DNA of 64,000 nucleotides from assembly GCA_017427885.1 (NCBI GenBank), contig JAFRRW010000008.1, forward strand, positions 1 to 64,000. Reading direction: 5' to 3'. Position numbers and translations under genes: made by a program. The notes under the pieces were generated by a model, which was not told the DNA's origin, searched no databases, and saw nothing but the letters and a program-made list of their open reading frames with translations. The DNA is from Bacteroidales bacterium (lineage in GTDB: Bacteria > Bacteroidota > Bacteroidia > Bacteroidales > UBA932). This document shows positions 1 through 64,000 of this stretch, piece after piece. Numbering within the stretch: the stretch's first letter is position 1; every line of letters starts with the position of its first letter.

Positions 1-210
1 ATTATCATTCCTACCGTTTATCGCATTGACTACATTGATGCCTTGAAACGTCTCACTCAGAATGGAGAACCGGCAACCATTATAAGAGCTATGGAAAGAG
101 TCCGTTTGTTCAGCAGTGGTCTGGATGGTTCCGATTATGACTCTTTGAGGACTTATCTGGAGCAATGCAATGCTTTCCGGGACGAACAAGAATATATTCT
201 CCGTTTTTAG
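1..210 (+). CDS. Fic-family protein, C-terminal fragment (gene runs off the window)
   Basis: Frame 1 is open from the first base to a TAG at 208-210 and encodes 69 residues. The start, IIIPTVYRIDYIDALKRL, followed by a helical stretch and an NAF-containing tail, resembles the C-terminus of long Fic/DOC proteins (AMP-transferases that modify target proteins). The catalytic HPFx(D/E)GNGR motif would lie upstream, outside the window, so activity cannot be judged. The stretch is visibly AT-richer than the genes after position 460, and the gene converges on the two-component pair, which fits an accessory or transferred neighbour. The family call rests on remembered resemblance of a short tail and is moderate. 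Confidence 0.55.
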   Translation: MIIPTVYRIDYIDALKRLTQNGEPATIIRAMERVRLFSSGLDGSDYDSLRTYLEQCNAFRDEQEYILRF

Positions 211-458
211 TTTTCGACAGTTTTACCCGAATCTGGCTTTGAATTTCGACAAAATTACCGCAAAAAATACAGCTTGCGTTTCGGCTTGGAATTTTAATAA
301 TACGCTGATTATAAGCATACAAAAGTGCTCCCGCCCGGGGCACCCTAAATAGAGCTAACTGCTTGATATAGCGGTTAGCTCTTTTGTTTGTCAATTGTAG
401 GCGGTTGTTTCCGACGTATCTGGGTTTTTGGGCTATTAGAAGAGTAAACCTCAAAACC
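211..458. other. AT-rich convergent intergenic stretch
   Basis: This stretch lies between the Fic-type fragment and the convergent response-regulator gene. It holds a small GC hairpin at 325-343 (GTGCTCC/GGGGCAC, loop CGCCC) and the stronger terminator at 351-385. No convincing coding sequence was found. Confidence 0.5.
351..385 (+). terminator. Rho-independent terminator, mainly for the + strand
   Basis: AGAGCTAAC (351-359) pairs with GTTAGCTCT (374-382). TGC/GCG adds three more pairs, so the stem is about 12 bp with loop TTGATATA, followed by TTT. It ends the Fic-type gene. The opposite strand has only a weak ATTT tail but might also serve the convergent regulator gene. Confidence 0.75.
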
Positions 459-1115
459 CTAACGGACACTGACCAATTCCGTTGCCACTGCGTGGGCGAC
501 GCATTTAATGATGGTGTCAAGGCCGAACTTCCCTTTGATCCGTTCTTTGTAGCTGTCCACCGTGGTGGTGGCTACGCCCAGGGCCGAGGCTATCTGTGCA
601 TTGCTGTAGCCGGCCGTTACAAGTTGAAGGACTTCCAGTTCTTTGGGAGAAAGGGTCTGGGGCTTCCGGGCATCCAGCTGGGCCTTACCGCCGAACAGTT
701 TCACAATCTCCCTTTCAGGCAGGGTTTCGCCGAAGAAGATGCAGTCTCCCTGTGAACACCTCAGGATGGCGTCGGCTATTTCTGCAGGAGAAGAATCCTT
801 GGCAAGATAGCCGCGTGCCCCGTATGTTATGGCCTGTATGATATAGGCGGGTATTTTGTAATGGGAAAGGACAAGTGCCGCGACGTGCGGGAAAGCCGCC
901 CGGAGGATCCCCAACAGCGTAAGGCCGTCAGTCTGTTGTTCCAAAGAGATATCCACGATGGCTACATCAATGTCGGGATGGGCATTGAGATACGCTACGG
1001 CAGCTCCCGAAGTGGTTACGTGAGCGCTCAGCGCTATGTCGGGGTGGTCTTCCAGGGCAATTTTCAGTCCCAGGGCGAAAACAGTGGAATCTTCTACAAG
1101 CAGTACGTTTATCAT
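459..1115 (-). CDS. LuxR/NarL-type response regulator
   Basis: Predicted cytoplasmic DNA-binding regulator of 218 residues. The receiver domain (about 1-120) starts MINVLLVEDS with acidic residues 8-9, the phospho-acceptor Asp55 in VAIVDIS, and Lys106 in YLAKDSS. A LuxR-type helix-turn-helix follows (about 150-215: LSPKELEVLQLVTAGYSNAQIASALGVA). The ATG at 1115 is chosen because it lies one base after the TGA of the upstream kinase and begins exactly at the receiver fold; an upstream in-frame extension would run into the kinase gene. The spacing implies translational coupling, so the two form a kinase/regulator pair. The target is unknown; the palindrome at 3940-3960 is the nearest candidate site. 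Confidence 0.9.
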   Translation of the reverse strand: MINVLLVEDSTVFALGLKIALEDHPDIALSAHVTTSGAAVAYLNAHPDIDVAIVDISLEQQTDGLTLLGILRAAFPHVAALVLSHYKIPAYIIQAITYGARGYLAKDSSPAEIADAILRCSQGDCIFFGETLPEREIVKLFGGKAQLDARKPQTLSPKELEVLQLVTAGYSNAQIASALGVATTTVDSYKERIKGKFGLDTIIKCVAHAVATELVSVR

Positions 1116-1116
1116 A

Positions 1117-3888
1117 TCAGAGATGTATGGTAACTTCGCAGCCTCCTTCCGGGAGGTTCCGGGCCGAAAGGCTGGCGCCGATCTTTTCAAGAAGCGCCGT
1201 GGTTATTACAAGTCCCAGGTGACCGGGCTTTGAAAGAGAGCGGAGGGTCTTTTCGTCCATTCCGGGACCGCTGTCAATAATGGATATGTGGTCTTCTCCT
1301 GCGTCCAGAAGGACTTTTCCACCCGGCGGAGAGAACTTTACGGCATTGTCTATCAGGTTCCTGAGGCAGGTGGTGAGCATATTGCGGTCGGTAATGACGG
1401 TGAGCCCTTCGGGGATTCGGGTGACGACGGGCTTGTCTTCGATGATGTTCTGTACGATTTCAGCAAGGTCTTCCTCCCTCATAACAGGCTTGAGTACATC
1501 CTTCTGGCTTACTGACCACATAAGAATGTTCTCCAGAAGCGCGGATGTGCGCTCAGCCGCGGAACCGATGGCTTTGATACCTTCCTTGAGATGCTCTTCG
1601 GAAGCGTCGCTAAGCGATTCGGATAAGGTCTTGATTCCGGAAACAGGGTTGCGCAAATCGTGGGAAACAATATCGAAGAATTGGTTGCGTGTGTCCAGTT
1701 CTTCCTGTAACACCAGAGTCCGCTGGAGGTTTTCCCGGTACTTGACGAACAACCACAAGGCCCCGGCAAAAACCAGGAGGTAGAGCAACAGGAAGGGCCA
1801 GCGAAGCAGAAGCGCGGGACGGACCCGGAACGACTTTGCAAATGGAGCCTCCTGCCACCGGCCGAAAATGTCCGTGCATTGGATCTCCAGCGTGTACCGT
1901 CTTGGGAACAGGCTGTTGTACCGGCCTTCCAACCTTGGATAATCGACATTGATCCAATCTTTGTCCACTCCCGAAAGCTTGTACCGATACCTGAGAAGAG
2001 ATGCCAGGGGAATGTCTTTTACGGAAAAAGCGAACGACAGTCCGGTATCTGACAGGAGAAAGTCTGAAAGGAGGATCTCCTGCTTGTCAGCCAGGGCAAG
2101 AAGGCTGTCAGGGTGGAAAACAACTGCGCCGGAGGCCCCTCCGAAGGCCAGGGAACCGTCTGCCAGGGCGCAGGAGACCTTCTCTCCGTAGATGTCCGAG
2201 GGGAAACCAAGGCCTTTCCCGGCCCGGCCGGTATGGCCGTCGGTGTCTATGAAATACAACCCTTCTTCCGTTCCGGCCCAGAGGCGGCCTGCCGCATCGG
2301 CCTCGATGGACTGGACCAGCGTGCCGTCCAGGAAATGCTTTCCGGAAGGGCTCCAGATACCGCCTCGGGTGGATGCCCAGACGATACCGTCTTCCGTCAG
2401 GCAGAGGTCCGTGACATAATCGTCCGGTATGGATGAATTGCCGCGGTAGTATTTGGTTACGAGGCCGGTATCCTTGTCAATGATATTCATCCCCGCCTGC
2501 GTCGTGGCAAAGACAAGGTTCCCTTTGGCATCTTCAATCAGCCGGCTGCCAAGTCGGGAACTTAAATAAATATTGGAATCTACCTGAGGCGAAGGGTAGC
2601 GGAAAGGGCTTAGCCAGCAGTCCGGCAGCGTCCTGCCGATCTTGCGGTCCCAATGGTTAAGTCCCACACCCTCCCAGGTAACCACCCAGAAGCGCCCCTT
2701 TGAATCTTCCAGGAAATCGGCAATCCAGTTGGAGGTGCTCTTGTCACCCCACGCCGCCGGATCCTGTTCTTTCGGCAGCGGGCCGGAAACCTTGCCGTGG
2801 CTGCGCCTGTCCCCTTTCCAAATATCGAATCCGGTATTGTTCCACAGTCCGACGTACACGGTCCCTTCGCTGTCTTCATATAAGCAGGACACACGCTCCT
2901 CCGCGGTTCCTATCCACAACTTTCCCCGGCTGTCCTCCATTATGGCCTTTACATTGTCCCGGGAAACGTCGTGTACTTGCTGGAACTCCGGACACAGTAC
3001 TGACAGACCGTTGTCTCCTCCCACCCACAGGTTGCCCCGACTGTCCTCGAAGATGCAGTAAAGTTCGTCGGAAGCAGGATGATAAACGGGCGAGTCTGCA
3101 GGGGCGTCCATATCTACCAGGGCGAGTCCGTATGAACCCGCAGCCCATAGCCTGCCCAGATGATCGGTAAGGAGACGGGCGTGGGAAACCGGAAGGCGCT
3201 CGCCCGGGATGAAGGTTCCGTCCACGTAGGTATATAGTATCGACTGAGGGTCATCGAAGACATACAGGATGCCGTGAACTTCGGCATAATGTCCGTAACC
3301 AAGTACGTAATCGCCAGAAGGATACTCAACAGAAGGATGTTCCTTGTCTTTAATATACTGGGTACGGACAAGGCGGCCACCCGGCCAAAGCTTTCCGGCC
3401 GAGTCCTCAAATATCTGAAAATACGGATAATCCCCTTCGTGGTCCCGTTTGTCATAGCGGCAACGGGCTTTCTCGCAGATACCGGCGTCATATGTGAGTT
3501 TGAGGAGCGTCGTGTCTCCGACCATAGCCCAGACATAGCCGTCGGAATCTGTCATAAGGGCCCTCATGTTACCCCTGGGCCCTTCCAAGAAGCCGTCTTT
3601 CTGTTTTACGTACAGGCCTTCCCCGGTGCCCACCCACAGTCTGTTGTCCCTGTCAACCGTGATCGCATTAACCCATCCTGTCTCTTTCCAGACCTTGAAG
3701 CGGGCCCCGTCGAAGCGGCAGAGGCCGCCACGGGTTCCCACCCACAGGAAGCCGTCGGCATCCTGCGCAATGGCGTAAACGGAATTGGAAGGCAGGCCGT
3801 CGGCGCTGGAGTAATTCACGAAACGGCCTTCAATGGCACCAAGGCTATATGAAAGCAGCAGGCACAGTATGACGGCAATACGTTTCAT
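1117..3888 (-). CDS. Sensor histidine kinase with periplasmic two-component propeller
   Basis: 923 residues. Order of parts: signal peptide (MKRIAVILCLLLSYSLGA); a long periplasmic region with many Reg_prop blades (repeats such as DADGFLWVGTRGGLCRFDG, DNRLWVGTGEGL, DSRGNLWVGGDNGL); a Y_Y_Y domain; one membrane helix (about 700-720); a dimerisation domain with the phospho-acceptor His near 743 (DIVSHDLRNP); and an ATPase domain with N-box (LRNLIDNAVKFS) and DSGPGM. It resembles the sensing half of Bacteroides hybrid two-component systems, but the regulator is a separate LuxR-type protein rather than a fused AraC domain. The ligand is unknown; in the family it is often a glycan fragment. The ATG at 3888 is preferred over an upstream TTG at 3897, which falls inside the -7 box. 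Confidence 0.93.
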   Translation of the reverse strand: MKRIAVILCLLLSYSLGAIEGRFVNYSSADGLPSNSVYAIAQDADGFLWVGTRGGLCRFDGARFKVWKETGWVNAITVDRDNRLWVGTGEGLYVKQKDGFLEGPRGNMRALMTDSDGYVWAMVGDTTLLKLTYDAGICEKARCRYDKRDHEGDYPYFQIFEDSAGKLWPGGRLVRTQYIKDKEHPSVEYPSGDYVLGYGHYAEVHGILYVFDDPQSILYTYVDGTFIPGERLPVSHARLLTDHLGRLWAAGSYGLALVDMDAPADSPVYHPASDELYCIFEDSRGNLWVGGDNGLSVLCPEFQQVHDVSRDNVKAIMEDSRGKLWIGTAEERVSCLYEDSEGTVYVGLWNNTGFDIWKGDRRSHGKVSGPLPKEQDPAAWGDKSTSNWIADFLEDSKGRFWVVTWEGVGLNHWDRKIGRTLPDCWLSPFRYPSPQVDSNIYLSSRLGSRLIEDAKGNLVFATTQAGMNIIDKDTGLVTKYYRGNSSIPDDYVTDLCLTEDGIVWASTRGGIWSPSGKHFLDGTLVQSIEADAAGRLWAGTEEGLYFIDTDGHTGRAGKGLGFPSDIYGEKVSCALADGSLAFGGASGAVVFHPDSLLALADKQEILLSDFLLSDTGLSFAFSVKDIPLASLLRYRYKLSGVDKDWINVDYPRLEGRYNSLFPRRYTLEIQCTDIFGRWQEAPFAKSFRVRPALLLRWPFLLLYLLVFAGALWLFVKYRENLQRTLVLQEELDTRNQFFDIVSHDLRNPVSGIKTLSESLSDASEEHLKEGIKAIGSAAERTSALLENILMWSVSQKDVLKPVMREEDLAEIVQNIIEDKPVVTRIPEGLTVITDRNMLTTCLRNLIDNAVKFSPPGGKVLLDAGEDHISIIDSGPGMDEKTLRSLSKPGHLGLVITTALLEKIGASLSARNLPEGGCEVTIHL

Positions 3889-3894
3889 TAAAAG

Positions 3895-3902
3895 CAAAGA
3901 TA
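3895..3902 (-). promoter_or_regulatory. -7 promoter box of the sensor kinase gene
   Basis: The minus strand reads TATCTTTG, a perfect TAnnTTTG. Only six bases separate it from the ATG at 3888, so the transcript is probably leaderless or nearly so. Confidence 0.7.
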
Positions 3903-3939
3903 GATTATTCGGGAAAGAAAACGGATATAAAACAACGCC

Positions 3940-3960
3940 TTGTGGTGGATTTCACCACAA
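3940..3960. promoter_or_regulatory. Palindromic operator candidate in a divergent promoter region
   Basis: TTGTGGTG-GATTT-CACCACAA is a perfect 8-bp inverted repeat with a 5-bp spacer. It lies between the kinase and WG-protein genes, 19 bp upstream of the plus -7 box (3980) and 37 bp upstream of the minus -7 box. It has no T-run and sits where transcription of both strands begins, so a protein-binding site is more likely than a terminator. The LuxR-type regulator is the obvious candidate ligand, by inference from position only. Confidence 0.6.
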
Positions 3961-3979
3961 AAGGGACAGTGCACAGGGC

Positions 3980-3987
3980 TATCTTTG
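3980..3987 (+). promoter_or_regulatory. -7 promoter box of the WG-repeat gene
   Basis: TATCTTTG, a perfect TAnnTTTG, 18 bases before the ATG at 4006. No clear TTG lies at the usual -33 distance, which would fit a promoter dependent on an activator at 3940-3960. Confidence 0.65.
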
Positions 3988-4005
3988 CAGAAAATAGGTT
4001 GCTTT

Positions 4006-5982
4006 ATGAAACGTATCCTGCCTTTTATGATTCTTCTTCTGGCGTCGCCGTGCATATGGGCGCAGGCCGGATTGAGTCAGGGAGAGGCCGTGGTTCAGAC
4101 CACCCCCAATCCTACCGCCGCCAAGAAACACTGTCCGCACTGCGGCATTACCATGGGGAATATCACCTATCCCTGGCAGCATGAAACCTGGTGTCCGTAT
4201 TATCGCAGCCAAGGTTCTTCGGGCGGAGGGGGTTCATCCTCCGTCTCCTCTTCCGTAACCGGGACCGCATTGGGCGTAGGTGCAGCCGTGCTCGGCAGCG
4301 CTCTGTCAAGCCTGATAACGGGAGCAATGGATCATAGCAGCGGGGATAACAATTATTACAGCAACGACAGTTTCGGCGGACAACTATCGTTCAAGACCGA
4401 TTATTACAGTGACGACGACCACACCTGCGTCGTTCTTCGGGATCCCAAGACCGGCAAGAAAGGTATCTGGCACAACGCCTATGTCTTCGATCACAAAGGC
4501 AAGAATCCCCAGCCGACATCGGGTTTCTGGATCCTGCAACCGGAGTATGAGCAGATTTATATGGGAGAGCATATGAGCAAGCCTTACGCCGTCACCGTCA
4601 AGGAAACCTCCAAGAAAGGAAGTACCCGGGGAGAATGGAACGTGTATGAATTCGGTCTGGGCAACATGTGCTATAAAGGGCATTACTCTCTCATATCGCC
4701 TTTCCCTGCCACGGATGTGGAGTTTTCCCTGAAAAACGGGAAAATAATGCTTCAAAAGCAGGATGCCGCAGGGAAGCCCGTCTGGGGTCTTTACAAAGTC
4801 GCACGCGCAGGGGCCGACGAGATAAAGAAGCACCCAATCACTCTCAAGGAACTTGCATCTCCCCAGTTCGACAGCATTCAGTTCTATGGCACGCAGAACA
4901 TTGTGTGGAAGGGTGGCCGCGCAGGCGTAATGGATGATGACGGGAAGGAATTGATTCCCGTGAAATACAAAGATGTAGGAACTGTCACCGGGAAGAAGAA
5001 ATGGACCTGGGCGGCTGCCGACGACGGCTCGGCCGGTCTCATAAACACCCGGGGCGAAACCCTCCTGCCTTTCGTCCATTCCAGCATACACGTTGATGAG
5101 TATGGCGTATCTGCCCGCAGGAATGGGGAGGAGAAATACTTTGTCCTGCTTGAGGACGGTTCCGCGAGCGAAGCCGTGTATGACGAGGTCACGTTCACGA
5201 AAGACGGCTACGTATTCTCCAGGGACGGCTTATACGGCTTCGCTACGCCGCAGGGAAAGACCGTGCTGGAGCCGAAGTTCGAGGGGATCCAGATAGTGGA
5301 CCACGACCCCGAACTGGTGGACTTCTCCCCGCTCAACAACGAATATGTGGGGAAGAAGATGTTCTTTGTGAAGAAAGACGGCAGGTGGGGAGTGAAGCAT
5401 TTCACCGACGGGACATATATCCTCGAGCCCCTGATCCTTGACAGGAGCAAGGTCCTTTACTATCTGGGCACTCTGAAGACTACGGATTATTATATGATGG
5501 CGCGGAACCAGCGCAAGGGCTACAGCGAAAAGAAGGACGAGTTTGAAACCCAGGCTCAGTTTGATGCCAGAAAGGCCGATCCGGCCGCCGACAAGGCTTA
5601 CGTGGACAAGAAGATGGAGGGCTTCCCCCTGCAGTTCCTTCAATCCCAGATCGCCAAGGCTGTCGGGTACAATACCGGGATGACCATAAACTGGCACGAC
5701 TACGATGCCGACAGGGGCGCATTCCCCTTCACCAGCAATCTCTCTGCGATTCCGGTTTATTATCTTACCGTTCCCATCGAAGAGGGCCCTGCATTCAGGC
5801 AGGCGCTGTCTTCCGTACGCACCAAGGACCTGCTACAGACTGTCAAGGTGTTCATATACCAACATTTCGCACAAATTGCCGAGATGGATGTCACGCTTCC
5901 TTCCGGCAAGACTTACCATTACGTCAATCCGGGCCTCCAAGGTTATTCCGGCCCCATTGTTAATTATTCAGACTTATATTAA
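4006..5982 (+). CDS. Exported WG-repeat protein with a zinc-knuckle-like N-terminus
   Basis: 658 residues from the ATG at 4006, which begins a clean Sec signal peptide (MKRILPFMILLLASPCIWAQ). After it comes KHCPHCGITMG...HETWCPYY, a C-x2-C...H-x3-C arrangement that could bind zinc. A Gly/Ser-rich linker and a small hydrophobic Gly/Ala segment follow (about 80-100). The rest carries degenerate WG-type repeats (WGLYKV, AGVMDDDGKELIPVKY, AGLINTRGETLLP, YGFATPQGKTVLEPKF, WGVKHFTDGTYILEP). The function of WG-repeat proteins is largely unknown. It is divergent from the sensor kinase and followed 11 nt later by another exported protein, so the regulator pair may control both. In-frame codons upstream of 4006 precede the promoter and were rejected. 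Confidence 0.8.
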   Translation: MKRILPFMILLLASPCIWAQAGLSQGEAVVQTTPNPTAAKKHCPHCGITMGNITYPWQHETWCPYYRSQGSSGGGGSSSVSSSVTGTALGVGAAVLGSALSSLITGAMDHSSGDNNYYSNDSFGGQLSFKTDYYSDDDHTCVVLRDPKTGKKGIWHNAYVFDHKGKNPQPTSGFWILQPEYEQIYMGEHMSKPYAVTVKETSKKGSTRGEWNVYEFGLGNMCYKGHYSLISPFPATDVEFSLKNGKIMLQKQDAAGKPVWGLYKVARAGADEIKKHPITLKELASPQFDSIQFYGTQNIVWKGGRAGVMDDDGKELIPVKYKDVGTVTGKKKWTWAAADDGSAGLINTRGETLLPFVHSSIHVDEYGVSARRNGEEKYFVLLEDGSASEAVYDEVTFTKDGYVFSRDGLYGFATPQGKTVLEPKFEGIQIVDHDPELVDFSPLNNEYVGKKMFFVKKDGRWGVKHFTDGTYILEPLILDRSKVLYYLGTLKTTDYYMMARNQRKGYSEKKDEFETQAQFDARKADPAADKAYVDKKMEGFPLQFLQSQIAKAVGYNTGMTINWHDYDADRGAFPFTSNLSAIPVYYLTVPIEEGPAFRQALSSVRTKDLLQTVKVFIYQHFAQIAEMDVTLPSGKTYHYVNPGLQGYSGPIVNYSDLY

Positions 5983-5993
5983 AACTTTTGATT

Positions 5994-6644
5994 ATGAAAC
6001 GTTTGTCTATTATTGCGCTGACAGCGCTCCTTTCCGTGGCCCTGTATGCCCAAGACGGGTGCCTTGGGATGAAATTCGGCAATTATGAAATTAAACAGGA
6101 TAAAGGGAAATGGGGCGGAGTCCCGGTCCTGAACATCTGGGACAACGCAACCGGCACCTGGGTCACGTCCGGAAAGATAGATAAGAAGGGAGGGCTCTTC
6201 CTCTTCCCTAAAACAGATGTCACGTATATTCAGGGAGACCGGTATGTACCGGAGGCCCAGGGCCTGTTGGAAATCAGCAACGCCTGCCGGCACGGCAAGG
6301 GAGTGGACGCCCCGAAGAACAACTGGATCTGCTGGCATCACGGCGTCTACCGGATAGAAAACGACCAACTTGTCCCCGTCGTGGAGTCCGGAGATTTATT
6401 GGAGTATGCCTATCGCTGGGAAGCCCGGTATGCCGCCTTCTCCGTCGTCCCCAACCATGCCTTGATTCTAGGCGTCTACAAGAAATCGGAAAAAGAAGGC
6501 TATTCCATTTTCAATCTTGACGGCGAGCGTATCTATGACAACGTGAAGGATTTCAATTATAAGGATGAACCCAGCCTGTACGTCCAACTTGAAGACGGCA
6601 CCTGGCATCACCTTGATCCTGCCGACGGCAGTCTGGTCGATTAG
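5994..6644 (+). CDS. Exported protein of unknown function
   Basis: 216 residues with a signal peptide (MKRLSIIALTALLSVALYAQ). The mature part contains WG-like phrases (GKWGGVPVLNIWDNATGTWVTSGKIDKKGGLFLFP; YSIFNLDGERIYDNVKDFN), so it may be a small relative of the preceding WG-repeat protein. The 11-nt gap suggests one transcript. The ATG at 5994 was chosen over a TTG at 5988. Its stop lies 8 nt from the stop of the convergent transporter gene. I do not recognise a family. Confidence 0.75.
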   Translation: MKRLSIIALTALLSVALYAQDGCLGMKFGNYEIKQDKGKWGGVPVLNIWDNATGTWVTSGKIDKKGGLFLFPKTDVTYIQGDRYVPEAQGLLEISNACRHGKGVDAPKNNWICWHHGVYRIENDQLVPVVESGDLLEYAYRWEARYAAFSVVPNHALILGVYKKSEKEGYSIFNLDGERIYDNVKDFNYKDEPSLYVQLEDGTWHHLDPADGSLVD

Positions 6645-6652
6645 CCCGGAGA

Positions 6653-7675
6653 TCAGTTCCCTGCGGCGACGATGCAGGCAAGGCCTGCGATGAAGAGGCA
6701 GAACATCAGGGCGAGAAGACCGTAGACGCCCTTCCGGGCTCCCTTGAATTCCTTCCAGATGAAGACGCCCCAGATGGCGGCGATCATCGGCGCGCCCTGT
6801 CCGAGCGCGTAGGATACGGCCGGGCCTGCCTTTTCCGCAGTGATGTAGCTGAGGGCAGTACCGAGACACCAGATGGCGCCTCCAAGTATGCCTACGAGGT
6901 GGGCCTTGAAGCCTCCCTTGAAATACTGTCCGTAGGAGACGGGTTCCCCGACGAAGGGCTTCTGCATCACCAGGGTGTTGAACAGGAAGTTGCTCAGGAG
7001 CACTCCCAGGGTGAAGATCACTATCGCAGTGTACGGCGTGACCTTGCCCGCAGCCGGGGTGACGAAATTCGCCGTGTCCATCGCCCGCATCACGAAGGAT
7101 GAGAAGAAGGACATCACGATTCCCGCGATCAGGGCCAGTACGATACCCTTTTTCTGGTCAGCCTTTGATATCCCGCTCTCGCCTTTTCGGCTGGCCGCGA
7201 CGCCGTTGCAGACGATGGCCAGCACCACAAGGGCGACTCCTATTGCAAGCAGGACCAGGTTCCCTGTCTTTGATCCCTGCTGGAGGGCCACCCTGTAGTT
7301 GTTGACCACGCCAAGGACCAGCGCCAGTCCGACTCCCAGGGGGAAGGCCACCGAGAGGCCGGCGATCGAGGTGGATGCGGACAGGAGGATGTTGGAGGCG
7401 TTGAAGATGATTCCGCCGAGCAGGAGCCACAGGATGCTGGAGGAGGATGCCTGTTTCAGGTCGGCCAGGAAGGGCCTTCCGGCATCGCCGATGCTTCCGG
7501 CAGTGAAAGCTAGAAGCAGGGCGAACAGGACCATTCCTATGACATAATCCCAATAGAACAATTCATATCTCCAACTCTTGGCTGCCAGTTTCTGGGTGTT
7601 TCCCCAGGAGCCCCAGCACAGCATCGTGACGAAGCAGAGGATGACTGCAAGCGTGTAACCGTTGACTATAAACAT
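6653..7675 (-). CDS. DMT-superfamily sugar permease (GRP/ureide-permease-like)
   Basis: 340 residues with about ten hydrophobic helices, beginning MFIVNGYTLAVILCFVTMLCWGSWGNTQKLA, a sequence I associate with Bacteroidetes GRP/ureide-permease-like transporters. It is predicted to be an inner-membrane sugar importer. The gene lies 12 nt after the ribokinase gene on the same strand, so ribose or a ribose-containing nucleoside is the likely substrate, by context only. Related proteins are sometimes annotated as multidrug DMT permeases or rhamnose transporters. Confidence 0.75.
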   Translation of the reverse strand: MFIVNGYTLAVILCFVTMLCWGSWGNTQKLAAKSWRYELFYWDYVIGMVLFALLLAFTAGSIGDAGRPFLADLKQASSSSILWLLLGGIIFNASNILLSASTSIAGLSVAFPLGVGLALVLGVVNNYRVALQQGSKTGNLVLLAIGVALVVLAIVCNGVAASRKGESGISKADQKKGIVLALIAGIVMSFFSSFVMRAMDTANFVTPAAGKVTPYTAIVIFTLGVLLSNFLFNTLVMQKPFVGEPVSYGQYFKGGFKAHLVGILGGAIWCLGTALSYITAEKAGPAVSYALGQGAPMIAAIWGVFIWKEFKGARKGVYGLLALMFCLFIAGLACIVAAGN

Positions 7676-7687
7676 ATAGGTAAGGAT

Positions 7688-8605
7688 TTAACTGTTCAGG
7701 ATTTCGTCCACCTCATAGCGGCTGGGGACTCCGGACTGGGCGCCCGGACGGGTTACGGCGATGGAGGAAGCGACCGTGGCGAAACGGGCCGCGTCGATAA
7801 GGGACTTCCCTTCGGAAAGTGCGGTTACCAGGGCCCCGTTGTATACGTCTCCCGCCCCAACCGTATCGACGGCTGTCACCGGGCGGGCCGGGACGAGGTC
7901 GCAGGAATCTCTCCTGCAGACAAGAGACCCGGCGCTTCCCAGGGTGATGATCACATTCTCGACTCCTTGTGCGATAAGCGTTTCCGCTGCCCTGCGGGCG
8001 TCTTCGGCATAGTTGATCCTGATGCCCGTCAGTTTCTCCGCCTCCGTTTCGTTGGGAGTGATGAGCCAGAGCTTGCTGAGCACTTCGGAGGGGATCGGCT
8101 CTGAAATCGGTGCGGGGTTGAGGATTATGCGTACTCCCGCCCTGTACGCCACGTTGACGGCGTGGAAGACGGTCTCCAGGGGAATCTCAAGTTGGAGAAG
8201 AAGGTATTGGGCCAGGGCTATCTCCCATCCCGCCGCGTCTATGTCCTGGGGGAGGAATTCCCCGTTGGCGCCGGGTGCGACCGCGATGCAGTTCTCCCCG
8301 TCGTCGGCTACGAAAATGAGCGCGGTTCCCGTGGGTGAAGTGCCGCTGAATTTCATCAGGGAAGTGTCGATCCCGTCGGCGGCGAAGGTTTCCTTTAGCA
8401 TATGACCCTGCAGGTCGTCTCCCACGCAGGTCAGGAAGAGGACGTCTCCTCCCAGCCGCCCGGCGGCCACTGCCTGGTTCGCACCCTTCCCTCCGTTGGT
8501 CTGGCGGAAACGGCCTCCTCCTACGGTCTCTCCCGGCCGTGGAAGGCTCCTTACATAGGCGGTCATGTCAATGTTGGAACTGCCCGCAACTATTATCTTG
8601 CCCAT
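7688..8605 (-). CDS. rbsK: Ribokinase (PfkB family)
   Basis: 305 residues. Phosphorylates ribose to ribose-5-phosphate in the cytoplasm. It shows the PfkB signatures: N-terminal GSSNIDM and GGKGANQAVAAGRLG (sugar binding) and C-terminal DTVGAGDVYNGALVTAL with the catalytic Asp in GAGD. The NPAP and TPNETEAEKLTG segments are typical of ribokinases. The ATG at 8605 starts MGKIIVAGSSNIDM and lies 15 nt after a -7 box; the upstream TTG was rejected. It precedes the permease gene and is divergent from purF, whose substrate PRPP is made from ribose-5-phosphate. Another PfkB sugar kinase specificity is possible. Confidence 0.88.
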   Translation of the reverse strand: MGKIIVAGSSNIDMTAYVRSLPRPGETVGGGRFRQTNGGKGANQAVAAGRLGGDVLFLTCVGDDLQGHMLKETFAADGIDTSLMKFSGTSPTGTALIFVADDGENCIAVAPGANGEFLPQDIDAAGWEIALAQYLLLQLEIPLETVFHAVNVAYRAGVRIILNPAPISEPIPSEVLSKLWLITPNETEAEKLTGIRINYAEDARRAAETLIAQGVENVIITLGSAGSLVCRRDSCDLVPARPVTAVDTVGAGDVYNGALVTALSEGKSLIDAARFATVASSIAVTRPGAQSGVPSRYEVDEILNS

Positions 8606-8620
8606 ATGATCAGTTTTCTT

Positions 8621-8628
8621 CAAATATA
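8621..8628 (-). promoter_or_regulatory. -7 promoter box of rbsK
   Basis: The minus strand reads TATATTTG, a perfect TAnnTTTG, 15 nt before the rbsK ATG. Confidence 0.65.
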
Positions 8629-8636
8629 GGCAATAA

Positions 8637-8672
8637 TTGGATATGCCGTATCCGAAAAAATGACTATCTTCG
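8637..8672 (+). promoter_or_regulatory. Probable purF promoter with a small palindrome
   Basis: TTG at 8637-8639 and TATCTTCG at 8665-8672 (one mismatch to TAnnTTTG) lie 25 bp apart, 35 nt before the purF start. The repeat GGATA-TGCCG-TATCC (8639-8653) lies between the boxes and could be an operator shared with rbsK. Confidence 0.4.
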
Positions 8673-8707
8673 CACTTTCAATAGAACGAAACTTAACAAT
8701 CTGGAAA

Positions 8708-10129
8708 ATGGGAGGTCTTTGCGGAATCATTTCTGAACAGCCCTGCGCCGTAGATTTATTTTACGGAACCGACTACAACAGCCATCTTGGGACCAGGCGC
8801 GCCGGTCTCGCCACCTATGAAAAGGACTGCGGGTTCTTCCGCGGCATCCACAACCTTGAAAACGCATATTTCCGGAGCCGTTTCGAGGACGAGCTCGGAA
8901 AGTTCGTCGGAAAGTCCGGGATAGGTGTCATCAGCGACACGGACGCCCAGCCGATGCTGGTCAATTCACATCTGGGAAGGTTCGCCCTTGCAACCGTGGC
9001 CAAGGTGAACAACGCGGAAGCCCTGGCCAAGAAGTTCCTCGAGGACGGGATGTACCTCACGGAGTTCAGCAGCGGGAAAATCAACATCACCGAACTGATA
9101 AGCCTGCTCATAGTGAGGGGTAAAACCTTCGTGGAGGGCATTGAGAACGTCTTCCGGGAGGTGAAGGGCTCCTGTTCGATGCTGATCCTGACGGAAGACG
9201 GCATCATCGCCGCCCGCGACTCGTGGGGACGCACCCCGCTCGTCATAGGGAAGAAGGAAGGCGCTATGGCGGTATCGAGCGAGAGCACGGCGTTCGCCAA
9301 CCTGGGATATAAGACGGAAGCCTACATCGGCCCGGGAGAGATAGTCCGTCTCCGTGCGGACGGGATAGAAAGGATGCGCAAGCCCAATCCCCGCAAGCAG
9401 GTGTGTTCATTCCTCTGGGTATATTATGGCTTCCCCACTTCCTGCTATGAAGGAAAGAACGTTGAGGAATCCCGTTTCCGCTGCGGAAAGGCGATGGGCG
9501 AGACGGAGAAGGCCTGCGCCGACTGCGCCTGCGGAATCCCCGACAGCGGCATAGGGATGGCTGTCGGCTATGCGGCCGGCAGCGGAATACCGTATATGCG
9601 CACCGTGGCGAAATATACCCCGACCTGGGCAAGGTCGTTCATGCCCTCGAACCAGGATACCAGGGACCTCGTCGCCAAGATGAAACTGATTCCCAACAGG
9701 GATATGCTGGAGGGCAGGAAGGTGCTGATGTGCGACGACAGCATCGTCCGCGGCACCCAGCTCCGCAACAACGCCAAGTCGCTCAGGGATCTGGGGGCCA
9801 CCGAGGTACATATGAGGATATCCTGTCCGCCCCTCGTGTTCGCCTGCCCGTTCGTGAATTTCTCAGCCAGCAAGAACGAACTGGAACTCATCACCCGCCG
9901 TATCATCAGCGATTGGAACGACGAGGAGCATATTGACGAATATGCGACCGCCGGTACGGAGAGGTATGAAAAACTGGTCGAGGAAATCCGCAGGCGCCTG
10001 AACCTCGATTCCCTCAGGTTCACCCCGAAGGACGTGCTCGTAAAAAGCATAGGCCTCCCGGAGGAAGACCTATGCCTGCATTGCTTCAACGGTTCCTCAG
10101 CCTTCACCCTCGAAGAGGAGAACGACTGA
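8708..10129 (+). CDS. purF: Amidophosphoribosyltransferase
   Basis: 473 residues. Converts PRPP and glutamine to phosphoribosylamine, the first step of purine synthesis. The start MGGLCGIIS places the glutaminase nucleophile at Cys5, so a short propeptide must be removed to expose it. The N-terminal Ntn domain (DYNSHLGTRRAGLATYEKD) is followed by the phosphoribosyltransferase domain with the PRPP loop VLMCDDSIVRGTQLRNN. DLCLHC near the C-terminus and CPPLVFACP match positions of Fe-S cluster cysteines in the Bacillus-type enzyme. The in-frame extension to 8660 overlaps the promoter and was rejected. Bacteroidetes often carry a second PurF paralogue; this MGG-start type may be that one. It is divergent from rbsK and convergent on the OmpA-like gene, with a 12-nt gap. 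Confidence 0.9.
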   Translation: MGGLCGIISEQPCAVDLFYGTDYNSHLGTRRAGLATYEKDCGFFRGIHNLENAYFRSRFEDELGKFVGKSGIGVISDTDAQPMLVNSHLGRFALATVAKVNNAEALAKKFLEDGMYLTEFSSGKINITELISLLIVRGKTFVEGIENVFREVKGSCSMLILTEDGIIAARDSWGRTPLVIGKKEGAMAVSSESTAFANLGYKTEAYIGPGEIVRLRADGIERMRKPNPRKQVCSFLWVYYGFPTSCYEGKNVEESRFRCGKAMGETEKACADCACGIPDSGIGMAVGYAAGSGIPYMRTVAKYTPTWARSFMPSNQDTRDLVAKMKLIPNRDMLEGRKVLMCDDSIVRGTQLRNNAKSLRDLGATEVHMRISCPPLVFACPFVNFSASKNELELITRRIISDWNDEEHIDEYATAGTERYEKLVEEIRRRLNLDSLRFTPKDVLVKSIGLPEEDLCLHCFNGSSAFTLEEEND

Positions 10130-10141
10130 ATTTCCCCGTAA

Positions 10142-11449
10142 CTATTTCTTGATGAATTCGACGCGGCGGTTCTTGGCCCTGCCTTCGTCGGTGGAGTTGT
10201 CGGCCACGGGCTCGTGCGAACCCTTTCCGACGGCCCTCAGGTTGAAAGGATCGACACCCAGTCCTTCAAGGGCGTTGACGATGGCCTCGGCTCGCTGCTG
10301 GGACAGGGGGTCGTTGATCTTGTCAGAACCCTGGTTGTCGGTGTGACCCTGGACCTCGAAGCGGGCCGAAGGATTCTTCTTCATATATTCGGCAACCCTC
10401 ATTATCTCTATCATCGACTCCTGCTTCAGCGTGGCCTTTCCGGTGTCGAACAGGATGTTGTTGGTCACGAACTTGCCGGTCTCGGCGATGGCCTTCTCGA
10501 CGGCTGAAACCTCGGCGGGAGCAGGTTTCGCTTCGGCGGAGAGATCGGTGGTCTGACGCTCATACAAGTCGACGGCGCCTGCGGCAAGAACAACATTGGT
10601 AAATCCACTGAATTTGTAGTCACCGGTGCAGATAAACAATATTCGCTCAGGGGCTGTCGCATTCGGCAGATTGATGACCCGATTATCATTGATATAGAAC
10701 TTGAACGCACGCTTGTTAAAAGACACTGCAAAGTGATTCCATTGACCTATTTTGATGAATTTTTTAATTTGGTTCCAGTCCAAACTGCCATTTACATCGC
10801 CTGTAGAGCCAGAACCTTTCTCAAATCTATATCCTCCATAAGAATCAGGGCCCCATGGACGGTACGTTATTTCAACATTACCTGCCTGGTCATTCCAAGA
10901 GCCCTTTTTCATGAATTGCACATCTAAATTTAACTGGCCATAATCGCCAGTCTTGCTATAGAAGACATCCCACTCAAGCGTAAACACATCGGGCAGGTAT
11001 GAATCCATATTCGTCATCAATGGGGCAACCGAATTCCAGTCCCCTGTAAAGTTCAGATACTTCTTGCCGTTGATAGCGGCAATTTCAGCACCGCCATCAT
11101 TGATATCCCACTTTGAAGGGAACTCGCCCATCTGCTCATTGGCGAAATCGTCCTCAAACAGGATTACGCTGCCGCGGACGAAGTCGCTCTTGACGTTCTC
11201 GGCGTCGGCGTCGGGCATGTCTGTTTCATAGGAATCCGCCTCTTCGACCTTTGCATTGCTGTCCCGGCTGTCATTGTTCTTGTCGCCCTTGCCGTTGAGG
11301 ACGTTGTCCACACCCTTCTCTATCTTGTCTCCAATGTTCCGTTCCACGGCGTCCTTGGCCTTGTCCTTCAGGCGGCCCAGCACGCCCTGTGCATTGGCGC
11401 TGGCGCACGCGAGGATGATGATTACGATGACAGATAAGATCCTTTTCAT
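10142..11449 (-). CDS. OmpA-like cell-envelope protein with a central LamG-like region
   Basis: 435 residues with a signal peptide (MKRILSVIVIIILACASANAQ), a charged, low-complexity segment (GDKNNDSRDSNAK), a central beta-rich region (about 90-280, LamG/concanavalin-like: FPSKWDINDGG, YLNFTGDWNS, WNHFAVSFNKRAFKFYIND) and a C-terminal OmpA/MotB peptidoglycan-binding domain (NILFDTGKATL, FEVQGHTDNQGSD, LSQQRAEAIVNAL, GRAKNRRVEF). It probably tethers the outer membrane to the cell wall. The central part (about 10560-11110) is clearly AT-richer and uses different codons from the two ends, suggesting a domain acquired or exchanged separately. Confidence 0.85.
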   Translation of the reverse strand: MKRILSVIVIIILACASANAQGVLGRLKDKAKDAVERNIGDKIEKGVDNVLNGKGDKNNDSRDSNAKVEEADSYETDMPDADAENVKSDFVRGSVILFEDDFANEQMGEFPSKWDINDGGAEIAAINGKKYLNFTGDWNSVAPLMTNMDSYLPDVFTLEWDVFYSKTGDYGQLNLDVQFMKKGSWNDQAGNVEITYRPWGPDSYGGYRFEKGSGSTGDVNGSLDWNQIKKFIKIGQWNHFAVSFNKRAFKFYINDNRVINLPNATAPERILFICTGDYKFSGFTNVVLAAGAVDLYERQTTDLSAEAKPAPAEVSAVEKAIAETGKFVTNNILFDTGKATLKQESMIEIMRVAEYMKKNPSARFEVQGHTDNQGSDKINDPLSQQRAEAIVNALEGLGVDPFNLRAVGKGSHEPVADNSTDEGRAKNRRVEFIKK

Positions 11450-11496
11450 ATTATCCTGATATTAATTGGTTCGTTTCCGCGTTGTGTGTGCAGAAG

Positions 11497-11528
11497 CAAA
11501 TATATGCAGAATAATATTGAAAATCAAA
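11497..11528 (-). promoter_or_regulatory. Promoter of the OmpA-like gene
   Basis: On the minus strand TTTG (11525-11528), a 20-bp spacer and TATATTTG (11497-11504) match the Bacteroidetes -33/-7 pattern. The -7 box is 47 nt upstream of the ATG. Confidence 0.7.
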
Positions 11529-11538
11529 TGGGAATCCG

Positions 11539-13161
11539 TCAGATTTTCTCCAGCAGACCGTGGACGAGGTCCGAGGCCGCGTTGTCCCTGGCCTCGACGT
11601 GACGTTTCTTCCCGGTGGCGGTGTAGGGCAGGGAGTCCGTGAACCGGTAGTACCTCGGCCTCTTGAAGTTGGCCAGATACGGGCTCTGCTTGCAGTATCC
11701 GTCAAGCTCCGCGGCCGTCAGGGATTCGTCGCTGCGTACCACGTAGGCCGTGACCAGCTGTCCCCTGACCTTGTCCGGGACCGAGGTCACTATGCTGTCC
11801 TTCACCTTCGGATTCATCGCGAGCACGGCCTCAATTTCGGTGGGATAGATGTTCTCGCCGGAAGAGATTATCATGTCGTCCCTGCGGCCGACGATGGTGA
11901 TGAAGCCCTTGTCGTCCCAGGTGGCCAGGTCGTTGGTGTACAGAAAACCTTTGTAATATTTTCTGTCGGTCTCCGGCCCGTTGTTGAAATAGAGGTAGGG
12001 CGACTTGGCGGGGGAACAGATTATCACCTCGCCGATTTCCTTCCCGTCCTGTGCCGCGAGGTCGTCGGGTTCGGTCCTGCTGCCTTCGTGCAGCCTTACC
12101 ACCCTCACGTCGTCGTCGATGCAGGAGGCTCCTGCGGTACCGGCGTTCTCCGGAAGGTCGAAGGGGCGAAGGAAGGTGTTCCAGAATGTCTCGGTGGTAC
12201 CGTAGCCGTTGAATATGTTGGGGGTGAGGACGTTCTGGTAACGGATGCAGGCTGCCTTCTCCAGGGGGCTTCCCATCGTGACTATTCCCTTGAGGGATGA
12301 GAGGTCATATCCGTTCTTCTCCTGTTCGTCCGCCAGGCCGCCGAGGACCGTCGGTACGCCCACCACGAAGGTGATGCCGTATCTTGCAACGTATTCCAGC
12401 GCCGTCGCTGCGTCGAATTTAGGCAAGATCACCATCGCGGCCCCGGCATATAGGGCAGGGCACGGTCCGGCGCAATGAAGGCCTCCGCGGTGGAACCAGG
12501 GAGTTGTGTTCATCGTCACGTCCCTGTAACTCATCGGGAAATGGATCATTACATCGTGGGCCGAGAGCACTTCGTTGATGCTGGCTAGGGGTACAGCTTT
12601 CGGATGTCCCGTGGTGCCGGAAGTATAGAGCCTGGAGGTCTCGTCATAAATGTTGTGTTCCACTTCCGGTTCTTCCGACGAGGCCCCTTCCGTGAAGTCT
12701 TGGTAGGACATCTCCCCGTAGCCGGCTTTTCCGTCCACCACCACAAGGGTGGTAGGCCTGTAGTTCGCGAGGTTCAGTGCCGTCTTTACAGTTTCCCTGC
12801 ACGATGAGTTGTACATCAGGACCGTAGGTTTGGAATCGTCCAAGCCCCAGGCGAGTTCTCCAGGACTGAAACGGTAGCTCATAGGGCAGCATACGGCTCC
12901 CATCTTGTGGCAGGCAACGTATGCGAAAACGAATTCCGGACAGTTCAGAAGCTGCATCATCAACACGTCGCCTTTTTTCAATCCGGCTTCGGAGAGTGCG
13001 GAGACCAGGCGGTTGCTTTCCGTGTCAAGTTCCCTGTATGTCCAGCTGAGCCCGTCCTGGGGATAGACCATGGCCGTCCTCCCTCCGTATCTCCTAACAT
13101 TCCTCATAAACCCTTCGACCCAGGTATAGCGGGATTCGAAAATATTCTTGAAATTATCCAT
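11539..13161 (-). CDS. Acyl-CoA synthetase (AMP-forming, ANL superfamily)
   Basis: 540 residues. Predicted to activate a carboxylic acid to an acyl-AMP and then an acyl-CoA in the cytoplasm. Motif A3 is RLYTSGTTGHPKAV, A5 is NGYGTTETFWN, and the C-terminal lid carries GRRDDMIISSGENIYPTEIE and the catalytic Lys in YTATGKKRH. It resembles medium/long-chain fatty acyl-CoA ligases; the substrate cannot be read from the sequence. The ATG at 13161 follows a good promoter. An AraC regulator gene is divergent from it, and a dicarboxylate or aromatic acid ligase is an alternative. Confidence 0.87.
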   Translation of the reverse strand: MDNFKNIFESRYTWVEGFMRNVRRYGGRTAMVYPQDGLSWTYRELDTESNRLVSALSEAGLKKGDVLMMQLLNCPEFVFAYVACHKMGAVCCPMSYRFSPGELAWGLDDSKPTVLMYNSSCRETVKTALNLANYRPTTLVVVDGKAGYGEMSYQDFTEGASSEEPEVEHNIYDETSRLYTSGTTGHPKAVPLASINEVLSAHDVMIHFPMSYRDVTMNTTPWFHRGGLHCAGPCPALYAGAAMVILPKFDAATALEYVARYGITFVVGVPTVLGGLADEQEKNGYDLSSLKGIVTMGSPLEKAACIRYQNVLTPNIFNGYGTTETFWNTFLRPFDLPENAGTAGASCIDDDVRVVRLHEGSRTEPDDLAAQDGKEIGEVIICSPAKSPYLYFNNGPETDRKYYKGFLYTNDLATWDDKGFITIVGRRDDMIISSGENIYPTEIEAVLAMNPKVKDSIVTSVPDKVRGQLVTAYVVRSDESLTAAELDGYCKQSPYLANFKRPRYYRFTDSLPYTATGKKRHVEARDNAASDLVHGLLEKI

Positions 13162-13182
13162 TATTCTACTTTTTTTTCAACC

Positions 13183-13214
13183 CAAAAGTAGTCCCGGGAT
13201 TTCGCCGGAGCAAA
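13183..13214 (-). promoter_or_regulatory. Promoter of the acyl-CoA synthetase gene
   Basis: On the minus strand TTTG (13211-13214), 20 bp and TACTTTTG (13183-13190) give a full -33/-7 match, 21 nt before the ATG. Confidence 0.72.
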
Positions 13215-13287
13215 TTCCTGAAGAAAAAAGGCATTAATTATGGGAAAACTGGACAGAATCATAGTCTTTTTTCTCATATTTGCACCA

Positions 13288-14244
13288 ATGGAGAGAAATA
13301 ATGAAAATACCCTACACCTGGATATGGTGCCCCGGAAAGCCAGGACGATTTACGTGAAGGACGAATTCGTCATCTCCGAGAATCTGGGAATCAGGATACC
13401 GGAGACAATGTCTGCACTGCTTGAAAAGGGAGAGCCGACGTGGACGCTCCGGCCCAACTGGCTTATATTTCCGTACAGAATCGGATTCAACGCCATACTG
13501 TTCGTCGCTTCGGGGACCGTGGACTGCGTCCTCAATATGGATTCTTTCCACGTGAGAGGCAGTTCTGTTTTGTTTATCCCTTCTGCCGTGCCGCTCAGGG
13601 ACCTTAGCTGGCAGGCGGGCACCAGGTATGTCCTTTTCGCCTATAACGACGGCCGACTGTTTTCCTCAATGACCTCCCGTTCAGCCAAGATACTCAAGGC
13701 CGCGATGATTTCCCCCTTCGTGATATCTATTAACAAGGACAGGATGGACAGGTATCTCCAGCTACTGAAAGTCCTGCTCCACGTTGCCGAAGGTGGTCCG
13801 GAATACTATTTCCAGGATGACATCATCAACGGGTCGGCCGAGATGATCTGCGGGGGACTGGCGAAGATGATAGTGGAAAGGGAGGTCCCCAGGGGAAGGA
13901 TTCCGAGGGAGATGGCTATAATGCAGGACTTCGTCCGCCTGGTTCAGTTGGACTGCCGGGAGCACAGGGACCTCGACTATTATGCGAGGGATCTCTGCAT
14001 CACACCGAAATACCTTTCCAGGATAGTCAGCAAGGTTTCCGGACGCAAGGCCTTGAAGATAATCCAGGAGAACGTAATCTCGGAGGCTGAGGCCCTTCTG
14101 AAGGACGGGAAATACAACGTGCAGCAGATTAGCGACCTGCTGCACTTTCCGAACCCGTCTTATTTCGGACGGTATTTCCGCAAGGCCTCAGGGAGGACTC
14201 CCCGTTCATATATGATGGGACAGTCCGGGGAAGACAGGGGCTAA
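13288..14244 (+). CDS. AraC-family transcriptional regulator
   Basis: 318 residues. The N-terminal half (about 1-190) is a cupin-like sensing domain (NAILFVASGTVDCVLN...GSSVLFIPSAVPLR). The last 100 residues are an AraC double helix-turn-helix (DLDYYARDLCITPKYLSRIVSKVSGRKALKII; YNVQQISDLLHFPNPSYFGRYFRKASGRTPRSYM). The ATG at 13288 is five bases after CATATTTG (13275-13282, one mismatch to the -7 box); an in-frame ATG at 13240 would add a hydrophobic stretch and precede the promoter, so it is less likely. It is divergent from the acyl-CoA synthetase, which it probably regulates. Its stop codon overlaps that of the convergent SGNH gene. Confidence 0.85.
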   Translation: MERNNENTLHLDMVPRKARTIYVKDEFVISENLGIRIPETMSALLEKGEPTWTLRPNWLIFPYRIGFNAILFVASGTVDCVLNMDSFHVRGSSVLFIPSAVPLRDLSWQAGTRYVLFAYNDGRLFSSMTSRSAKILKAAMISPFVISINKDRMDRYLQLLKVLLHVAEGGPEYYFQDDIINGSAEMICGGLAKMIVEREVPRGRIPREMAIMQDFVRLVQLDCREHRDLDYYARDLCITPKYLSRIVSKVSGRKALKIIQENVISEAEALLKDGKYNVQQISDLLHFPNPSYFGRYFRKASGRTPRSYMMGQSGEDRG

Positions 14245-15083
14245 AACGTGCAGGGAAGAGTGAGAAGTTGGTAGCAGAGGGTGAGGGCCATCCGCCTGTG
14301 ACCTTCCCTGTTGGGATGGAGCTGGTCCCACTCCTTGTTCTTGAAGTACTGCAGGTGCTCTTCCATCAGGGGGAAGATGCCGGAAAGGTTGCTCCAGTCG
14401 ATCACCGGCACGGCCCAGACGGAACCCGCCTCCTTCACCGACTCGATATAGGCGTCGATGTATTCCCCGCATTTGTTCTGATAACATTCCTCCGGCTGGA
14501 GGTTGGTCTCGCTGTATTCGAAGTAACCGCGGTGGAGAGGGGTGAGAAGGACTATCTGCTTGGTCGGGAACCGTCTCTTGAGCTTGTCCAGGGCTATGTT
14601 GATGCAGCCCCGGTAGGTGTCGGGATCCATCAGGGGGTAGCGGCGCAGCCTCTTGTATTCCGTCAACGGCTCTCCCGTCGAGGCCATAACCCCTTCGGCT
14701 CTTTCTTTGTACCATTCCCCTATCGGTACTCCCATATTGAAATCATTGGTCCCCATGAAGATGATGATGGCGTCGAAATCGTCTCCGTGTTCGTTTATCA
14801 GTCTTTCCATCTGTGTGGGGATGTTGTCCCACCTGGTCCCGCTCACTCCGTACACATAGGGGGTAATGTGCAGCCACTCCTCGAGGCAGCGGTAGAACTC
14901 GCCGCCGTTGAGGGTGCCGGGGTCCGTTATCGAATCACCGAAATAGGCCACCCGTTTTCCGTACCAGGGGTGGACTAAGGTCGGGGCGGACCCTTTTTCG
15001 CAGGCCTCTCCGCAGGTTTTGTCCTGTGCCGGTACGGGAATGAAGGCGATTGACGCCAGAAATATCAGAATAATCCTTTTCAT
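14241..15083 (-). CDS. Exported SGNH/GDSL hydrolase
   Basis: 280 residues with a signal peptide (MKRIILIFLASIAFIPVPAQ). Block I is YFGDSIT with the nucleophile Ser51, block III is IFMGTNDF, and block V is WDQLHPNREGH with the Asp/His pair, so the triad looks intact. Family members are esterases or carbohydrate deacetylases; the substrate is unknown. The start overlaps the metallophosphoesterase stop as ATGA, so translation is coupled. It is the last gene of a four-gene exported-hydrolase operon. Its stop codon overlaps that of the AraC gene on the other strand. Confidence 0.87.
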   Translation of the reverse strand: MKRIILIFLASIAFIPVPAQDKTCGEACEKGSAPTLVHPWYGKRVAYFGDSITDPGTLNGGEFYRCLEEWLHITPYVYGVSGTRWDNIPTQMERLINEHGDDFDAIIIFMGTNDFNMGVPIGEWYKERAEGVMASTGEPLTEYKRLRRYPLMDPDTYRGCINIALDKLKRRFPTKQIVLLTPLHRGYFEYSETNLQPEECYQNKCGEYIDAYIESVKEAGSVWAVPVIDWSNLSGIFPLMEEHLQYFKNKEWDQLHPNREGHRRMALTLCYQLLTLPCTF

Positions 15084-16147
15084 AACAGGTCTTTCATCGG
15101 AAGGATTTCAACTATGTTGTAAGCGCCGGAGAAGTTGGCCTTCAGGGTGAACTGGGGCCAGCCGTCCACGACGCTGGAGGACTGGGAATGCACGTGGCCG
15201 GCGAAGGTGGCCAGGAGGTTGTGCCTGGCGTGGCTCCGGATTACCTCCTTCCAGAACTCGAAAGTGGTCTCTGAATGCCCTCCTTCCGGCCAGCGGGGAC
15301 GGCGTTCGAGTTCGAAATTCCGGTCGGACTCCGCATTCCAGTCCGGATGGCCGCAACCGTATCCGACGGAGAAGCCGGGGGCGTAGAGCGGTATGTGCGA
15401 CATCATCAGGGACGGCTTCCCCTCTTTCATTTCCTTGCGGAAAAGGCTCAGCTGTTCGGGCAGGATCTCATAGACGGAATCGTCCAGCATCACCACCTTC
15501 AGACCCTTGATGTCAACCGAGTAGAGAAGGGGGTTGTTCCCGTGGTACAGGAGGGCGAGCCTTTTGGCGGCCCACTCGTTGCGCAGTTCGATTTCCGTCC
15601 CTTCCATCCCTTCATAGTGCCAGTCGTGGTTACCGCTGATGTAATACCAGGGAATCCCGGTGGCGTCGAACTGTTCCTTAGCCCATTCCACGCCTGCTTC
15701 CGAAGGGTAGCTTACCAGGTCGCCGAGATGGAAGATGGCGTCCACACCCATCTTCTTTGCAAGTTCCAGTGTTTTCTGAAGGGCCTCGTTGGGATTGGTT
15801 TCTTCCTGTGTCTGGAAATGCCTCGTCTTGTTGTAGGCCTTGGACATCCGTTCGCTGTACTGCCTGAAGGGCTCTTCCCTGTCGTCGCTCATCCAGAGAT
15901 GGGTGTCGGAAATCACCATCAGTCTCACCGGAGTATCGACCTTCTCCGAGTATATTCTTATGCCGATGTCGCCCCTGGTGGTAATTGAACTTTTTCCGGA
16001 GCAGACCGTGTCAAGGATGCCGTCGCGGTCGGCAGGGTTGGTGCAGGACAGGGCGGATACGCCGGTGATGCCCCCGGCGGCCAGGGCCATCGAGCCGGTC
16101 AGGGAGGTTTTCAGGAATTGTCTCCTGGATTGGAGTTTCTGTGCCAT
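15080..16147 (-). CDS. Exported calcineurin-like metallophosphoesterase
   Basis: 355 residues. The N-terminus SRRQFLKTSLTGSMALAAGG fits a twin-arginine signal, and ALSC at about residue 35 could be a lipobox. All calcineurin metal motifs are visible: VISDTHLW, FHLGDLVSY, YISGNHDWH, MSHIPLY, FAGHVHSQ. It should hydrolyse phosphomono- or diesters in the periplasm or at a membrane surface. It overlaps the SGNH gene by 4 nt and follows the alkaline-phosphatase-like gene by 9 nt, and the chain suggests stepwise dismantling of one phosphorylated substrate. The substrate is not deducible. Confidence 0.87.
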   Translation of the reverse strand: MAQKLQSRRQFLKTSLTGSMALAAGGITGVSALSCTNPADRDGILDTVCSGKSSITTRGDIGIRIYSEKVDTPVRLMVISDTHLWMSDDREEPFRQYSERMSKAYNKTRHFQTQEETNPNEALQKTLELAKKMGVDAIFHLGDLVSYPSEAGVEWAKEQFDATGIPWYYISGNHDWHYEGMEGTEIELRNEWAAKRLALLYHGNNPLLYSVDIKGLKVVMLDDSVYEILPEQLSLFRKEMKEGKPSLMMSHIPLYAPGFSVGYGCGHPDWNAESDRNFELERRPRWPEGGHSETTFEFWKEVIRSHARHNLLATFAGHVHSQSSSVVDGWPQFTLKANFSGAYNIVEILPMKDLL

Positions 16148-16156
16148 GGTATTGTA

Positions 16157-17245
16157 TTAAAGGTTATCAAAATCGATGGGTTCTCCCATCCCTTCGTGCG
16201 GAGGAAGCTGGAAGCCGAGCCAGTTCGCCAGGGTAGGAGCGATCTGGTTGGTATGGAATTCCCCGGAAGAAAGGGAACCCTTTGCGGGAATGCCCTTGCC
16301 GAAGGCCATCAGCCAGGTATCTCCGGAGCCGGGGACTCCGTTGAAGCCGTGGTCAGGCCACTGTTCGGCCTTTTCTCCGCGGCCGTGGTCGGTGGTGACG
16401 ATGAACACGGTCTTGTCTTTATAGAAGGGGTCGCTCTGGGTATATTCCCAGATCTCTTTCAGATATCTGTCAAAATGATGGCAGCAGAAAATGGAAAGGT
16501 CGTATCTGCGCTCGTGGGCCCAGTCGTCGCATTCCCCGTAACCTGCGAAGAGAACCTTGGGATGGCGGTGGCGGAGGGCCTCCATCACGTATTCGTGGGT
16601 GATGGCGTCCGGCCGTACGCGGCCCAGGAAGTCGGGGGTGCCTTCAAGGATATCGTTCGTAACGGTTTCTCCCGGAGTCAGGGTAAGTTCTTCCGGCAGG
16701 GTGACGAATCCGGCGTTTACCGGGAAGCCCGCCCTCCTATAATTGATGATGTCGTAGAAGCAAAGCCAGCTCCCGTATGCGAGGACGCTCCCCTTGTATT
16801 TTTCGGTCATGTTGGCAAACTCCAGGAAAGAGAAGTTGCGGTTGGGGCCTGCGCCGTTTGACGTGATGAATTCGTCATCCGGGTAGCCGCAGATCATCTC
16901 GCTCCATCCCGGGTACGAGAACCACATCTTGTTGGTCACGCTTACGAAGGAACCATTTTCACGGTCGCCCGCGATGACGCCGTTATTGGCAATGAAGTCC
17001 CAGGTGAAAGGCATCAGGGCCTTCCGGCGCGCCTCGCGGCTTTCTTCCCAATAATCCTTCCTGACATCGCCGGAGATGATGCTTCCGCAGTCCAGTACGG
17101 CCTGGTCGACGCCGCCGAACACTTCCTGCCAGCGGAGGCCGTCCATTCCGATCAGGATTACCCTGAGGTCGTCGTCTTTTTCCCTGCACCCGAAGGATGG
17201 AAGCAATACCGCCAGAATCACGGCGAACAAAATGATCCTTTTCAT
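16157..17245 (-). CDS. Alkaline-phosphatase-superfamily lipoprotein (phosphodiesterase-like)
   Basis: 362 residues from the ATG at 17245 (an ATG at 17263, directly after the upstream stop, is an alternative). The N-terminus MKRIILFAVILAVLLPSFGC is a lipoprotein signal; the +1 Cys is followed by REKDDD, an acidic stretch like a surface-export signal. Metal ligands typical of the superfamily appear in ILIGMDGLRW, FVTTDHGRGE and WPDHGFNG. FSYPGWSEMICG probably holds the nucleophile. Related proteins include nucleotide pyrophosphatases and phosphoglycerol-type hydrolases. It is the second gene of the exported-hydrolase operon. Confidence 0.83.
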   Translation of the reverse strand: MKRIILFAVILAVLLPSFGCREKDDDLRVILIGMDGLRWQEVFGGVDQAVLDCGSIISGDVRKDYWEESREARRKALMPFTWDFIANNGVIAGDRENGSFVSVTNKMWFSYPGWSEMICGYPDDEFITSNGAGPNRNFSFLEFANMTEKYKGSVLAYGSWLCFYDIINYRRAGFPVNAGFVTLPEELTLTPGETVTNDILEGTPDFLGRVRPDAITHEYVMEALRHRHPKVLFAGYGECDDWAHERRYDLSIFCCHHFDRYLKEIWEYTQSDPFYKDKTVFIVTTDHGRGEKAEQWPDHGFNGVPGSGDTWLMAFGKGIPAKGSLSSGEFHTNQIAPTLANWLGFQLPPHEGMGEPIDFDNL

Positions 17246-17263
17246 ATCGGTTTGTCTTGACAT

Positions 17264-18190
17264 TTATGCATCGAGAATAATGGTCAGGCCGTCGTAGGCA
17301 GCCTTGAGGGGAGGGGGAAGGGTGGCGTCGAGCTCGGCCTGGGTGCCGTGGAGGGTGCGGGCAAGATGGGTGAGCCAGACGGGCTGACCCTCGGTCGGAG
17401 TGTAGCGGCCTGTCTGTGAGAGGACTTTCCAGGTCCTCAGGACGGTACTGACGCTGGAGTGTGTGAAAAGACGGTAGTCTTCGTCATAGCCAAGGCCCAT
17501 CGTCGCCTCCATTATCAGGGCCGTGATGGGCTTGCCCTGGATGTGGGCGTCGATTCCGGAGAGCCGGGCCGCGATTGAGGGAATACCCCCGGTGTCCGTG
17601 GCATACAGAAGCCGGTTATTCCGTTTTTCCACAAGGTAGAGAAGCGTCTGCTCTCCAAGGTCTTCCGTGGCGTGATTCGCCGGCAGGGCGGTGAAACGGA
17701 TGCCATTTTCCACCACGGAATCGCCGACGGCAAGGGGGATGATTTCCGGCAACGGCATCCCGAGGGCAGAGGCCGCTTCCCTGAAATCTTTCCGGCCCCG
17801 TTCAACCCAGGTTTCTCCGAGATATACCCTCCTTACACCGACTTTCAAGGCGGCCCCGGGATTATAGTGGTCAGGATGGGAATGAGTGTAGAAGATCGCT
17901 TCGGGAACGACCCCTTCCGGGACCATGTCGAAGGCTGTCCTGGTGAAGTCGATCAGGACGCTGTCGTCCAGAAGGACGCTGCTGAGCCTTCGTAGTTCAC
18001 CCCTTTCGTCCATTCCGCTCCAATCCGCGGCCCCCGTGCCGAGGAAACGCAACTTGAGAGGGCCCTCTTTTTCCGGAGACAGGTCCTTGCTGGATCTTTT
18101 CGTGGTGGCCGAGGCAAAAACCCCTAAATCAGGGAGTTGGCTGGCCGCTACAATGGCCAGGCCTTTCTGGATGAAGTTTCTTCTGTCCAT
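17264..18190 (-). CDS. Exported MBL-fold metallo-hydrolase
   Basis: 308 residues. The metallo-beta-lactamase fold is shown by LRFLGTGAADW, the metal-binding FYTHSHPDHYNP, LPANHATED, YATDTGG and VWLTHLART. The pattern resembles the PhnP/beta-lactamase-B2 group of phosphodiesterases. The N-terminus MDRRNFIQKGLAIVAASQL looks like a twin-arginine signal. It is the first gene of the operon. No clear TAnnTTTG box was found in the 151-nt gap to the divergent GH106 gene. Substrate unknown; a cyclic phosphodiester is possible. Confidence 0.82.
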   Translation of the reverse strand: MDRRNFIQKGLAIVAASQLPDLGVFASATTKRSSKDLSPEKEGPLKLRFLGTGAADWSGMDERGELRRLSSVLLDDSVLIDFTRTAFDMVPEGVVPEAIFYTHSHPDHYNPGAALKVGVRRVYLGETWVERGRKDFREAASALGMPLPEIIPLAVGDSVVENGIRFTALPANHATEDLGEQTLLYLVEKRNNRLLYATDTGGIPSIAARLSGIDAHIQGKPITALIMEATMGLGYDEDYRLFTHSSVSTVLRTWKVLSQTGRYTPTEGQPVWLTHLARTLHGTQAELDATLPPPLKAAYDGLTIILDA

Positions 18191-18341
18191 AATCCGGCTG
18201 CAGTAATGGTTGAAAGGCTCAAACAGCGTATAAAGTTACCCAATAATAATATGAAAAGCAAAGCCGGGAATTGCTTCAAAATGGCTATATTGCAGGGGAG
18301 TAGGCCCGGGATGGGCCGATGAATTCAAAAGGAGCCATTTT
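18191..18341. other. Divergent intergenic region, MBL operon / GH106
   Basis: TATATTGC near 18285-18292 is one base short of the -7 consensus and may serve the GH106 gene. A small hairpin GGCCC-GGGAT-GGGCC lies at 18303-18317, within the GH106 leader. Nothing else was recognised. Confidence 0.35.
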
Positions 18342-20933
18342 ATGAAAAGGATATCTGCCTTTGCAATCGGAGTGATTCTTTCTTTGCCCTGCTTGGCCCA
18401 GGACTGGCCGGAAACGCCGCCCGAGGCAAGGCCTGGGTCCCGCTGGTATGTCCCGGGGTCGGCATTCACCAGGGAGGATGTGATCTGGAATCTGGACGAA
18501 TATGCGAAGGCGGGCCTTGGATATCTGGAACTGACGCCCATATACGGAGTGGAGGGGTACGAAAAGAACGAGATACCGTTTCTCTCGAAGGAGTGGATGG
18601 ATATGTACAGGTTCATCGTGGAGGAAGCCGGCAGGAGGGGGATGGTGATAGATATGTCGATGGGTTCGGGCTGGGTGTTCGGAGGGCCGACGACTCCTCT
18701 GGAAGAGGCTGCCTGCAAGCTGTCATACATCGATACCACCGTCGCGGGGAGGGACTGCAAGCAACTGGACGTCAGCCTGAAAGACAAGAAGGAAATGGGG
18801 TATGCCCGCCTTGCCTGCGTGATGGCGTTCGGCTCCGACGGCAGCGTCACCGATGTCAGCCGTTTCATAGAAGGGACGGTCCTGAAATGGCCGGAGGCCC
18901 GCAGGAGGACAGATTATCGTATCATCGCCCTTTACGACTCCCACACCCTGCAGAGGGTCAAGCGGGCGGCGCCGGGAGGTGAAGGCTGGGCGATCGACCA
19001 TTTCGACAGGACCGCCGTGAAGCATTATCTTGAACATATCGATTCGGCCTTCGTATCCTCGGGAGCCCCGTATCCCCGCTGCTTCTTCGCCGATTCCTAC
19101 GAAGTCTTCGATGCCGACTGGACCCCTTCCCTCCTCGTAGAGTTCGAGAAGAGAAGAGGATACCGCCTGCAGGACCGTCTCCCCGAATTCCTCGGACGCA
19201 ATCCGGAAACGATAAGGGATTTCCGGCAGACCCTCGGCGAACTCCTTTATGAGAATTTCACCCTCCAATGGAACGACTGGGCCCACAAAAGGGGCATACT
19301 CACCAGGAACCAGGCCCACGGTTCCCCGGGCAACCTCATAGATAATTACGCAGCTTCCGACATCCCTGAAATCGAAGGATTCGGCATCACTGACTTCGGA
19401 ATCAAGGGCCTGCGGAGCGACCAGGAGCACACACGCGCCAACGACAGCGACGTGTCGATGCTCAAATACGCCGCCTCGGCAGCCCACGTGGCCGGCAAGA
19501 AGCTCGTTTCCTGCGAGACCTTCACCTGGCTTACCGAGCATTTCCGCACCTCCCTGAGCCAGATGAAGCCGGAACTCGACCTGGCGTTCACCTGCGGAGT
19601 GAACCATATGTTCTTCATGAACACCACCTATACGCCCAAGGACGATCCCTGGCCGGGATGGCAGTTCTATGCCACGGTGAACATGAGTCCCGAGAACAGC
19701 ATCTGGAAGGACGCCCCGTACCTGATGAAATATATCGAAAGGGTACAGGCCTTCCTGCAGATGGGATCTCCCGACGCGGATTTTCTCATATACCTTCCGA
19801 TGAAGGACCTGTACGGCGTCCGGTACACCGACAGGGATCCTTTTTCCGTGATGTATTCCATCCATCAGATGAAACTGCTCGCCCCGGACTTCATCAAGAG
19901 CGTACTTTTCATCGACGGTGCCGGCTACGACGGGGACTACATCAGCGACTCCCTACTTCTCGGCACTGATTACAGGGACGGCAGGCTGGTTACTCCGGGC
20001 GGAACAGCCTACAGGGCCCTGATCCTTCCCAACCGCAACCCCCTGCCCGCAGAGGTACAAAAACATATCGGAGACCTTGAAAAGAAAGGGGCGGTGATCC
20101 TGAGGGACACCGACGCCGTCGGTATGGCCCTGGCCGCCCGTCCCGAGGAAATGAAGAGCCTTCACGGGCTAAGGTACATCCGCCGCCGGAACGACAGCGG
20201 CTGGCACTATTTCATAGCCAACCTGACGCCGGAGGATTTCAGCGGTCCTGTCTCGCTTTCCGTGCCTTTCCGTGCCGTGGCCTATTACGATCCAATGACG
20301 GGAAAGGTCTCGAAAGCGGCCGTCCGCGACGGAAAGGTCCTGTTGAGCCTGCGTTCCGGAGAATCCTTGATAATCAGGACCTTCGATTCATCTATACCCT
20401 TCTCTTTGGAGGAGGCCTCTTCCGGGCTGTCAGGGATAAGGAAGGAACTCTCCGGCCCTTGGACGCTTTCTTTCACGGAATCGGCACCCGAGGTAAGCGG
20501 GACGTTCGTCCTTGACCGCCCCCGGACCTGGGAAACCCTGGACGGGGAGAACGTAGCCGTAACGATGGGAACCGGCGTCTATTCCACGGAGGTGGTACTG
20601 TCCGAAGAGGAGGCAGCGGAAAGATGGAGGATCGAGCTCGGAGATGTCCGCGAGAGCGCGAGGGTATATATAAACGGAGAATACATCGGCTGCGCCTGGG
20701 CCGTGCCCTTCAGCCTGGACTGCGGCAACGCCCTCCGTCCGGGCCGGAACGGAATCCGGATAGAAGTCACGAACCTCCCGGCCAACCGTATAGCCGATAT
20801 GGACCGCAAGGGTATCCGCTGGCGCAAGTTTAAGGATATCAATATGGTGGATATCAACTACAAGCCCTCCGATTACTCGTCGTGGGAGCCTGTGCCCAGC
20901 GGTCTGAACTCCTCTGTCTTCCTGGTCAGGTAA
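18342..20933 (+). CDS. GH106-like alpha-L-rhamnosidase
   Basis: 863 residues with a signal peptide (MKRISAFAIGVILSLPCLAQ). The start of the mature protein, PPEARPGSRWYVPGSAFTREDVIWNLDEYAKAGLGYLELTPIYG, and GMVIDMSMGSGWVFGGPTTP match what I recall of GH106 enzymes, which release terminal rhamnose from pectic or arabinogalactan side chains. A central barrel region (GFGITDFGIKG, TCGVNHMFFMNTTY) is followed by a C-terminal galactose-binding-like beta domain (ELGDVRESARVYINGEYIGCAW; VTNLPANRIADMDRKGIRW). Length suits the family's shorter members. The GH43 gene converges with a 7-nt gap. Secreted or periplasmic; no SusC/SusD pair is nearby. Confidence 0.8.
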   Translation: MKRISAFAIGVILSLPCLAQDWPETPPEARPGSRWYVPGSAFTREDVIWNLDEYAKAGLGYLELTPIYGVEGYEKNEIPFLSKEWMDMYRFIVEEAGRRGMVIDMSMGSGWVFGGPTTPLEEAACKLSYIDTTVAGRDCKQLDVSLKDKKEMGYARLACVMAFGSDGSVTDVSRFIEGTVLKWPEARRRTDYRIIALYDSHTLQRVKRAAPGGEGWAIDHFDRTAVKHYLEHIDSAFVSSGAPYPRCFFADSYEVFDADWTPSLLVEFEKRRGYRLQDRLPEFLGRNPETIRDFRQTLGELLYENFTLQWNDWAHKRGILTRNQAHGSPGNLIDNYAASDIPEIEGFGITDFGIKGLRSDQEHTRANDSDVSMLKYAASAAHVAGKKLVSCETFTWLTEHFRTSLSQMKPELDLAFTCGVNHMFFMNTTYTPKDDPWPGWQFYATVNMSPENSIWKDAPYLMKYIERVQAFLQMGSPDADFLIYLPMKDLYGVRYTDRDPFSVMYSIHQMKLLAPDFIKSVLFIDGAGYDGDYISDSLLLGTDYRDGRLVTPGGTAYRALILPNRNPLPAEVQKHIGDLEKKGAVILRDTDAVGMALAARPEEMKSLHGLRYIRRRNDSGWHYFIANLTPEDFSGPVSLSVPFRAVAYYDPMTGKVSKAAVRDGKVLLSLRSGESLIIRTFDSSIPFSLEEASSGLSGIRKELSGPWTLSFTESAPEVSGTFVLDRPRTWETLDGENVAVTMGTGVYSTEVVLSEEEAAERWRIELGDVRESARVYINGEYIGCAWAVPFSLDCGNALRPGRNGIRIEVTNLPANRIADMDRKGIRWRKFKDINMVDINYKPSDYSSWEPVPSGLNSSVFLVR

Positions 20934-20940
20934 AACCCCG

Positions 20941-22005
20941 TTATTTCCGAAATACAGGTCCCGGGGCGGTATCGGGAAGGACACCGCCTTCGAAATAAGG
21001 CCATCCGTCCCTGGTCCAGCGGACCCGGACAAGGTTGAGCAGGCGGCCGGCATAGCCGTTCCCCTGCCAGTAGGAATGCATCAGCATCCAGTCTGCTCCG
21101 GCGTCGTCCCTGACCAGTCCGGAGCAGTGTCCAGGGCCACGGAACATCCCCCCTTCGTCTCCTTTCAGGATTGTTCCGTCGTATATTCCGTCATCTCCTG
21201 CCGTCATCGGCATCCCGCTCCTGCTCACGAAAGGCCCTTTCGGTGAAGAGCTCCTGCCAACGACGATATGATAGGTGCTCTTCTCCTTTTCACAGCAGCT
21301 TCCTTCCGAGGCGAACAGGTAATAATACCTTCCCTTTTTATGTACGGTGGTCCCTTCCATATGGTCTCCGGCCACCTTGACGGGGACGGTACCCGGCAGG
21401 AGGGAAAGGCCGTCGGCCGAAAGTTCCACTACGTGGATTCCGCTTTTTCTTCCGGCTGCTTCGTCATCCCCCTTCGCCAGGCTTCCCCAATACAGGTACT
21501 TCTTTCCGTCCGTATCCTCGAAGAAATCGGCGTCGATTGAATTCCCTACGCCGGTGTTGTCGCGGCGGACGATCATTCCAAGGTCAGTGAAAGGCCCTGT
21601 CGGACTGTCGGAAACGGCCACTCCGCTTGCGCTTCGGTCGTGGTCTCCCCATACGCCCATTGAATAGAAAAGGATATACTTTCCTCCGGAATAGTTTATG
21701 TCAGGGGCCCAGAGGGAGCCTTTGGGTTCCCATCCGGGACGGTTTCCTGTGGTGAAGGCGCTTCCGGCGACTTCCCAGTCGGTGAGGTTGCGGCTCCTGA
21801 GAATCGGTATACGGAGCAGGCTGTCTCTGAAGACACTTTGGGTGGAATAGGCATAGAACCAGCCGTCCCGGGCCCTGTTGTCTAGAAGGGTGGGGTCTGG
21901 GAAATTCCTGTCCAGGACGGGATTTATATAAAGGTCTCCTTCTTCCTTGCAGGAGAGGAGAAGCGGAATTGACAGCAATGCCGGGAGCAAGAACCTGATG
22001 CGCAT
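20941..22005 (-). CDS. GH43 arabinanase/arabinosidase-like lipoprotein
   Basis: 354 residues. The lipoprotein signal ends LLLSC, followed by KEEGD, which fits the K-(D/E)2 surface-export pattern, so it is probably exposed on the cell surface. GH43 signatures: NFPDPTLL (base Asp), NSIDADFFED (pKa-modulating Asp), GDHMEGTTVHKKGRYYYLF (acid Glu), GPGHCSG. This looks like the arabinan-acting branch, hydrolysing alpha-1,5-arabinan or arabinosyl side chains. It is the third gene of a run with GH2 and Gfo/Idh genes and converges on the GH106 gene. Confidence 0.87.
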   Translation of the reverse strand: MRIRFLLPALLSIPLLLSCKEEGDLYINPVLDRNFPDPTLLDNRARDGWFYAYSTQSVFRDSLLRIPILRSRNLTDWEVAGSAFTTGNRPGWEPKGSLWAPDINYSGGKYILFYSMGVWGDHDRSASGVAVSDSPTGPFTDLGMIVRRDNTGVGNSIDADFFEDTDGKKYLYWGSLAKGDDEAAGRKSGIHVVELSADGLSLLPGTVPVKVAGDHMEGTTVHKKGRYYYLFASEGSCCEKEKSTYHIVVGRSSSPKGPFVSRSGMPMTAGDDGIYDGTILKGDEGGMFRGPGHCSGLVRDDAGADWMLMHSYWQGNGYAGRLLNLVRVRWTRDGWPYFEGGVLPDTAPGPVFRK

Positions 22006-22045
22006 TGGAAACGGCTTGGGACGGGCGTACTTTTCGGTATAATCC

Positions 22046-23137
22046 TTATTTCAACGAAACGGCCTTGCCGGATTTGCCGCTGCGGACTGCTGCGTCGAGG
22101 ATTTCCACCACGATCATATTCGTCTCGAGGGAACTCAAGTCATATTCGGGAACCGTTATCTCCCCGCGGACTGCGGCCCTGAGGAACCGGAACGAGTTGT
22201 CAAATGGTGCTTTGAGCGGTTCGAGTTCCATAGGCTCCAGACGATTCCTGCCGATAAGTCCGCTCATCTTTCTGGGGGTTTCCTGGTACAGGTAACCGTC
22301 CATACCATAGACGTACATATCCTTGCGGTTGTAGGGCCAGCACCAGGAACCCATTATCTGGACAGTGACGCCAGGATAGTCCAGGGTGATGGTCGCATCG
22401 TCGTCCACTTTGGGGTAGATGTCCGGCTTGTTGTGCTGGAGGACGGCATAGACCTTCTCCGGCCTTTTCCCCCCTAGAATCCAGGTCGCCAGGTCGGCCC
22501 CGTAGCATCCGAAATCCATCACCGCTCCGCCTCCGTTGAGTATGGGATCGGTGAGCCAGTCGGTGAACTTCTTCGAGCAGCGGATCTCGAACGGCCCCTG
22601 GTGCCCGTCATAGACGAGAATCCTGCGGACAGGTCCGATGTCTCCGGCATCAACCATTTCCTTCACCTTCCAGTTGGTCGAATACCAGGTGGTTTCATAG
22701 TTGGTAAGGAGCAGGATGCCGTATTTCCTGGCAAGGCTCTCCATCTTCCTGGCGTCCTTGAGGTTTGCCGCCAGGGGTTTCTCCACCATCACGTGGATGC
22801 CCCGGGGGGCGCAGGCTTCCACCACGGTAAGATGGTCCTTGATGGAACCATAGGCGACGACGGCTTCGGGTTTCGTTTCGTCGAGCATCTTGCCGAGGTC
22901 GGAATAGAAAAGTGTTTCGGGGAGCCTCCTGGAAAGGGCGTTCTGGTGGATGTAGCGCGCGTCGGCTTCCCAGACGCCGACCACCTGGACATCCTCACCG
23001 GTAAGGGCGGAAACGACTCCGGAGATATGGTCGTGGGTTACTCCCGCCACGGCCACCCTGAGGGGTTCTTCGGCCAGGATCGGGGAAGAGATGAGGGAGA
23101 GCAGGGCAACAGCCCAGAGGATTAAGTTCGTTTTCAT
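22046..23137 (-). CDS. Exported Gfo/Idh/MocA-family protein
   Basis: 363 residues. A Sec signal peptide (MKTNLILWAVALLSLISSPILAEE) precedes a Rossmann domain (RVAVAGVTHDHISGVV) and the family's VEKPLA motif, then the C-terminal alpha/beta domain (ILNGGGAVMDFGCYGADLATWILGG). The usual GxGxxG nucleotide loop is replaced by GVTHDHISG, and the protein is predicted to be outside the cytoplasm, so ordinary NAD(P)-dependent turnover is doubtful without a tightly bound cofactor. It lies 6 nt after the GH2 gene and 40 nt before GH43, suggesting a role in sugar or glycan processing. Confidence 0.82.
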   Translation of the reverse strand: MKTNLILWAVALLSLISSPILAEEPLRVAVAGVTHDHISGVVSALTGEDVQVVGVWEADARYIHQNALSRRLPETLFYSDLGKMLDETKPEAVVAYGSIKDHLTVVEACAPRGIHVMVEKPLAANLKDARKMESLARKYGILLLTNYETTWYSTNWKVKEMVDAGDIGPVRRILVYDGHQGPFEIRCSKKFTDWLTDPILNGGGAVMDFGCYGADLATWILGGKRPEKVYAVLQHNKPDIYPKVDDDATITLDYPGVTVQIMGSWCWPYNRKDMYVYGMDGYLYQETPRKMSGLIGRNRLEPMELEPLKAPFDNSFRFLRAAVRGEITVPEYDLSSLETNMIVVEILDAAVRSGKSGKAVSLK

Positions 23138-23143
23138 TATGTT

Positions 23144-25549
23144 TTACTCTGTGTATTTAATGCCGGTCTTTTCGAGCCAGCGGCGGTATTGGTCGAGGTT
23201 GAAAGGATTCTTGCCGTAAAGGTAATGGTTCCTGAGGTTTTCTCCGTTCTCTCCGGTATATGATATGAGGAACATTCCCTGGCCGGACCTTTCGGGAATA
23301 TGGGTGATGACGGTTCGACCGTTGGGTTCGACCTCGTATTTTCCTTTATATAAAGTCTTTCCGGAATCAAGATCCTTCACTTCCACCTTCCCGGAAACGG
23401 CCTTCCGGGTGTCATTCACCACAGTCAGCGGATATCCTCCGGCCTCGGCGTCGTTGATCATCACGCACACGTTGTGCTGGACGTTTTTGATGAACCAGAA
23501 AGCCATTTTGGGATTGTTGTACCAGTCCACCACGGCGTCCGAGATAAGGGGCCATCCGTCTCGGATATTCCACCACAGTAGGCCTGTACGAGGGGCGAAC
23601 TTGTAGCCGCGGAACCTTTCCACAAAGTATTTCATCGCTTCAGCCTGTACGGTCTGGGAGGCGAAAATGAATCGGTTCAGGTCAGTGGGCTCTTCTCCGA
23701 AAAGCAGGCGAACCTGATTCATCATCAGGTTGTTCCTGTCGGGAGTGTAACCTTCTTCCCTGAAAACGCGCACGGCCTTAGTTAGCCAGTCTTCATTCCA
23801 GGTGTGCTTTTCGGGATCTGTCCAGGGATAGACGCTGCCCGGAGAGAACATTTTTTCAAGGCTTTCCCTGGAAGGCATTCCGTGGTAGCCGGTCTCGCTG
23901 GCGAAAAGACAGGAGGCCTTGGAATAAAATGGATCCTTGTAATATCCGCGTGGCCCCCAGAGGTGGTTTTCCGGCAGATATTCCTGTTTGTACCCTGTGG
24001 CAACGAATTCCGGACTGTAATAGGGAGAGGAGGGAAGGTAGCTCCGGTACGGATCCGAATCGTTCAGGGCAGAGGGAATCGTGATTCTTGAAATCCTGTC
24101 GCTGCCCGGGTCGAAACAGAATTTTTCCGAGGCCCATCTGCAGCTCGCGTCGTTCTCGTTATTACCGGACCACAGGGCGATGCTTGCGTGTCCGCGAAGT
24201 TTCGTTACCACGCTGAGAATCTCTTCCCTTACGGCTTTCTGGTATTCATCGTCCTGCGGATAGAGGGCGCAGGCGAAAGAGAAATCCTGCCAGACCAGGA
24301 TACCGTTCTCGTCGCAGAGGTCATAGAAGGGGTGGTCTTCATAGACGTTCCCTCCCCAGCAGCGGAGCATGTTGCAGTTGAGATCCGTCGCAATCTTGAA
24401 GGCTGACTCAAGATGCTGCGGGTCCCTGCTGTGGAAGGCGTCCATGGGGGTCCAGTTGCTGCCTCGGGCAAATATGGGTTCCCCGTTTACGATGAATCTG
24501 AAATCTCCTTTCCCGTCTTTTGTGAGGACCGGAGTCATCTTCAGGGAGACCGTGCGGATTCCGAAACGGACGGTCTTGCTGTCCAGTATGTTGCCATTCC
24601 TGTCGACAAGCCGGAGCGAAGCGTCATACAGGGTGGGGTCCCCGTAACCCCTGGGCCACCAGAGGCGGGCGTCTTTGACATTCATCCGGACCCGGCGGTA
24701 GTGGTCGTTTACGAACGTCCTTCCGGAGGCTTTTTCTTCTCCGTCCAGGGAGAGCGAATACTCTGCGTAGACTTTCCCGTCAGCCCAGCGAGCAGGGAGG
24801 GTGACCATGAAGTCCAGGCAGACGTCAGCAGAGTTGTCGTCTTTTATGGTTTCGGTAATCCAATAAAGGTTTTCTATATGGACGGGATGTTTTACCTCGA
24901 GCGTCACGCTTCTCCAGAGTCCCGCGCTGACCAGGCGGGGCAGGATGTCCCAACCGTAGGTGTGAGGGGCCCTTCGGGCGCGGATGGATTCCGGCCTTGC
25001 GAAATTGCGGTGGCTGAACGGGTTCAAGATGGCCTTCCTCCCTTCGGCTACGGATGAGCGCAGATACACTTCCAGGGTGTTGTCCCCTCCGGCCGGAGCC
25101 AGCAGTGAAGAAACCTCGTAACGGTGTTCGATGAGCATGTTTTCGGGACTGCCGATGAGTTTGCCGTTGAGGTAGATGTCGGCGTAGCAGTCTACTCCGC
25201 CGAAGGTGAGATAGACGTCGTCTCCGTCCTCATGGGCGGGAGTGGCAAAGTGCCTTGAATACCTCCACTGATAACCTTCATATTCCCTCAGGAGATAGAC
25301 GTTGCTGTCGGTTTCCGGTTTGAAGCCGATGACTCCGGCGGCAATCAGGTCCAGTTCCACGTTCCCCGGAACCGTCGCGGTGACTGTCTTGTAGCTGATA
25401 CCTTCCATCTGCCGGGGTCCGCGGACAGGCTGTTTGCCCTGCTCCCAGTAATCCAGGGTCCACTTCCCGTCGAGGCTTGTGGTCTGTGCGGAGAGGGAGA
25501 CGGAGAGGGATAGAGCAGCCAGGGTGACTATTGCTCTGAATGTATTCAT
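23144..25549 (-). CDS. GH2 beta-mannosidase-like glycosidase
   Basis: 801 residues with a signal peptide (MNTFRAIVTLAALSLSVSLSAQ). Domains: GH2 sugar-binding jelly roll (about 25-200: SLDGKWTLDYW, GVDCYADIYLNGKLIG), immunoglobulin-like domain, and TIM barrel (about 320-650) with the acid/base Glu in IALWSGNNENDAS and the likely nucleophile in FASETGYHGMPS. The RCWGGNVYEDHPFYDLCDENGILVWQDF segment is typical of beta-mannosidases. Periplasmic, probably cleaving beta-mannosides. It opens a three-gene run with the Gfo/Idh and GH43 genes. It follows the G3E GTPase gene by 22 nt, so it could be read from the upstream transcript. Confidence 0.88.
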   Translation of the reverse strand: MNTFRAIVTLAALSLSVSLSAQTTSLDGKWTLDYWEQGKQPVRGPRQMEGISYKTVTATVPGNVELDLIAAGVIGFKPETDSNVYLLREYEGYQWRYSRHFATPAHEDGDDVYLTFGGVDCYADIYLNGKLIGSPENMLIEHRYEVSSLLAPAGGDNTLEVYLRSSVAEGRKAILNPFSHRNFARPESIRARRAPHTYGWDILPRLVSAGLWRSVTLEVKHPVHIENLYWITETIKDDNSADVCLDFMVTLPARWADGKVYAEYSLSLDGEEKASGRTFVNDHYRRVRMNVKDARLWWPRGYGDPTLYDASLRLVDRNGNILDSKTVRFGIRTVSLKMTPVLTKDGKGDFRFIVNGEPIFARGSNWTPMDAFHSRDPQHLESAFKIATDLNCNMLRCWGGNVYEDHPFYDLCDENGILVWQDFSFACALYPQDDEYQKAVREEILSVVTKLRGHASIALWSGNNENDASCRWASEKFCFDPGSDRISRITIPSALNDSDPYRSYLPSSPYYSPEFVATGYKQEYLPENHLWGPRGYYKDPFYSKASCLFASETGYHGMPSRESLEKMFSPGSVYPWTDPEKHTWNEDWLTKAVRVFREEGYTPDRNNLMMNQVRLLFGEEPTDLNRFIFASQTVQAEAMKYFVERFRGYKFAPRTGLLWWNIRDGWPLISDAVVDWYNNPKMAFWFIKNVQHNVCVMINDAEAGGYPLTVVNDTRKAVSGKVEVKDLDSGKTLYKGKYEVEPNGRTVITHIPERSGQGMFLISYTGENGENLRNHYLYGKNPFNLDQYRRWLEKTGIKYTE

Positions 25550-25571
25550 TATAAAGTGTTTGTCGTTTGCT

Positions 25572-26705
25572 CTAATCGAGACATTCGTCCATTGCGGCCG
25601 TGATTGCGTCCTTGTCCATGTTCTGGCCTATGAAGACGATCTTGATCATCCTGTCACCGTATTCGGGATCCCAGTCGCGGGCGAGGTTCCTGTCCCGGCG
25701 CATCATTTCCTGCAGCTGGTCTTCTGGCATGGTGGCGAACCAGGCTCCCGCATCCTTCAGGGACTTCTGGACTCCGCTCTGCTCGAAGAGGTAGCACTTG
25801 TCGGTGTCGTCGCTGAAATAGCAGAGGCCTTTCGAGCGTATGACCGTCGTAGGCCACCTCTTTGATACGAACCAGTCGAATTTGTTGATATCCAAGGGCT
25901 GGCGGCGGTAATACACGAAGGTGCCCACCCCATACTCGTCGGCTTCTCCTTCTTCCTCATTCTCAAGACCTTCCCCCTCTATCTCGCTGATCCATGCAGC
26001 CGAGGTCGCGACCTTGTCGAAGTCGAAGAGTCCGGTGTTCAGGAGTTGGTCCAGGTCCACGTCGCAGAAATCGCAGGGGATGACCTTCACTCCGGGATTG
26101 AGGTTTTCGATTACGCTGCAGACCTTACCGAGTTCTTCCGGCCTCACTTCCGAGGCCTTGTTGAGGAGGACGGTGTTGCAGAACTCTATCTGCTCTATGA
26201 CCAGGCTCTCCAGGTCCTGCTCGTCGAAGTTGCGAAGGGGCAGTGTGTCGCCGCAGCTGAATTCCGTGGCCATCCTGAGGGCGTCCACTACCGTGACGAT
26301 GCAATCCAGCGTAGGAACGGGACTGCCGTCGTTGTACTGCGGGCCGAGGGCCGGGATGGAGCAGATGGTCTGTGCTATCGGGGCTGGCTCGCAGATGCCG
26401 CTGGCCTCGATTACGATGTAGTCGAACTTTTTCTGCCTGGCTATTCCGCAGAGTTGGTCCACCAGGTCCATCTTGAGGGTGCAGCAGATGCATCCGTTCT
26501 GCAGGGCCACCAGCGAATCGTCACTCTGGTTCACCATACCTCCCCTTTCTATCAGCGAGGCGTCTATGTTCACTTCTCCCAGGTCGTTCACTATCACCGC
26601 GAACCTTATCCCCCTCCTGTTCGAGAGGATCCTGTTCACAAGCGTCGTCTTCCCGCTTCCGAGATATCCCGTCAGCAGCAGTACAGGTATTTTGTTCTTA
26701 TCCAT
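25572..26705 (-). CDS. G3E-family GTPase (COG0523/CobW-like metallochaperone)
   Basis: 377 residues from the ATG at 26705 (MDKNKIPVLLLTGYLGSGKT); the longer upstream reading frame lies inside rodA and is not used. It has a P-loop GYLGSGKTT, the metal-binding GCICCTLK (CxCC), VVIEASGICEPAPI, and LNKASEV in the place of NKxD. A CobW C-terminal domain (DINKFDWFVSKRWPTTVIRSKGLCYF) follows. Such proteins insert or allocate metals, often zinc; the partner is unknown. An acidic insert (EGEGLENEEEGEADE) sits before the C-terminal domain. It lies between rodA and the GH2 gene with short gaps. Confidence 0.85.
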   Translation of the reverse strand: MDKNKIPVLLLTGYLGSGKTTLVNRILSNRRGIRFAVIVNDLGEVNIDASLIERGGMVNQSDDSLVALQNGCICCTLKMDLVDQLCGIARQKKFDYIVIEASGICEPAPIAQTICSIPALGPQYNDGSPVPTLDCIVTVVDALRMATEFSCGDTLPLRNFDEQDLESLVIEQIEFCNTVLLNKASEVRPEELGKVCSVIENLNPGVKVIPCDFCDVDLDQLLNTGLFDFDKVATSAAWISEIEGEGLENEEEGEADEYGVGTFVYYRRQPLDINKFDWFVSKRWPTTVIRSKGLCYFSDDTDKCYLFEQSGVQKSLKDAGAWFATMPEDQLQEMMRRDRNLARDWDPEYGDRMIKIVFIGQNMDKDAITAAMDECLD

Positions 26706-26737
26706 AATCGTTTGTTTTTCCGGTCCGGCAACATATC

Positions 26738-28192
26738 CTAAAAATATTTCTTTTCCTGCCTGTCCAGGGCTATGAATATGAAGAGCATTATGGTGAACGC
26801 CCAGAGGGAGGAGCCCCCATAGCTGAGGAAGGGCAGCGGTATGCCGATGACCGGCATCAGGCCGATGGTCATTCCGATGTTGATGAAAAGGTGCATGAAG
26901 ATGCACGCGGCCACGCAGTAGCCGTATATCCGAGTGAACGGCTCCCGGCTCCTTTCCGCATCGTGGATGATCCTCCATATCATCATCACGTACAGCAGGA
27001 TGACCAGGGCGCACCCCAGGAAGCCCCACTCCTCTCCCACGGTGCAGAATATGAAGTCGGTGCTCTGCTCCGGTACGAAGCCGTAGGTCGTCTGGGTGCC
27101 ATTCAGGAACCCTTTCCCTGCAAACCCTCCGGAACCTATCGCAATCATGCTCTGGTTCACGTTATACCCCACTCCGGACGGGTCGTCTTTCATTCCCAGG
27201 AGAACTTCTATCCTCTTTCTCTGGTGGTCCTGGAGCACGTTGTTGAAAATGAAATCCGTGGAGAACACCATAAGCACTCCGGCGATGAATCCCAGGCAGG
27301 ACAGCTGGAGGAAACGGTCCTTGACCCTCCAGGCCTTCACCATCAGGAAGGGCATGCATAACAGAGAAACCCCAACGATGACCCAGAGGGGTTTGATACC
27401 CTTGACAATTTCGGGAATCGAAGGATTGTCTGCCAGGGCTGCGAAGATCTTCGGCAGGAAGGCCATCAGTATGATGAGGGGGACGAAGGTCAGGAGCCAG
27501 CGGCCGGGCCTTCCGGAATCGAAGGCGTTGAACAGGGATATGAGGCCGATAAGGGTTATGACCGACACCAATGGTGAACAGGTGAGGGTGAGGATGAAGA
27601 TAAGGATGGTCATGCCTATGGCCACGAGAGTCCATCCTGAAAGGCCCTCCCTGTAAAGGACCAGGATGAATCCCACATACACGAGGGCCGAACCGGTCTC
27701 GCTTTCGGCCAGGATGACCAGCATCGGAAGGCCGATGACGAGGGCCGTGATGAAGAAGTCCCTGGTCCTGGACAGCTTGAACGAAGGCCGGGACATTATG
27801 AGGGCCAGCAGCAGAGAGGTAGTGATTTTGGACACCTCTGCAGGCTGGAAACTCACGACTCCGAAATTGAACCAGGACCTGGAACCCTTGACTTCGGTTC
27901 CCAGGAATATCACGGCCACCAGCAGGCCCAGCACAAGTATGTATGCCGGCAATGATACGGTAGGCCAGAATTTGGGATTGAGGGCAAAAAGGATGAAAAG
28001 GGCCAGGCCGATGGAGGTGAGGATCCACACGAACTGTTTTCCGCTCCTGAACTCGAAGTCGAAGATGGTGGATGGTTCGGAGGAGTGGACGGAGGCATAG
28101 ATATTAATCCACCCGATGAGGATGAGGGCGAGGTACGTCAGCACCAGGTTCCAGTCAAGGGATTTCCTCAGTGTCCTTTCGTAAGTACCCAT
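26738..28192 (-). CDS. rodA: Rod-shape SEDS glycosyltransferase RodA
   Basis: 484 residues with about ten or more membrane helices. The SEDS signature is seen in SWFNFGVVSFQPAEVSKI, AESETGSALVY, and the C-terminal GFVPEQSTDFIFCTVGEEWGFLG and GIPLPFLSYGGSS. It polymerises lipid II into glycan strands for cell elongation, together with PBP2. It lies one base after the mrdA stop. It is longer than the E. coli protein (about 370) because of an inserted loop between about 240 and 330, a length common in Bacteroidetes. Confidence 0.93.
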   Translation of the reverse strand: MGTYERTLRKSLDWNLVLTYLALILIGWINIYASVHSSEPSTIFDFEFRSGKQFVWILTSIGLALFILFALNPKFWPTVSLPAYILVLGLLVAVIFLGTEVKGSRSWFNFGVVSFQPAEVSKITTSLLLALIMSRPSFKLSRTRDFFITALVIGLPMLVILAESETGSALVYVGFILVLYREGLSGWTLVAIGMTILIFILTLTCSPLVSVITLIGLISLFNAFDSGRPGRWLLTFVPLIILMAFLPKIFAALADNPSIPEIVKGIKPLWVIVGVSLLCMPFLMVKAWRVKDRFLQLSCLGFIAGVLMVFSTDFIFNNVLQDHQRKRIEVLLGMKDDPSGVGYNVNQSMIAIGSGGFAGKGFLNGTQTTYGFVPEQSTDFIFCTVGEEWGFLGCALVILLYVMMIWRIIHDAERSREPFTRIYGYCVAACIFMHLFINIGMTIGLMPVIGIPLPFLSYGGSSLWAFTIMLFIFIALDRQEKKYF

Positions 28193-28193
28193 C

Positions 28194-30044
28194 TCAGTCC
28201 GTCTTTACCCTGGACATCAGGTTGCCCTCAAGCACCCTGTCCTCCAGGTACTTGCGGTCTTCGCTTATCTCCCTGCGGAGATATTTTTCCACCATCAGCG
28301 AGGCGATGGGGCAGGCCCAGGTGGCCCCGAATCCGGCGTTTTCTATATAGGCGGCGATGGCGATCTTCGGGTCGTCCTTCGGGGCGAAGCAGATGAACAC
28401 CGAGTTGTCGGCACCGCGGGGATTCTGGGCAGTCCCCGTCTTTCCGCAGATATCCAGTCCGGGCACTGCCGCTATGCTGGCCGTTCCGCCGGACCCGAAA
28501 CCCGAGTTAACCGCCCGCCACATTCCCTGGATTACCTTCCGGTACTGCAGGGTGTCCACCATCGTGTATTGCCTTTCCTTAAACTGGTCGTCGAGCACCA
28601 CACCCTCCGATTCCTTGACTATATGGGGGATGACGTAATACCCGCGGTTCGCCACTGTGGCGCTGAGGTTCGCGATCTGAAGTGGCGTCACTCCGATTTC
28701 TCCCTGGCCGATTGAAAGGGAGATGATGGTCGTGAACTTCCATCCGCCCTTTCCGTACACCCTGTTGTAATACTTTGACGTGGGGATGTTTCCTCCCAGT
28801 TCGGAGGGGAAGTCACTGCCCAGTTTCCGGCCGAAGCCCATGCTGAGCACGTATTCCCTCCATTTGTCGAAAGCGTCCGCGGTAGTTGCGTATTTCTTCC
28901 TGTTCTCCAGGATGCTTTTGAGCACGTAGCAGAAATAACCGTTGCAGGACATCATAACGGCCTGTTCCAGGTCGAGGGGGGAAGGATGCCCGTGGCAGCC
29001 CAGCTTGTGGCTCCCGTAGGGATAGCCGTGGTTGCAGGGATATCTCATGTCGGGAGTCAGTACCCCTTCCTCCAGGCCGATAAGGCCGTTCACCAGCTTG
29101 AATACGGATCCCGGAGGATAGGAAGCCTGGACCGTGCGGTTGAACATCGGCCGGTAGGGGTTGGCCGCGATTTCCTTGTAGTGCTTGCTGATGTCCGCGA
29201 GCTGGTCCACGCTGATACCGGGGCTGGACACCATCGCCAGGATCTCCCCCGTCTTGGGCTCTATCGCCACGACGCTCCCTACCTTGTTCCTCATAAGTTC
29301 CTGGCCGTACTGCTGGAGTTCGGCGTCGATGGTGGTAATGATGTCGTGGCCGGGGATGGCTTCCTTGTCCATCTCCCCGTCGAGATATCTCGTCTGGATC
29401 TGGTTGTGGGAGTTCCTCAGATAGATATGGTAGCCTTTCTCTCCCCTGAGGTCTTCTTCCCGCGCGGCCTCGATGCCCGTCTTGCCGGCATAGTCGCCGC
29501 TGCGGTAGTGTTCCGGATGTTTCTTGATGTAGTCGGCGTCCACTTCGGACACATAGCCAAGGAGGTTGCCTCCGGCGTTGATGGGATAGTCGCGGATGGA
29601 CCTCACCTGTCCCTTGAAGCCGGGGAACTTGTACTGGATCTCGGCGAACTTCATATAGGTCTCAGGCGGCACCTGCTTGAGCAGGGTCATCGTCTGGAAG
29701 CCTATCTTCTTGCGGTTGCGCTGGTATTCATCCATCTTGGCCCGGATGAAGTCCGGGTCCTGGCCGAGGGCGCTGGCCAGCAGCAGGGTGTCGAACTTCT
29801 CGGTCTCGCGCGGGGTGACGAGGATGTCGTAGGCCACCTTGTTCCCCACGATGATCTTTCCGAAACGGTCGTAGATCACCCCCCTCGTGGGGTAGATGAT
29901 GTCATAGACCATCGAGTTGTTCTTCGCGTCGGTCTTGTACTTATCGTCCAGGATCTGGATCATGAAAAGTTTCACCAGGAGGATGCCAGCGGCAACCGCC
30001 AAACCGATGACGAGATTCCTCGATCTTAAGTTGGACTCCTGCAA
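28194..30044 (-). CDS. mrdA: Penicillin-binding protein 2 (elongasome transpeptidase)
   Basis: 616 residues. One N-terminal membrane helix (RNLVIGLAVAAGILLVKLFM), a PBP dimer domain (YPTRGVIYDRFGKIIVGN), then the transpeptidase with SVFK (active Ser in YPPGSVFKLVNG), SCN (MSCNGYF) and KTG (CGKTGTAQNP). Crosslinks peptidoglycan during elongation with RodA. The start is a TTG at 30044: no in-frame ATG precedes the membrane helix after the mreD stop, and the first internal Met would remove the anchor. It is the fourth gene of the mreB-mreC-mreD-mrdA-rodA operon. Confidence 0.92.
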   Translation of the reverse strand: MQESNLRSRNLVIGLAVAAGILLVKLFMIQILDDKYKTDAKNNSMVYDIIYPTRGVIYDRFGKIIVGNKVAYDILVTPRETEKFDTLLLASALGQDPDFIRAKMDEYQRNRKKIGFQTMTLLKQVPPETYMKFAEIQYKFPGFKGQVRSIRDYPINAGGNLLGYVSEVDADYIKKHPEHYRSGDYAGKTGIEAAREEDLRGEKGYHIYLRNSHNQIQTRYLDGEMDKEAIPGHDIITTIDAELQQYGQELMRNKVGSVVAIEPKTGEILAMVSSPGISVDQLADISKHYKEIAANPYRPMFNRTVQASYPPGSVFKLVNGLIGLEEGVLTPDMRYPCNHGYPYGSHKLGCHGHPSPLDLEQAVMMSCNGYFCYVLKSILENRKKYATTADAFDKWREYVLSMGFGRKLGSDFPSELGGNIPTSKYYNRVYGKGGWKFTTIISLSIGQGEIGVTPLQIANLSATVANRGYYVIPHIVKESEGVVLDDQFKERQYTMVDTLQYRKVIQGMWRAVNSGFGSGGTASIAAVPGLDICGKTGTAQNPRGADNSVFICFAPKDDPKIAIAAYIENAGFGATWACPIASLMVEKYLRREISEDRKYLEDRVLEGNLMSRVKTD

Positions 30045-30080
30045 GGTGAATGAAGTTTTTATGTACCGCGCAAACCTGCC

Positions 30081-30590
30081 CTATCTGTTGTCGGGGGCAA
30101 GGAAACCGACTACGAACAAAGATAGCAAATATCCGGCAATCAGGGAAACGGCAAAACGGAGGGCGTTGAAGGTGAGAGGCCGCGTCCCCGCCCCGTCGGC
30201 GAGGATGTAGATCACGAGGAAGAGGGCCTGGACCATCAGGATGGCCGTCGAGACCTTTCCGAAACCGGCTTTCGCCATTGAGAACCCCTCTTTCTTCTCC
30301 AGCATTTCATTCCCCATCACAAGCCCCAGGATGGGATTCCTGAGCAGGGCCACGGGCACCAGTGCGAGGGCGTTAAGGCCGAGTACGCCGTCGGAGAAGA
30401 AGTCCACGGCGAGGCCGGTCGCGAAGGCGATGATCATCGTCAGCGACGTGGGAACTTTCACGGGGATGCATAGCACCATCACCGGCAGTATCGTGAGGGT
30501 GACGTAGGGGGAGATGCGCACGAAATCGCTGAGGAGCATCTGCACTGCCAGCAGCATTATGTAAACGAATACGAAACTGCGTCTCATCAT
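30081..30590 (-). CDS. mreD: Rod shape-determining protein MreD
   Basis: 169 residues, strongly hydrophobic, with five or so predicted helices (MMRRSFVFVYIMLLAVQMLLSDFV; VTLTILPVMVLCIPVKVP; GLAVDFFSDGVLGLNALAL). Identity rests mainly on its place between mreC and mrdA plus the MreD-like FxxGLxxD pattern. Its ATG shares one base with the mreC stop (TGATG), implying coupled translation. An inner-membrane partner of MreC. Confidence 0.88.
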   Translation of the reverse strand: MMRRSFVFVYIMLLAVQMLLSDFVRISPYVTLTILPVMVLCIPVKVPTSLTMIIAFATGLAVDFFSDGVLGLNALALVPVALLRNPILGLVMGNEMLEKKEGFSMAKAGFGKVSTAILMVQALFLVIYILADGAGTRPLTFNALRFAVSLIAGYLLSLFVVGFLAPDNR

Positions 30591-31426
30591 CAGCCCTCCC
30601 CGAACGCTACTGATTCCAGCGACATTATCTCCTCCCTGCCGATGTTCTCGACGACGATGACGTACTTGAGGGTGGAGAAATCCTGGAACAAATTGACTTT
30701 GATCTCATTGGTGGCTCCGTTCACAACCCTCGCATCGCCGGTGGTCCCGATGGGGATGTCGGGAGGGAAGATGGCGGAGTAGCCGCTGGTATAGACGGTG
30801 TCCCCTGGCTGGAACTTGAACTGGAGGGGAATTTCCTTCAGGACGCCGCCGCTGCGGGATTTCCCGTCCCAGGAGAGGGGCCCCACGGCACCGTCCGTTC
30901 CGAGCCGGGCGCTGATGCTGATTTCCGGGTTCATGAAGGAGATGGCGTAGGAGTAGTGCTTGTCCACCGCGTCCACGATGCCGACTATCCCGGAAGGGGT
31001 GACGAGGCCGTCCTGGAGATGGATCCCGTCTTCGCTTCCCTTGTCGATGATGAGGTAGTTGTGCTGCCTGTTTCGGCTAACCTTCACTATGGTGGCGCTG
31101 ATATAGCGGAAGTCGGCGTGGCTGCCCAGCTTGGCGGCGAGTGAATCGGCCCCGATGTCCCTGAGCTCAGCCATCCTGTCACCGAGGGCCATCGTGAGCT
31201 GGTAGTTCTCCTCGGCGAGGGCCTGGTTCTGCTTCTTGAGGGAGAAATACTGCATTATCCCCTGTGTGCCTCCCCAGACCTTGGCCTGGAACCTGTGGCC
31301 CTGGCGGGCGATCCAGATTTTCTGGAGGCTCCCGTTGGAAGAGACGAGGCAGAGAGAGGCGACCTCCAGGATGATGAAGACCGCCAGTATGAAAATGACA
31401 GGGACTATGCTTCTCTCTTTGGCCAT
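30590..31426 (-). CDS. mreC: Rod shape-determining protein MreC
   Basis: 278 residues. A short cytoplasmic head and one membrane helix (VPVIFILAVFIILEVASLCLV), a coiled coil (about 55-95), then the beta-rich periplasmic domain (SATIVKVSRNRQHNYLIIDKGSEDGIHLQDGLVTPSGIVGIV; FKFQPGDTVYTSGYSAIFPPDIPIG). It links MreB inside the cell to PBP2 outside. It begins one base after the mreB stop. Confidence 0.93.
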   Translation of the reverse strand: MAKERSIVPVIFILAVFIILEVASLCLVSSNGSLQKIWIARQGHRFQAKVWGGTQGIMQYFSLKKQNQALAEENYQLTMALGDRMAELRDIGADSLAAKLGSHADFRYISATIVKVSRNRQHNYLIIDKGSEDGIHLQDGLVTPSGIVGIVDAVDKHYSYAISFMNPEISISARLGTDGAVGPLSWDGKSRSGGVLKEIPLQFKFQPGDTVYTSGYSAIFPPDIPIGTTGDARVVNGATNEIKVNLFQDFSTLKYVIVVENIGREEIMSLESVAFGEG

Positions 31427-31427
31427 T

Positions 31428-32450
31428 CTATCTCATGAGGAAGGAATAGTGGGCCGTGTTCTTGAGCGCGATGCAGGTTCCCCTGGCCACTGCCCTAAGA
31501 GGGTCTTCGGCCACGTGGAACTGGATGTTTACCTTGTCGGTGAAGCGTTTGTCTATGCCCCTGAGGAGGGCGCCGCCTCCGGAGAGGAAGATGCCGTTCT
31601 CCACAATGTCGGAGTAGAGTTCAGGAGGGGTGTTCTCCAGGCAGTGGAGGATGGCGGTCTCTATCTTGGCGACGGATTTGTCGATGCAGTGGGCGATCTC
31701 CTGATAGGAGATGGTGGCTTCCACGGGAAGTGCGGTCATCACGTTTTGGCCGCGGACCACGAAGGGTTCGGGCTCGTCGTCGAGTTCGCTGATGACGGAA
31801 CCCACGGCGATCTTTATCTTCTCGGCGGTGATTTCTCCCACCTTGATGTTGTGCTGCTGCCTGAGGTACTGCTGGATGTCGTCGGTGAAGACGTCGCCGG
31901 CGGTGCGGATGCTCTCCTGGACCACGATGCCTCCGAGGGAGATTACGGCGATCTCAGCCGTTCCTCCTCCGATGTCCACCACCATGTTGCCCTTGGGCGC
32001 CTCCACGTCGAGGCCGATTCCCAGGGCTGCCGCCATAGGCTCGAAGATGAGGAAGACGTCCCTTCCCCCCGCGTGTTCGGAGGAGTCGCGGACGGCCCTG
32101 ATCTCGACCTCGGTACTGCCCGAAGGTATGCCGACGACTATCTTGAGGTTGGGGGAGAAGAGGCTCCTGTGCTTGCTGTTCACCTGGCGGATGAAGCCCT
32201 TGATCATCATTTCGGCGGCCTCGAAGTTCGCGATGACTCCGTCCCTGAGGGGCCTGATGGTCTTAATGCCGGGATTCACCTTCTCGTGCATCAGTTTCGC
32301 CTTCTGGCCGAAGGCTATGCATTTGCCGGTGTTGTTGTCTATGGCGACGATGCTGGGTTCGTCCAGGGCAATCTGGTCGTTCTGGAAAATGACGGTGTTG
32401 GCCGTTCCCAGGTCGATCGCCAGCTCTTGGTTCAGAAAAGAAAATGCCAT
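31428..32450 (-). CDS. mreB: Rod shape-determining actin MreB
   Basis: 340 residues. Actin-fold ATPase with phosphate-1 loop AIDLGTANT, phosphate-2 MVVDIGGGTAEIAVIS and adenosine motif LSGGGALLRGID. It forms filaments under the inner membrane that position the elongation machinery. It is the first gene of the rod operon. The upstream region (32451-32520) is shared with the divergent ispD promoter; a TATTTTTA on the minus strand near 32493-32500 is a weak -7 candidate. Confidence 0.95.
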   Translation of the reverse strand: MAFSFLNQELAIDLGTANTVIFQNDQIALDEPSIVAIDNNTGKCIAFGQKAKLMHEKVNPGIKTIRPLRDGVIANFEAAEMMIKGFIRQVNSKHRSLFSPNLKIVVGIPSGSTEVEIRAVRDSSEHAGGRDVFLIFEPMAAALGIGLDVEAPKGNMVVDIGGGTAEIAVISLGGIVVQESIRTAGDVFTDDIQQYLRQQHNIKVGEITAEKIKIAVGSVISELDDEPEPFVVRGQNVMTALPVEATISYQEIAHCIDKSVAKIETAILHCLENTPPELYSDIVENGIFLSGGGALLRGIDKRFTDKVNIQFHVAEDPLRAVARGTCIALKNTAHYSFLMR

Positions 32451-32489
32451 TATGGTTTGTTCTCTATATAAGTTTCACTTGAAATCGAG

Positions 32490-32519
32490 TTTGTAAAAAT
32501 ACGAAAAAACTTATATTTG
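32490..32519 (+). promoter_or_regulatory. Promoter of ispD
   Basis: TTTG (32490-32493), 18 bp, then TATATTTG (32512-32519), 21 nt before the ATG at 32541. Confidence 0.7.
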
Positions 32520-32540
32520 TTAAAATTTATTTATTCCTCT

Positions 32541-33260
32541 ATGGCGGAAGAAAGGGAAAAATATCTCATAGTGGTGGCAGGGGGGCACGGCACCCGTATG
32601 GGAAGCGACCTTCCCAAGCAGTTCCTCTCCCTTGGAGGAAAACCCGTGCTGAGCGTAACCATCGACCGTTTCATCCGCGCCGTTCCGGGCCTGAAGGTGG
32701 TCACCGTCCTCCCGGGAGACTGGTTCGACTATTGGAAGGACTGGTGCCTGGCGAACAATTTCCATTATCCCCAGATTTTCGCTCCGGGAGGAGTCACCCG
32801 TTTCCACTCGGTCCGCAACGCCCTTTCCAAGGTTCCCGACGGAGCCATAGCCGCCATCCACGACGGGGTGCGTCCCCTCATTTCCCAGGACCTTATCCGC
32901 AGCCTCTTCGCCCGCGCCGAAAAATGTCCCGGCGTGATTCCCGTCGTCCCGGTCACCGACACCCTTAAGGTCCTCGGCAGGGAGGAAACCGCATCGGGGG
33001 AGACCGTCCTCCGCGAGATTGAGGGGGAGGTTATGGACAGGTCCGTCGCCTACGGGGCACAGACCCCCCAGCTCTTCTGGTCCGAACTCATCAGGGACGC
33101 CTATTCGGTCCCCTACGACACGGCCTTCACCGACGACGCTTCCATAGCCCGTGTGAAAAAAATACCCCTCACCTTCGTAGAAGGCGAGAGGTATAATCTG
33201 AAAATCACCTGCAGGGAGGACCTTGCCGTGGCCGAAGCCATACTCAAGATGTCCCTATAG
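32541..33260 (+). CDS. ispD: 2-C-methyl-D-erythritol 4-phosphate cytidylyltransferase
   Basis: 239 residues. Third step of the non-mevalonate isoprenoid pathway, CTP plus MEP to CDP-ME. The nucleotide loop is VVAGGHGTRMGSDLPKQFLSLGGKP, followed by IHDGVRPL, RSVAYGAQTPQLF and FTDDASI, all in family order. The ATG at 32541 follows the promoter; the upstream TTG overlaps the -7 box. The stop is 3 nt from the stop of the convergent Lrp-type gene. Confidence 0.93.
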   Translation: MAEEREKYLIVVAGGHGTRMGSDLPKQFLSLGGKPVLSVTIDRFIRAVPGLKVVTVLPGDWFDYWKDWCLANNFHYPQIFAPGGVTRFHSVRNALSKVPDGAIAAIHDGVRPLISQDLIRSLFARAEKCPGVIPVVPVTDTLKVLGREETASGETVLREIEGEVMDRSVAYGAQTPQLFWSELIRDAYSVPYDTAFTDDASIARVKKIPLTFVEGERYNLKITCREDLAVAEAILKMSL

Positions 33261-33263
33261 GGT

Positions 33264-33761
33264 TCAGTCCTTCTTTCCGGAAAAACTGGTGTTCTTGTAG
33301 TCCTTCACCCAGACCTGACGCTCGATAGCCTGGTCCAGCGATATCATCGTGTCGGTGGACTGGATATACTTGATCTTCTGGATGGTGTTCAGGAGAACCT
33401 CCATCAGGTGGTCGTTGTCGAAGCAGTAGACCTTGAGGAGGAGGGCCGCCACGCCGGTGACGAAGTGGCACTCAACGATTTCCTGCACGTGCTTCAGCGC
33501 TTCCACGACCTCGGGATACTTGTTGGCCTCTGAAAGCGATACGCTTATGAAAGCGCAGACGTTGAGGCCAAGGGCCTGGGGCTTGACGAGAAGGCGGGAT
33601 CCGGTGATGACGCCGTTCGCCTCCAGCCTCTTCACCCTCTGATGGATGGCGGCGCCGGACACCCCGCATTCCCTTGCGATTTCAAGGAAGGGCATCCTGG
33701 CGTTCTTGACAAGCGACGACAGGATTTTCTGGTCAATGCTGTCCAAGTGGTATGTTGACAT
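33264..33761 (-). CDS. Lrp/AsnC-family transcriptional regulator
   Basis: 165 residues. N-terminal winged helix (LDSIDQKILSSLVKNARMPFLEIARECGVSGAAIHQRVKRLEANGVI) and C-terminal RAM ligand-binding domain (FISVSLSEANKYPEVVEALKHVQEIVECHFVTGVAALLLKVYC). Such proteins form dimers to octamers and respond to amino acids. Upstream lies a perfect pair of inverted 11-bp sites that overlaps its own promoter, so autoregulation is likely. The effector is unknown. Confidence 0.9.
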   Translation of the reverse strand: MSTYHLDSIDQKILSSLVKNARMPFLEIARECGVSGAAIHQRVKRLEANGVITGSRLLVKPQALGLNVCAFISVSLSEANKYPEVVEALKHVQEIVECHFVTGVAALLLKVYCFDNDHLMEVLLNTIQKIKYIQSTDTMISLDQAIERQVWVKDYKNTSFSGKKD

Positions 33762-33783
33762 TCTCTTTCAGATTATAAGGTTG

Positions 33784-33834
33784 TTCGGCACAAATATAAT
33801 AATAATTCAAAAGTTATTAACATTTTGTGCCGAA
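33784..33834 (-). promoter_or_regulatory. Paired operator and promoter of the Lrp-type gene
   Basis: TTCGGCACAAA (33784-33794) and TTTGTGCCGAA (33824-33834) form a perfect 11-bp inverted repeat separated by 29 AT-rich bases, centre to centre 40 bp or about four helical turns. The minus-strand -7 box TATATTTG (33791-33798) overlaps the proximal arm, so binding there would block transcription start. The spacing suits two DNA-binding dimers of an Lrp-type oligomer with the intervening DNA wrapped or looped. Confidence 0.75.
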
Positions 33835-33867
33835 ATAATTCAAGAAAGAAAGCAACTTTTTCGGAAA

Positions 33868-36192
33868 TCAGCCTTTTTTAAACCTCCTGAAGGTTTTTCG
33901 AGTAGGTTTTGAATTGTCAATGATATTCTTGCAGGCGGCTTCGTCGAGGGTCTGGACGTCGGTGCCCTTCGGGATCCTGAAATTGGATGTTCCCTGCTTG
34001 ATGTAGGGGCCGTACCTGCCGTCGATCACCTGTATTCCGGAATCCTTGAATTCCTTGAGGACCGCGTTCTCGGCGGCTCCCTCCTTCCTCTTTTCCAACA
34101 GGCCGATGCACTCCTCGAGGGTGATGGTCATAGGGTCCTTGCCTTTCGGAATGGAAGCGTTGAGGTCCCTGCATCTGACATAGGGTCCGAACTTGCCCTT
34201 GGTGGCGATGACGTCGTTCCCTTCCCACTGTCCCACCGTCCTGGGCAGGCGGAAAAGTTCAAGCGCGTCCGCGAGGGTGATGCTTTCGATCAGCTGTCCC
34301 TTGCCGAGGGAGGCGTACATCCTGTTCTCCCCATCCCCTTTCTGGACGAAGGGCCCAAACTGGCCGAATTTGGCAATCACCACGTTCCCTTCAGGATCGG
34401 TTCCGAGAACCCTCTCTACGTGATTGTAGTTCTTGTCCGAAAGGGTGTCCTCTATGACGTTATGGAATTCCCTGTAGAAATCTGACAGCAGTGAGGTCCA
34501 TTCCTTCTTGCCGGCGGCGATGCGGTCGAAGTCGCTTTCCACCTTCGCGGTGAAGTCGTAGTCCACGATGCTCGGGAAATTCTTCACGAGAAAGTCGGTC
34601 ACGATGATACCTATCTCCTGCGGGAGGAACTTTCCTTTCTCCGCTCCCACTGTCTCCTTGCCGTCGGTTTCCACAACCGCTCCGTCCTTCACCTTCAGGT
34701 TCCTCACGGGTATCGCCCTTCCTTCCTTGTCCCCTTTCACGATGTAACCCCTTCCTGTGGTCAGGGTGGTTATGGTGGGGGAATAGGTGGAGGGCCTGCC
34801 GATGCCGAGTTCCTCGAGCTTGTGCACGAGGGTGGCTTCAGAATAGCGGGCAGGGGCCTGGGTGAACTTGCAGTCGGACTGCATCCCGGCCACCTCCATC
34901 ACGTCGCCTACCCGGAGTTCGGGCAGGATGGCGTTCCCGTTTTCCTCCTCCGGGTCGTCCTGGCTTTCCATATACACTTTCAGGAAACCGTCGAAGAGGA
35001 CCTGGGCGGCCTGGACGTTGAACTTTTCGCTCCTGCCGGCGGAGGCTACCTTTATGGAGGTGTTCATCATCCTGGCGTCGGCCATCTGGGACGCCACGGT
35101 TCTCTTCCAGATCAGGGAATAAAGTTTCTTCTCCTGTGCCGTGCCTTCGACGTCGGTGTTGCCGATGAAGGTGGGGCGGATGGCTTCGTGGGCCTCCTGG
35201 GCCCCCTTGGACCTGGTGTGGAACTGCCTGGGATGGGAATAATCCTCTCCGAAATTCTCCGTGATATATTTCTTCGCGGACCCGAGGGCCAGGGAGGAGA
35301 GGTTGGTGGAATCGGTCCTCATATAAGTGATGAGACCCCTTTCGTAAAGTTGCTGGGCGATCCTCATCGTGGTGCTCACCGAGAAATGGAGTTTCCTGGA
35401 GGCTTCCTGCTGGAGGGTGGAGGTGGTGAAGGGGGGAGCCGGAGCCCTCAGCCCTTCCTTCTTTTCGAGGGAATTCACCTTGAATTCCGCCCCTATGCTG
35501 TCTTCCAGATATTTCCGGGCCTCGGCGATGTCCTTGAACCTGGTGTCCAGGGTGGCGTTCACCTTAACCCTGGCGGCCGCTCCTGCGGGATGGAAGACGG
35601 CGGTGGTGCTGTAGTAAGGTTCGTTTTGGAAGGAAAGGATCTCCCTTTCCCTATCCACTACGAGCCTGAGGGCCACGCTCTGCACCCTTCCCGCGCTGAG
35701 TTTGGGCTGGATCTTCCTCCAAAGGACGGGTGAGAGCTCGAACCCCACCAGGCGGTCCAGGACCCTGCGGGCCTTCTGGGCGTTGACGAGGTTCATGTCT
35801 ATCGTCCTGGGGTTCTGGATGGCGTTGCGGATGGCCTGTTCGGTTATTTCGTGGAAGACGATCCTCCTGGTGTCCTCCACTCCGAGGTCGAGGGCCTGGG
35901 CCAGGTGCCAGGAAATGGCCTCTCCCTCGCGGTCTTCATCGGATGCCAGCCATACGGTGGCTCCGGCGGAAAGTTTCTTCAGGTCGGCGACGACCTTCCT
36001 CTTGTCTGCAGGTATGACGTACTGAGGCGCGAAACCGTGTTCCACGTCCACGCTCAACTTGTTGTCCTGCAAATCCCTGATGTGTCCGAAACTGGACTTC
36101 ACGGTAAATTCTTCTCCAAGGAACCTCTGGATGGTCCGCGCCTTGGTCGGTGACTCCACGATCACAAGGTTCCTGCTTTTCCCCTCATTCAT
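33868..36192 (-). CDS. topA: DNA topoisomerase I
   Basis: 774 residues. Type IA topoisomerase that relaxes negative supercoils. Toprim domain (NLVIVESPTKARTIQRFLG; ASDEDREGEAISWHLA), central domain with catalytic Tyr in GLITYMRTDSTNLS, then C-terminal repeats that keep the topoisomerase-C pattern (FGQFGPFVQKGDG, KGKFGPYVRCRD, DGRYGPYIKQG) but lack obvious four-cysteine zinc fingers. It ends in a basic tail (KPTRKTFRRFKKG). Confidence 0.95.
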   Translation of the reverse strand: MNEGKSRNLVIVESPTKARTIQRFLGEEFTVKSSFGHIRDLQDNKLSVDVEHGFAPQYVIPADKRKVVADLKKLSAGATVWLASDEDREGEAISWHLAQALDLGVEDTRRIVFHEITEQAIRNAIQNPRTIDMNLVNAQKARRVLDRLVGFELSPVLWRKIQPKLSAGRVQSVALRLVVDREREILSFQNEPYYSTTAVFHPAGAAARVKVNATLDTRFKDIAEARKYLEDSIGAEFKVNSLEKKEGLRAPAPPFTTSTLQQEASRKLHFSVSTTMRIAQQLYERGLITYMRTDSTNLSSLALGSAKKYITENFGEDYSHPRQFHTRSKGAQEAHEAIRPTFIGNTDVEGTAQEKKLYSLIWKRTVASQMADARMMNTSIKVASAGRSEKFNVQAAQVLFDGFLKVYMESQDDPEEENGNAILPELRVGDVMEVAGMQSDCKFTQAPARYSEATLVHKLEELGIGRPSTYSPTITTLTTGRGYIVKGDKEGRAIPVRNLKVKDGAVVETDGKETVGAEKGKFLPQEIGIIVTDFLVKNFPSIVDYDFTAKVESDFDRIAAGKKEWTSLLSDFYREFHNVIEDTLSDKNYNHVERVLGTDPEGNVVIAKFGQFGPFVQKGDGENRMYASLGKGQLIESITLADALELFRLPRTVGQWEGNDVIATKGKFGPYVRCRDLNASIPKGKDPMTITLEECIGLLEKRKEGAAENAVLKEFKDSGIQVIDGRYGPYIKQGTSNFRIPKGTDVQTLDEAACKNIIDNSKPTRKTFRRFKKG

Positions 36193-36242
36193 ATGAATTA
36201 ATTTTTTTAGTCCATAACCCGGCGTTCCGGGCTTTCAAACTG

Positions 36243-36250
36243 CAAAGTAA
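36243..36250 (-). promoter_or_regulatory. Candidate -7 box of topA
   Basis: The minus strand reads TTACTTTG, one mismatch to TAnnTTTG, 50 nt upstream of the topA ATG, with TTTG-like sequence further upstream. Confidence 0.4.
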
Positions 36251-36284
36251 AGAACAAACCGGGCAATTTTCCAAATTTTGTTGT

Positions 36285-36292
36285 TAAATTTG
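36285..36292 (+). promoter_or_regulatory. -7 promoter box of the PBP1A-ddl-prmC operon
   Basis: TAAATTTG fits TAnnTTTG, 31 nt before the ATG at 36324. No clear -33 element was seen. Confidence 0.55.
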
Positions 36293-36323
36293 TCTTTCCA
36301 TAGTATAGGTAAAACATCGGGTT

Positions 36324-38678
36324 ATGACCCAGGAAAAAAGAAAGAATATAATCAAGTGGTTCTGGAGGATTCTCGCGCTTCCGTTCCTCCTGCTGCTGTT
36401 CATGGTCCTCCTCGTGTGGATCTTCGCCGACATCCCTTCCTTCGAGGAACTGGAGAACCCCGACAGCAAACTCGCCACCCAGCTCATAGCGGAAGGAGGG
36501 GAGATTCTCACCACCTACCATATAGAGAACAGGACTTACGTTTCCTACGACGAGATATCCCCCAACGTCATCCACGCGGCCATAGCCACGGAGGACAAGC
36601 GTTTCTACAAGCACTCGGGCATCGACTTCAAGGGCCTCGGCAGGGTTCTCGTCAAGACCCTGATGATGAACAGGTCCAACCAGGGAGGAGGCAGCACCAT
36701 CACCCAGCAGCTGGCGAAGAGCCTGTACCCCCGTACGAACCTCTCGTCGAAGGTGCCGGGATGGTCGAAGGTGAAGATGGTGTGGATAAAACTCAAGGAA
36801 TGGATAACGGCGGTCAAGCTGGAGAGGGACTACACCAAGGAGGAGATCATAGACATGTATCTCAACTCCATCTTCTTCGGCAGCAGCGCCTACGGTATCC
36901 GTTCGGCTTCGGAAACCTTCTTCGCGAAACTCCCGGGCGACCTCACCGTCGAGGAGAGCGCGATGCTCGTCGGTATGGCGAACAAGCCCACCCGCTACAA
37001 CCCGGTCCTCAATCCCGACAAGGCCCTGGTCCGCAGGAACTTCGTCATCGGACAGATGTGCAAGGCCGGTTTCATAACCAAGACCGAAAGGGATTCCATA
37101 CAGCAGATCCCCATCACCCTCTCCTATCAGGTTCAGGACCACAACGCCGGCCTTGCCCCCTATTTCAGGGATATGCTCAAGCGCCTGATGAGCAAGGAGA
37201 AGCCCCGCCGTTCCGACTACGACTACCCCGAGGATTTCACGGCCGATTCCCTCAGCTGGCGCAACGACGAGCTCTACGGCTGGCTCAACAAGAACAAGAA
37301 GCCGGGCGGGGAGAAATACGACCTCGACAAGGACGGGCTCAGGATTTACACCACCATAAACTACAAGATGCAGAAATATGCCGAGGAGGCTGTCGCCGAG
37401 CATCTTGGAAAGGAACTCCAGAAAGATTTCTTCAAGGACCTCAAATACAAGAAGAACGCTCCCTTCTCCAACGACATCGACCAGGAGACCAGGGACCGCG
37501 TGATGAACCAGGCCAGGCGCTGGAGCGACCGATGGCGTATGATGGCCAAGGCCGGAAAACCTACCGCCGAGATACTTGCCAGTTTCTCCGAGCCACAGAA
37601 CATGAGGGTATTCTCCTGGGAAAGGCAGGGTTACATAGACACCACGATGACCCCTGACGATTCCATCAGGTACTACAAGGGCATCCTCAGGGCCGCCTTC
37701 CTCGGGATGGAACCCGTCACCGGCCATGTCAAATTCTATGTCGGCGGCCCCAACTACCGTTATTTCAAGTTCGACAACATATCCCAGGGCAAGCGTCAGG
37801 TGGGATCCACGGTAAAACCTTACCTCTATACCCTTGCGATGCAGGAGGGAATGAGTCCCTGCACCCAGGTGGTGAACCTCCCCCAGACGATCATCGTAGG
37901 GCCGAACACCTGGACTCCCAGAAGTACCGACAAGTCTTCCTGGATAGGCCAGACAGTCACCCTGAAATGGGGCCTCACCAACAGTTCCAACAACATCTCC
38001 GCCTATCTTATGAAACAGTTCGGTCCGCACGCCATGGTAGAGATGATGCACAAGATGGGCATCAAGAGCCATGTCGAGGAGGTGCCCTCGATCTGTGTCG
38101 GTTCCTGCGACCTGTCGCTTCTGGAGATGGTGTCGGCCTACAACACCCTTCCCTCCAGGGGAGTATATGTGAGTCCATTGTTCGTGACCAGGATAGAAGA
38201 CAACCAGGGCAACGTACTGTCCGAGTTCACCAGCATACAGCGGGAAGCCATCGGCGACCGCACCGCTTTCACAATGGTATCCATGATGAGGGGCGTCGTA
38301 GACGGCGGTACGGGTTCGCGCCTGCGCTTCCGCTACCAGCTCAAGGGTGAGATTGCCGGAAAGACCGGTACCACCAACGACAACTCCGACGGCTGGTTCA
38401 TCGGCTACACTCCCACTCTCACTGCCGGAGTCTGGGCGGGAGGCGAGGACCGCCAGGTCCATTTCCAGTCGGGTGCACTGGGGCAGGGAGCGAACATGGC
38501 CCTGCCGATTTGGGGTATCTTCATGAGGAAGGTCCTTACCGACGGGACCCTCGGCGTTTCCGAGGAGGACAGGTTCATCGCCCCGGCGGGCGGAGGGGCG
38601 AGCATGGACTGCGCCTCCGTGGCCAGGAGTTCGGGTGATGACAGCGTGAAGACACAGGAAGAATATTATTTTGAATAA
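36324..38678 (+). CDS. Class A penicillin-binding protein 1A
   Basis: 784 residues. N-terminal membrane helix (ILALPFLLLLFMVLLVWIFA), GT51 glycosyltransferase (about 70-250) with the catalytic Glu in ATEDKRFYKHSGID and GGSTITQQLAKSLYPR, then the transpeptidase with active Ser in GSTVKPYLYTLA, SNN (TNSSNNIS) and KTG (GKTGTTNDNSDGWFIG). It both polymerises and crosslinks peptidoglycan. First gene of an operon with ddl (3-nt gap) and prmC. Confidence 0.93.
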   Translation: MTQEKRKNIIKWFWRILALPFLLLLFMVLLVWIFADIPSFEELENPDSKLATQLIAEGGEILTTYHIENRTYVSYDEISPNVIHAAIATEDKRFYKHSGIDFKGLGRVLVKTLMMNRSNQGGGSTITQQLAKSLYPRTNLSSKVPGWSKVKMVWIKLKEWITAVKLERDYTKEEIIDMYLNSIFFGSSAYGIRSASETFFAKLPGDLTVEESAMLVGMANKPTRYNPVLNPDKALVRRNFVIGQMCKAGFITKTERDSIQQIPITLSYQVQDHNAGLAPYFRDMLKRLMSKEKPRRSDYDYPEDFTADSLSWRNDELYGWLNKNKKPGGEKYDLDKDGLRIYTTINYKMQKYAEEAVAEHLGKELQKDFFKDLKYKKNAPFSNDIDQETRDRVMNQARRWSDRWRMMAKAGKPTAEILASFSEPQNMRVFSWERQGYIDTTMTPDDSIRYYKGILRAAFLGMEPVTGHVKFYVGGPNYRYFKFDNISQGKRQVGSTVKPYLYTLAMQEGMSPCTQVVNLPQTIIVGPNTWTPRSTDKSSWIGQTVTLKWGLTNSSNNISAYLMKQFGPHAMVEMMHKMGIKSHVEEVPSICVGSCDLSLLEMVSAYNTLPSRGVYVSPLFVTRIEDNQGNVLSEFTSIQREAIGDRTAFTMVSMMRGVVDGGTGSRLRFRYQLKGEIAGKTGTTNDNSDGWFIGYTPTLTAGVWAGGEDRQVHFQSGALGQGANMALPIWGIFMRKVLTDGTLGVSEEDRFIAPAGGGASMDCASVARSSGDDSVKTQEEYYFE

Positions 38679-38681
38679 GAT

Positions 38682-39698
38682 ATGGCCGGATACGAGACCA
38701 TCGCGGTAATTTATGGAAGTGATTCCTCCGAATGGGAGGTTTCTTGCCGCAGCGGAGAATACACCGCTTCCAGGATAGACGACACCAAATATGATGTCTA
38801 TGAGATATTCGCCCGTTTCGGACGCTGGCAGCTCGTGGCATTCAGGAAGCGGAATTCGATGAGGGTTCCCCTTCCCGAGGGTTCCCGTCCCGAGATCGAC
38901 AAGACCGATTTCTCGGTCAATCTCTATGGAGGAAAGGTGAAATTCGACTTCGCCTATATAATGCAGCACGGGAAACCCGGGGAGACGGGCCAGCTCCAGG
39001 GCTATTTCGAGATGCTCGGCATCCCCTTCAGCACCTGCTCTTCCTTCGTATCTTCCCTTGCCTTTGACAAATATGCCTGCAAGGGCTATCTGAAGGGCGA
39101 GGGCATCGTCAAACTCGCTCCCGACTATTTCGTCCGGAAGGGCTGCAACGTCGAGGAGGAAGCCGGAAAGGCGGTCGCCGCCCTCGGCCTGCCCATTTTC
39201 GTAAAGCCCACGGGAGGCGGGTCCAGTTTCGGCATGTCCAAGGTTGACAGGGCGGAAGACCTTCCCGAGGCCATCCGGTTCGCGTTCAGCGAGTGGCCCA
39301 CGGTCATCATAGAGAAGGCGATTCCGGGAGGGGAGTTCACCTGTGCGGCCTACACCGATGCCGGGGAAGTGAAAACCCTTCCTGTCATCCAGATCGTTTC
39401 CGACAACGATTATTTCGACTACGACGCCAAATACAACGGAAGGAGCAACGAGATCTGTCCCGCCCCCATCCCTGACGAGGTGTCCGACTCCATCTGCGGG
39501 ACCACGGCGAAGATTTACGCCCATCTCGGCTGCTCCGGCCTCGTCCGTATGGATTACATCCTGGCTCCCGAAGGACTCTATTTCCTGGAAGTCAACATCA
39601 TTCCTGGTATGACCAGCGCTTCCCTCGTGCCCAAGATGGTGAGGGCCGCCGGCATCGACATCACCGAATTCCTGAGCACAATCATAGAGAACGGCTGA
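38682..39698 (+). CDS. ddl: D-alanine--D-alanine ligase
   Basis: 338 residues. ATP-grasp enzyme joining two D-alanines for peptidoglycan precursors. HGKPGETGQLQGYFEMLGIPFSTCS is the N-terminal signature; FVKPTGGGSSFGMSKV binds ATP; GLVRMDYILAPEGLYFLEVNIIPGMTSASLVPKM carries the Mg ligands and D-Ala site. An extra N-terminal stretch (about 1-60) is longer than in E. coli DdlB. It follows the PBP1A gene by 3 nt. Confidence 0.93.
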   Translation: MAGYETIAVIYGSDSSEWEVSCRSGEYTASRIDDTKYDVYEIFARFGRWQLVAFRKRNSMRVPLPEGSRPEIDKTDFSVNLYGGKVKFDFAYIMQHGKPGETGQLQGYFEMLGIPFSTCSSFVSSLAFDKYACKGYLKGEGIVKLAPDYFVRKGCNVEEEAGKAVAALGLPIFVKPTGGGSSFGMSKVDRAEDLPEAIRFAFSEWPTVIIEKAIPGGEFTCAAYTDAGEVKTLPVIQIVSDNDYFDYDAKYNGRSNEICPAPIPDEVSDSICGTTAKIYAHLGCSGLVRMDYILAPEGLYFLEVNIIPGMTSASLVPKMVRAAGIDITEFLSTIIENG

Positions 39699-39700
39699 GG

Positions 39701-40615
39701 ATGCTCCTGACTGAAATGCTTAAGGAGGGGATTTCCTCCCTTGAAAGGCTCTACACCACTGCGGAGTCCCGTTCAATAATGCTGATGCTCTGCGAAGCGA
39801 AGACCGGGACGAAGAGTTACACCCACATAGTGGAGCCGGAGTATGAGATTTCCGACGCCCAGGTTTCCATTCTCAGGGAGAACCTGGAAAGGCTTTCTAA
39901 AGGGGAACCCATCCAGTATGTCATAGGGAAGGCCGAGTTCTGCGGCTTCGAGTTCAATGTCGGACCGGACGTCCTGATTCCCCGTCCTGAGACCGAACTT
40001 ATGTGCCGCGAGGCCGTGAGCGTATGTTCCAGGCTCCAGAGGATGAGGGGGGCATATGGCAGGAAGGCCTCTCCCGTCAGGGTCCTCGACCTGTGTACCG
40101 GTTCCGGATGCATTGCCTGGACCGTCGCCCTTTCCGTCCCGGGCATTTCAGTGACGGGGGTTGATATCTCCGAGGGGGCCCTGAAAGTTGCTTCGGGTCA
40201 GAAGTTTACGTCCGTCCTCAAGGAGAGGGGGGCGATTGCTCCCACGTTCATCAAGGCGGACATCCTGGATTTCGACACGATGTTCACGGAGGGGAAGTTC
40301 GACGTGATCGTCAGCAACCCTCCTTATATAATGGAGTCCGAGAAACCCCTGTTGAGGTCGAACGTCCTCCTGTACGAGCCCGCCCTGGCCCTTTTCGTTC
40401 CAGACGAGGATCCCCTGGTCTTCCACAGGGCCATAGCGCACTGGTCCCATATCCTCCTGCCTCCCGAAGGAAAGGGTCTCACCGAGATCAACGAGGTGCT
40501 GGGCAAGGAGACCGCCGCTCTCTTCAAGGAGGCCGGGTTCACTGGGGTTGACACCGTGAAGGACTTTTACGACAGGAACAGGTTCATTTTCTACTCGAAA
40601 CCCAAGGCCCAGTAG
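39701..40615 (+). CDS. prmC: Peptide chain release factor N5-glutamine methyltransferase
   Basis: 304 residues. Methylates the GGQ glutamine of release factors. N-terminal helical domain, then the SAM-binding VLDLCTGSGCIAWTVAL and the family's NPPY motif (FDVIVSNPPYIMESE). GKAEFCGFEFNVGPDVLIPRPETELM is the typical substrate-facing segment. It starts 2 nt after the ddl stop and ends before a strong terminator. Confidence 0.92.
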   Translation: MLLTEMLKEGISSLERLYTTAESRSIMLMLCEAKTGTKSYTHIVEPEYEISDAQVSILRENLERLSKGEPIQYVIGKAEFCGFEFNVGPDVLIPRPETELMCREAVSVCSRLQRMRGAYGRKASPVRVLDLCTGSGCIAWTVALSVPGISVTGVDISEGALKVASGQKFTSVLKERGAIAPTFIKADILDFDTMFTEGKFDVIVSNPPYIMESEKPLLRSNVLLYEPALALFVPDEDPLVFHRAIAHWSHILLPPEGKGLTEINEVLGKETAALFKEAGFTGVDTVKDFYDRNRFIFYSKPKAQ

Positions 40616-40639
40616 GTTGGAAGGCCTGTTTTGACATTT

Positions 40640-40665
40640 ATCCGTGTGGAGTTTTCCCACACGGA
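40640..40665 (+). terminator. Terminator of the PBP1A-ddl-prmC operon
   Basis: ATCCGTGTGG (40640-40649) and CCACACGGAT (40657-40666 by symmetry) form a perfect 10-bp stem with a 7-base loop, followed by ATTTCTTTTC. Confidence 0.8.
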
Positions 40666-40705
40666 TATTTCTTTTCAACTTTGTTCCTGACATAAAATTA
40701 AAACT

Positions 40706-41929
40706 ATGAAAAACTTCTTTTCTTACATTGAAGGAACGGCCGCCGCATTGACGGCCCTCCTTTTCTTTCCATCCTGCGAAAGGGTGGATATCAAGGGCCC
40801 TACGCACGAGGAGGCCGTTTCCTCCTGCATTTCCCTTCCCAGGGTGGCGCAGATGCTGTCCTCCCTCCCCCTGGAAACGAGCCATCTCGAAGAAGTCCAC
40901 GATGCCGTTTCTTCCTCTTCCTCCAACGGCTACGACGAGGAATACACGATGGCCCATCTGTTTTCCTCCCCCGGTTCTGGAGTTGGTGACGACGGGGATA
41001 CCCGTTCCCCGGACCGCTATTCCAGGCCCCTTCGCGACCTTGTCGCTGAATACTACAGGAGCCATCAGTTTACGAAATCATCCTCTTCCCCTTCCTCCGA
41101 GGCCGTCGAGGTACAGTCGATCCTGGATTCCCTCTCCGCATCCGACGTACAGATCTATTGGCCCTGGTCGGCGGACTGGGACGGAAAAACGGCACCCATA
41201 GTGACCTTCGATCCGGGTGACGAGTCCACAAGGAACATCGGATACGAAAGGGAGGTGGACGCCGACGGCAACGTGATGCTCAAGGAGGTTTTAGTGGACG
41301 AGGAAATGGCCAGGGAGAGGCCGGTGTGGGTGGTGAACCGCAATTCGGACGCCGGCTACAAGACCCTGGAGATGCTGCTTAAGGAGAATCCGTCCTGGGG
41401 AGAGGGCGGCGTGGTGACTGTCGTCGGGAAGACGAAGGGCGCTTCTTCCGGCAACCGTTCCCTGATGATAAGCGACCTGAAGGCCTACAGGAACTATGAC
41501 CCCTGGTTCACCGGGGCTTCGGAATTCTTCTTCAAGATGGGCAGCGTGGAGGATTTCAAGGCCACCACCGAGGAGGAGATGCTCAAATATTCCCCTTCGA
41601 TAACCGATTTCATGGTAGTGGTCAGGAGGAGCCAGCTTGGGGAAACCATTCCTTTCAAGGTTATCCTGGTGTCCGACTGGACCCCCCAGCTGGAAGCCTG
41701 CGCCCTTATGATCACCGAAGACGACGGAGGCACCAGGACCACCTGGAACTGTTCGGCCACGGTGAAGGTCCAGTCCAAATCTTACGGGTTCGACATCTCC
41801 CTCCCGTTCAATTCCCGAGACGACATCGTCTGGCGGGGCCGGCTTTCCCGTTCCTACCTTGAAGCCTACAGCGACTCTCCCGCCCGTTTCGGCGACATCG
41901 AGATCACCTTCAGCATCGTCGAAAAATAA
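40706..41929 (+). CDS. Lipoprotein of unknown function
   Basis: 407 residues. The N-terminus MKNFFSYIEGTAAALTALLFFPSC is a lipoprotein signal with Cys24. The mature part is Ser-rich early (SSSSSNGYDEE; KSSSSPSSEA) and then folded-looking (IYWPWSADWDGKTAPIVTFDP; GYEREVDADGNVMLKEVLVDEEMARERPVWVVNR). Later segments (FKVILVSDWTPQLEACALMITEDDGG) suggest a calcium-free beta domain, but I do not recognise a family. A CAACTTTG at about 40676-40683 is a one-mismatch -7 box. The gene stands alone between a terminator and the 41941-42150 inverted-repeat element. Confidence 0.75.
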   Translation: MKNFFSYIEGTAAALTALLFFPSCERVDIKGPTHEEAVSSCISLPRVAQMLSSLPLETSHLEEVHDAVSSSSSNGYDEEYTMAHLFSSPGSGVGDDGDTRSPDRYSRPLRDLVAEYYRSHQFTKSSSSPSSEAVEVQSILDSLSASDVQIYWPWSADWDGKTAPIVTFDPGDESTRNIGYEREVDADGNVMLKEVLVDEEMARERPVWVVNRNSDAGYKTLEMLLKENPSWGEGGVVTVVGKTKGASSGNRSLMISDLKAYRNYDPWFTGASEFFFKMGSVEDFKATTEEEMLKYSPSITDFMVVVRRSQLGETIPFKVILVSDWTPQLEACALMITEDDGGTRTTWNCSATVKVQSKSYGFDISLPFNSRDDIVWRGRLSRSYLEAYSDSPARFGDIEITFSIVEK

Positions 41930-41940
41930 AAGGCTTTCGA

Positions 41941-42150
41941 GTTCCCTGCAGGGTAGGGGTTAGGAGGACCTTGTCCACCCATGGTCAACCGACATCAAGG
42001 TGAGAGGAGTTGAACTTGTTCGAACTTCCGAACCGCGAAGGAGGAAACGAACTATGTTCGTAAAATGGGAGGGGCCCGCCGCTTTGCAGTGGGAGGGACG
42101 AAGCGAGCGTAGCGAGCGAAGGGTCCGACGACCCCTACCCTGCAGGGAAC
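41941..42150. repeat. 210-bp element bounded by perfect 20-bp inverted repeats
   Basis: GTTCCCTGCAGGGTAGGGGT (41941-41960) and its exact reverse complement (42131-42150) enclose 170 bases. An A-T pair outside and G-T wobbles extend the arms. Each arm itself holds the palindrome CCCTGCAGGG. Inside lie further hairpins: ACGAAC-TAT-GTTCGT (42047-42061), an imperfect CCCGCCGC/GCAGTGGG, GGGTC-CGAC-GACCC (42121-42134), and a direct repeat AGCGAGCG-T-AGCGAGCG near 42101-42118. It fills the gap between two convergent genes; the U32 stop codon touches the right arm. It could be a MITE-like element, a structured RNA or a bidirectional terminator. No target-site duplication is obvious. Confidence 0.8.
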
Positions 42151-43959
42151 TTAGGAGACGGTCATTTCGCAGTTGGAACAGTCGAAACCGAGGGAGAAGC
42201 GGCGGCCGTTGTTGACGAGGAAGAGGGGACCGGTGGGGGCGGCTCCCTGCCGGACGGGGCAGAGGCCGAGTTCGTACTTGATGCAGTATTTCGTGCGCAT
42301 CAGTTCCGCACCGGGACGGTGGGAGAGTTCGTAGGCCTCCTCTGCGGAAGAGGTTCCGCCAGAAAGGTATATGTCGCGAGATATTCTGTTGGAAACGTTT
42401 GATTTATAGGAAATGACCTTCCCGGAGGGCTGCCTTTCCGAAGAGTGGGAAGACATCGGTACGGCCTTGCAGGGAAGGGAGTCAAGGGCAGAGGCGATGT
42501 CCCGGCGGATGCCGTTGAGTTCCGAGGCCTTCATCAAGGGAAGGCCGTTTTCACAGGAGAGTCCCTCAAGGGTGAAAGAATAATGCCCGGAGGTTTTCTC
42601 CAACTGGTTTTTGACCAGTTCCCGCATCCTCTCCTGATTCTCCGCCCTTTCCTCCGGTACGGCCGGATCAAGCGTAACCATCCTCCCGTCTTCGCTTTCC
42701 GCGACGACGGAGAGCGTGTCCCTGAAATCCATCCGGACCTTCACTCCGACGAGCCTGCGCGGCCGGTTGCCTTCCATCTCTCTCTCGAAGGCGGCGTCGA
42801 TGTTCCGGTAAAGCGTCATTCCCTTTGTCAGGCCGGGGACTTCCCTGCAGCGGATCTCCTTCCCCGAGCAGACGTCCCCCCTGAACCCGAGTATCCCGTT
42901 TCGGGTGATGTAGGAGAAACCGTCCCCGTTGTGGAGGGATGAGTCCCTGTCCAGGGTTACCACGGTCCCCTTTTCCGGGATGGAGCGGACGGAGACCACC
43001 TTTCCCACCGGCGCCCCCATCGACTTGGGTGCGTCCAGGGAGGCCCAGTGCCCCCTTTCCCCGTCGATGAAGAGACAGGTGTATCCCCTGTTGAAGGTCT
43101 TGTCCGGCATCGGGGAGAAGCCCCCGCATACTCTTCCGAAGGAAGCCCTGCGGTAGAGGTCGGGCCGAGAGGCCACCAGGGCGTCCAGGGCCAGGGAGTA
43201 TTCCCTCGTTATGTTACTGACGTAGGAAACGTTCTTCAGCCTTCCTTCTATCTTGAAGGAGGAGATCCCCGCTTCCGCCAGGTCGGAAAGACGGCTGCTG
43301 AGGTTCAGGTCCTTCAGGGAAAGAAGGGCCTTGTTCCTCACGAGAACTTTTCCATCGGAGTCCTCCAGGTCGTAGAGGGACCTGCAGGCCTGGACGCACT
43401 CACCCCTGTTGGCGCTTCTTCCCGCCACGGCCTCCGACATATAGCACTGGCCGCTGTAGCAGACGCAGAGGGCGCCGTGGACGAAGAATTCAAGTTCCGC
43501 CCCGGTGGCCTCCCTTATCCGTCGGATGTCGTCCAGCGAAAGCTGCCTTTCCAGTATCAGCCGCCTGAATCCGAGTCCGGAATAGAAGGCGGCGTCCTGA
43601 GGTGTCTTTATCGAACACTGCGTGGAAGCGTGCAGGGGAACTTTCGCACCGAAGGTGGTCAGGGCAAGGTCCTGGACGATGAAGGCGTCGGCCCCGGCAT
43701 CCTCTAGTCCGCGCATCAGTTCCCTTACGACCGGGATTTCGCTGTCGTATACAATCGTGTTGAGGGTGACGAAGATCCTCACCCCGAACCTGTGGGCATA
43801 TTCGCAGAGCCGGCGGACCTCCTCCACGGAATTGCCCGCAGAATGCCTCGCCCCGAACCCCGGGCCGGCGATATAAACCGCATCGGCACCGCAGTCGATG
43901 GCTGCGATGCCGATATCAGCGTTCCTTGCGGGGGCAAGGAGTTCGAGGGCTTGAAGCAT
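42151..43959 (-). CDS. U32-family protein (RlhA/YdcP-like)
   Basis: 602 residues. N-terminal TIM-barrel-like U32 domain (LELLAPARNADIGIAAIDCGADAVYIAGPGFGARHSAGN; GVRIFVTLNTIVYDSE) with the cluster of cysteines FFVHGALCVCYSGQCYMS...NRGECVQACR, likely Fe-S ligands. The C-terminal half resembles DUF3656. E. coli relatives RlhA and TrhP hydroxylate rRNA and tRNA, so an RNA hydroxylase is more likely than a peptidase. Its ATG overlaps the stop of the TPR gene by one base (TAATG). Its own stop abuts the inverted-repeat element. Confidence 0.87.
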   Translation of the reverse strand: MLQALELLAPARNADIGIAAIDCGADAVYIAGPGFGARHSAGNSVEEVRRLCEYAHRFGVRIFVTLNTIVYDSEIPVVRELMRGLEDAGADAFIVQDLALTTFGAKVPLHASTQCSIKTPQDAAFYSGLGFRRLILERQLSLDDIRRIREATGAELEFFVHGALCVCYSGQCYMSEAVAGRSANRGECVQACRSLYDLEDSDGKVLVRNKALLSLKDLNLSSRLSDLAEAGISSFKIEGRLKNVSYVSNITREYSLALDALVASRPDLYRRASFGRVCGGFSPMPDKTFNRGYTCLFIDGERGHWASLDAPKSMGAPVGKVVSVRSIPEKGTVVTLDRDSSLHNGDGFSYITRNGILGFRGDVCSGKEIRCREVPGLTKGMTLYRNIDAAFEREMEGNRPRRLVGVKVRMDFRDTLSVVAESEDGRMVTLDPAVPEERAENQERMRELVKNQLEKTSGHYSFTLEGLSCENGLPLMKASELNGIRRDIASALDSLPCKAVPMSSHSSERQPSGKVISYKSNVSNRISRDIYLSGGTSSAEEAYELSHRPGAELMRTKYCIKYELGLCPVRQGAAPTGPLFLVNNGRRFSLGFDCSNCEMTVS

Positions 43960-44927
43960 TACTTCTTGAGCGCGTCGATCATCTGTTTGGCCTGGGCTCC
44001 GAACTTGGCGTCGGAAGCGACTTTCTGATAGTACTCGAGGGCCTTGGCCTTGTTGCCTGCCTGTTGGTAGAGGGCGGCGACGGTGAAGGTGATGGCGTTG
44101 GCGTTGCTGGCGTTGGGGGAGGCGCTCAGGTATTTGGTGAAATACTTGATGGCGTCGTTGGTCTTGTTGAGCTTCTGGGAAGCCTGACCGGCTACCAGAT
44201 AGGCCTGAGGATTGTTGCCATACTCCTCGCTCTTCTCGACTGCCTCGATGGCGGCTGCATACTTCTGGCTCTTCAGGGCTGCTGCGGCCTCCTTGAGGTA
44301 GAGGGTGGAAATCTGCTTGCCTGCGGCCTCGGCCTCACCTGCTCCGGCTGCGGACTTGAAGGCGTCGAGAGCCTCGTCAGCGTAACCGGCCATCGAGAGG
44401 GCCTGTCCTAGATGCAGAGCGGCCTTTCCGTTGGTGGGGTCAGCCTCGAAAGCCTCCTTGTAGGCGGCGCCTGCTGCGAGCAGGCCGTTTTTCTTGGCTT
44501 CGGCATCAGGAGTCTTCTGTGCCTCTTTGAGAAGGTCGTTTCCCTTCTGCATGAGAACCTGCGGTATGAGAGTCTTGATTTCCTCAACTACTCCTTCGTT
44601 CGCAAACTTCTCGGCGAGGGCCTTCGCCTCCTGGAACTTGGCCATCGAGTCGTCATATTTGGCTTCTTTCACCAGATCCTTGGCGACTGCGAGAGCCACG
44701 TTAGGAATGACGTTCTTGCAGTTGGCCACGAGGTCTGCAGCCTCCTCTCCGAGGGCCTCACCGGCGGTGAGTGCCTGCTGGAAGAGCTGCAGGGCGGCGG
44801 TATTGTTGCTGGCCTGGAGGGTCTCCACGCCCTGGTTGTAGGTTTCAGTCGCTTCGGCCAGGGTCTGTGCTGACAGGATGCCTGCGGACAGGGCGATGGC
44901 GGCAAATACAAGAATAAATTTTTTCAT
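43959..44927 (-). CDS. Exported tetratricopeptide-repeat protein
   Basis: 322 residues with a signal peptide (MKKFILVFAAIALSAGILSAQ) followed by helical TPR-like pairs throughout (YNQGVETLQASNNTAALQLFQQALTAG; AGAAYKEAFEADPTNGKAALHLGQALSMAGYADEALDAFKSAA; VAALYQQAGNKAKALEYYQKVASD). Ala/Lys-rich and probably periplasmic; a scaffold role is likely but the partner is unknown. It is translationally coupled to the U32 gene. The minus -7 candidate TATAATTG (45002-45009) overlaps the promoter of the divergent M16-like gene. Confidence 0.85.
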   Translation of the reverse strand: MKKFILVFAAIALSAGILSAQTLAEATETYNQGVETLQASNNTAALQLFQQALTAGEALGEEAADLVANCKNVIPNVALAVAKDLVKEAKYDDSMAKFQEAKALAEKFANEGVVEEIKTLIPQVLMQKGNDLLKEAQKTPDAEAKKNGLLAAGAAYKEAFEADPTNGKAALHLGQALSMAGYADEALDAFKSAAGAGEAEAAGKQISTLYLKEAAAALKSQKYAAAIEAVEKSEEYGNNPQAYLVAGQASQKLNKTNDAIKYFTKYLSASPNASNANAITFTVAALYQQAGNKAKALEYYQKVASDAKFGAQAKQMIDALKK

Positions 44928-44998
44928 AATGTTGACCTAATTATTCCTTTAACACTAATAATCAAAAATAAATTACAGGAGAGGTTTTTGCATACAGG

Positions 44999-45030
44999 TT
45001 GCAATTATAGCAAATTTGTTTTTAATTTTG
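44999..45030 (+). promoter_or_regulatory. Promoter of the M16-like gene
   Basis: TTG (44999-45001), 21 bp, then TAATTTTG (45023-45030), 21 nt before the ATG. The -33 element overlaps the candidate -7 box of the divergent TPR gene (45002-45009), so the two promoters may interfere. Confidence 0.65.
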
Positions 45031-45051
45031 TACAAATACATACCATAAAAA

Positions 45052-47637
45052 ATGGGTAAATCTGGCAAATACGTGGTTTTTGTTATCCTGTCGGCGTTAT
45101 TTTCAATAATGATGCCAGCACAGAATCTGCCCCCTCTCCCCCAGGCTCCGAACATCACTGTAGGCTCCCTGCCGAACGGCATTTCATACTATCTCGCCGT
45201 CAATACTGCATCCAAGGGCCTCGCTGATTTCTCCCTCGTCCAGAAAGGCGCGACCGACGTGGAGAGCGCCCGGACCGCCCTTGCCTCCTCCCCTCACTAC
45301 ACCACGAAGACTCCCTGCGAGTATCTCGCTTCCAAAGGGATAGGATATTCCGAAAACGGATATGTGACCGTAACCCCCGACGCCACAACCTTCAATTTCC
45401 GTGACATTCCGGTGTTCGACGAGGCTGCCGTGGACAGCACGTTCATGCTCGTTTTCGACCTCGCCCGCACTTGGAAGGCCGAACAGGCCATCGTGGTGGC
45501 CGGAGACATCGTGCCGGCGAAGATACTCGAGAAGATAAAGGTGCTTTCGATGACGGTTGGCTCAAGGGAAAAGGGAGCGGATCCCGTACCTTACAAATGG
45601 GAGCCATCGGATACGGCCTCGTTCAGGTTCATCCCCACCCCCAACTCGTCCTCCGGCCTCGTAACGGCGATGTACGAGTTCCCCAGGACGCCGGCCGCCA
45701 ATATGAACACGGCCCAGCCGGTGGTGTCGGAGATGTTCGCACGCGTGTTCGGGACCATCCTCCAGAACCGCCTTGGCAAGAGACTGAAGGAGGGAAAGAT
45801 ACCTGTGTCCGGAATCAACTATGTCTATAACAGCAGTTCCGTGAGTTCGGGAAACGAGCATTACACCATCACCCTCCACACCTTGGGCGACAGCCTGAAG
45901 TCCGCGGTCAGGGTGCTGGCCGCCACCCTCTCCGACCTCGACAGCACGGGGGCCAGTTTCCCCGAATACAAGGACGCCAAGGACGAACTCCTCTCCAACG
46001 TGGTGAAGACGAAGGTCCTGTCCAACGGTTTCTACACCGACCAGTGCTCCTCTGCCTTCCTTTACGGGTCTTCCCTCGCCTCCCTTTCCACCAAGGCTTC
46101 CATCTTCCTTTCGAAGAATATGGAGGATTCCAAGGAACTTTCCCTGTATAACAATTTCGTGTCGGCCCTCCTGGACCGCAGCAGGAACCTTACCCTCCAA
46201 TGCGTGGGTTCCAACCTGGGGGCGGAGGACGGCCGGGATCTGAAGGAGGCTTTCGACGAGGCCTGGACGGCCCAGTGGGACAAGCCCTGGCCTGAGACCT
46301 ACAGGGTGAATTACAGCGACACCCTCGGCCTCGCCCAGGGGTCGAACAAGGTCAAGATAAAGAGGACGGACGCCGATCCCGTGTCCGGAGGGGAAGTGCT
46401 CACCTTCTCCAACGGGGTGAAGGTCGTCCTGAAGAAGAGCGACGTCAAGGGTGAACTCAGCTATGCCCTGATGGTCAGGGGAGGTTATTCCACCGTGGCT
46501 TCCCTGGGACGGGGCGAAGGCGCTTTCGTCTCCGATATGCTCCTCCTCGACAAGGTGGCGGGGATGACCGGAGACGACTTCCGGAAGATGCTCGTGGCCA
46601 ACGGTATAACGATGACGCCGTCCGTATCCCTTTCCGACATCAGGATCTGCGGCGGAGCCCCTTCATCCAAGATAACCCTCCTGCTCAAGGCCCTGGTCTC
46701 CCTGGCGAACAGCCGTGAGACCGACCCCGAGGCCTTCCGCTATTACAAGCGCAACGAGGCCCTTGCGGAAATCCTAAAGAACGAGGGCGTGGGCGGCATA
46801 TCCAACGTCGTCGACAGCCTGATGTTCCCCGGCTACAACTATTCTTCCCAGAAGGACATCAATTCACTGAAGGACGACTTGCCGGAGAGGGCCGAGGCCT
46901 ATTTCGAGAGCAGGTTCTCGAGGGTTAACGACGGAGTGATAGTCCTCATCGGGGATTTCGACCCGGTATATGTAAAGAAACTCCTTTGCCGCTTCGTGGG
47001 GGATTTCCGGACGATGGGGGACAGTTTCGCCGCCAGGCCCAAGATAGAATACCGCCCGGTAAGCGGCACCGTCACCAGGGTCGTGGATATGGAGGACCTT
47101 CCAAACGTATATGAGAGAAGCGTAACGATGGCGATGTCGGCGCCCGTTCCTTTCAGCACCGACAAGTATATCGCAGGCCAGATTGCCGGGATCGTCTTAC
47201 GAAAAGCCATAATAAAGAATCTTGCCGATGCCGGGATGTATGTCACCGATTCCTTCTCCTACGACACCTACCCCCAGGAGAGCCTCAGCCTTTCCTACAC
47301 CTGCCGCCCGGCAGATACGTACGGACTGCCCGCCGGAATTGTTCCAGCCTCCTCGGCCGAAGTGCTCGATAAGGTCAGGGCGGCCGTCAGCGCCGTTTCG
47401 TCAAAGCCCGTGTCTCCCGCTGAGCTCCAGGCCTACAAGTCCCTGTGCTCCAATTCGATGGAGTCCATGCTCTCCTCTTCCGAAAATCTTGTCCAAATGG
47501 TCCTGATGCGTTATTCCGAGGGCAAGGATCTGATTGGGAAATACAAGGAGAGGATAGCCGGGATCACGGCCGCCCAGGTTGGTGAGGTCATCAGTTCATT
47601 CGCCGACGGAAGGAGGGTGGAATACGTGGTGAGATGA
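45052..47637 (+). CDS. M16-like exported protein lacking the zinc motif
   Basis: 861 residues with a signal peptide (MGKSGKYVVFVILSALFSIMMPAQ). The mature start, GSLPNGISYYLAVNTASKGLADFSLVQKGATD, matches the first strand of pitrilysin-type M16 peptidases, and the later LTFSNGVKVVLKKSDVKGELSYALMVRGGYS looks like the second M16 half. Where active enzymes have HxxEH, this protein has SARTALASSPHYTTKTPCEYL, so no HxxEH is present and zinc hydrolysis is unlikely. It could be the non-catalytic partner of another M16 protein or have a binding role. The stop overlaps the next gene (ATGA). Confidence 0.82.
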   Translation: MGKSGKYVVFVILSALFSIMMPAQNLPPLPQAPNITVGSLPNGISYYLAVNTASKGLADFSLVQKGATDVESARTALASSPHYTTKTPCEYLASKGIGYSENGYVTVTPDATTFNFRDIPVFDEAAVDSTFMLVFDLARTWKAEQAIVVAGDIVPAKILEKIKVLSMTVGSREKGADPVPYKWEPSDTASFRFIPTPNSSSGLVTAMYEFPRTPAANMNTAQPVVSEMFARVFGTILQNRLGKRLKEGKIPVSGINYVYNSSSVSSGNEHYTITLHTLGDSLKSAVRVLAATLSDLDSTGASFPEYKDAKDELLSNVVKTKVLSNGFYTDQCSSAFLYGSSLASLSTKASIFLSKNMEDSKELSLYNNFVSALLDRSRNLTLQCVGSNLGAEDGRDLKEAFDEAWTAQWDKPWPETYRVNYSDTLGLAQGSNKVKIKRTDADPVSGGEVLTFSNGVKVVLKKSDVKGELSYALMVRGGYSTVASLGRGEGAFVSDMLLLDKVAGMTGDDFRKMLVANGITMTPSVSLSDIRICGGAPSSKITLLLKALVSLANSRETDPEAFRYYKRNEALAEILKNEGVGGISNVVDSLMFPGYNYSSQKDINSLKDDLPERAEAYFESRFSRVNDGVIVLIGDFDPVYVKKLLCRFVGDFRTMGDSFAARPKIEYRPVSGTVTRVVDMEDLPNVYERSVTMAMSAPVPFSTDKYIAGQIAGIVLRKAIIKNLADAGMYVTDSFSYDTYPQESLSLSYTCRPADTYGLPAGIVPASSAEVLDKVRAAVSAVSSKPVSPAELQAYKSLCSNSMESMLSSSENLVQMVLMRYSEGKDLIGKYKERIAGITAAQVGEVISSFADGRRVEYVVR

Positions 47638-48239
47638 GCCGTCCCTCGGGTTTCGGAACCATAGTGGAAATAGGGAACGTCCTCGTGTCAGAGGACGTGG
47701 TTTGCGAGTTTTTCTCCTGCGATTACGCCAGGTGCAAGGGAATATGCTGCAGGGAAGGCGACAGCGGGGCTCCCCTGCTGGAGTCGGAGCCTGAACTGCT
47801 TGAGAGGGATTATCCTGTCTTTTCTTCCCTGATGGGGCCCGAGGGGCTTTCCGCCGTCAGGGAAAAGGGTTTTTTCGAGATAGACAGGGAGGGGGATATG
47901 GTGACTCCGGTCGTGGAAGGATCCGGGGAGTGCGCATATGTCACCGTCGGCGACGACGGGGGTTATCTCTGTTCGGTCGAGAGGTGTTTCTTCGCTGGAA
48001 AATGTTCCTTCCGGAAGCCGGTTTCCTGCCGCCTCTATCCAATAAGGGTGACGAACCTGACCGGAGGGGGGAAGGCCTTGAACCTTCACAGGTGGAGGAT
48101 CTGCGAGGATGCCTACCGGAAGGGCTGTGAGGAGGGAATCCGGGTATATCAGTTCCTGCGGGAACCGCTCACCGAGGTCTTCGGTGCGGATTTCTACGAC
48201 GCCCTCGACGCTGCCGCCAGGCACATCCTGTACCTTTAG
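47634..48239 (+). CDS. DUF3109-family cysteine-rich protein
   Basis: 201 residues. Cysteines are grouped as CEFFSCDYARCKGICC, CAYV...CSVERCFFAGKCSFRKPVSCRLYP and CEDAYRKGC, a pattern I associate with DUF3109 and related YkgJ-type proteins that probably bind a metal or Fe-S cluster. No signal peptide. It overlaps the M16-like gene by 4 nt, so translation is coupled, although a link in function is unproven. It is followed by a long hairpin. Confidence 0.8.
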   Translation: MSRPSGFGTIVEIGNVLVSEDVVCEFFSCDYARCKGICCREGDSGAPLLESEPELLERDYPVFSSLMGPEGLSAVREKGFFEIDREGDMVTPVVEGSGECAYVTVGDDGGYLCSVERCFFAGKCSFRKPVSCRLYPIRVTNLTGGGKALNLHRWRICEDAYRKGCEEGIRVYQFLREPLTEVFGADFYDALDAAARHILYL

Positions 48240-48253
48240 GAAAACATTTATGC

Positions 48254-48311
48254 CGTCAGGGAGAAGGCAGGACATCGCTGAAAAAGGCGAGCCCTGTTCT
48301 TCTCCCTGACG
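48254..48311. terminator. Long hairpin between convergent genes
   Basis: A 13-bp outer stem (CGTCAGGGAGAAG, 48254-48266, with CTTCTCCCTGACG, 48299-48311) carries inner pairs CAGG/CCTG and TCGC/GCGA around an A-rich loop. Neither side has a good T-run, so it may be a weak bidirectional terminator or a transcript-protecting structure. Confidence 0.55.
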
Positions 48312-48325
48312 TCTGTGGATGATGT

Positions 48326-48553
48326 CTATTCTTCCGAGTAGTTTTCCTCTATGAGTTTGAGGGCCGCCTCTTCGTCGGCGGCGTTCACTTTCACCAGTAC
48401 CTCGTCGGAGTAGTTGAGGAACACATAGGAAGAGTTGTCCCCGAACACTCCGGCGGGGATCCCGTTCTCATTGAGCATTCCAGCCAGGATGCGGGCGCTC
48501 ATAGCGTCCTTGAAGCGGGCTACGGTCTTGAATTCTTCTTCCATAATTATCAT
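48326..48553 (-). CDS. DUF2007-type small protein
   Basis: 75 residues from the ATG at 48553, which overlaps the upstream stop as ATGA; the ATG at 48544 (MEEEFKTV) is an alternative. MEEEFKTVARFKDAMSARILAGMLNENGIPAGVFGDNSSYV resembles DUF2007, a small alpha-beta fold thought to act in signalling or protein interaction. Cytoplasmic. It forms a two-gene unit with the upstream membrane protein. Confidence 0.75.
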   Translation of the reverse strand: MIIMEEEFKTVARFKDAMSARILAGMLNENGIPAGVFGDNSSYVFLNYSDEVLVKVNAADEEAALKLIEENYSEE

Positions 48554-49014
48554 TCAAAGGGGTTGAACTTCATTTCCAAGGCGTTTACCAGCCTTACTAT
48601 ATCCTTGTTGGGCCCTTCCAGGGCATATCCGTCGATGGTGCGGGTGAAGGTCACCCTGTCTTCCCAAAGTCTCCTGAACCTCCCGACCGGCGAGGACAGG
48701 CGGAAACTCATATTCTCCCCTTCTGCTTTTTCCAAAACATATCCTCTCTCTTCCATCAGCGAGACTATCCCGTTCCTTGTTTCAGAGGTCTCCCCAGGCA
48801 CCGTGGCCGTCCTGGTGGCGTAGGATATTTTCGGATAGATTGCGCTCACTACGGCGAAAAGGGCGAGGATCTGCAGGACGGAGGTCCAGCCGTTACGGAA
48901 AAGGGATTCCGGGGCTGGCTCGACCAGTCCGGCGAGGATGAAAATACCCATTATCACCGTCAGGAGGACGATGAAACAGAAGAAATGCTTTATTGCTCTT
49001 ACGACATACTTCAT
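48550..49014 (-). CDS. Small membrane protein of unknown function
   Basis: 154 residues from the ATG at 49014, which lies 27 nt after the -7 box; the longer reading frame to 49053 would begin upstream of that box. Two membrane helices (FFCFIVLLTVIMGIFILAGL and WTSVLQILALFAVVSAIY) precede a soluble C-terminal domain (GIVSLMEERGYVLEKAEGENMSFRLSSPVGRFRRLWEDRVTFTR). No family recognised. The overlap with the DUF2007 gene suggests joint function. Confidence 0.7.
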   Translation of the reverse strand: MKYVVRAIKHFFCFIVLLTVIMGIFILAGLVEPAPESLFRNGWTSVLQILALFAVVSAIYPKISYATRTATVPGETSETRNGIVSLMEERGYVLEKAEGENMSFRLSSPVGRFRRLWEDRVTFTRTIDGYALEGPNKDIVRLVNALEMKFNPFE

Positions 49015-49041
49015 ATCGGCGACTGGTTTGATTATTGTACG

Positions 49042-49049
49042 CAAAGATA
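49042..49049 (-). promoter_or_regulatory. -7 promoter box of the small membrane protein gene
   Basis: The minus strand reads TATCTTTG, a perfect match, 27 nt before the ATG at 49014. Confidence 0.65.
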
Positions 49050-49069
49050 ACAATTTGCATACATTTTGC

Positions 49070-49077
49070 TATTTTTG
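49070..49077 (+). promoter_or_regulatory. -7 promoter box of the coiled-coil protein gene
   Basis: TATTTTTG fits TAnnTTTG, 31 nt before the ATG at 49109. It lies back to back with the minus box at 49042-49049. Confidence 0.6.
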
Positions 49078-49108
49078 CAGAGTCTTGAATCCATTAAATG
49101 ATATTGTT

Positions 49109-50017
49109 ATGGTAGAAGATCCGTTAGAGCGCATAGAGCGCGAAGAAAGGGAAAGGAAGAACAGGGGACTGAGGAACGTCACCATAGGCCTTGCCTGCGT
49201 GGCCGCCGCCCTTGCCCTGGCCCTTGGATATATATGGTTCCAGAAATCGTCGTTGGTCAAGGACCTGAACGCTGAGAAACAGGACCTTACGGCCCAGTTG
49301 GAAAGCCTCCAGAACGACTATGTGAACCTTTCCTCCGACTACGAAATGATCAACTCCCAGCTGGATTCGTCCAGGGAGGAGGTGGCCCAGCTCATCGAAA
49401 GGGTGAAGAAGACAGACGCCACCAACCGCGCCCAGATCCGCAAGTACGAGAAGGAACTCGGCACCCTCAGGAGCATAATGCGCAATTATATCGTGCAGAT
49501 AGACTCCCTCAACACTCTCAACCACAAGCTGACGGCCGACGCCGCCGCCGCAAGGAAGGAGGCCACCGAGGCCCGTGCGGCCAACGCCGACCTCACCAAG
49601 CAGGTCGAGAGCCTTTCCGGCCAGGTGGCCGCAGGCTCGGTCATCAAGGCCAGGGGATTGAACATTGCCGCCTACAACTCTTCGGACAAGGTCACGGACA
49701 GGAGCAGCAGGGCGGTCCGTCTCCTCACCAACCTTTCCCTGGTCGAAAACGACCTGGCCCCGAAGGGGCCGGTGAGGGTTTACATCCGCGTGAAGGACCC
49801 CGAGGGCATCCTCCTGACGAACAGCGTCCAGTCATCCTTCTCCTACGGCGGGGAAACCCTCGTGGCTTCCGCTTCGCGTGAGGTCGACTACGAAGGCAAG
49901 GAGGTGGAGATGAGCATTTACCTGAACGACATCCCTACATACACCAAGGGCGTCTATACCGTCGAAGCTTACACGGACCAGGCGTTCCTCGGCAAGGGAG
50001 AGCTCCTGCTCAGGTGA
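49109..50017 (+). CDS. Membrane-anchored coiled-coil protein, Bacteroidetes-type
   Basis: 302 residues. An acidic/basic N-terminus (MVEDPLERIEREERERKN), one membrane helix (VTIGLACVAAALALALGYIWF), a coiled coil from about 45 to 165 (heptad-like LNAEKQDLTAQLESLQNDYVNLSSDYEMINSQLDSSREEVAQLIERV), then a beta-rich domain (LTNLSLVENDLAPKGPVRVYIRVKDPEGI). The ATG at 49109 follows its promoter; an in-frame extension upstream is not supported. Function unknown; a cell-envelope scaffold is plausible. The stop overlaps the hemW GTG start. Confidence 0.82.
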   Translation: MVEDPLERIEREERERKNRGLRNVTIGLACVAAALALALGYIWFQKSSLVKDLNAEKQDLTAQLESLQNDYVNLSSDYEMINSQLDSSREEVAQLIERVKKTDATNRAQIRKYEKELGTLRSIMRNYIVQIDSLNTLNHKLTADAAAARKEATEARAANADLTKQVESLSGQVAAGSVIKARGLNIAAYNSSDKVTDRSSRAVRLLTNLSLVENDLAPKGPVRVYIRVKDPEGILLTNSVQSSFSYGGETLVASASREVDYEGKEVEMSIYLNDIPTYTKGVYTVEAYTDQAFLGKGELLLR

Positions 50018-51117
50018 TCTACGTCCACGTTCCCTTCTGCAGGAGTTTCTGCACCTACTGCGCTTTCTATTCCGAGATTGCAGGCAGGGACTGCGGGAAG
50101 GCGTATGACGGATATCTCGATTCCCTCCTCGGGGAGATCGGATCCAGGAAGGAAGAGATTTCCTCCCCGACTGAAGTGGATACCCTTTACATAGGCGGCG
50201 GCACCCCATCGGTGCTGCCGCTGTCCGTGCTCGGAAGGATTATCGGAGCCCTGAAAGATATCCGTCCGCAGGGATTCTCCGAGTTCACCGTTGAGGTCAA
50301 TCCCGACGACGTTACCCCTTCCTTCGCCTCCGGCCTGAGGGACCTCGGGGTGAACAGGGTGAGTGTCGGAATCCAGTCTTTCGACGACGGGATACTTCGC
50401 TGGATGAACCGCAGGCACGATTCGGCGGGTGCTGCGGAGGCATTCCGCAATCTTAGGGATGCAGGGTTCGGAAACATCAGCATTGACCTCATCTTCGGAA
50501 TCCCGCAACTGACGGAAACGGTCTGGACGGAGACCGTCCGAAAGGCCCTGGAGCTGCGTCCGGAGCACATTTCCGCCTACCAGCTCGGTGTGGATGAAGG
50601 CAGCGCCCTCGCCGACCTGGCGGCGGAAGGGAAATGGAAGGATGCTCCGGAAGAGAATTGCCACGCCCAGTACGACATCCTCTGCAGGGAACTCTCCCTT
50701 GCCGGATACCGCCATTACGAAATCTCCAATTTCGCCCTTCCCGGGTTCGAAGCCGTGCACAACGGCGCCTACTGGGGGCGGATTCCCTATGTCGGGCTCG
50801 GCCCCGGAGCGCATTCTTTCCGCCGCGTTGACGGGACGGAAACGCGCCTGTGGAACTCCGAGGAACTGAAGGATTGGAAGCAGGAGGGGGAGATCCTCTC
50901 TCCCGAAGATATCCGCACCGAAAGGATAATGCTGGGCCTGAGGACCGACAGGGGTATGGAGGCGGCCGAACTGGAAAGCCTTGCCGGAAAGGAAGCCGTG
51001 GACGCCCTGAAGGAAGAGGGAGCCCTCACGGATATCCCCGATTCTTCCTCCGAAAGGATCCGTATTCCCGAGGACCGTTTCTTCGTCTCCGATGAAATAA
51101 TCAGGGAACTGATATAA
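50014..51117 (+). CDS. hemW: HemW-type radical SAM protein
   Basis: 367 residues. The radical SAM motif CRSFCTYC (CxxxCxxC) is at the N-terminus, followed by LYIGGGTPSVL and VNRVSVGIQSFDD, typical of HemN/HemW. It is shorter than the oxygen-independent coproporphyrinogen oxidase HemN, and HemW proteins are thought to deliver heme rather than oxidise the porphyrin. The start is GTG at 50014 and overlaps the preceding stop as GTGA, so translation is coupled. Confidence 0.9.
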   Translation: MIYVHVPFCRSFCTYCAFYSEIAGRDCGKAYDGYLDSLLGEIGSRKEEISSPTEVDTLYIGGGTPSVLPLSVLGRIIGALKDIRPQGFSEFTVEVNPDDVTPSFASGLRDLGVNRVSVGIQSFDDGILRWMNRRHDSAGAAEAFRNLRDAGFGNISIDLIFGIPQLTETVWTETVRKALELRPEHISAYQLGVDEGSALADLAAEGKWKDAPEENCHAQYDILCRELSLAGYRHYEISNFALPGFEAVHNGAYWGRIPYVGLGPGAHSFRRVDGTETRLWNSEELKDWKQEGEILSPEDIRTERIMLGLRTDRGMEAAELESLAGKEAVDALKEEGALTDIPDSSSERIRIPEDRFFVSDEIIRELI

Positions 51118-51133
51118 TAAGGAAACTTATTCC

Positions 51134-51141
51134 TATATTTG
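51134..51141 (+). promoter_or_regulatory. -7 promoter box of the YtxH/holin-like trio
   Basis: TATATTTG, a perfect match, 19 nt before the ATG at 51161. Confidence 0.62.
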
Positions 51142-51160
51142 TGCATAAAGCATATTGATT

Positions 51161-51568
51161 ATGAGAACAGGAACTTTTTTCGCATTGCTTACAGGAGTGG
51201 CCGCTGGAGCCGCCCTCGGTGTCCTTTTCGCTCCCGAATCCGGAGAGGAAACCCGCAAGAAACTCAAGAAGACGGCTGAAGAGAGCCGTGAGAAGCTGAA
51301 GGACGCGGCCGCCGACCTCAAGGACATCGCCGCCGACGTGGCGGATGACCTGAGCGGCACGGCTAACGCCGCATATTCCGTCGCAAAAGAGAAGGCCGCC
51401 GAGGCGGTGAAGAAGGCCGGAGAGAAGGCCAGGCTGGCCTTCGAGGACATCACCAAGTTGAAGGATTCCCTCAGCGAGGAAGGCGGAAGATTCAAGAAAG
51501 AGACCAAGGCCAAGATCCTTGAGCAGCTCCAGAAGATAGAGGACTCCCTCCGTCCGGAAGAGGCTTAG
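51161..51568 (+). CDS. YtxH-domain protein
   Basis: 135 residues. The N-terminal Gly/Ala-rich membrane helix (FFALLTGVAAGAALGVLFAPESGEETRKKL) is the YtxH signature, followed by a Lys/Ala/Glu-rich helical tail that resembles late-embryogenesis-abundant proteins. Such proteins are often induced by stress. The ATG at 51161 was chosen over a TTG at 51155. It is followed 2 nt later by a holin-like membrane protein. Confidence 0.82.
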   Translation: MRTGTFFALLTGVAAGAALGVLFAPESGEETRKKLKKTAEESREKLKDAAADLKDIAADVADDLSGTANAAYSVAKEKAAEAVKKAGEKARLAFEDITKLKDSLSEEGGRFKKETKAKILEQLQKIEDSLRPEEA

Positions 51569-51570
51569 TC

Positions 51571-51930
51571 ATGGCTGACTTCACCAAACCGTTCGACGAC
51601 CTCACCTCCGAGGCGAAGGAATACGTCAATCTTCAGATCGACGACCTCAAGCTCAGGACGGTCAAGGGGTTGTCCGTCACCCTCGGCAGGCTGCTTTGGA
51701 TGATCCTGCTCCTGTTCGTGATTTCCGTGGTGCTGCTGGCCGCCGCCTTCGGGCTGGTGGTCCTGCTCGGAGATGCCATCGGGAGCCTTGCCGGAGCCGC
51801 CTTCCTGGTGGCGGCGGGCTTCCTTGTCCTGGCCGCCATCGTCTGGTTCCTGAAGGACAGAATTTTCACAAGTTCCCTCGTGAGGATGTTCGCGAAGTTT
51901 TTCTTTGAAGACAACTCCCAGGACAGTTAG
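51571..51930 (+). CDS. Small membrane protein (holin-III-like superfamily)
   Basis: 119 residues with two adjacent long membrane helices (LLWMILLLFVISVVLLAAAFGLVVLL and LAGAAFLVAAGFLVLAAIVWFL). The pattern matches the phage_holin_3_6-type family, which in bacterial chromosomes is not a lysis protein but a common membrane partner of YtxH proteins. No phage genes are near, so a prophage origin is not indicated. Confidence 0.75.
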   Translation: MADFTKPFDDLTSEAKEYVNLQIDDLKLRTVKGLSVTLGRLLWMILLLFVISVVLLAAAFGLVVLLGDAIGSLAGAAFLVAAGFLVLAAIVWFLKDRIFTSSLVRMFAKFFFEDNSQDS

Positions 51931-51933
51931 GCA

Positions 51934-52170
51934 ATGATCGATTACAGGAACATCAGGAATGTCGAAGACATCGACAAGGAGCGCAGGACCATCCGCACCA
52001 GGCTTTCTCTCAAGGGGAACCAGGTGACATCGAGTTTCATGACGCTCAAGGAGGACCTCTCCCCGGCGAACCTCTTCGCCGAGGGAGTCAAATCCGTTTC
52101 TTCGATCATCCCCCTGGACAGGTTCGTCCTGGCGGTGGTGCGCTTCCTGAAAAATAAACTCACGAAATAA
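51934..52170 (+). CDS. Small conserved protein of the YtxH/holin-like unit
   Basis: 78 residues, basic, no membrane helix apart from a short hydrophobic end (LDRFVLAVVRFLKNKLTK, amphipathic). The order YtxH, holin-like, this protein, with gaps of 2-3 nt, suggests one transcript and one function. I do not recognise the family. The downstream pepP gene starts one base after its stop. Confidence 0.7.
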   Translation: MIDYRNIRNVEDIDKERRTIRTRLSLKGNQVTSSFMTLKEDLSPANLFAEGVKSVSSIIPLDRFVLAVVRFLKNKLTK

Positions 52171-52171
52171 G

Positions 52172-53980
52172 ATGGGAACTTTCTCCGGGAGAGTCGAAGC
52201 CCTTCGGAGCGTGATGCGCTCGAGGGGCTGGGACGCCGTGATAATATCCGGGTCCGATCCCCATTCCAGCGAATATGTTTCCCCCAGATGGAGGCAGGTG
52301 GAGTGGCTTTCCGGCTATACCGGAGAGGGTGACGTAGTCGTCACAGAGGACCACGCCGGCCTCTGGACCGACACCCGCTATTTCATACAGGCGGCACGGG
52401 AACTCCTCGGCTCCGGGATTAAACTCCACAAAATGGGTGTTCCCGACCAGGTTCCCATCCCCCAGTGGCTTTCTTCCCATTTTCCTCACTCTGGAGAGGA
52501 GCCTACTGTGGCGATAGACGGCCTCTGCGAGAAGATGTCCTTCGTGGACAGCCTCGGCAAGGGATTCAACGTCGTGGACGTACCCAATCTCCCCGACCTT
52601 GTCTGGGAAGACCGCCCGGAAGCCCCGCAGTCGACGGTTATCACCCTTGGTGATGACCAGGTGGGCTGGTCCAGGGAACACAAGCTTTCCTGGCTCAGGA
52701 AAAAGCTGATGCAGGGAGGCTGCGACGCAATCCTGCTTTCCACCCTTGACGAGATTGCCTGGCTCCTGAATGTCAGGGGCTCCGACGTGGAATACAATCC
52801 CGTCGTGATTTCCTACCTTCTCGTCACGATGGACGAGGCGGACTGGTATGTCAGAAAGTATCCTTTCCGACGGGACTCCGAGACCGAGGACAGTTTCTAC
52901 GAGCTGAAGGCCGACGGGGTGACGGTGAAGGACTACGACGACATCGCCCTTGACCTGGCTTCCCTTGCCGCCGACGATTCCGTGTGCAGGCTCTGGATAG
53001 ATCCCGCCACCCTCAATTATAATCTCTATAAGGTCCTGGAGGGCTGTTCCCCCGATCTTGAACTCGTAAAAGGACGTTCTCCCGTGACTCTGAGGAAGGC
53101 CGTGAAGAACGATGTGGAGATAGCGGGGATGAAAGAGGCCCACGTCGTGGACGGGGTCGTGATGGAAAAGTTCCTCTGGTGGCTCGAGAGGCAGCTTTCC
53201 CTCGACAGCGGCATCACCGAGCACGACGCCGCGGTGAAACTCTCCTCACTCCGGGCCGAGGTTGAAGGATACAGGGGAGACAGTTTCAAGACCATATCTG
53301 CCTACGGCCCCAACGCCGCCCTTCCACATTATTCGACTCCGGTCACCGGATCGGCGCTGATCGAACCCAGGGGCCTCTATCTCGTAGATTCCGGGGGTCA
53401 GTATCTTTTCGGCACCACCGATATCACCCGCACCGTTCCCATCGGACCCTGCACGGACTTGGAGAAAGAGGATTATACCCTTGTCCTCAAAGGACATATA
53501 GGTCTTGCCCGGGCGGTGTTCCCCAAAGGGACCGCAGGCTGCCATCTCGATGTCCTGGCCAGGGATCCCCTTTGGAAATCCAAGCGCAATTACGGCCACG
53601 GTACCGGCCACGGGGTGGGCTTCTACCTCAACGTCCACGAAGGTCCGCACGACATCCGCCAGAGTTTCAACCGCCAGCCCCTGATGCCGGGAATGATAGT
53701 CTCCGACGAACCCGGGATATACAGGGAGGGCCTTTTCGGCGTCCGTCACGAAAACCTTGTCCTGGTTACGGAAGCCGGAGACAACGGCTTCGGTTCCTGG
53801 CTGAAGTTCGAGCCACTCACGCTGTGCCATTTCGACACCTCCGTCCTCGTTCCCGGCCTTCTCACGCAGAGTGAGAAAGATTGGCTCAACGCCTACAACA
53901 AGCGGGTCCGCGACACTCTTTCCCCGCTTCTGGGCAAAGAAATATCGGCCTGGCTCCTGGAGAAGACCAGACCGATATAA
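52172..53980 (+). CDS. pepP: Xaa-Pro aminopeptidase (M24 family)
   Basis: 602 residues, the long creatinase-type form with two N-terminal domains (about 1-310). The pita-bread catalytic domain has metal ligands Asp in LVDSGGQYLFGTTDITRT (near 406 and 417), His in GTGHGVGFYLNVHEGP, and Glu residues in SDEPGIYREG and GVRHENLVLV. Removes N-terminal residues before proline, in the cytoplasm (no signal peptide). It follows the small protein with one base between. Confidence 0.9.
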   Translation: MGTFSGRVEALRSVMRSRGWDAVIISGSDPHSSEYVSPRWRQVEWLSGYTGEGDVVVTEDHAGLWTDTRYFIQAARELLGSGIKLHKMGVPDQVPIPQWLSSHFPHSGEEPTVAIDGLCEKMSFVDSLGKGFNVVDVPNLPDLVWEDRPEAPQSTVITLGDDQVGWSREHKLSWLRKKLMQGGCDAILLSTLDEIAWLLNVRGSDVEYNPVVISYLLVTMDEADWYVRKYPFRRDSETEDSFYELKADGVTVKDYDDIALDLASLAADDSVCRLWIDPATLNYNLYKVLEGCSPDLELVKGRSPVTLRKAVKNDVEIAGMKEAHVVDGVVMEKFLWWLERQLSLDSGITEHDAAVKLSSLRAEVEGYRGDSFKTISAYGPNAALPHYSTPVTGSALIEPRGLYLVDSGGQYLFGTTDITRTVPIGPCTDLEKEDYTLVLKGHIGLARAVFPKGTAGCHLDVLARDPLWKSKRNYGHGTGHGVGFYLNVHEGPHDIRQSFNRQPLMPGMIVSDEPGIYREGLFGVRHENLVLVTEAGDNGFGSWLKFEPLTLCHFDTSVLVPGLLTQSEKDWLNAYNKRVRDTLSPLLGKEISAWLLEKTRPI

Positions 53981-53998
53981 CCCGTTGATACAGATTCC

Positions 53999-55384
53999 TT
54001 ATTCGTTACCGACCTTCGGCAGAAGGGCGAGGCCCTGGGCGATCTCTTCGTCGGAGGGGATGTAGTCGGTCATCGTTCCGTTGTTGTACTGCTCGTAGGC
54101 CTTGAGGTCGTAGTAGCCGGTTCCCGTGAGATTGAAGGCGATGACCTTGGCCTCTCCGCTTTCCTTGCATTTGAGGGCCTCGTCGATCGCCACGCGGATG
54201 GCGTGGCTGGATTCCGGGGCGGGAAGTATGCCCTCGCTGCGGGCGAAGAGCTCGGCCGCCTCGAAAACGGAGGTCTGCTCGACGGCACGGGCCGTGAAGT
54301 ACTTGTCCGCATATAGCTGTGCGAGGACGGGGCTGATGCCGTGGAAGCGGAGACCGCCGGCGTGGTTCGCCGAAGGGATGAACTGGCTGCCGAGGGTGTA
54401 CATCTTCGCCAGGGGGCAGATCATTCCGGTGTCGCAGAAATCGTACGCGAACTTTCCTCTCGTGAAACTCGGGCAGGAGGCGGGCTCGACGCCTATGATT
54501 TCATATTCGTTCTCGCCGCGCAGGATCTCTCCGAAGAACGGGGCTGCGAAACCGCCGAGATTTGAGCCTCCTCCGGCGCATCCGATGAGGATGTCCGGCT
54601 TGACGCCTATCTTGTCGAAGGCCGCCTTGGTCTCAAGGCCGATGATGGACTGGTGCAGGAGCACCTGGTTGAGCACCGAGCCGAGCACGTAACGGTATCC
54701 GGGAGTGGACACGGCCGTTTCCACGGCTTCCGAAATGGCGCAGCCGAGGGATCCGGTGGTTCCGGGATGCTCGGCGAGAATCTTCCTTCCGACTTGGGTG
54801 GTGTCGCTGGGAGAGGGGGTGACGGACGCCCCGTAAGTGCGCATAACCTCACGCCTGAAGGGTTTCTGCTCATAGGAGACCTTCACCATATACACCTTGC
54901 AGTCGAGGTCGTAGTAGGCGCAGGCCATGCTGAGGGCCGTTCCCCACTGTCCGGCTCCCGTCTCGGTGGTCACTCCCTTGAGCCCCTGGGCCTTTGCGTA
55001 ATAGGCCTGGGCGATGGCGGAATTGAGCTTGTGCGAGCCGGAGGTGTTGTTCCCTTCGAACTTGTAGTAGATTTTAGCCGGGGTGCCAAGAGCCTTCTCC
55101 AGGAAATATGCCCTCACGAGCGGGGAGGGGCGGTACATCTTGTAGAAGTCGATGACGCTCTCGGGAATGTCGAAGAACCTGGTATCGTTGTCCAGCTCCT
55201 GCCGGTTGAGCTCTTCGCAGAAGATGGGGTTCATCTCTTCGATGGTCAGGGGATGGCCGTCGGCCGGGCTGATGAGCGGAGCCGGCTTGTTCTTCATGTC
55301 CGCCCGGACGTTATACCATTGACGGGGAATCTCGTTCTCGTCCAGGTAAGTCTTGTAGGGGATTTGTTTGTCTGTCTGTGCCAT
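53999..55384 (-). CDS. trpB: Tryptophan synthase beta chain, TrpB2 type
   Basis: 461 residues from the ATG at 55384. Makes tryptophan from indole and serine with PLP. PLP Lys119 lies in GNNTSGSHKLNSA, the phosphate-binding loop is CAGGGSNLGGFAAP, and ETGAGQWGTALSMAC is typical. At about 460 residues with an N-terminal extension it belongs to the TrpB2 group, which can work without TrpA. No trpA gene is adjacent. Upstream lie a Trp-Trp leader peptide and attenuator, so it should be expressed when charged tRNA-Trp is low. The stop is 18 nt from the stop of convergent pepP. Confidence 0.92.
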   Translation of the reverse strand: MAQTDKQIPYKTYLDENEIPRQWYNVRADMKNKPAPLISPADGHPLTIEEMNPIFCEELNRQELDNDTRFFDIPESVIDFYKMYRPSPLVRAYFLEKALGTPAKIYYKFEGNNTSGSHKLNSAIAQAYYAKAQGLKGVTTETGAGQWGTALSMACAYYDLDCKVYMVKVSYEQKPFRREVMRTYGASVTPSPSDTTQVGRKILAEHPGTTGSLGCAISEAVETAVSTPGYRYVLGSVLNQVLLHQSIIGLETKAAFDKIGVKPDILIGCAGGGSNLGGFAAPFFGEILRGENEYEIIGVEPASCPSFTRGKFAYDFCDTGMICPLAKMYTLGSQFIPSANHAGGLRFHGISPVLAQLYADKYFTARAVEQTSVFEAAELFARSEGILPAPESSHAIRVAIDEALKCKESGEAKVIAFNLTGTGYYDLKAYEQYNNGTMTDYIPSDEEIAQGLALLPKVGNE

Positions 55385-55436
55385 AATTGTCAAGTGTTTT
55401 AAAGTTGATTATACATTTTAAATAATATTGATTTCT

Positions 55437-55475
55437 AAAAAAGAACCGAGCCCCGTCGCAGTGCGGCAGGGCTCG
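55437..55475 (-). terminator. Attenuator terminator upstream of trpB
   Basis: On the minus strand CGAGCCCTGCCGCA pairs with TGCGACGGGGCTCG (one mismatch), followed by GTTCTTTTTT. It lies between the leader peptide and trpB, so it is a premature terminator. A competing pairing TCGTAA (55510-55515) with TTACGA (55473-55478) takes up the base of its 5' arm. Confidence 0.85.
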
Positions 55476-55476
55476 T

Positions 55477-55545
55477 AAAAATCTTGTATGGACATACGGC
55501 GCTTACCTCTTACGACTCTAGGAGTGTAAAGGGCGCCACCAGAAG
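55477..55545 (-). promoter_or_regulatory. trp attenuator: alternative RNA pairings
   Basis: GGCGC at the Trp-Trp-Arg codons (about 55533-55538) can pair with GCGCC (55498-55502) to form a pause or protector hairpin. TCGTAA (55510-55515) can pair with TTACGA (55473-55478), which overlaps the start of the terminator stem. The small hairpin GTATG-TC-CATAC lies between. The logic fits classical attenuation: translation through the Trp codons lets the terminator form, and stalling prevents it. Confidence 0.7.
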
Positions 55546-55568
55546 AATATGCTGTTCTTGCTTGCCAT
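55518..55568 (-). CDS. trpL: trp leader peptide with tandem Trp codons
   Basis: MASKNSIFFWWRPLHS, 16 residues, with two adjacent TGG codons at 55536-55541 and a TAG stop at 55518-55520. It lies between a promoter and a terminator upstream of trpB. Ribosome stalling at the Trp codons would free the downstream RNA to form the antiterminator. Two neighbouring Trp residues in so short a peptide are hard to explain otherwise. Confidence 0.88.
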   Translation of the reverse strand: MASKNSIFFWWRPLHS

Positions 55569-55575
55569 ACTTCTG

Positions 55576-55607
55576 CAATACTAGGCAAAAAAAATCTTAC
55601 TTGCAAA
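55576..55607 (-). promoter_or_regulatory. Promoter of the trpL-trpB unit
   Basis: On the minus strand TTTG (55604-55607), 20 bp, then TAGTATTG (55576-55583; one mismatch). The leader ATG lies seven bases beyond the -7 box, so the leader peptide may be read from an almost leaderless RNA. Confidence 0.65.
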
Positions 55608-55621
55608 TTTTTTGATAAAAA

Positions 55622-57037
55622 TCATCCTTCACCCTCGCTGTCGGGGGCTCCGCTGAAGGTCCCGGAGCGCTTCATTTTCCTTATGTACAACTTACCTCCG
55701 CTTATGGCAAAAAGGTTGTTTCCGGCATAGGCGATGGACGAAACCTTCCCTCCCGGGAGGGAGAGAATCGCCCTAACCCGGCCGTTCTGGTCACAGACCT
55801 GTATGCCGACGGAAGTGGCTGCATAGAGATATCCTCCGTCGTCGTAGAGGATCTGTCCCGCATCCGCATACAGGAAATAGAATTCCTCTCCGAAGGAGGG
55901 CTGGCCGTTTTCATCGAGCACATAGTCCCATACCCAGTTGCTCCCTTCCACCCTCCGGGCCATATGGCTGCCTCCTGGATAGACTGCTGAATACGGATCG
56001 GCCCCGACGGCTTTCCCTTTTATCCTGGTGCGGCTGCCATCCTCCGATACGGCCCAGGAATCCTTGCCCTCGCGAAGAAGGACGGCCTCTTCCGTATATG
56101 GATGGAGCATGGATTCGGGTGAGATCCCTTCTCCGACCAGTTTCCAGCCGCTTTCCGGTTCCATAAGGGACTGGATGGCCTGGTTCGAGGTCTTGGGTAG
56201 AGGTACCTCCTCAGGCCAGCCGCTCCACAGCCAGCGCATCGCATCCGGGAAGAGGATAAGCCCGTTCCGGCCGTCGTGTCCTCCCTCGTTCCATTGGTGC
56301 CGGACTTCGTAACCGGCGAATTCGAGGGCCGACAGCATTATCCTGTTGTATTCGAACCAGCTCCCGAACAACGGATTCCAGGTGTCGTCCATATTGTCCT
56401 GCAGGTAAACGCGGAGTCGGCGGGGTTCGCCCTTCCTTACCAGGGCGGGGAACTGGTCTCCTCCCCTGAATGAGACGAAGGTGCCGATAAAGCAGTACAC
56501 CCTGGAGAACAGGTCCGGCCGCTGCCAGGCGGCGTTGAAGGCGCAGATACCCCCGCTGCTGGTACCCATTATGGCACGGTCGGCCGCCTTCCCGGACAAC
56601 CTTATCCGCCTTCCGTCGGCCGTGGAGAGGTTCTCCACGCGAGGCAGGACTTCCGTTTCAATGAAACCGGCGAACCGTCCGTCCATCCTGTCGTATTCGT
56701 TGCTGCGGTTATAGCGCACCACCCTCTCATCCTTGTCGTAGATCCTGCCGGGGGTGACGATGACCCCTATCGTGACGGGGATGCTGCCCTCCGCGATCAG
56801 CGAGTCCAAGACTTCCGCCATTATTCCGGTCCCGCCGTCCATACATACGAGAAGGCAGGCGGGCGTCACTCCGTCATATGCGGTCGGGACGTAAATTTCG
56901 ACGATCCTTTCCGTTCCTGGATAGATGACCGAATTCTCCAGGGTGATGGAAATGACCTCCCCGGTAAACGCTTTCACGGGAAGGGAAAACAGAACCGAGA
57001 GAATTATCCCGGCAGCTGCAATGCGGAATCTGGACAT
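55622..57037 (-). CDS. Exported esterase with a C-terminal propeller-like region
   Basis: 471 residues with a signal peptide (MSRFRIAAAGIILSVLFSLPVKA). The N-terminal half is an enterochelin-esterase-type alpha/beta hydrolase (RIVEIYVPTAYDGVTPACLLVCMDGG; nucleophile Ser in IMGTSSGGICAFNAAW; His likely in EGGHDGRNG). The last 170 residues resemble a partial SMP-30-like propeller (ADAGQILYDDGGYLYAATSVGIQVCDQNGRVRAILSLPGGKVSSIAYAGNNLFAISGGKLYIRKMK). Feruloyl or acetyl esterase activity on plant glycans is a plausible guess. It lies 17 nt after lpxK on the same strand. Confidence 0.82.
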   Translation of the reverse strand: MSRFRIAAAGIILSVLFSLPVKAFTGEVISITLENSVIYPGTERIVEIYVPTAYDGVTPACLLVCMDGGTGIMAEVLDSLIAEGSIPVTIGVIVTPGRIYDKDERVVRYNRSNEYDRMDGRFAGFIETEVLPRVENLSTADGRRIRLSGKAADRAIMGTSSGGICAFNAAWQRPDLFSRVYCFIGTFVSFRGGDQFPALVRKGEPRRLRVYLQDNMDDTWNPLFGSWFEYNRIMLSALEFAGYEVRHQWNEGGHDGRNGLILFPDAMRWLWSGWPEEVPLPKTSNQAIQSLMEPESGWKLVGEGISPESMLHPYTEEAVLLREGKDSWAVSEDGSRTRIKGKAVGADPYSAVYPGGSHMARRVEGSNWVWDYVLDENGQPSFGEEFYFLYADAGQILYDDGGYLYAATSVGIQVCDQNGRVRAILSLPGGKVSSIAYAGNNLFAISGGKLYIRKMKRSGTFSGAPDSEGEG

Positions 57038-57054
57038 GGTAAATCAGTAAACAA

Positions 57055-58206
57055 TCAATAATCCTTGGAGAAACTCCTGAGGGACGAAAGGAGAGTGGAG
57101 TTGAAGACTGCCTTCTCCCTGTCGGAGAGGAAATCCACGGCGATGGGAATCATGAAAAGCCGCTTCCGGAGCCAGTCGGGCATCTTCTTGTAGTCCAGGA
57201 GCCTCTGACTGTCTTTCTCGGTGGTCACCACCACGGCGGTGGGATTCTCCCTGGCTGCCGCCGCTATCTTCCGGATGTCCATCGCATTGTACTTGTGATG
57301 GTCCGGGAAGGAATATCTCTTGACTATCTTGTATTTGTCGCTCAGGAACCTCCTCATCGGGGTGTCTTTCGCTATGCCGGAGAAGAGGATGAGCTTCTGG
57401 GAATAGATGTAGCGGGCGTCTCCGTCCCCGTAGACCGGCTTGAGCTCCCGGTAATGGATGGCCGTGAAGAGGACGGTCTGGGTGCGGCCCTTCCTGTTCT
57501 CACCCGTACAGGTGGAAGGGCTGTAATTCTTGATGCCCAGGGCCTTTGCCAGGGAGGTCTTTTCCCAGTCTTCGAGATAGGCGGGACATTTCGTGACTAT
57601 GATCACGTCGGCCACCTCTATCCTTTCCGGAAGGTCCCTCAGATGGCCCAGGGGAAGGAGCCTGTCCTTGAAGACTGGGCGGTTGTAGTCCACCAGAACT
57701 ATGTTGAAATAGGTGCGGAGGGCCCTGTACTGGAAGGCGTCGTCGAGCACTATGAGGTCGGAAGGAGGCAGTTCCTTGTCCTTGCAGGCCCTTCCGCGGC
57801 GGGAGGTCCTGAGCTTGTCGGGATGGAGGAGGAAGTCGCAGCCTTCGACCCTGTTCTTGTCCACGGCCACCGTCACCACGGGGAAATTCTTCTTTATCTG
57901 GAGCGGCTCGTCGCCGAAGAACCTGGCGCTTCCGTTCCTCGTGACCTGCTGGAAACCGCGGCTCCTGCGCTTGTGCCCCCTGGAAAGGACGGCGACGTTC
58001 CGGTATGCCCAGTCATTGCTCTCGAGAAGGGTCCCGAGGACCATTTCGGTGTGGGGGGTCTTGCCGGTGCCTCCGGCGGTTACGTTGCCTATGCTGACGG
58101 TGGGAACCTCGCAGGGATGGGTTTTATAGATGAAACCCTTGTCGTACATCCAGTGCCTGACTTTCAGGGTGAGGTAGTATGGGAACAGAATCAGTTTGTC
58201 GAGCAT
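57055..58206 (-). CDS. lpxK: Tetraacyldisaccharide 4'-kinase
   Basis: 383 residues from the ATG at 58206. Phosphorylates the lipid A disaccharide at the inner membrane. N-terminal hydrophobic segment (LILFPYYLTLKVRHWMY) and the Walker A-like loop NVTAGGTGKTPHTEMV (residues 44-50); LVDYNRPVFKDRLLPLGHLRD and VTTEKDSQRL are typical. The enzyme shows the outer membrane carries lipid A. The start is six bases after a perfect -7 box; an upstream in-frame TTG overlaps that box. Confidence 0.9.
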   Translation of the reverse strand: MLDKLILFPYYLTLKVRHWMYDKGFIYKTHPCEVPTVSIGNVTAGGTGKTPHTEMVLGTLLESNDWAYRNVAVLSRGHKRRSRGFQQVTRNGSARFFGDEPLQIKKNFPVVTVAVDKNRVEGCDFLLHPDKLRTSRRGRACKDKELPPSDLIVLDDAFQYRALRTYFNIVLVDYNRPVFKDRLLPLGHLRDLPERIEVADVIIVTKCPAYLEDWEKTSLAKALGIKNYSPSTCTGENRKGRTQTVLFTAIHYRELKPVYGDGDARYIYSQKLILFSGIAKDTPMRRFLSDKYKIVKRYSFPDHHKYNAMDIRKIAAAARENPTAVVVTTEKDSQRLLDYKKMPDWLRKRLFMIPIAVDFLSDREKAVFNSTLLSSLRSFSKDY

Positions 58207-58212
58207 AGGGTA

Positions 58213-58220
58213 CAAATATA
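58213..58220 (-). promoter_or_regulatory. -7 promoter box of lpxK
   Basis: The minus strand reads TATATTTG, a perfect match, six bases before the ATG. The -33 region would lie inside the end of dus. Confidence 0.65.
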
Positions 58221-58227
58221 CAAAAAA

Positions 58228-59262
58228 TTACAACCCATAGACCCCGCACTGTTCCGAAAGGGGGATTTCTCCCCATCTTTCCGCTATTCCGTCGAGGATT
58301 TCCTCAACCCTGAGGGGATCCTTTTCCGTGATGAGGGCTATCCTGGTCTCCTTGAAATCCGGAAGGCCCTTGAAATAGCAGGATAGGTGCCGGCGCATTT
58401 CAAACACCCCGGTCACAGGTCCCTTGAGGTCCAGGGAGAGTCGCAGGTGCCTCTTTGCCAACTCAACCCTTTCCCTGACACCCAGAGGGGGAAGTAGTTC
58501 TCCCGTTGAGAGGAAATGCTTGATCTCCCGGAATATCCAGGGATGGCCGAAAGAGGCCCTCCCCACCATTATCCCGTCCACCCCGTAGCGGTCGAAGGCT
58601 TCCCTTGCCTTCTGCGGGGAATTGATGTCGCCGTTGCCGATGACGGGGATCTTCATCCTGGGGTTCTCCTTAACCTTGCCTATCAGCGTCCAGTCTGCCT
58701 CTCCCTTGTACATCTGCGAGCGGGTCCTTCCGTGGATGGTGATGGTGCTGATGCCGGTGTCCTGGAGCCTTTCCGCCAGTTCGACTATTATCTTCGAACC
58801 CTCGTCCCAGCCGAGCCTGGTCTTCACCGTCACCGGCTTCCCCACCGCTTCCACTACGGCCTTCGTGATGGCGACCATCTTGTCGGGTTCCTTCATCATT
58901 CCGGATCCTGCGCCCCTGCCGGCGATCTTGCTCACAGGGCATCCGAAATTGATGTCGATGATGTCGGCCCCGTGGCCTCCGGCAATCTCGCCGGCCTTGT
59001 CGGCCATAATGGCGGCCTTGACCATCGACTCTGGGTCGTGGCCGTAGATCTGTATGCCGATGGGGGCTTCCTCCTCAGAGGTGACCATCTTGGCTATCGC
59101 CTTTTTCGCATCCCTGATGAGTCCGTCCGAGGAGACAAATTCCGTATAGACCACGTCCGCCCCGAATTCCTTGCATATCTTCCTGAAGGATGCGTCCGTC
59201 ACATCCTCCATCGGTGCGAGGAGCACCGGACGCTCCCCTATGTCAAGATTTCCGATTTTCAT
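58228..59262 (-). CDS. dus: tRNA-dihydrouridine synthase
   Basis: 344 residues from the ATG at 59262 (MKIGNLDIGERPVLLAPMEDVTDASF); the much longer reading frame upstream overlaps pfkA on the other strand and was rejected. FMN-dependent TIM barrel: DINFGCPVSKIAGRGAGSGMM holds the catalytic Cys, TIHGRTRSQMYKGEADW binds phosphate, and NGDINSPQKAREAFDRYGVDGIMVGRASFG is the C-terminal motif. Reduces uridine in the tRNA D-loop. Its closest group (DusA, B or C) was not resolved. Confidence 0.93.
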   Translation of the reverse strand: MKIGNLDIGERPVLLAPMEDVTDASFRKICKEFGADVVYTEFVSSDGLIRDAKKAIAKMVTSEEEAPIGIQIYGHDPESMVKAAIMADKAGEIAGGHGADIIDINFGCPVSKIAGRGAGSGMMKEPDKMVAITKAVVEAVGKPVTVKTRLGWDEGSKIIVELAERLQDTGISTITIHGRTRSQMYKGEADWTLIGKVKENPRMKIPVIGNGDINSPQKAREAFDRYGVDGIMVGRASFGHPWIFREIKHFLSTGELLPPLGVRERVELAKRHLRLSLDLKGPVTGVFEMRRHLSCYFKGLPDFKETRIALITEKDPLRVEEILDGIAERWGEIPLSEQCGVYGL

Positions 59263-59273
59263 TAAATAATGTG

Positions 59274-59281
59274 CAAAATTA
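59274..59281 (-). promoter_or_regulatory. -7 promoter box of dus
   Basis: The minus strand reads TAATTTTG, a perfect match, 11 nt before the ATG. Confidence 0.6.
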
Positions 59282-59328
59282 ACAAATAAGGCTCGGATTT
59301 TGCGGCAACTCCGTGCAAAAAGAATCAT

Positions 59329-60315
59329 ATGGAAAAAATAAAGACGATAGCCGTCCTCACGTCCGGCGGGGACGCTCCCGGAATGAACGCCTGCATCAGG
59401 GCCATAACCCGCAGCGCCATATATGAAGGGTGCCGTGTGTTCGGAGTCTACAGGGGATATGAGGGATTGATGAACGGTGAATTCAAGGAGTTCACGTCTT
59501 CGAGCGTCAGCAATACTATCCAGCGCGGAGGAACCATTCTCAAAACCGCCCGCAGCAAGGAGTTCATGACCGATGAAGGGAAGAAGAAGGCCTTCGACCA
59601 GCTGAAGGCCCACGGAGTGGACGCCCTGATCGTCATTGGAGGGAACGGCTCCCTCACCGGAGCCCGGGATTTCGCGAAAATCTACGACATACCCGTCATC
59701 GGGGTGCCTGGGACCATTGACAACGACCTCTATGGCACCGACCTCACCATAGGCTACGACACCGCCCTCAACACCATCGTGGACTGCGTCGACAAGATCC
59801 GCGACACGGCGACCTCCCACGACCGCATATTCTTCATCGAGGTGATGGGCCGCGACGCCGGCTTCCTTGCCCAGAACAGCGCCATCGCCTCCGGGGCTGA
59901 AGCCGCCATCATTCCGGAAGACCAGACGAACGTGGACCAGCTCGCCCAGTTCATCGGCCGGGGGATGCGCAAAAGCAAGAATTCCTCCATTGTCCTGGTG
60001 TCGGAGAGCAGGGAAGGAGGACTCGGTGGGGCGCTCTATTATGCCGAGCGCGTCCGCAAGGAGTATCCCCAGTATGACGTTCGGGTGACTATCCTCGGCC
60101 ATCTGCAGAGGGGCGGCACCCCTACCGCAAGCGACCGTATCCTGGCCAGCCGGCTGGGTTATGCGGCCATCGAGGCCCTGGCTGAGGGACAGCGCAACAT
60201 AATGGTGGGAGTTGACGACGACAAGATCGTATATGTTCCCCTGACCCGCGCCGTAAAGCAGAACAAGCCCATCGACAAGGAACTGATCAACGTCCTTTCC
60301 GTCCTGTCGATATAG
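59329..60315 (+). CDS. pfkA: ATP-dependent 6-phosphofructokinase
   Basis: 328 residues. Phosphorylates fructose-6-phosphate in glycolysis. The Gly-rich ATP loop is [27 protein letters not shown] has Gly-Asn-Gly-Ser where the ATP form usually has GGDGS; the active-site segment is [32 protein letters not shown] and [15 protein letters not shown] bind substrate. The Asn replacing Asp in GGDGS is a noteworthy difference that can affect the phosphoryl donor, so a PPi-using or altered enzyme is possible. No clear -7 box was found upstream. A strong terminator follows. Confidence 0.92.
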
Positions 60316-60332
60316 TTGCGGGAAGCACTGAA

Positions 60333-60370
60333 TGCGAAACGTGCGACGTCTTCACGCCGCACGTTTCGTA
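60333..60370. terminator. Bidirectional terminator between pfkA and sdhC
   Basis: CGAAACGTGCG (60335-60345) pairs perfectly with CGCACGTTTCG (60358-60368). TG/TA outside and CGT/ACG around the CTTC loop extend the stem, with one A-C mismatch. TATTCTTATT follows on the plus strand; the minus strand has a poorer tail. Confidence 0.78.
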
Positions 60371-60392
60371 TTCTTATTATGTCATTGATGTC

Positions 60393-61121
60393 TTACGAAA
60401 GGAATCCGTTGCCCTGAAGGAAGGCGTTCACGGCCGTGACGGTGAAGGAGAGGCAGATGATGGCGGCCACGACGATGCCGATAACCTTGAGCCTCTTGAG
60501 CCAGGTCTGGTTGTTCCAGCCCACTGTCTGGAACATGCTCCAGAAGCCGTGGGAGAGGTGGAGGAACACGGCCACGAACCAGATGATGTAGATCAGCAAG
60601 ACCCACCATTTGCTGAAGGTTGCGGTGAGGAGGAGATAGACGTCGTTCTGCGCCTCCGCTCCGGCGAAGTCCTGGAGCTGCATCTCGGCCCAGAAATGGG
60701 TGAGGTGGAAGAAGATGATGCCGAGGATGACGATGCCGAGCACCAGCATGTTCTTGGCAGACCAGGAGTCTGCGGCGCCCTTTCCGGCCACCTCATAGCG
60801 GTTCCAGCCTCCACGGGCCTTGATGTTGCAGATGGTCAGGTAGATTCCGTAGCAGATATGGATAAACAGTCCGAGGGCGAGGACCGGCACGATCACAGTA
60901 ATGACGGGGGTGGACATGAAGTCGCAGCCGAGCTTGAAGAGGCCGTCCCCAGCCGAAAAAAGTTTGTCATCGGCCGCCACGGCCCCGAATTTCCCGGTGA
61001 AGGAGTCTATTACCGAGAAGAAGTTAATAGCGGAATGAAGGGTCAGGAAAATGATCAGGAAGGCTCCGCTGACAGCCTGTATGAATTTTTTTCCGATGGA
61101 AGATTGAAAAAAGTTCGCCAT
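60393..61121 (-). CDS. sdhC: Succinate dehydrogenase/fumarate reductase cytochrome b subunit
   Basis: 242 residues from the ATG at 61121 (MANFFQSSIGKKFIQAVSGAFLIIFLTLHSAINFF). Five membrane helices with His residues in HSAINFF, IHICYGIYL, HLTHFWAE and HLSHGFWSMFQ, consistent with a two-heme cytochrome b of the Bacteroidetes type. It anchors the flavoprotein and iron-sulfur subunits to the membrane and exchanges electrons with menaquinone. The expected flavoprotein and iron-sulfur genes do not follow: a terminator and pfkA on the other strand come next. The in-frame extension to 61280 overlaps the pyrH start region and was rejected. Confidence 0.9.
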   Translation of the reverse strand: MANFFQSSIGKKFIQAVSGAFLIIFLTLHSAINFFSVIDSFTGKFGAVAADDKLFSAGDGLFKLGCDFMSTPVITVIVPVLALGLFIHICYGIYLTICNIKARGGWNRYEVAGKGAADSWSAKNMLVLGIVILGIIFFHLTHFWAEMQLQDFAGAEAQNDVYLLLTATFSKWWVLLIYIIWFVAVFLHLSHGFWSMFQTVGWNNQTWLKRLKVIGIVVAAIICLSFTVTAVNAFLQGNGFLS

Positions 61122-61156
61122 TGTCGTGGTGTTTATCCGTTGTTGGTTAATCTCCG

Positions 61157-61164
61157 CAAAGATA
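61157..61164 (-). promoter_or_regulatory. -7 promoter box of sdhC
   Basis: The minus strand reads TATCTTTG, a perfect match, 35 nt before the ATG. Confidence 0.65.
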
Positions 61165-61173
61165 AACTCTTTC

Positions 61174-61204
61174 TTGCAAGTTTCATAATTTTCAAATAAT
61201 TTTG
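61174..61204 (+). promoter_or_regulatory. Promoter of pyrH-frr
   Basis: TTG (61174-61176), 20 bp, then TAATTTTG (61197-61204), 25 nt before the chosen ATG at 61230. Confidence 0.68.
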
Positions 61205-61229
61205 TTAAATGTTTAAACAAGAAAGAAAG

Positions 61230-61934
61230 ATGTACAGACGAGTATTGTTGAAGATAAGCGGCGAAAGCCTCGGCGGTCACGAAGGTAAGGGACTGGATCC
61301 CGATAGTCTGAAAGCGTTCGCCTGCGAGGTGGCCCAGGCGGCGAAGGCCGGCCTGCAGATCGGCATCGTGAACGGAGGCGGGAACATTTTCCGCGGGCTC
61401 TCCGGAGCCGGGAAGGGTTTCGACCGCGTGGACGGGGACAAGATGGGTATGCTTGCCACTGTAATCAACTCATTGGCTCTCAGTATGTTTATCAAGGAGG
61501 AAGGAGTGAATGCCAAGGTGTTCACCGCCACACCGATGGAGCCGTTCGCCGAGTATTATATGAGGGACAAGGCGGTGGCCTGCCTCGAGGCGGGGACCGT
61601 GGTCCTGATTTCCGGAGGCACCGGCAATCCCTTCTTCACTACCGACTCCGGTGCTGCCTTGAGGGCATTGGAGATCGGTGCCGACGCCCTTCTGAAGGGC
61701 ACCAGGGTGGACGGCGTCTATACCGCCGACCCTGAGAAGGACCCCACCGCCGTGAAGTACGATTCTCTCACCTTCGACAAGGCCATTTCCGACAACCTGA
61801 AGGTGATGGACCAGACGGCATTCTCCCTTTGCCGCGAGGGGAATATGCCTATAATCGTCTTCGACATGAACCAAAAGGGCAATCTTCTCCGTATATTGAA
61901 CGGCGAGAAGGTTGGAACCCTCGTACACAAATAG
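61230..61934 (+). CDS. pyrH: UMP kinase
   Basis: 234 residues from the ATG at 61230 (MYRRVLLKISGESLGG); an ATG at 61209 lies only 4 nt after the -7 box. Amino-acid-kinase fold: LLKISGESLGG, GIVNGGGNIFRG, SGGTGNPFFTTDSGAALRA, and GTRVDGVYTADPEKDP. Makes UDP from UMP in the cytoplasm. frr follows by 25 nt, the common pyrH-frr order in bacteria. Confidence 0.93.
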   Translation: MYRRVLLKISGESLGGHEGKGLDPDSLKAFACEVAQAAKAGLQIGIVNGGGNIFRGLSGAGKGFDRVDGDKMGMLATVINSLALSMFIKEEGVNAKVFTATPMEPFAEYYMRDKAVACLEAGTVVLISGGTGNPFFTTDSGAALRALEIGADALLKGTRVDGVYTADPEKDPTAVKYDSLTFDKAISDNLKVMDQTAFSLCREGNMPIIVFDMNQKGNLLRILNGEKVGTLVHK

Positions 61935-61959
61935 ATAATAAACAAAAAAGGAATATACC

Positions 61960-62529
61960 ATGTTATCAGAAAGAGCGAAGGAAATCGTGAATTCGGCGGA
62001 CGGCAAGATGCAGGACGCCGTGGCGTTTCTCGAGGAGGACCTCAAGACCTACCGCGTCGGCAAGGCCACCCCTGCCATAATGAACAACGTGATAGTCCCC
62101 TATTACGGCACGCCCACACCCCTTCCCCAGATGGCTTCAGTCAGCACCCCCGATGCCAAGACGATTGCCATACAGCCTTGGGAGAGGAAGATGATCCCGG
62201 CCATCGAGAAGGCCATAATGGACGCCAACATCGGTCTCACCCCCCAGAACAACGGTGAGATCATCCGCTGCGTGGTCCCGGCCCTGACCGAGGAGAGGCG
62301 CAGGGAACTCATCAAAAAGGCCCGCGGCGCCGGAGAGGACGCCAAGGTGGCCATCCGCGGATACAGGCGCGAGGCCGTTGACCTCCTGAAGAAGGCCCAG
62401 AAGAACGAGGGTATGTCCGAGGACACCGAGAAGGAGGCCGAGGGCGAGGTTCAGAAGGTCACCGACAAGAATGTTAAAGCTGTCGACGCCCTTATAGAAG
62501 AAAAGGAGAAGGATATCCTCAAGGTATAG
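61960..62529 (+). CDS. frr: Ribosome recycling factor
   Basis: 189 residues. Frees ribosomes from mRNA after termination, with EF-G. VGKATPAIMNNVIVPYYGTPTPLPQMASVS is the typical domain II region, and RREAVDLLKKAQKNEGMSEDTEKEAEGEVQKVTDKNVKAVDALIEEKEKDIL is the C-terminal helix of the three-helix bundle. Length is normal (about 185). Confidence 0.95.
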   Translation: MLSERAKEIVNSADGKMQDAVAFLEEDLKTYRVGKATPAIMNNVIVPYYGTPTPLPQMASVSTPDAKTIAIQPWERKMIPAIEKAIMDANIGLTPQNNGEIIRCVVPALTEERRRELIKKARGAGEDAKVAIRGYRREAVDLLKKAQKNEGMSEDTEKEAEGEVQKVTDKNVKAVDALIEEKEKDILKV

Positions 62530-62568
62530 GATAACGCATACGAATGAACGAACTTGACAAAATAATTA

Positions 62569-63405
62569 ATGAGCAAAAGAGTCGCCATCCAGGGACATTA
62601 CGGGAGTTTCCATGAACAGGCAGCCCAGATGTTCTACATCACCCGCTGCGGTTTCGTTCCTGAGATAATAGAATGCCCGAATTTCGCTTCCCTCTACGAG
62701 GCAATTGGGGAAGGGCGGGCCGATGCAGCCGTGATGGCCATCGAGAACACCATTTCCGGCGGGCTCATTCCCAATTTCGAACTCCTGAGAGACCATTCCC
62801 AGAAGGTGAAGGGGGAAGTGTATCTTGCTATCCACCAGAACCTTATGGCTCTTCCGGGACAGAAATTGGAGGATATCCGCGAGGTCCGTACCCACTATAT
62901 GGCTATAAACCAGACCAGGAAGTACTTCGAGACGGTATGTCCGTGGATAAACCTTGTGGAGTCGGAGGACACCGCCAAAAGCGCCATCGACATCGCCCGG
63001 GACGGGCTGAAGGAGATAGGGGCCGTGGGTTCCGTGATGGCCGCCGAGCAGAACGGCCTGGAGATACTCGCTCCGGAGATTGAAACCTACAGGGACAATT
63101 TCACCCGTTTCCTCATATTGGATGATTCGCTGACCATCCCTGAAAATGAGATAAACAAGGCTTCCCTCTGCTTCACCCTTCCCCACAAGCCAGGCTCCCT
63201 GGCGCACATCCTGGCCATAATGTCCTTCTATGAAATCAACCTCACCAGGATCCAGTCCCTTCCCATTCCTGGCCGCAAGTGGCAGTATTTCTTCTATGTG
63301 GACATCAAATTCGAGGAGTACGGCCGTTACAGGCAGACACTCGACGCCATACGCCCGCTGCTTGAGGACATCCGCATCCTTGGGGAATATGTAGCGGCCC
63401 TCTAA
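62569..63405 (+). CDS. pheA: Prephenate dehydratase
   Basis: 278 residues. Converts prephenate to phenylpyruvate for phenylalanine. The catalytic domain (about 1-180) holds GHYGSFHEQAAQMFY, AVMAIENTISGGLIPNFELL and the family's conserved Thr-containing TRFLIL. A C-terminal ACT domain (CFTLPHKPGSLAHILAIMSFYEINLTRIQSLPIPGRKWQYFFYVDIK) probably gives feedback control by phenylalanine. No chorismate mutase domain is fused. tyrA follows 12 nt later. Confidence 0.92.
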   Translation: MSKRVAIQGHYGSFHEQAAQMFYITRCGFVPEIIECPNFASLYEAIGEGRADAAVMAIENTISGGLIPNFELLRDHSQKVKGEVYLAIHQNLMALPGQKLEDIREVRTHYMAINQTRKYFETVCPWINLVESEDTAKSAIDIARDGLKEIGAVGSVMAAEQNGLEILAPEIETYRDNFTRFLILDDSLTIPENEINKASLCFTLPHKPGSLAHILAIMSFYEINLTRIQSLPIPGRKWQYFFYVDIKFEEYGRYRQTLDAIRPLLEDIRILGEYVAAL

Positions 63406-63417
63406 ACCGGAAAGGAT

Positions 63418-64000
63418 ATGAAAGTTGGAATTATTGGATTGGGACTGATAGGGGGATCGATGGCCATCGACCTCCGGAGGAGGGGTTTCGCCGAAGCCCT
63501 TTACGGATTCGACGCCAATCCGGTCAACTCGAAGGCGGCCCTCACCATCGGACTCGTTGACGAGACGATGGACATCGGGGCGCTGGTGGAGAAGTCGGGT
63601 CTCATCATCATTGCTATTCCCGTGGACGCCGCGGTCCCCGTCCTGAAACAGGTCCTGGACATCTTCGAGGCCAGGGGTTTCAAGGACAAGACCGTCATCG
63701 ACATCTGTTCCACCAAAGCCAAGGTCTCGGAGTCTGTCGAAGGCCACCCCTGCAGGGGGAGATACGTAGCCACCCACCCTATGGCGGGAACCGAGTATTC
63801 CGGCCCTTGGGCGGCTCTGGCCAACCTTTTCGACGGCCGGGCGGCCATAGTGGCCGATCCGGAAAAGTCCGACGGAGACGCGTTGGAAGTGGTGAAGGAC
63901 ATGTACGACGTCCTCTATATGAGGCCGACGTATATGGATTCGGAAAACCACGACGTCCACGTCGCATATGTTTCACATCTATCCCACGTCATATCCTTCG
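63418..64000 (+). CDS. tyrA: Prephenate dehydrogenase, N-terminal part (runs off the window)
   Basis: The frame from the ATG at 63418 is open to the window end (194 residues). MKVGIIGLGLIGGSMAIDLRRRGF is the NAD(P) loop; VDICSTKAKV, THPMAGTEYSGPWAAL and ENHDVHVAYVSHLSHV are characteristic of TyrA, with the catalytic His likely in THPMAG. Makes 4-hydroxyphenylpyruvate for tyrosine. It lies 12 nt after pheA, so phenylalanine and tyrosine branches share a transcript. Confidence 0.9.
   Translation, partial: MKVGIIGLGLIGGSMAIDLRRRGFAEALYGFDANPVNSKAALTIGLVDETMDIGALVEKSGLIIIAIPVDAAVPVLKQVLDIFEARGFKDKTVIDICSTKAKVSESVEGHPCRGRYVATHPMAGTEYSGPWAALANLFDGRAAIVADPEKSDGDALEVVKDMYDVLYMRPTYMDSENHDVHVAYVSHLSHVISF

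Follow-up and report, generated by a model that had tools for sequence, protein, structure and literature searches.

In Escherichia coli, the antiterminator of the trp leader forms with the ascending arm of the terminator. The T-box reads tRNA charging; it binds tRNA directly and has no leader peptide. Classical trp attenuators are described in Actinobacteria, among them one predicted before trpB2A of Corynebacterium diphtheriae (PMC1262725), which gives a precedent for attenuation of a gene with the name trpB2. For Bacteroidota, Rfam holds the family Bacteroid-trp (RF01692), which is entered as a tryptophan peptide leader RNA and is tabulated in Weinberg et al. 2010 (PMC2864571). In the literature searched, which omits most subscription papers, RF01692 was found by accession only in that paper, as a table row in its available part, and the name Bacteroid-trp also occurs in two further papers. 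PMC3766115 counts the Trp leader RF00513, and Bacteroid-trp was not seen in its available part.

An earlier note on the DNA studied here had proposed a tryptophan attenuator before a lone trpB2 gene and had pointed out that attenuation is best known in Proteobacteria. In Bacteroidales, attenuation as such is no novelty, for RF01692 is already in Rfam and in the table of Weinberg et al. For an attenuated trpB2 in Bacteroidales, no report was found in the literature searched, from which most subscription papers are absent. Here we compare this leader with those of its relatives and with the known systems.

Organization of the leader region

The window, by which we mean the whole 64-kb stretch of DNA that was analysed, carries on its minus strand, in this order, a 16-codon ORF with adjacent UGG codons, a strong terminator with a U-rich tract, and trpB2. 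The features of the locus are as follows.

55604-55607, minus strand: -33 type promoter box TTTG, read from the sequence
55576-55583, minus strand: -7 type promoter box TAGTATTG, 20 nt past TTTG and 7 nt ahead of the leader ATG
55518-55568, minus strand: leader peptide ORF MASKNSIFFWWRPLHS, 16 codons, stop TAG at 55520-55518, with counterparts in relatives
55536-55541, minus strand: adjacent Trp codons UGGUGG (TGGTGG), read from the sequence and aligned to UGGuGG of RF01692
55498-55537, minus strand: protector hairpin (1:2), from predicted folds and covariation
55509-55518, minus strand: segment 2, GAGUCGUAAG (DNA GAGTCGTAAG), opening on the final base of the leader stop
55455-55460, minus strand: segment 3, UGCGAC, the last loop base and the top of the terminator descending arm
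55447-55475, minus strand: intrinsic terminator hairpin CGAGCCCTGCCGC-act-GCGACGGGGCTCG, from sequence, folds, relatives and stem covariation
55438-55446, minus strand: U-rich tract GTTCTTTTT, directly 3' of the terminator
53999-55384, minus strand: trpB2 (TrpB-like PLP-dependent enzyme; PRK12391, TIGR01415), the controlled gene, ATG at 55384 and stop at 53999

The order of promoter, 16-residue Trp-Trp leader, terminator and trpB2 given in the earlier note was confirmed by the sequence and the folds. TTTG (55607-55604) and TAGTATTG (55583-55576), separated by a gap of 20 nt, fit the Bacteroidota promoter type. The terminator hairpin was found in minimum-energy folds. In the protector hairpin, the leader codons UUUACACUC (55530-55522) pair with GAGUCGUAAG (55518-55509), and GGCGCC/GGUAAGCGCC lies beneath; in the alternative helix, segment 3 pairs with GUCGUA of segment 2. 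A generic promoter/terminator scan, which seeks sigma-70 boxes, missed this terminator and gave no promoter before the leader, and the only terminator that it reported is elsewhere.

The leader ATG stands only 7 nt past the -7 type box, with equal spacing in the nearest relative (L031). The sequence suggests that the leader mRNA may start almost at the leader ATG (55583-55568), which would mean near-leaderless translation.

Trp-Trp leaders before trpB2 of relatives

The sample from the bacterial family to which the window belongs consisted of 149 genomes, 86 of which had a trpB2-like match at E up to 1e-100. The upstream regions of 82 of these 86 genes were read; one without upstream sequence and three partial matches were left out. 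A leader was defined as an ATG ORF of at most 35 codons that contains Trp-Trp and lies within 330 nt upstream. Such a leader was found before 49 of the 82 genes; dinucleotide shuffles gave 0.68 on average, and the antisense strand gave 2 of 82. Both strands of the window hold three short Trp-Trp ORFs, and only this leader is followed within 130 nt by a terminator-like hairpin. On these two counts chance occurrence was rejected as an account of the leader, and a chance origin appears very unlikely. A terminator-like hairpin followed all 49 leaders (17 and 32 in two sets), as judged by a lenient finder with no shuffled control. In a mixed set of 110 loci (30 from the family and 80 from other contigs), 25 had a Trp-Trp leader. 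Of 23 non-redundant leaders, 13 had a strict TAnnNTTG box in the preceding 70 nt, where 300 shuffling runs gave a mean of 2.4 and a maximum of 7; two near-copies (L005 and L041) had been dropped for this test and for the duplex and residual-stem-energy tests described below.

The leader is missing from 33 of the 82 family genes, including 5 of the 8 in the same genus, and is present in the other 3. Four same-genus trpB2 genes (L012, L013, L022 and L030) fall in one clade, none with a Trp-Trp leader. A same-genus genome without a trpB2 match at E 1e-100 has a leader-model match (G072:C25:7946-8077, E 6.7e-6). Within the window's own genome, the leader model R1 found no second copy at E < 0.1; R1 was trained with the window's own leader included, and its 94-bit match there is by construction.

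Covariation and energetics of the two alternative helices

Alignment A1 contains 27 leaders: the trpB2 set of 25 contributed 14, and the 25 RF01692 leaders that have a terminator contributed 13. Its rows were picked by looking alignable, and its pair counts lean to the conserved form; the divergent trpB2 leaders are covered by both of two alignment-free tests and the RF01692 leaders by the second. In most rows, segment 1 consists of the codons for LQL. Pairing of segment 1 with segment 2 held in 88.2% of 203 cells and included 17 double changes, a result that none of 500 shuffles equalled; for segment 2 with segment 3 the figures were 95.1% of 162 cells and 13 double changes, and again no shuffle in 500 reached either value. 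The significance is overstated by the A1 shuffles, as related rows share history. Two pairs of the latter helix have a double change, which is not unusual by itself (229 of 500 shuffles). Its sixth position is A-U in 13 rows and G-C in 11 and is paired in 25 of 27, and none of 5000 shuffles was as high. The terminator stem also covaries in A1, with a double change in 8 of 11 pairs. To the question of shared history, the best answer is given by the divergent leaders L003, L009, L010 and L025, whose segments differ in sequence and are nevertheless complementary.

The alignment-free comparison used the duplex that segment 2 forms with the terminator apex and descending arm. In 23 trpB2 leaders this duplex had -14.0 kcal/mol with the leader's own terminator and -10.7 kcal/mol with swapped terminators, and 0 of 20000 permutations were as low; the test was repeated with other bounds. 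The RF01692 set showed a smaller preference for the own terminator (16 of 20000 permutations as low, z -3.25).

Segment 2 and the leader stop codon share bases in 26 of the 27 A1 rows, including that of the window; in L119 the stop is 4 nt beyond. In most aligned RF01692 members (L112, L117 and others), the pairing segment includes the leader stop codon, UAA or UGA, which changes in step with the terminator loop, from A-U to G-C. A comparison of the leader regions of relatives had been suggested in the earlier note. In these regions the Trp codons recur and the alternative pairings covary, and both results support its reading of Trp attenuation before trpB2.

The 2:3 helix of the window has only 6 pairs, one of which is G-U. 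When segment 3 is taken, the terminator stem of 23 leaders retains a median of -9.8 of -20.3 kcal/mol, a figure that depends on an automatic choice of helix, which in some rows, that of the window included, took one other than the conserved helix. In L009, segment 2 pairs entirely within the terminator loop. Since 2:3 leaves much of the lower stem, antitermination would have to be kinetic or partial. Because so much of the stem energy remains once segment 3 is paired, we propose that it is the nucleation of the hairpin that may be blocked.

Relationship to Bacteroid-trp

In a permissive Rfam scan, RF01692 matched the window leader at 23.7 bits (E 1.7) over all 131 positions, where the gathering cut-off is 49 bits. 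Two unrelated Rfam families had lower E values (0.74 and 1.1) in the same scan, and the RF01692 match by itself is at chance level. The argument for kinship comes from the comparison of the leaders. The alignment is full-length and collinear and puts UGGUGG, GUCGUAAG and AGUCGUAA of the window on the same consensus columns. Many leaders of the RF01692 and trpB2 sets encode the pattern WW(W) ... LQL ... S, have their stop codon inside GUCGURAG and are followed by a CUGUCG...CGACAG type terminator, and both the window leader and the RF01692 loci precede tryptophan synthesis genes. By these features, the window leader looks like a diverged relative of Bacteroid-trp.

RF01692 matches at E up to 0.001 occur in 26 of 295 genomes of the order, 15 of them over the cut-off. 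All 26 loci have a Trp-Trp leader and 25 have a terminator; in the remaining one, L122, the contig ends before the terminator. The first long ORF after these loci, assigned by eye with three of the gene starts checked against NCBIfam, is trpB1-like in 19 of 25, trpE in 5 and another gene in 1. RF01692 was not found at E 0.001 anywhere in the window's own genome. At gathering level, Rfam scans that covered 40 loci returned no leader match and only two tRNAs, and no trpB2 locus scanned reached the RF01692 cut-off.

Elsewhere in the family, the leader model was also found before other genes. Among 29 of its loci read, it precedes, by eye, trpB2 in 9 and a trpB1-like gene in 18; the other 2 gave no ORF.

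The trpB2 gene and tryptophan synthesis

The window gene scored 667 bits with NCBIfam PRK12391 (cut-off 366) and 572 bits with TIGR01415 (cut-off 519), and only 157 bits with the ordinary trpB model TIGR00263 (cut-off 392). It is therefore of the TrpB2 type. It is the one trpB2-like match in the assembly, which is 81% complete. Neither trpA nor IGPS had any match in this assembly, and the same searches were positive in 14 of 14 control genomes; at 81% completeness, missing trp genes are no proof of absence. The result agrees with the description of trpB2 in the earlier note as a lone gene outside any trp operon. In a genus sample of 11 genomes, trpA was found in none and trpB2 in 8. The bacterium, which has rumen relatives, seems unable to make tryptophan from scratch. 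Given that neither trpA nor IGPS was detected, TrpB2 probably serves in indole salvage. Conversion of indole to tryptophan is reported for Thermococcus kodakarensis, which owns both TrpB1 and TrpB2, as cited in the available part of PMC11085991.

Among family genomes, the leader stands on trpB2 in 44 of 68 trpA-negative and 5 of 14 trpA-positive ones, a difference that is not significant (Fisher p 0.07); trpA-positive means over the curated cut-off, as in 25 of 149 genomes, and any match at E 0.001 would give 35 of 149. The figures merely hint at a link between leaders on trpB2 and the loss of trpA. In three genomes of one genus (G011, G031 and G049) and in G092, the leader precedes a trpB1-like gene (loci L148, L147, L149 and L146, respectively), with no trpA match in these genomes in the search of the sample; their trpB1 is possibly used for indole salvage.

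T-box cores before trpB2 in Clostridia

The window TrpB2 is about 80% identical to its Clostridia relatives, in a comparison with the nearest 80 of at least 586 relatives, and mostly 50-57% identical to the proteins of its own family, one of which reaches 82%. In a tree of 110 TrpB2 proteins, a clade of 54 rows contains Bacillota as its named-phylum records. A T-box core, defined as a pattern match to GGUGGNACCGC, was found in 38 rows, all inside this clade, and no Trp-Trp leader was found in the clade. The other 16 rows showed neither device in the 450 nt scanned, and many Bacteroidota rows of the wider clade likewise have neither T-box core nor Trp-Trp leader. One locus with the core, L045, was checked with Rfam and gave RF00230 at 84.2 bits (E 4.9e-19), the cut-off being 93; it had been among the 40 loci scanned at gathering level. 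The tree was a quick, midpoint-rooted one.

Discussion

It is very probable that the leader is a ribosome-mediated transcription attenuator that fits trpB2 expression to charged tRNA-Trp. We propose that segment 1, the codons just past UGGUGG, and segment 3 would compete for segment 2. When tryptophan is plentiful, a ribosome at the leader stop would mask segment 2, the terminator would form and transcription would stop before trpB2. A terminating ribosome covers up to 12 nt beyond the stop, according to the available part of PMC4833913; since the leader stop codon overlaps segment 2, such a ribosome would cover this segment. When the leader is untranslated, 1:2 would form and termination would likewise follow. 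When tryptophan is scarce, the ribosome would stall on UGGUGG and mask segment 1, segment 2 would be free, and 2:3 would form. This helix would block the apex of the terminator, perhaps by preventing nucleation of the hairpin, and RNA polymerase would read into trpB2. TrpB2 would then make tryptophan from scavenged indole and serine.

The main competing explanation keeps the Trp attenuator and changes the antiterminator. In the earlier note, TCGTAA (55515-55510) was paired with TTACGA (55478-55473), that is, with the 5' base of the terminator, as in classical capture of the ascending arm. The pairing is present in the window as written: UCGUAA/UUACGA makes six Watson-Crick pairs here, and six with one G-U, by eye, in the nearest relative L031. 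It would break the terminator from its base, more directly than an apical pairing. However, it is not kept in relatives, since only 56.2% of its cells are paired in A1, equal to shuffles, and the leaders' own 5'-arm duplexes are not stronger than swapped ones (19444 of 20000 permutations as low, 17996 in a second test and 19992 in the RF01692 set). As a conserved antiterminator it is replaced in the relatives by the pairing of the leader-stop segment with the terminator loop and descending arm. We therefore consider it unlikely that the attenuator works by ascending-arm capture; the pairing may nonetheless act in this species and in L031.

The explanations that dispense with transcription attenuation by a ribosome are far less probable. 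Short leader ORFs have been proposed to boost the expression of the next gene, so the leader might act by coupled translation or reinitiation at trpB2. The reinitiation signal in Bacteroidetes, however, peaks at 11-14 bp from stop to start (PMC4833913), and in our locus 133 nt and a terminator separate the two, which makes this highly improbable. It is still less probable, to a degree that we would call negligible, that the terminator belongs to the esterase-like gene at 55622-57037 and that the Trp-Trp ORF is a chance one; that gene does share the strand of the leader, and 14 bases separate its end from the TTTG box downstream, but leaders, terminator and covariation recur in relatives, where only 0.68 leaders in 82 would be expected by chance. 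Control by a ligand-binding riboswitch, a T-box or a protein-bound attenuator is brought to mind by the frequent T-box core before the Clostridia relatives of this trpB2. No GGUGGNACCGC core stands before trpB2 in the window, so the T-box (RF00230) was rejected for this leader; nor did any Rfam family exceed its cut-off in the whole window, the most bits at the leader being those of Bacteroid-trp. Such control is likewise most improbable here.

The ribosome-mediated attenuator that we favour resembles RF01692 in its Trp-Trp leader, in UGGUGG within the 5' arm of the first hairpin, in GUCGURAG at the leader stop and in a terminator that is often of the CUGUCG...CGACAG type. Unlike the RF01692 loci of the order, which stand before trpB1 or trpE in 24 of 25 readable cases, it precedes trpB2; it also scores under the 49-bit cut-off, and the RF01692 model seems, by eye, to stop inside the first arm of the terminator. 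With the E. coli trp attenuator (trpL, RF00513), the leader shares tandem Trp codons, mutually exclusive helices and an intrinsic terminator. Unlike trpL, it conserves complementarity to the loop and descending arm of the terminator and controls a single gene in place of an operon. Ascending-arm capture, which belongs to the classical layout and is not essential to the kind, is possible in the window and is not conserved in relatives. If apical capture is right, it would be a testable departure from the textbook antiterminator. The Actinobacteria attenuators have leaders with double or triple UGG and terminators as well, and one stands before an operon opening with a trpB2-named gene; in contrast to our locus, trpB2A of C. 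diphtheriae has trpA alongside, and its sequence and phylum differ (PMC1262725).

In conclusion, this study gives a specific model, supported by covariation, for how ribosomes mediate attenuation in Bacteroidota. By this model, tRNA-Trp would govern what is probably indole salvage in bacteria where trpA was not detected. As a tentative generalization, about which we have some doubt, Bacteroidota might have a Trp attenuator class of their own, in which the antiterminator lies over the leader stop and capture of the apex blocks nucleation. Such a device might follow the function of the tryptophan synthase beta subunit, in trpB1 operons, at trpB1 without trpA and at lone trpB2, with the T-box in its place in the Clostridia trpB2 clade. 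The T-box RF00230 stands before trpB2 of Clostridia relatives that are about 80% identical to the gene of the window, and this offers a natural comparison between related enzymes whose genes stand behind a leader peptide in the one phylum and behind a T-box in the other.
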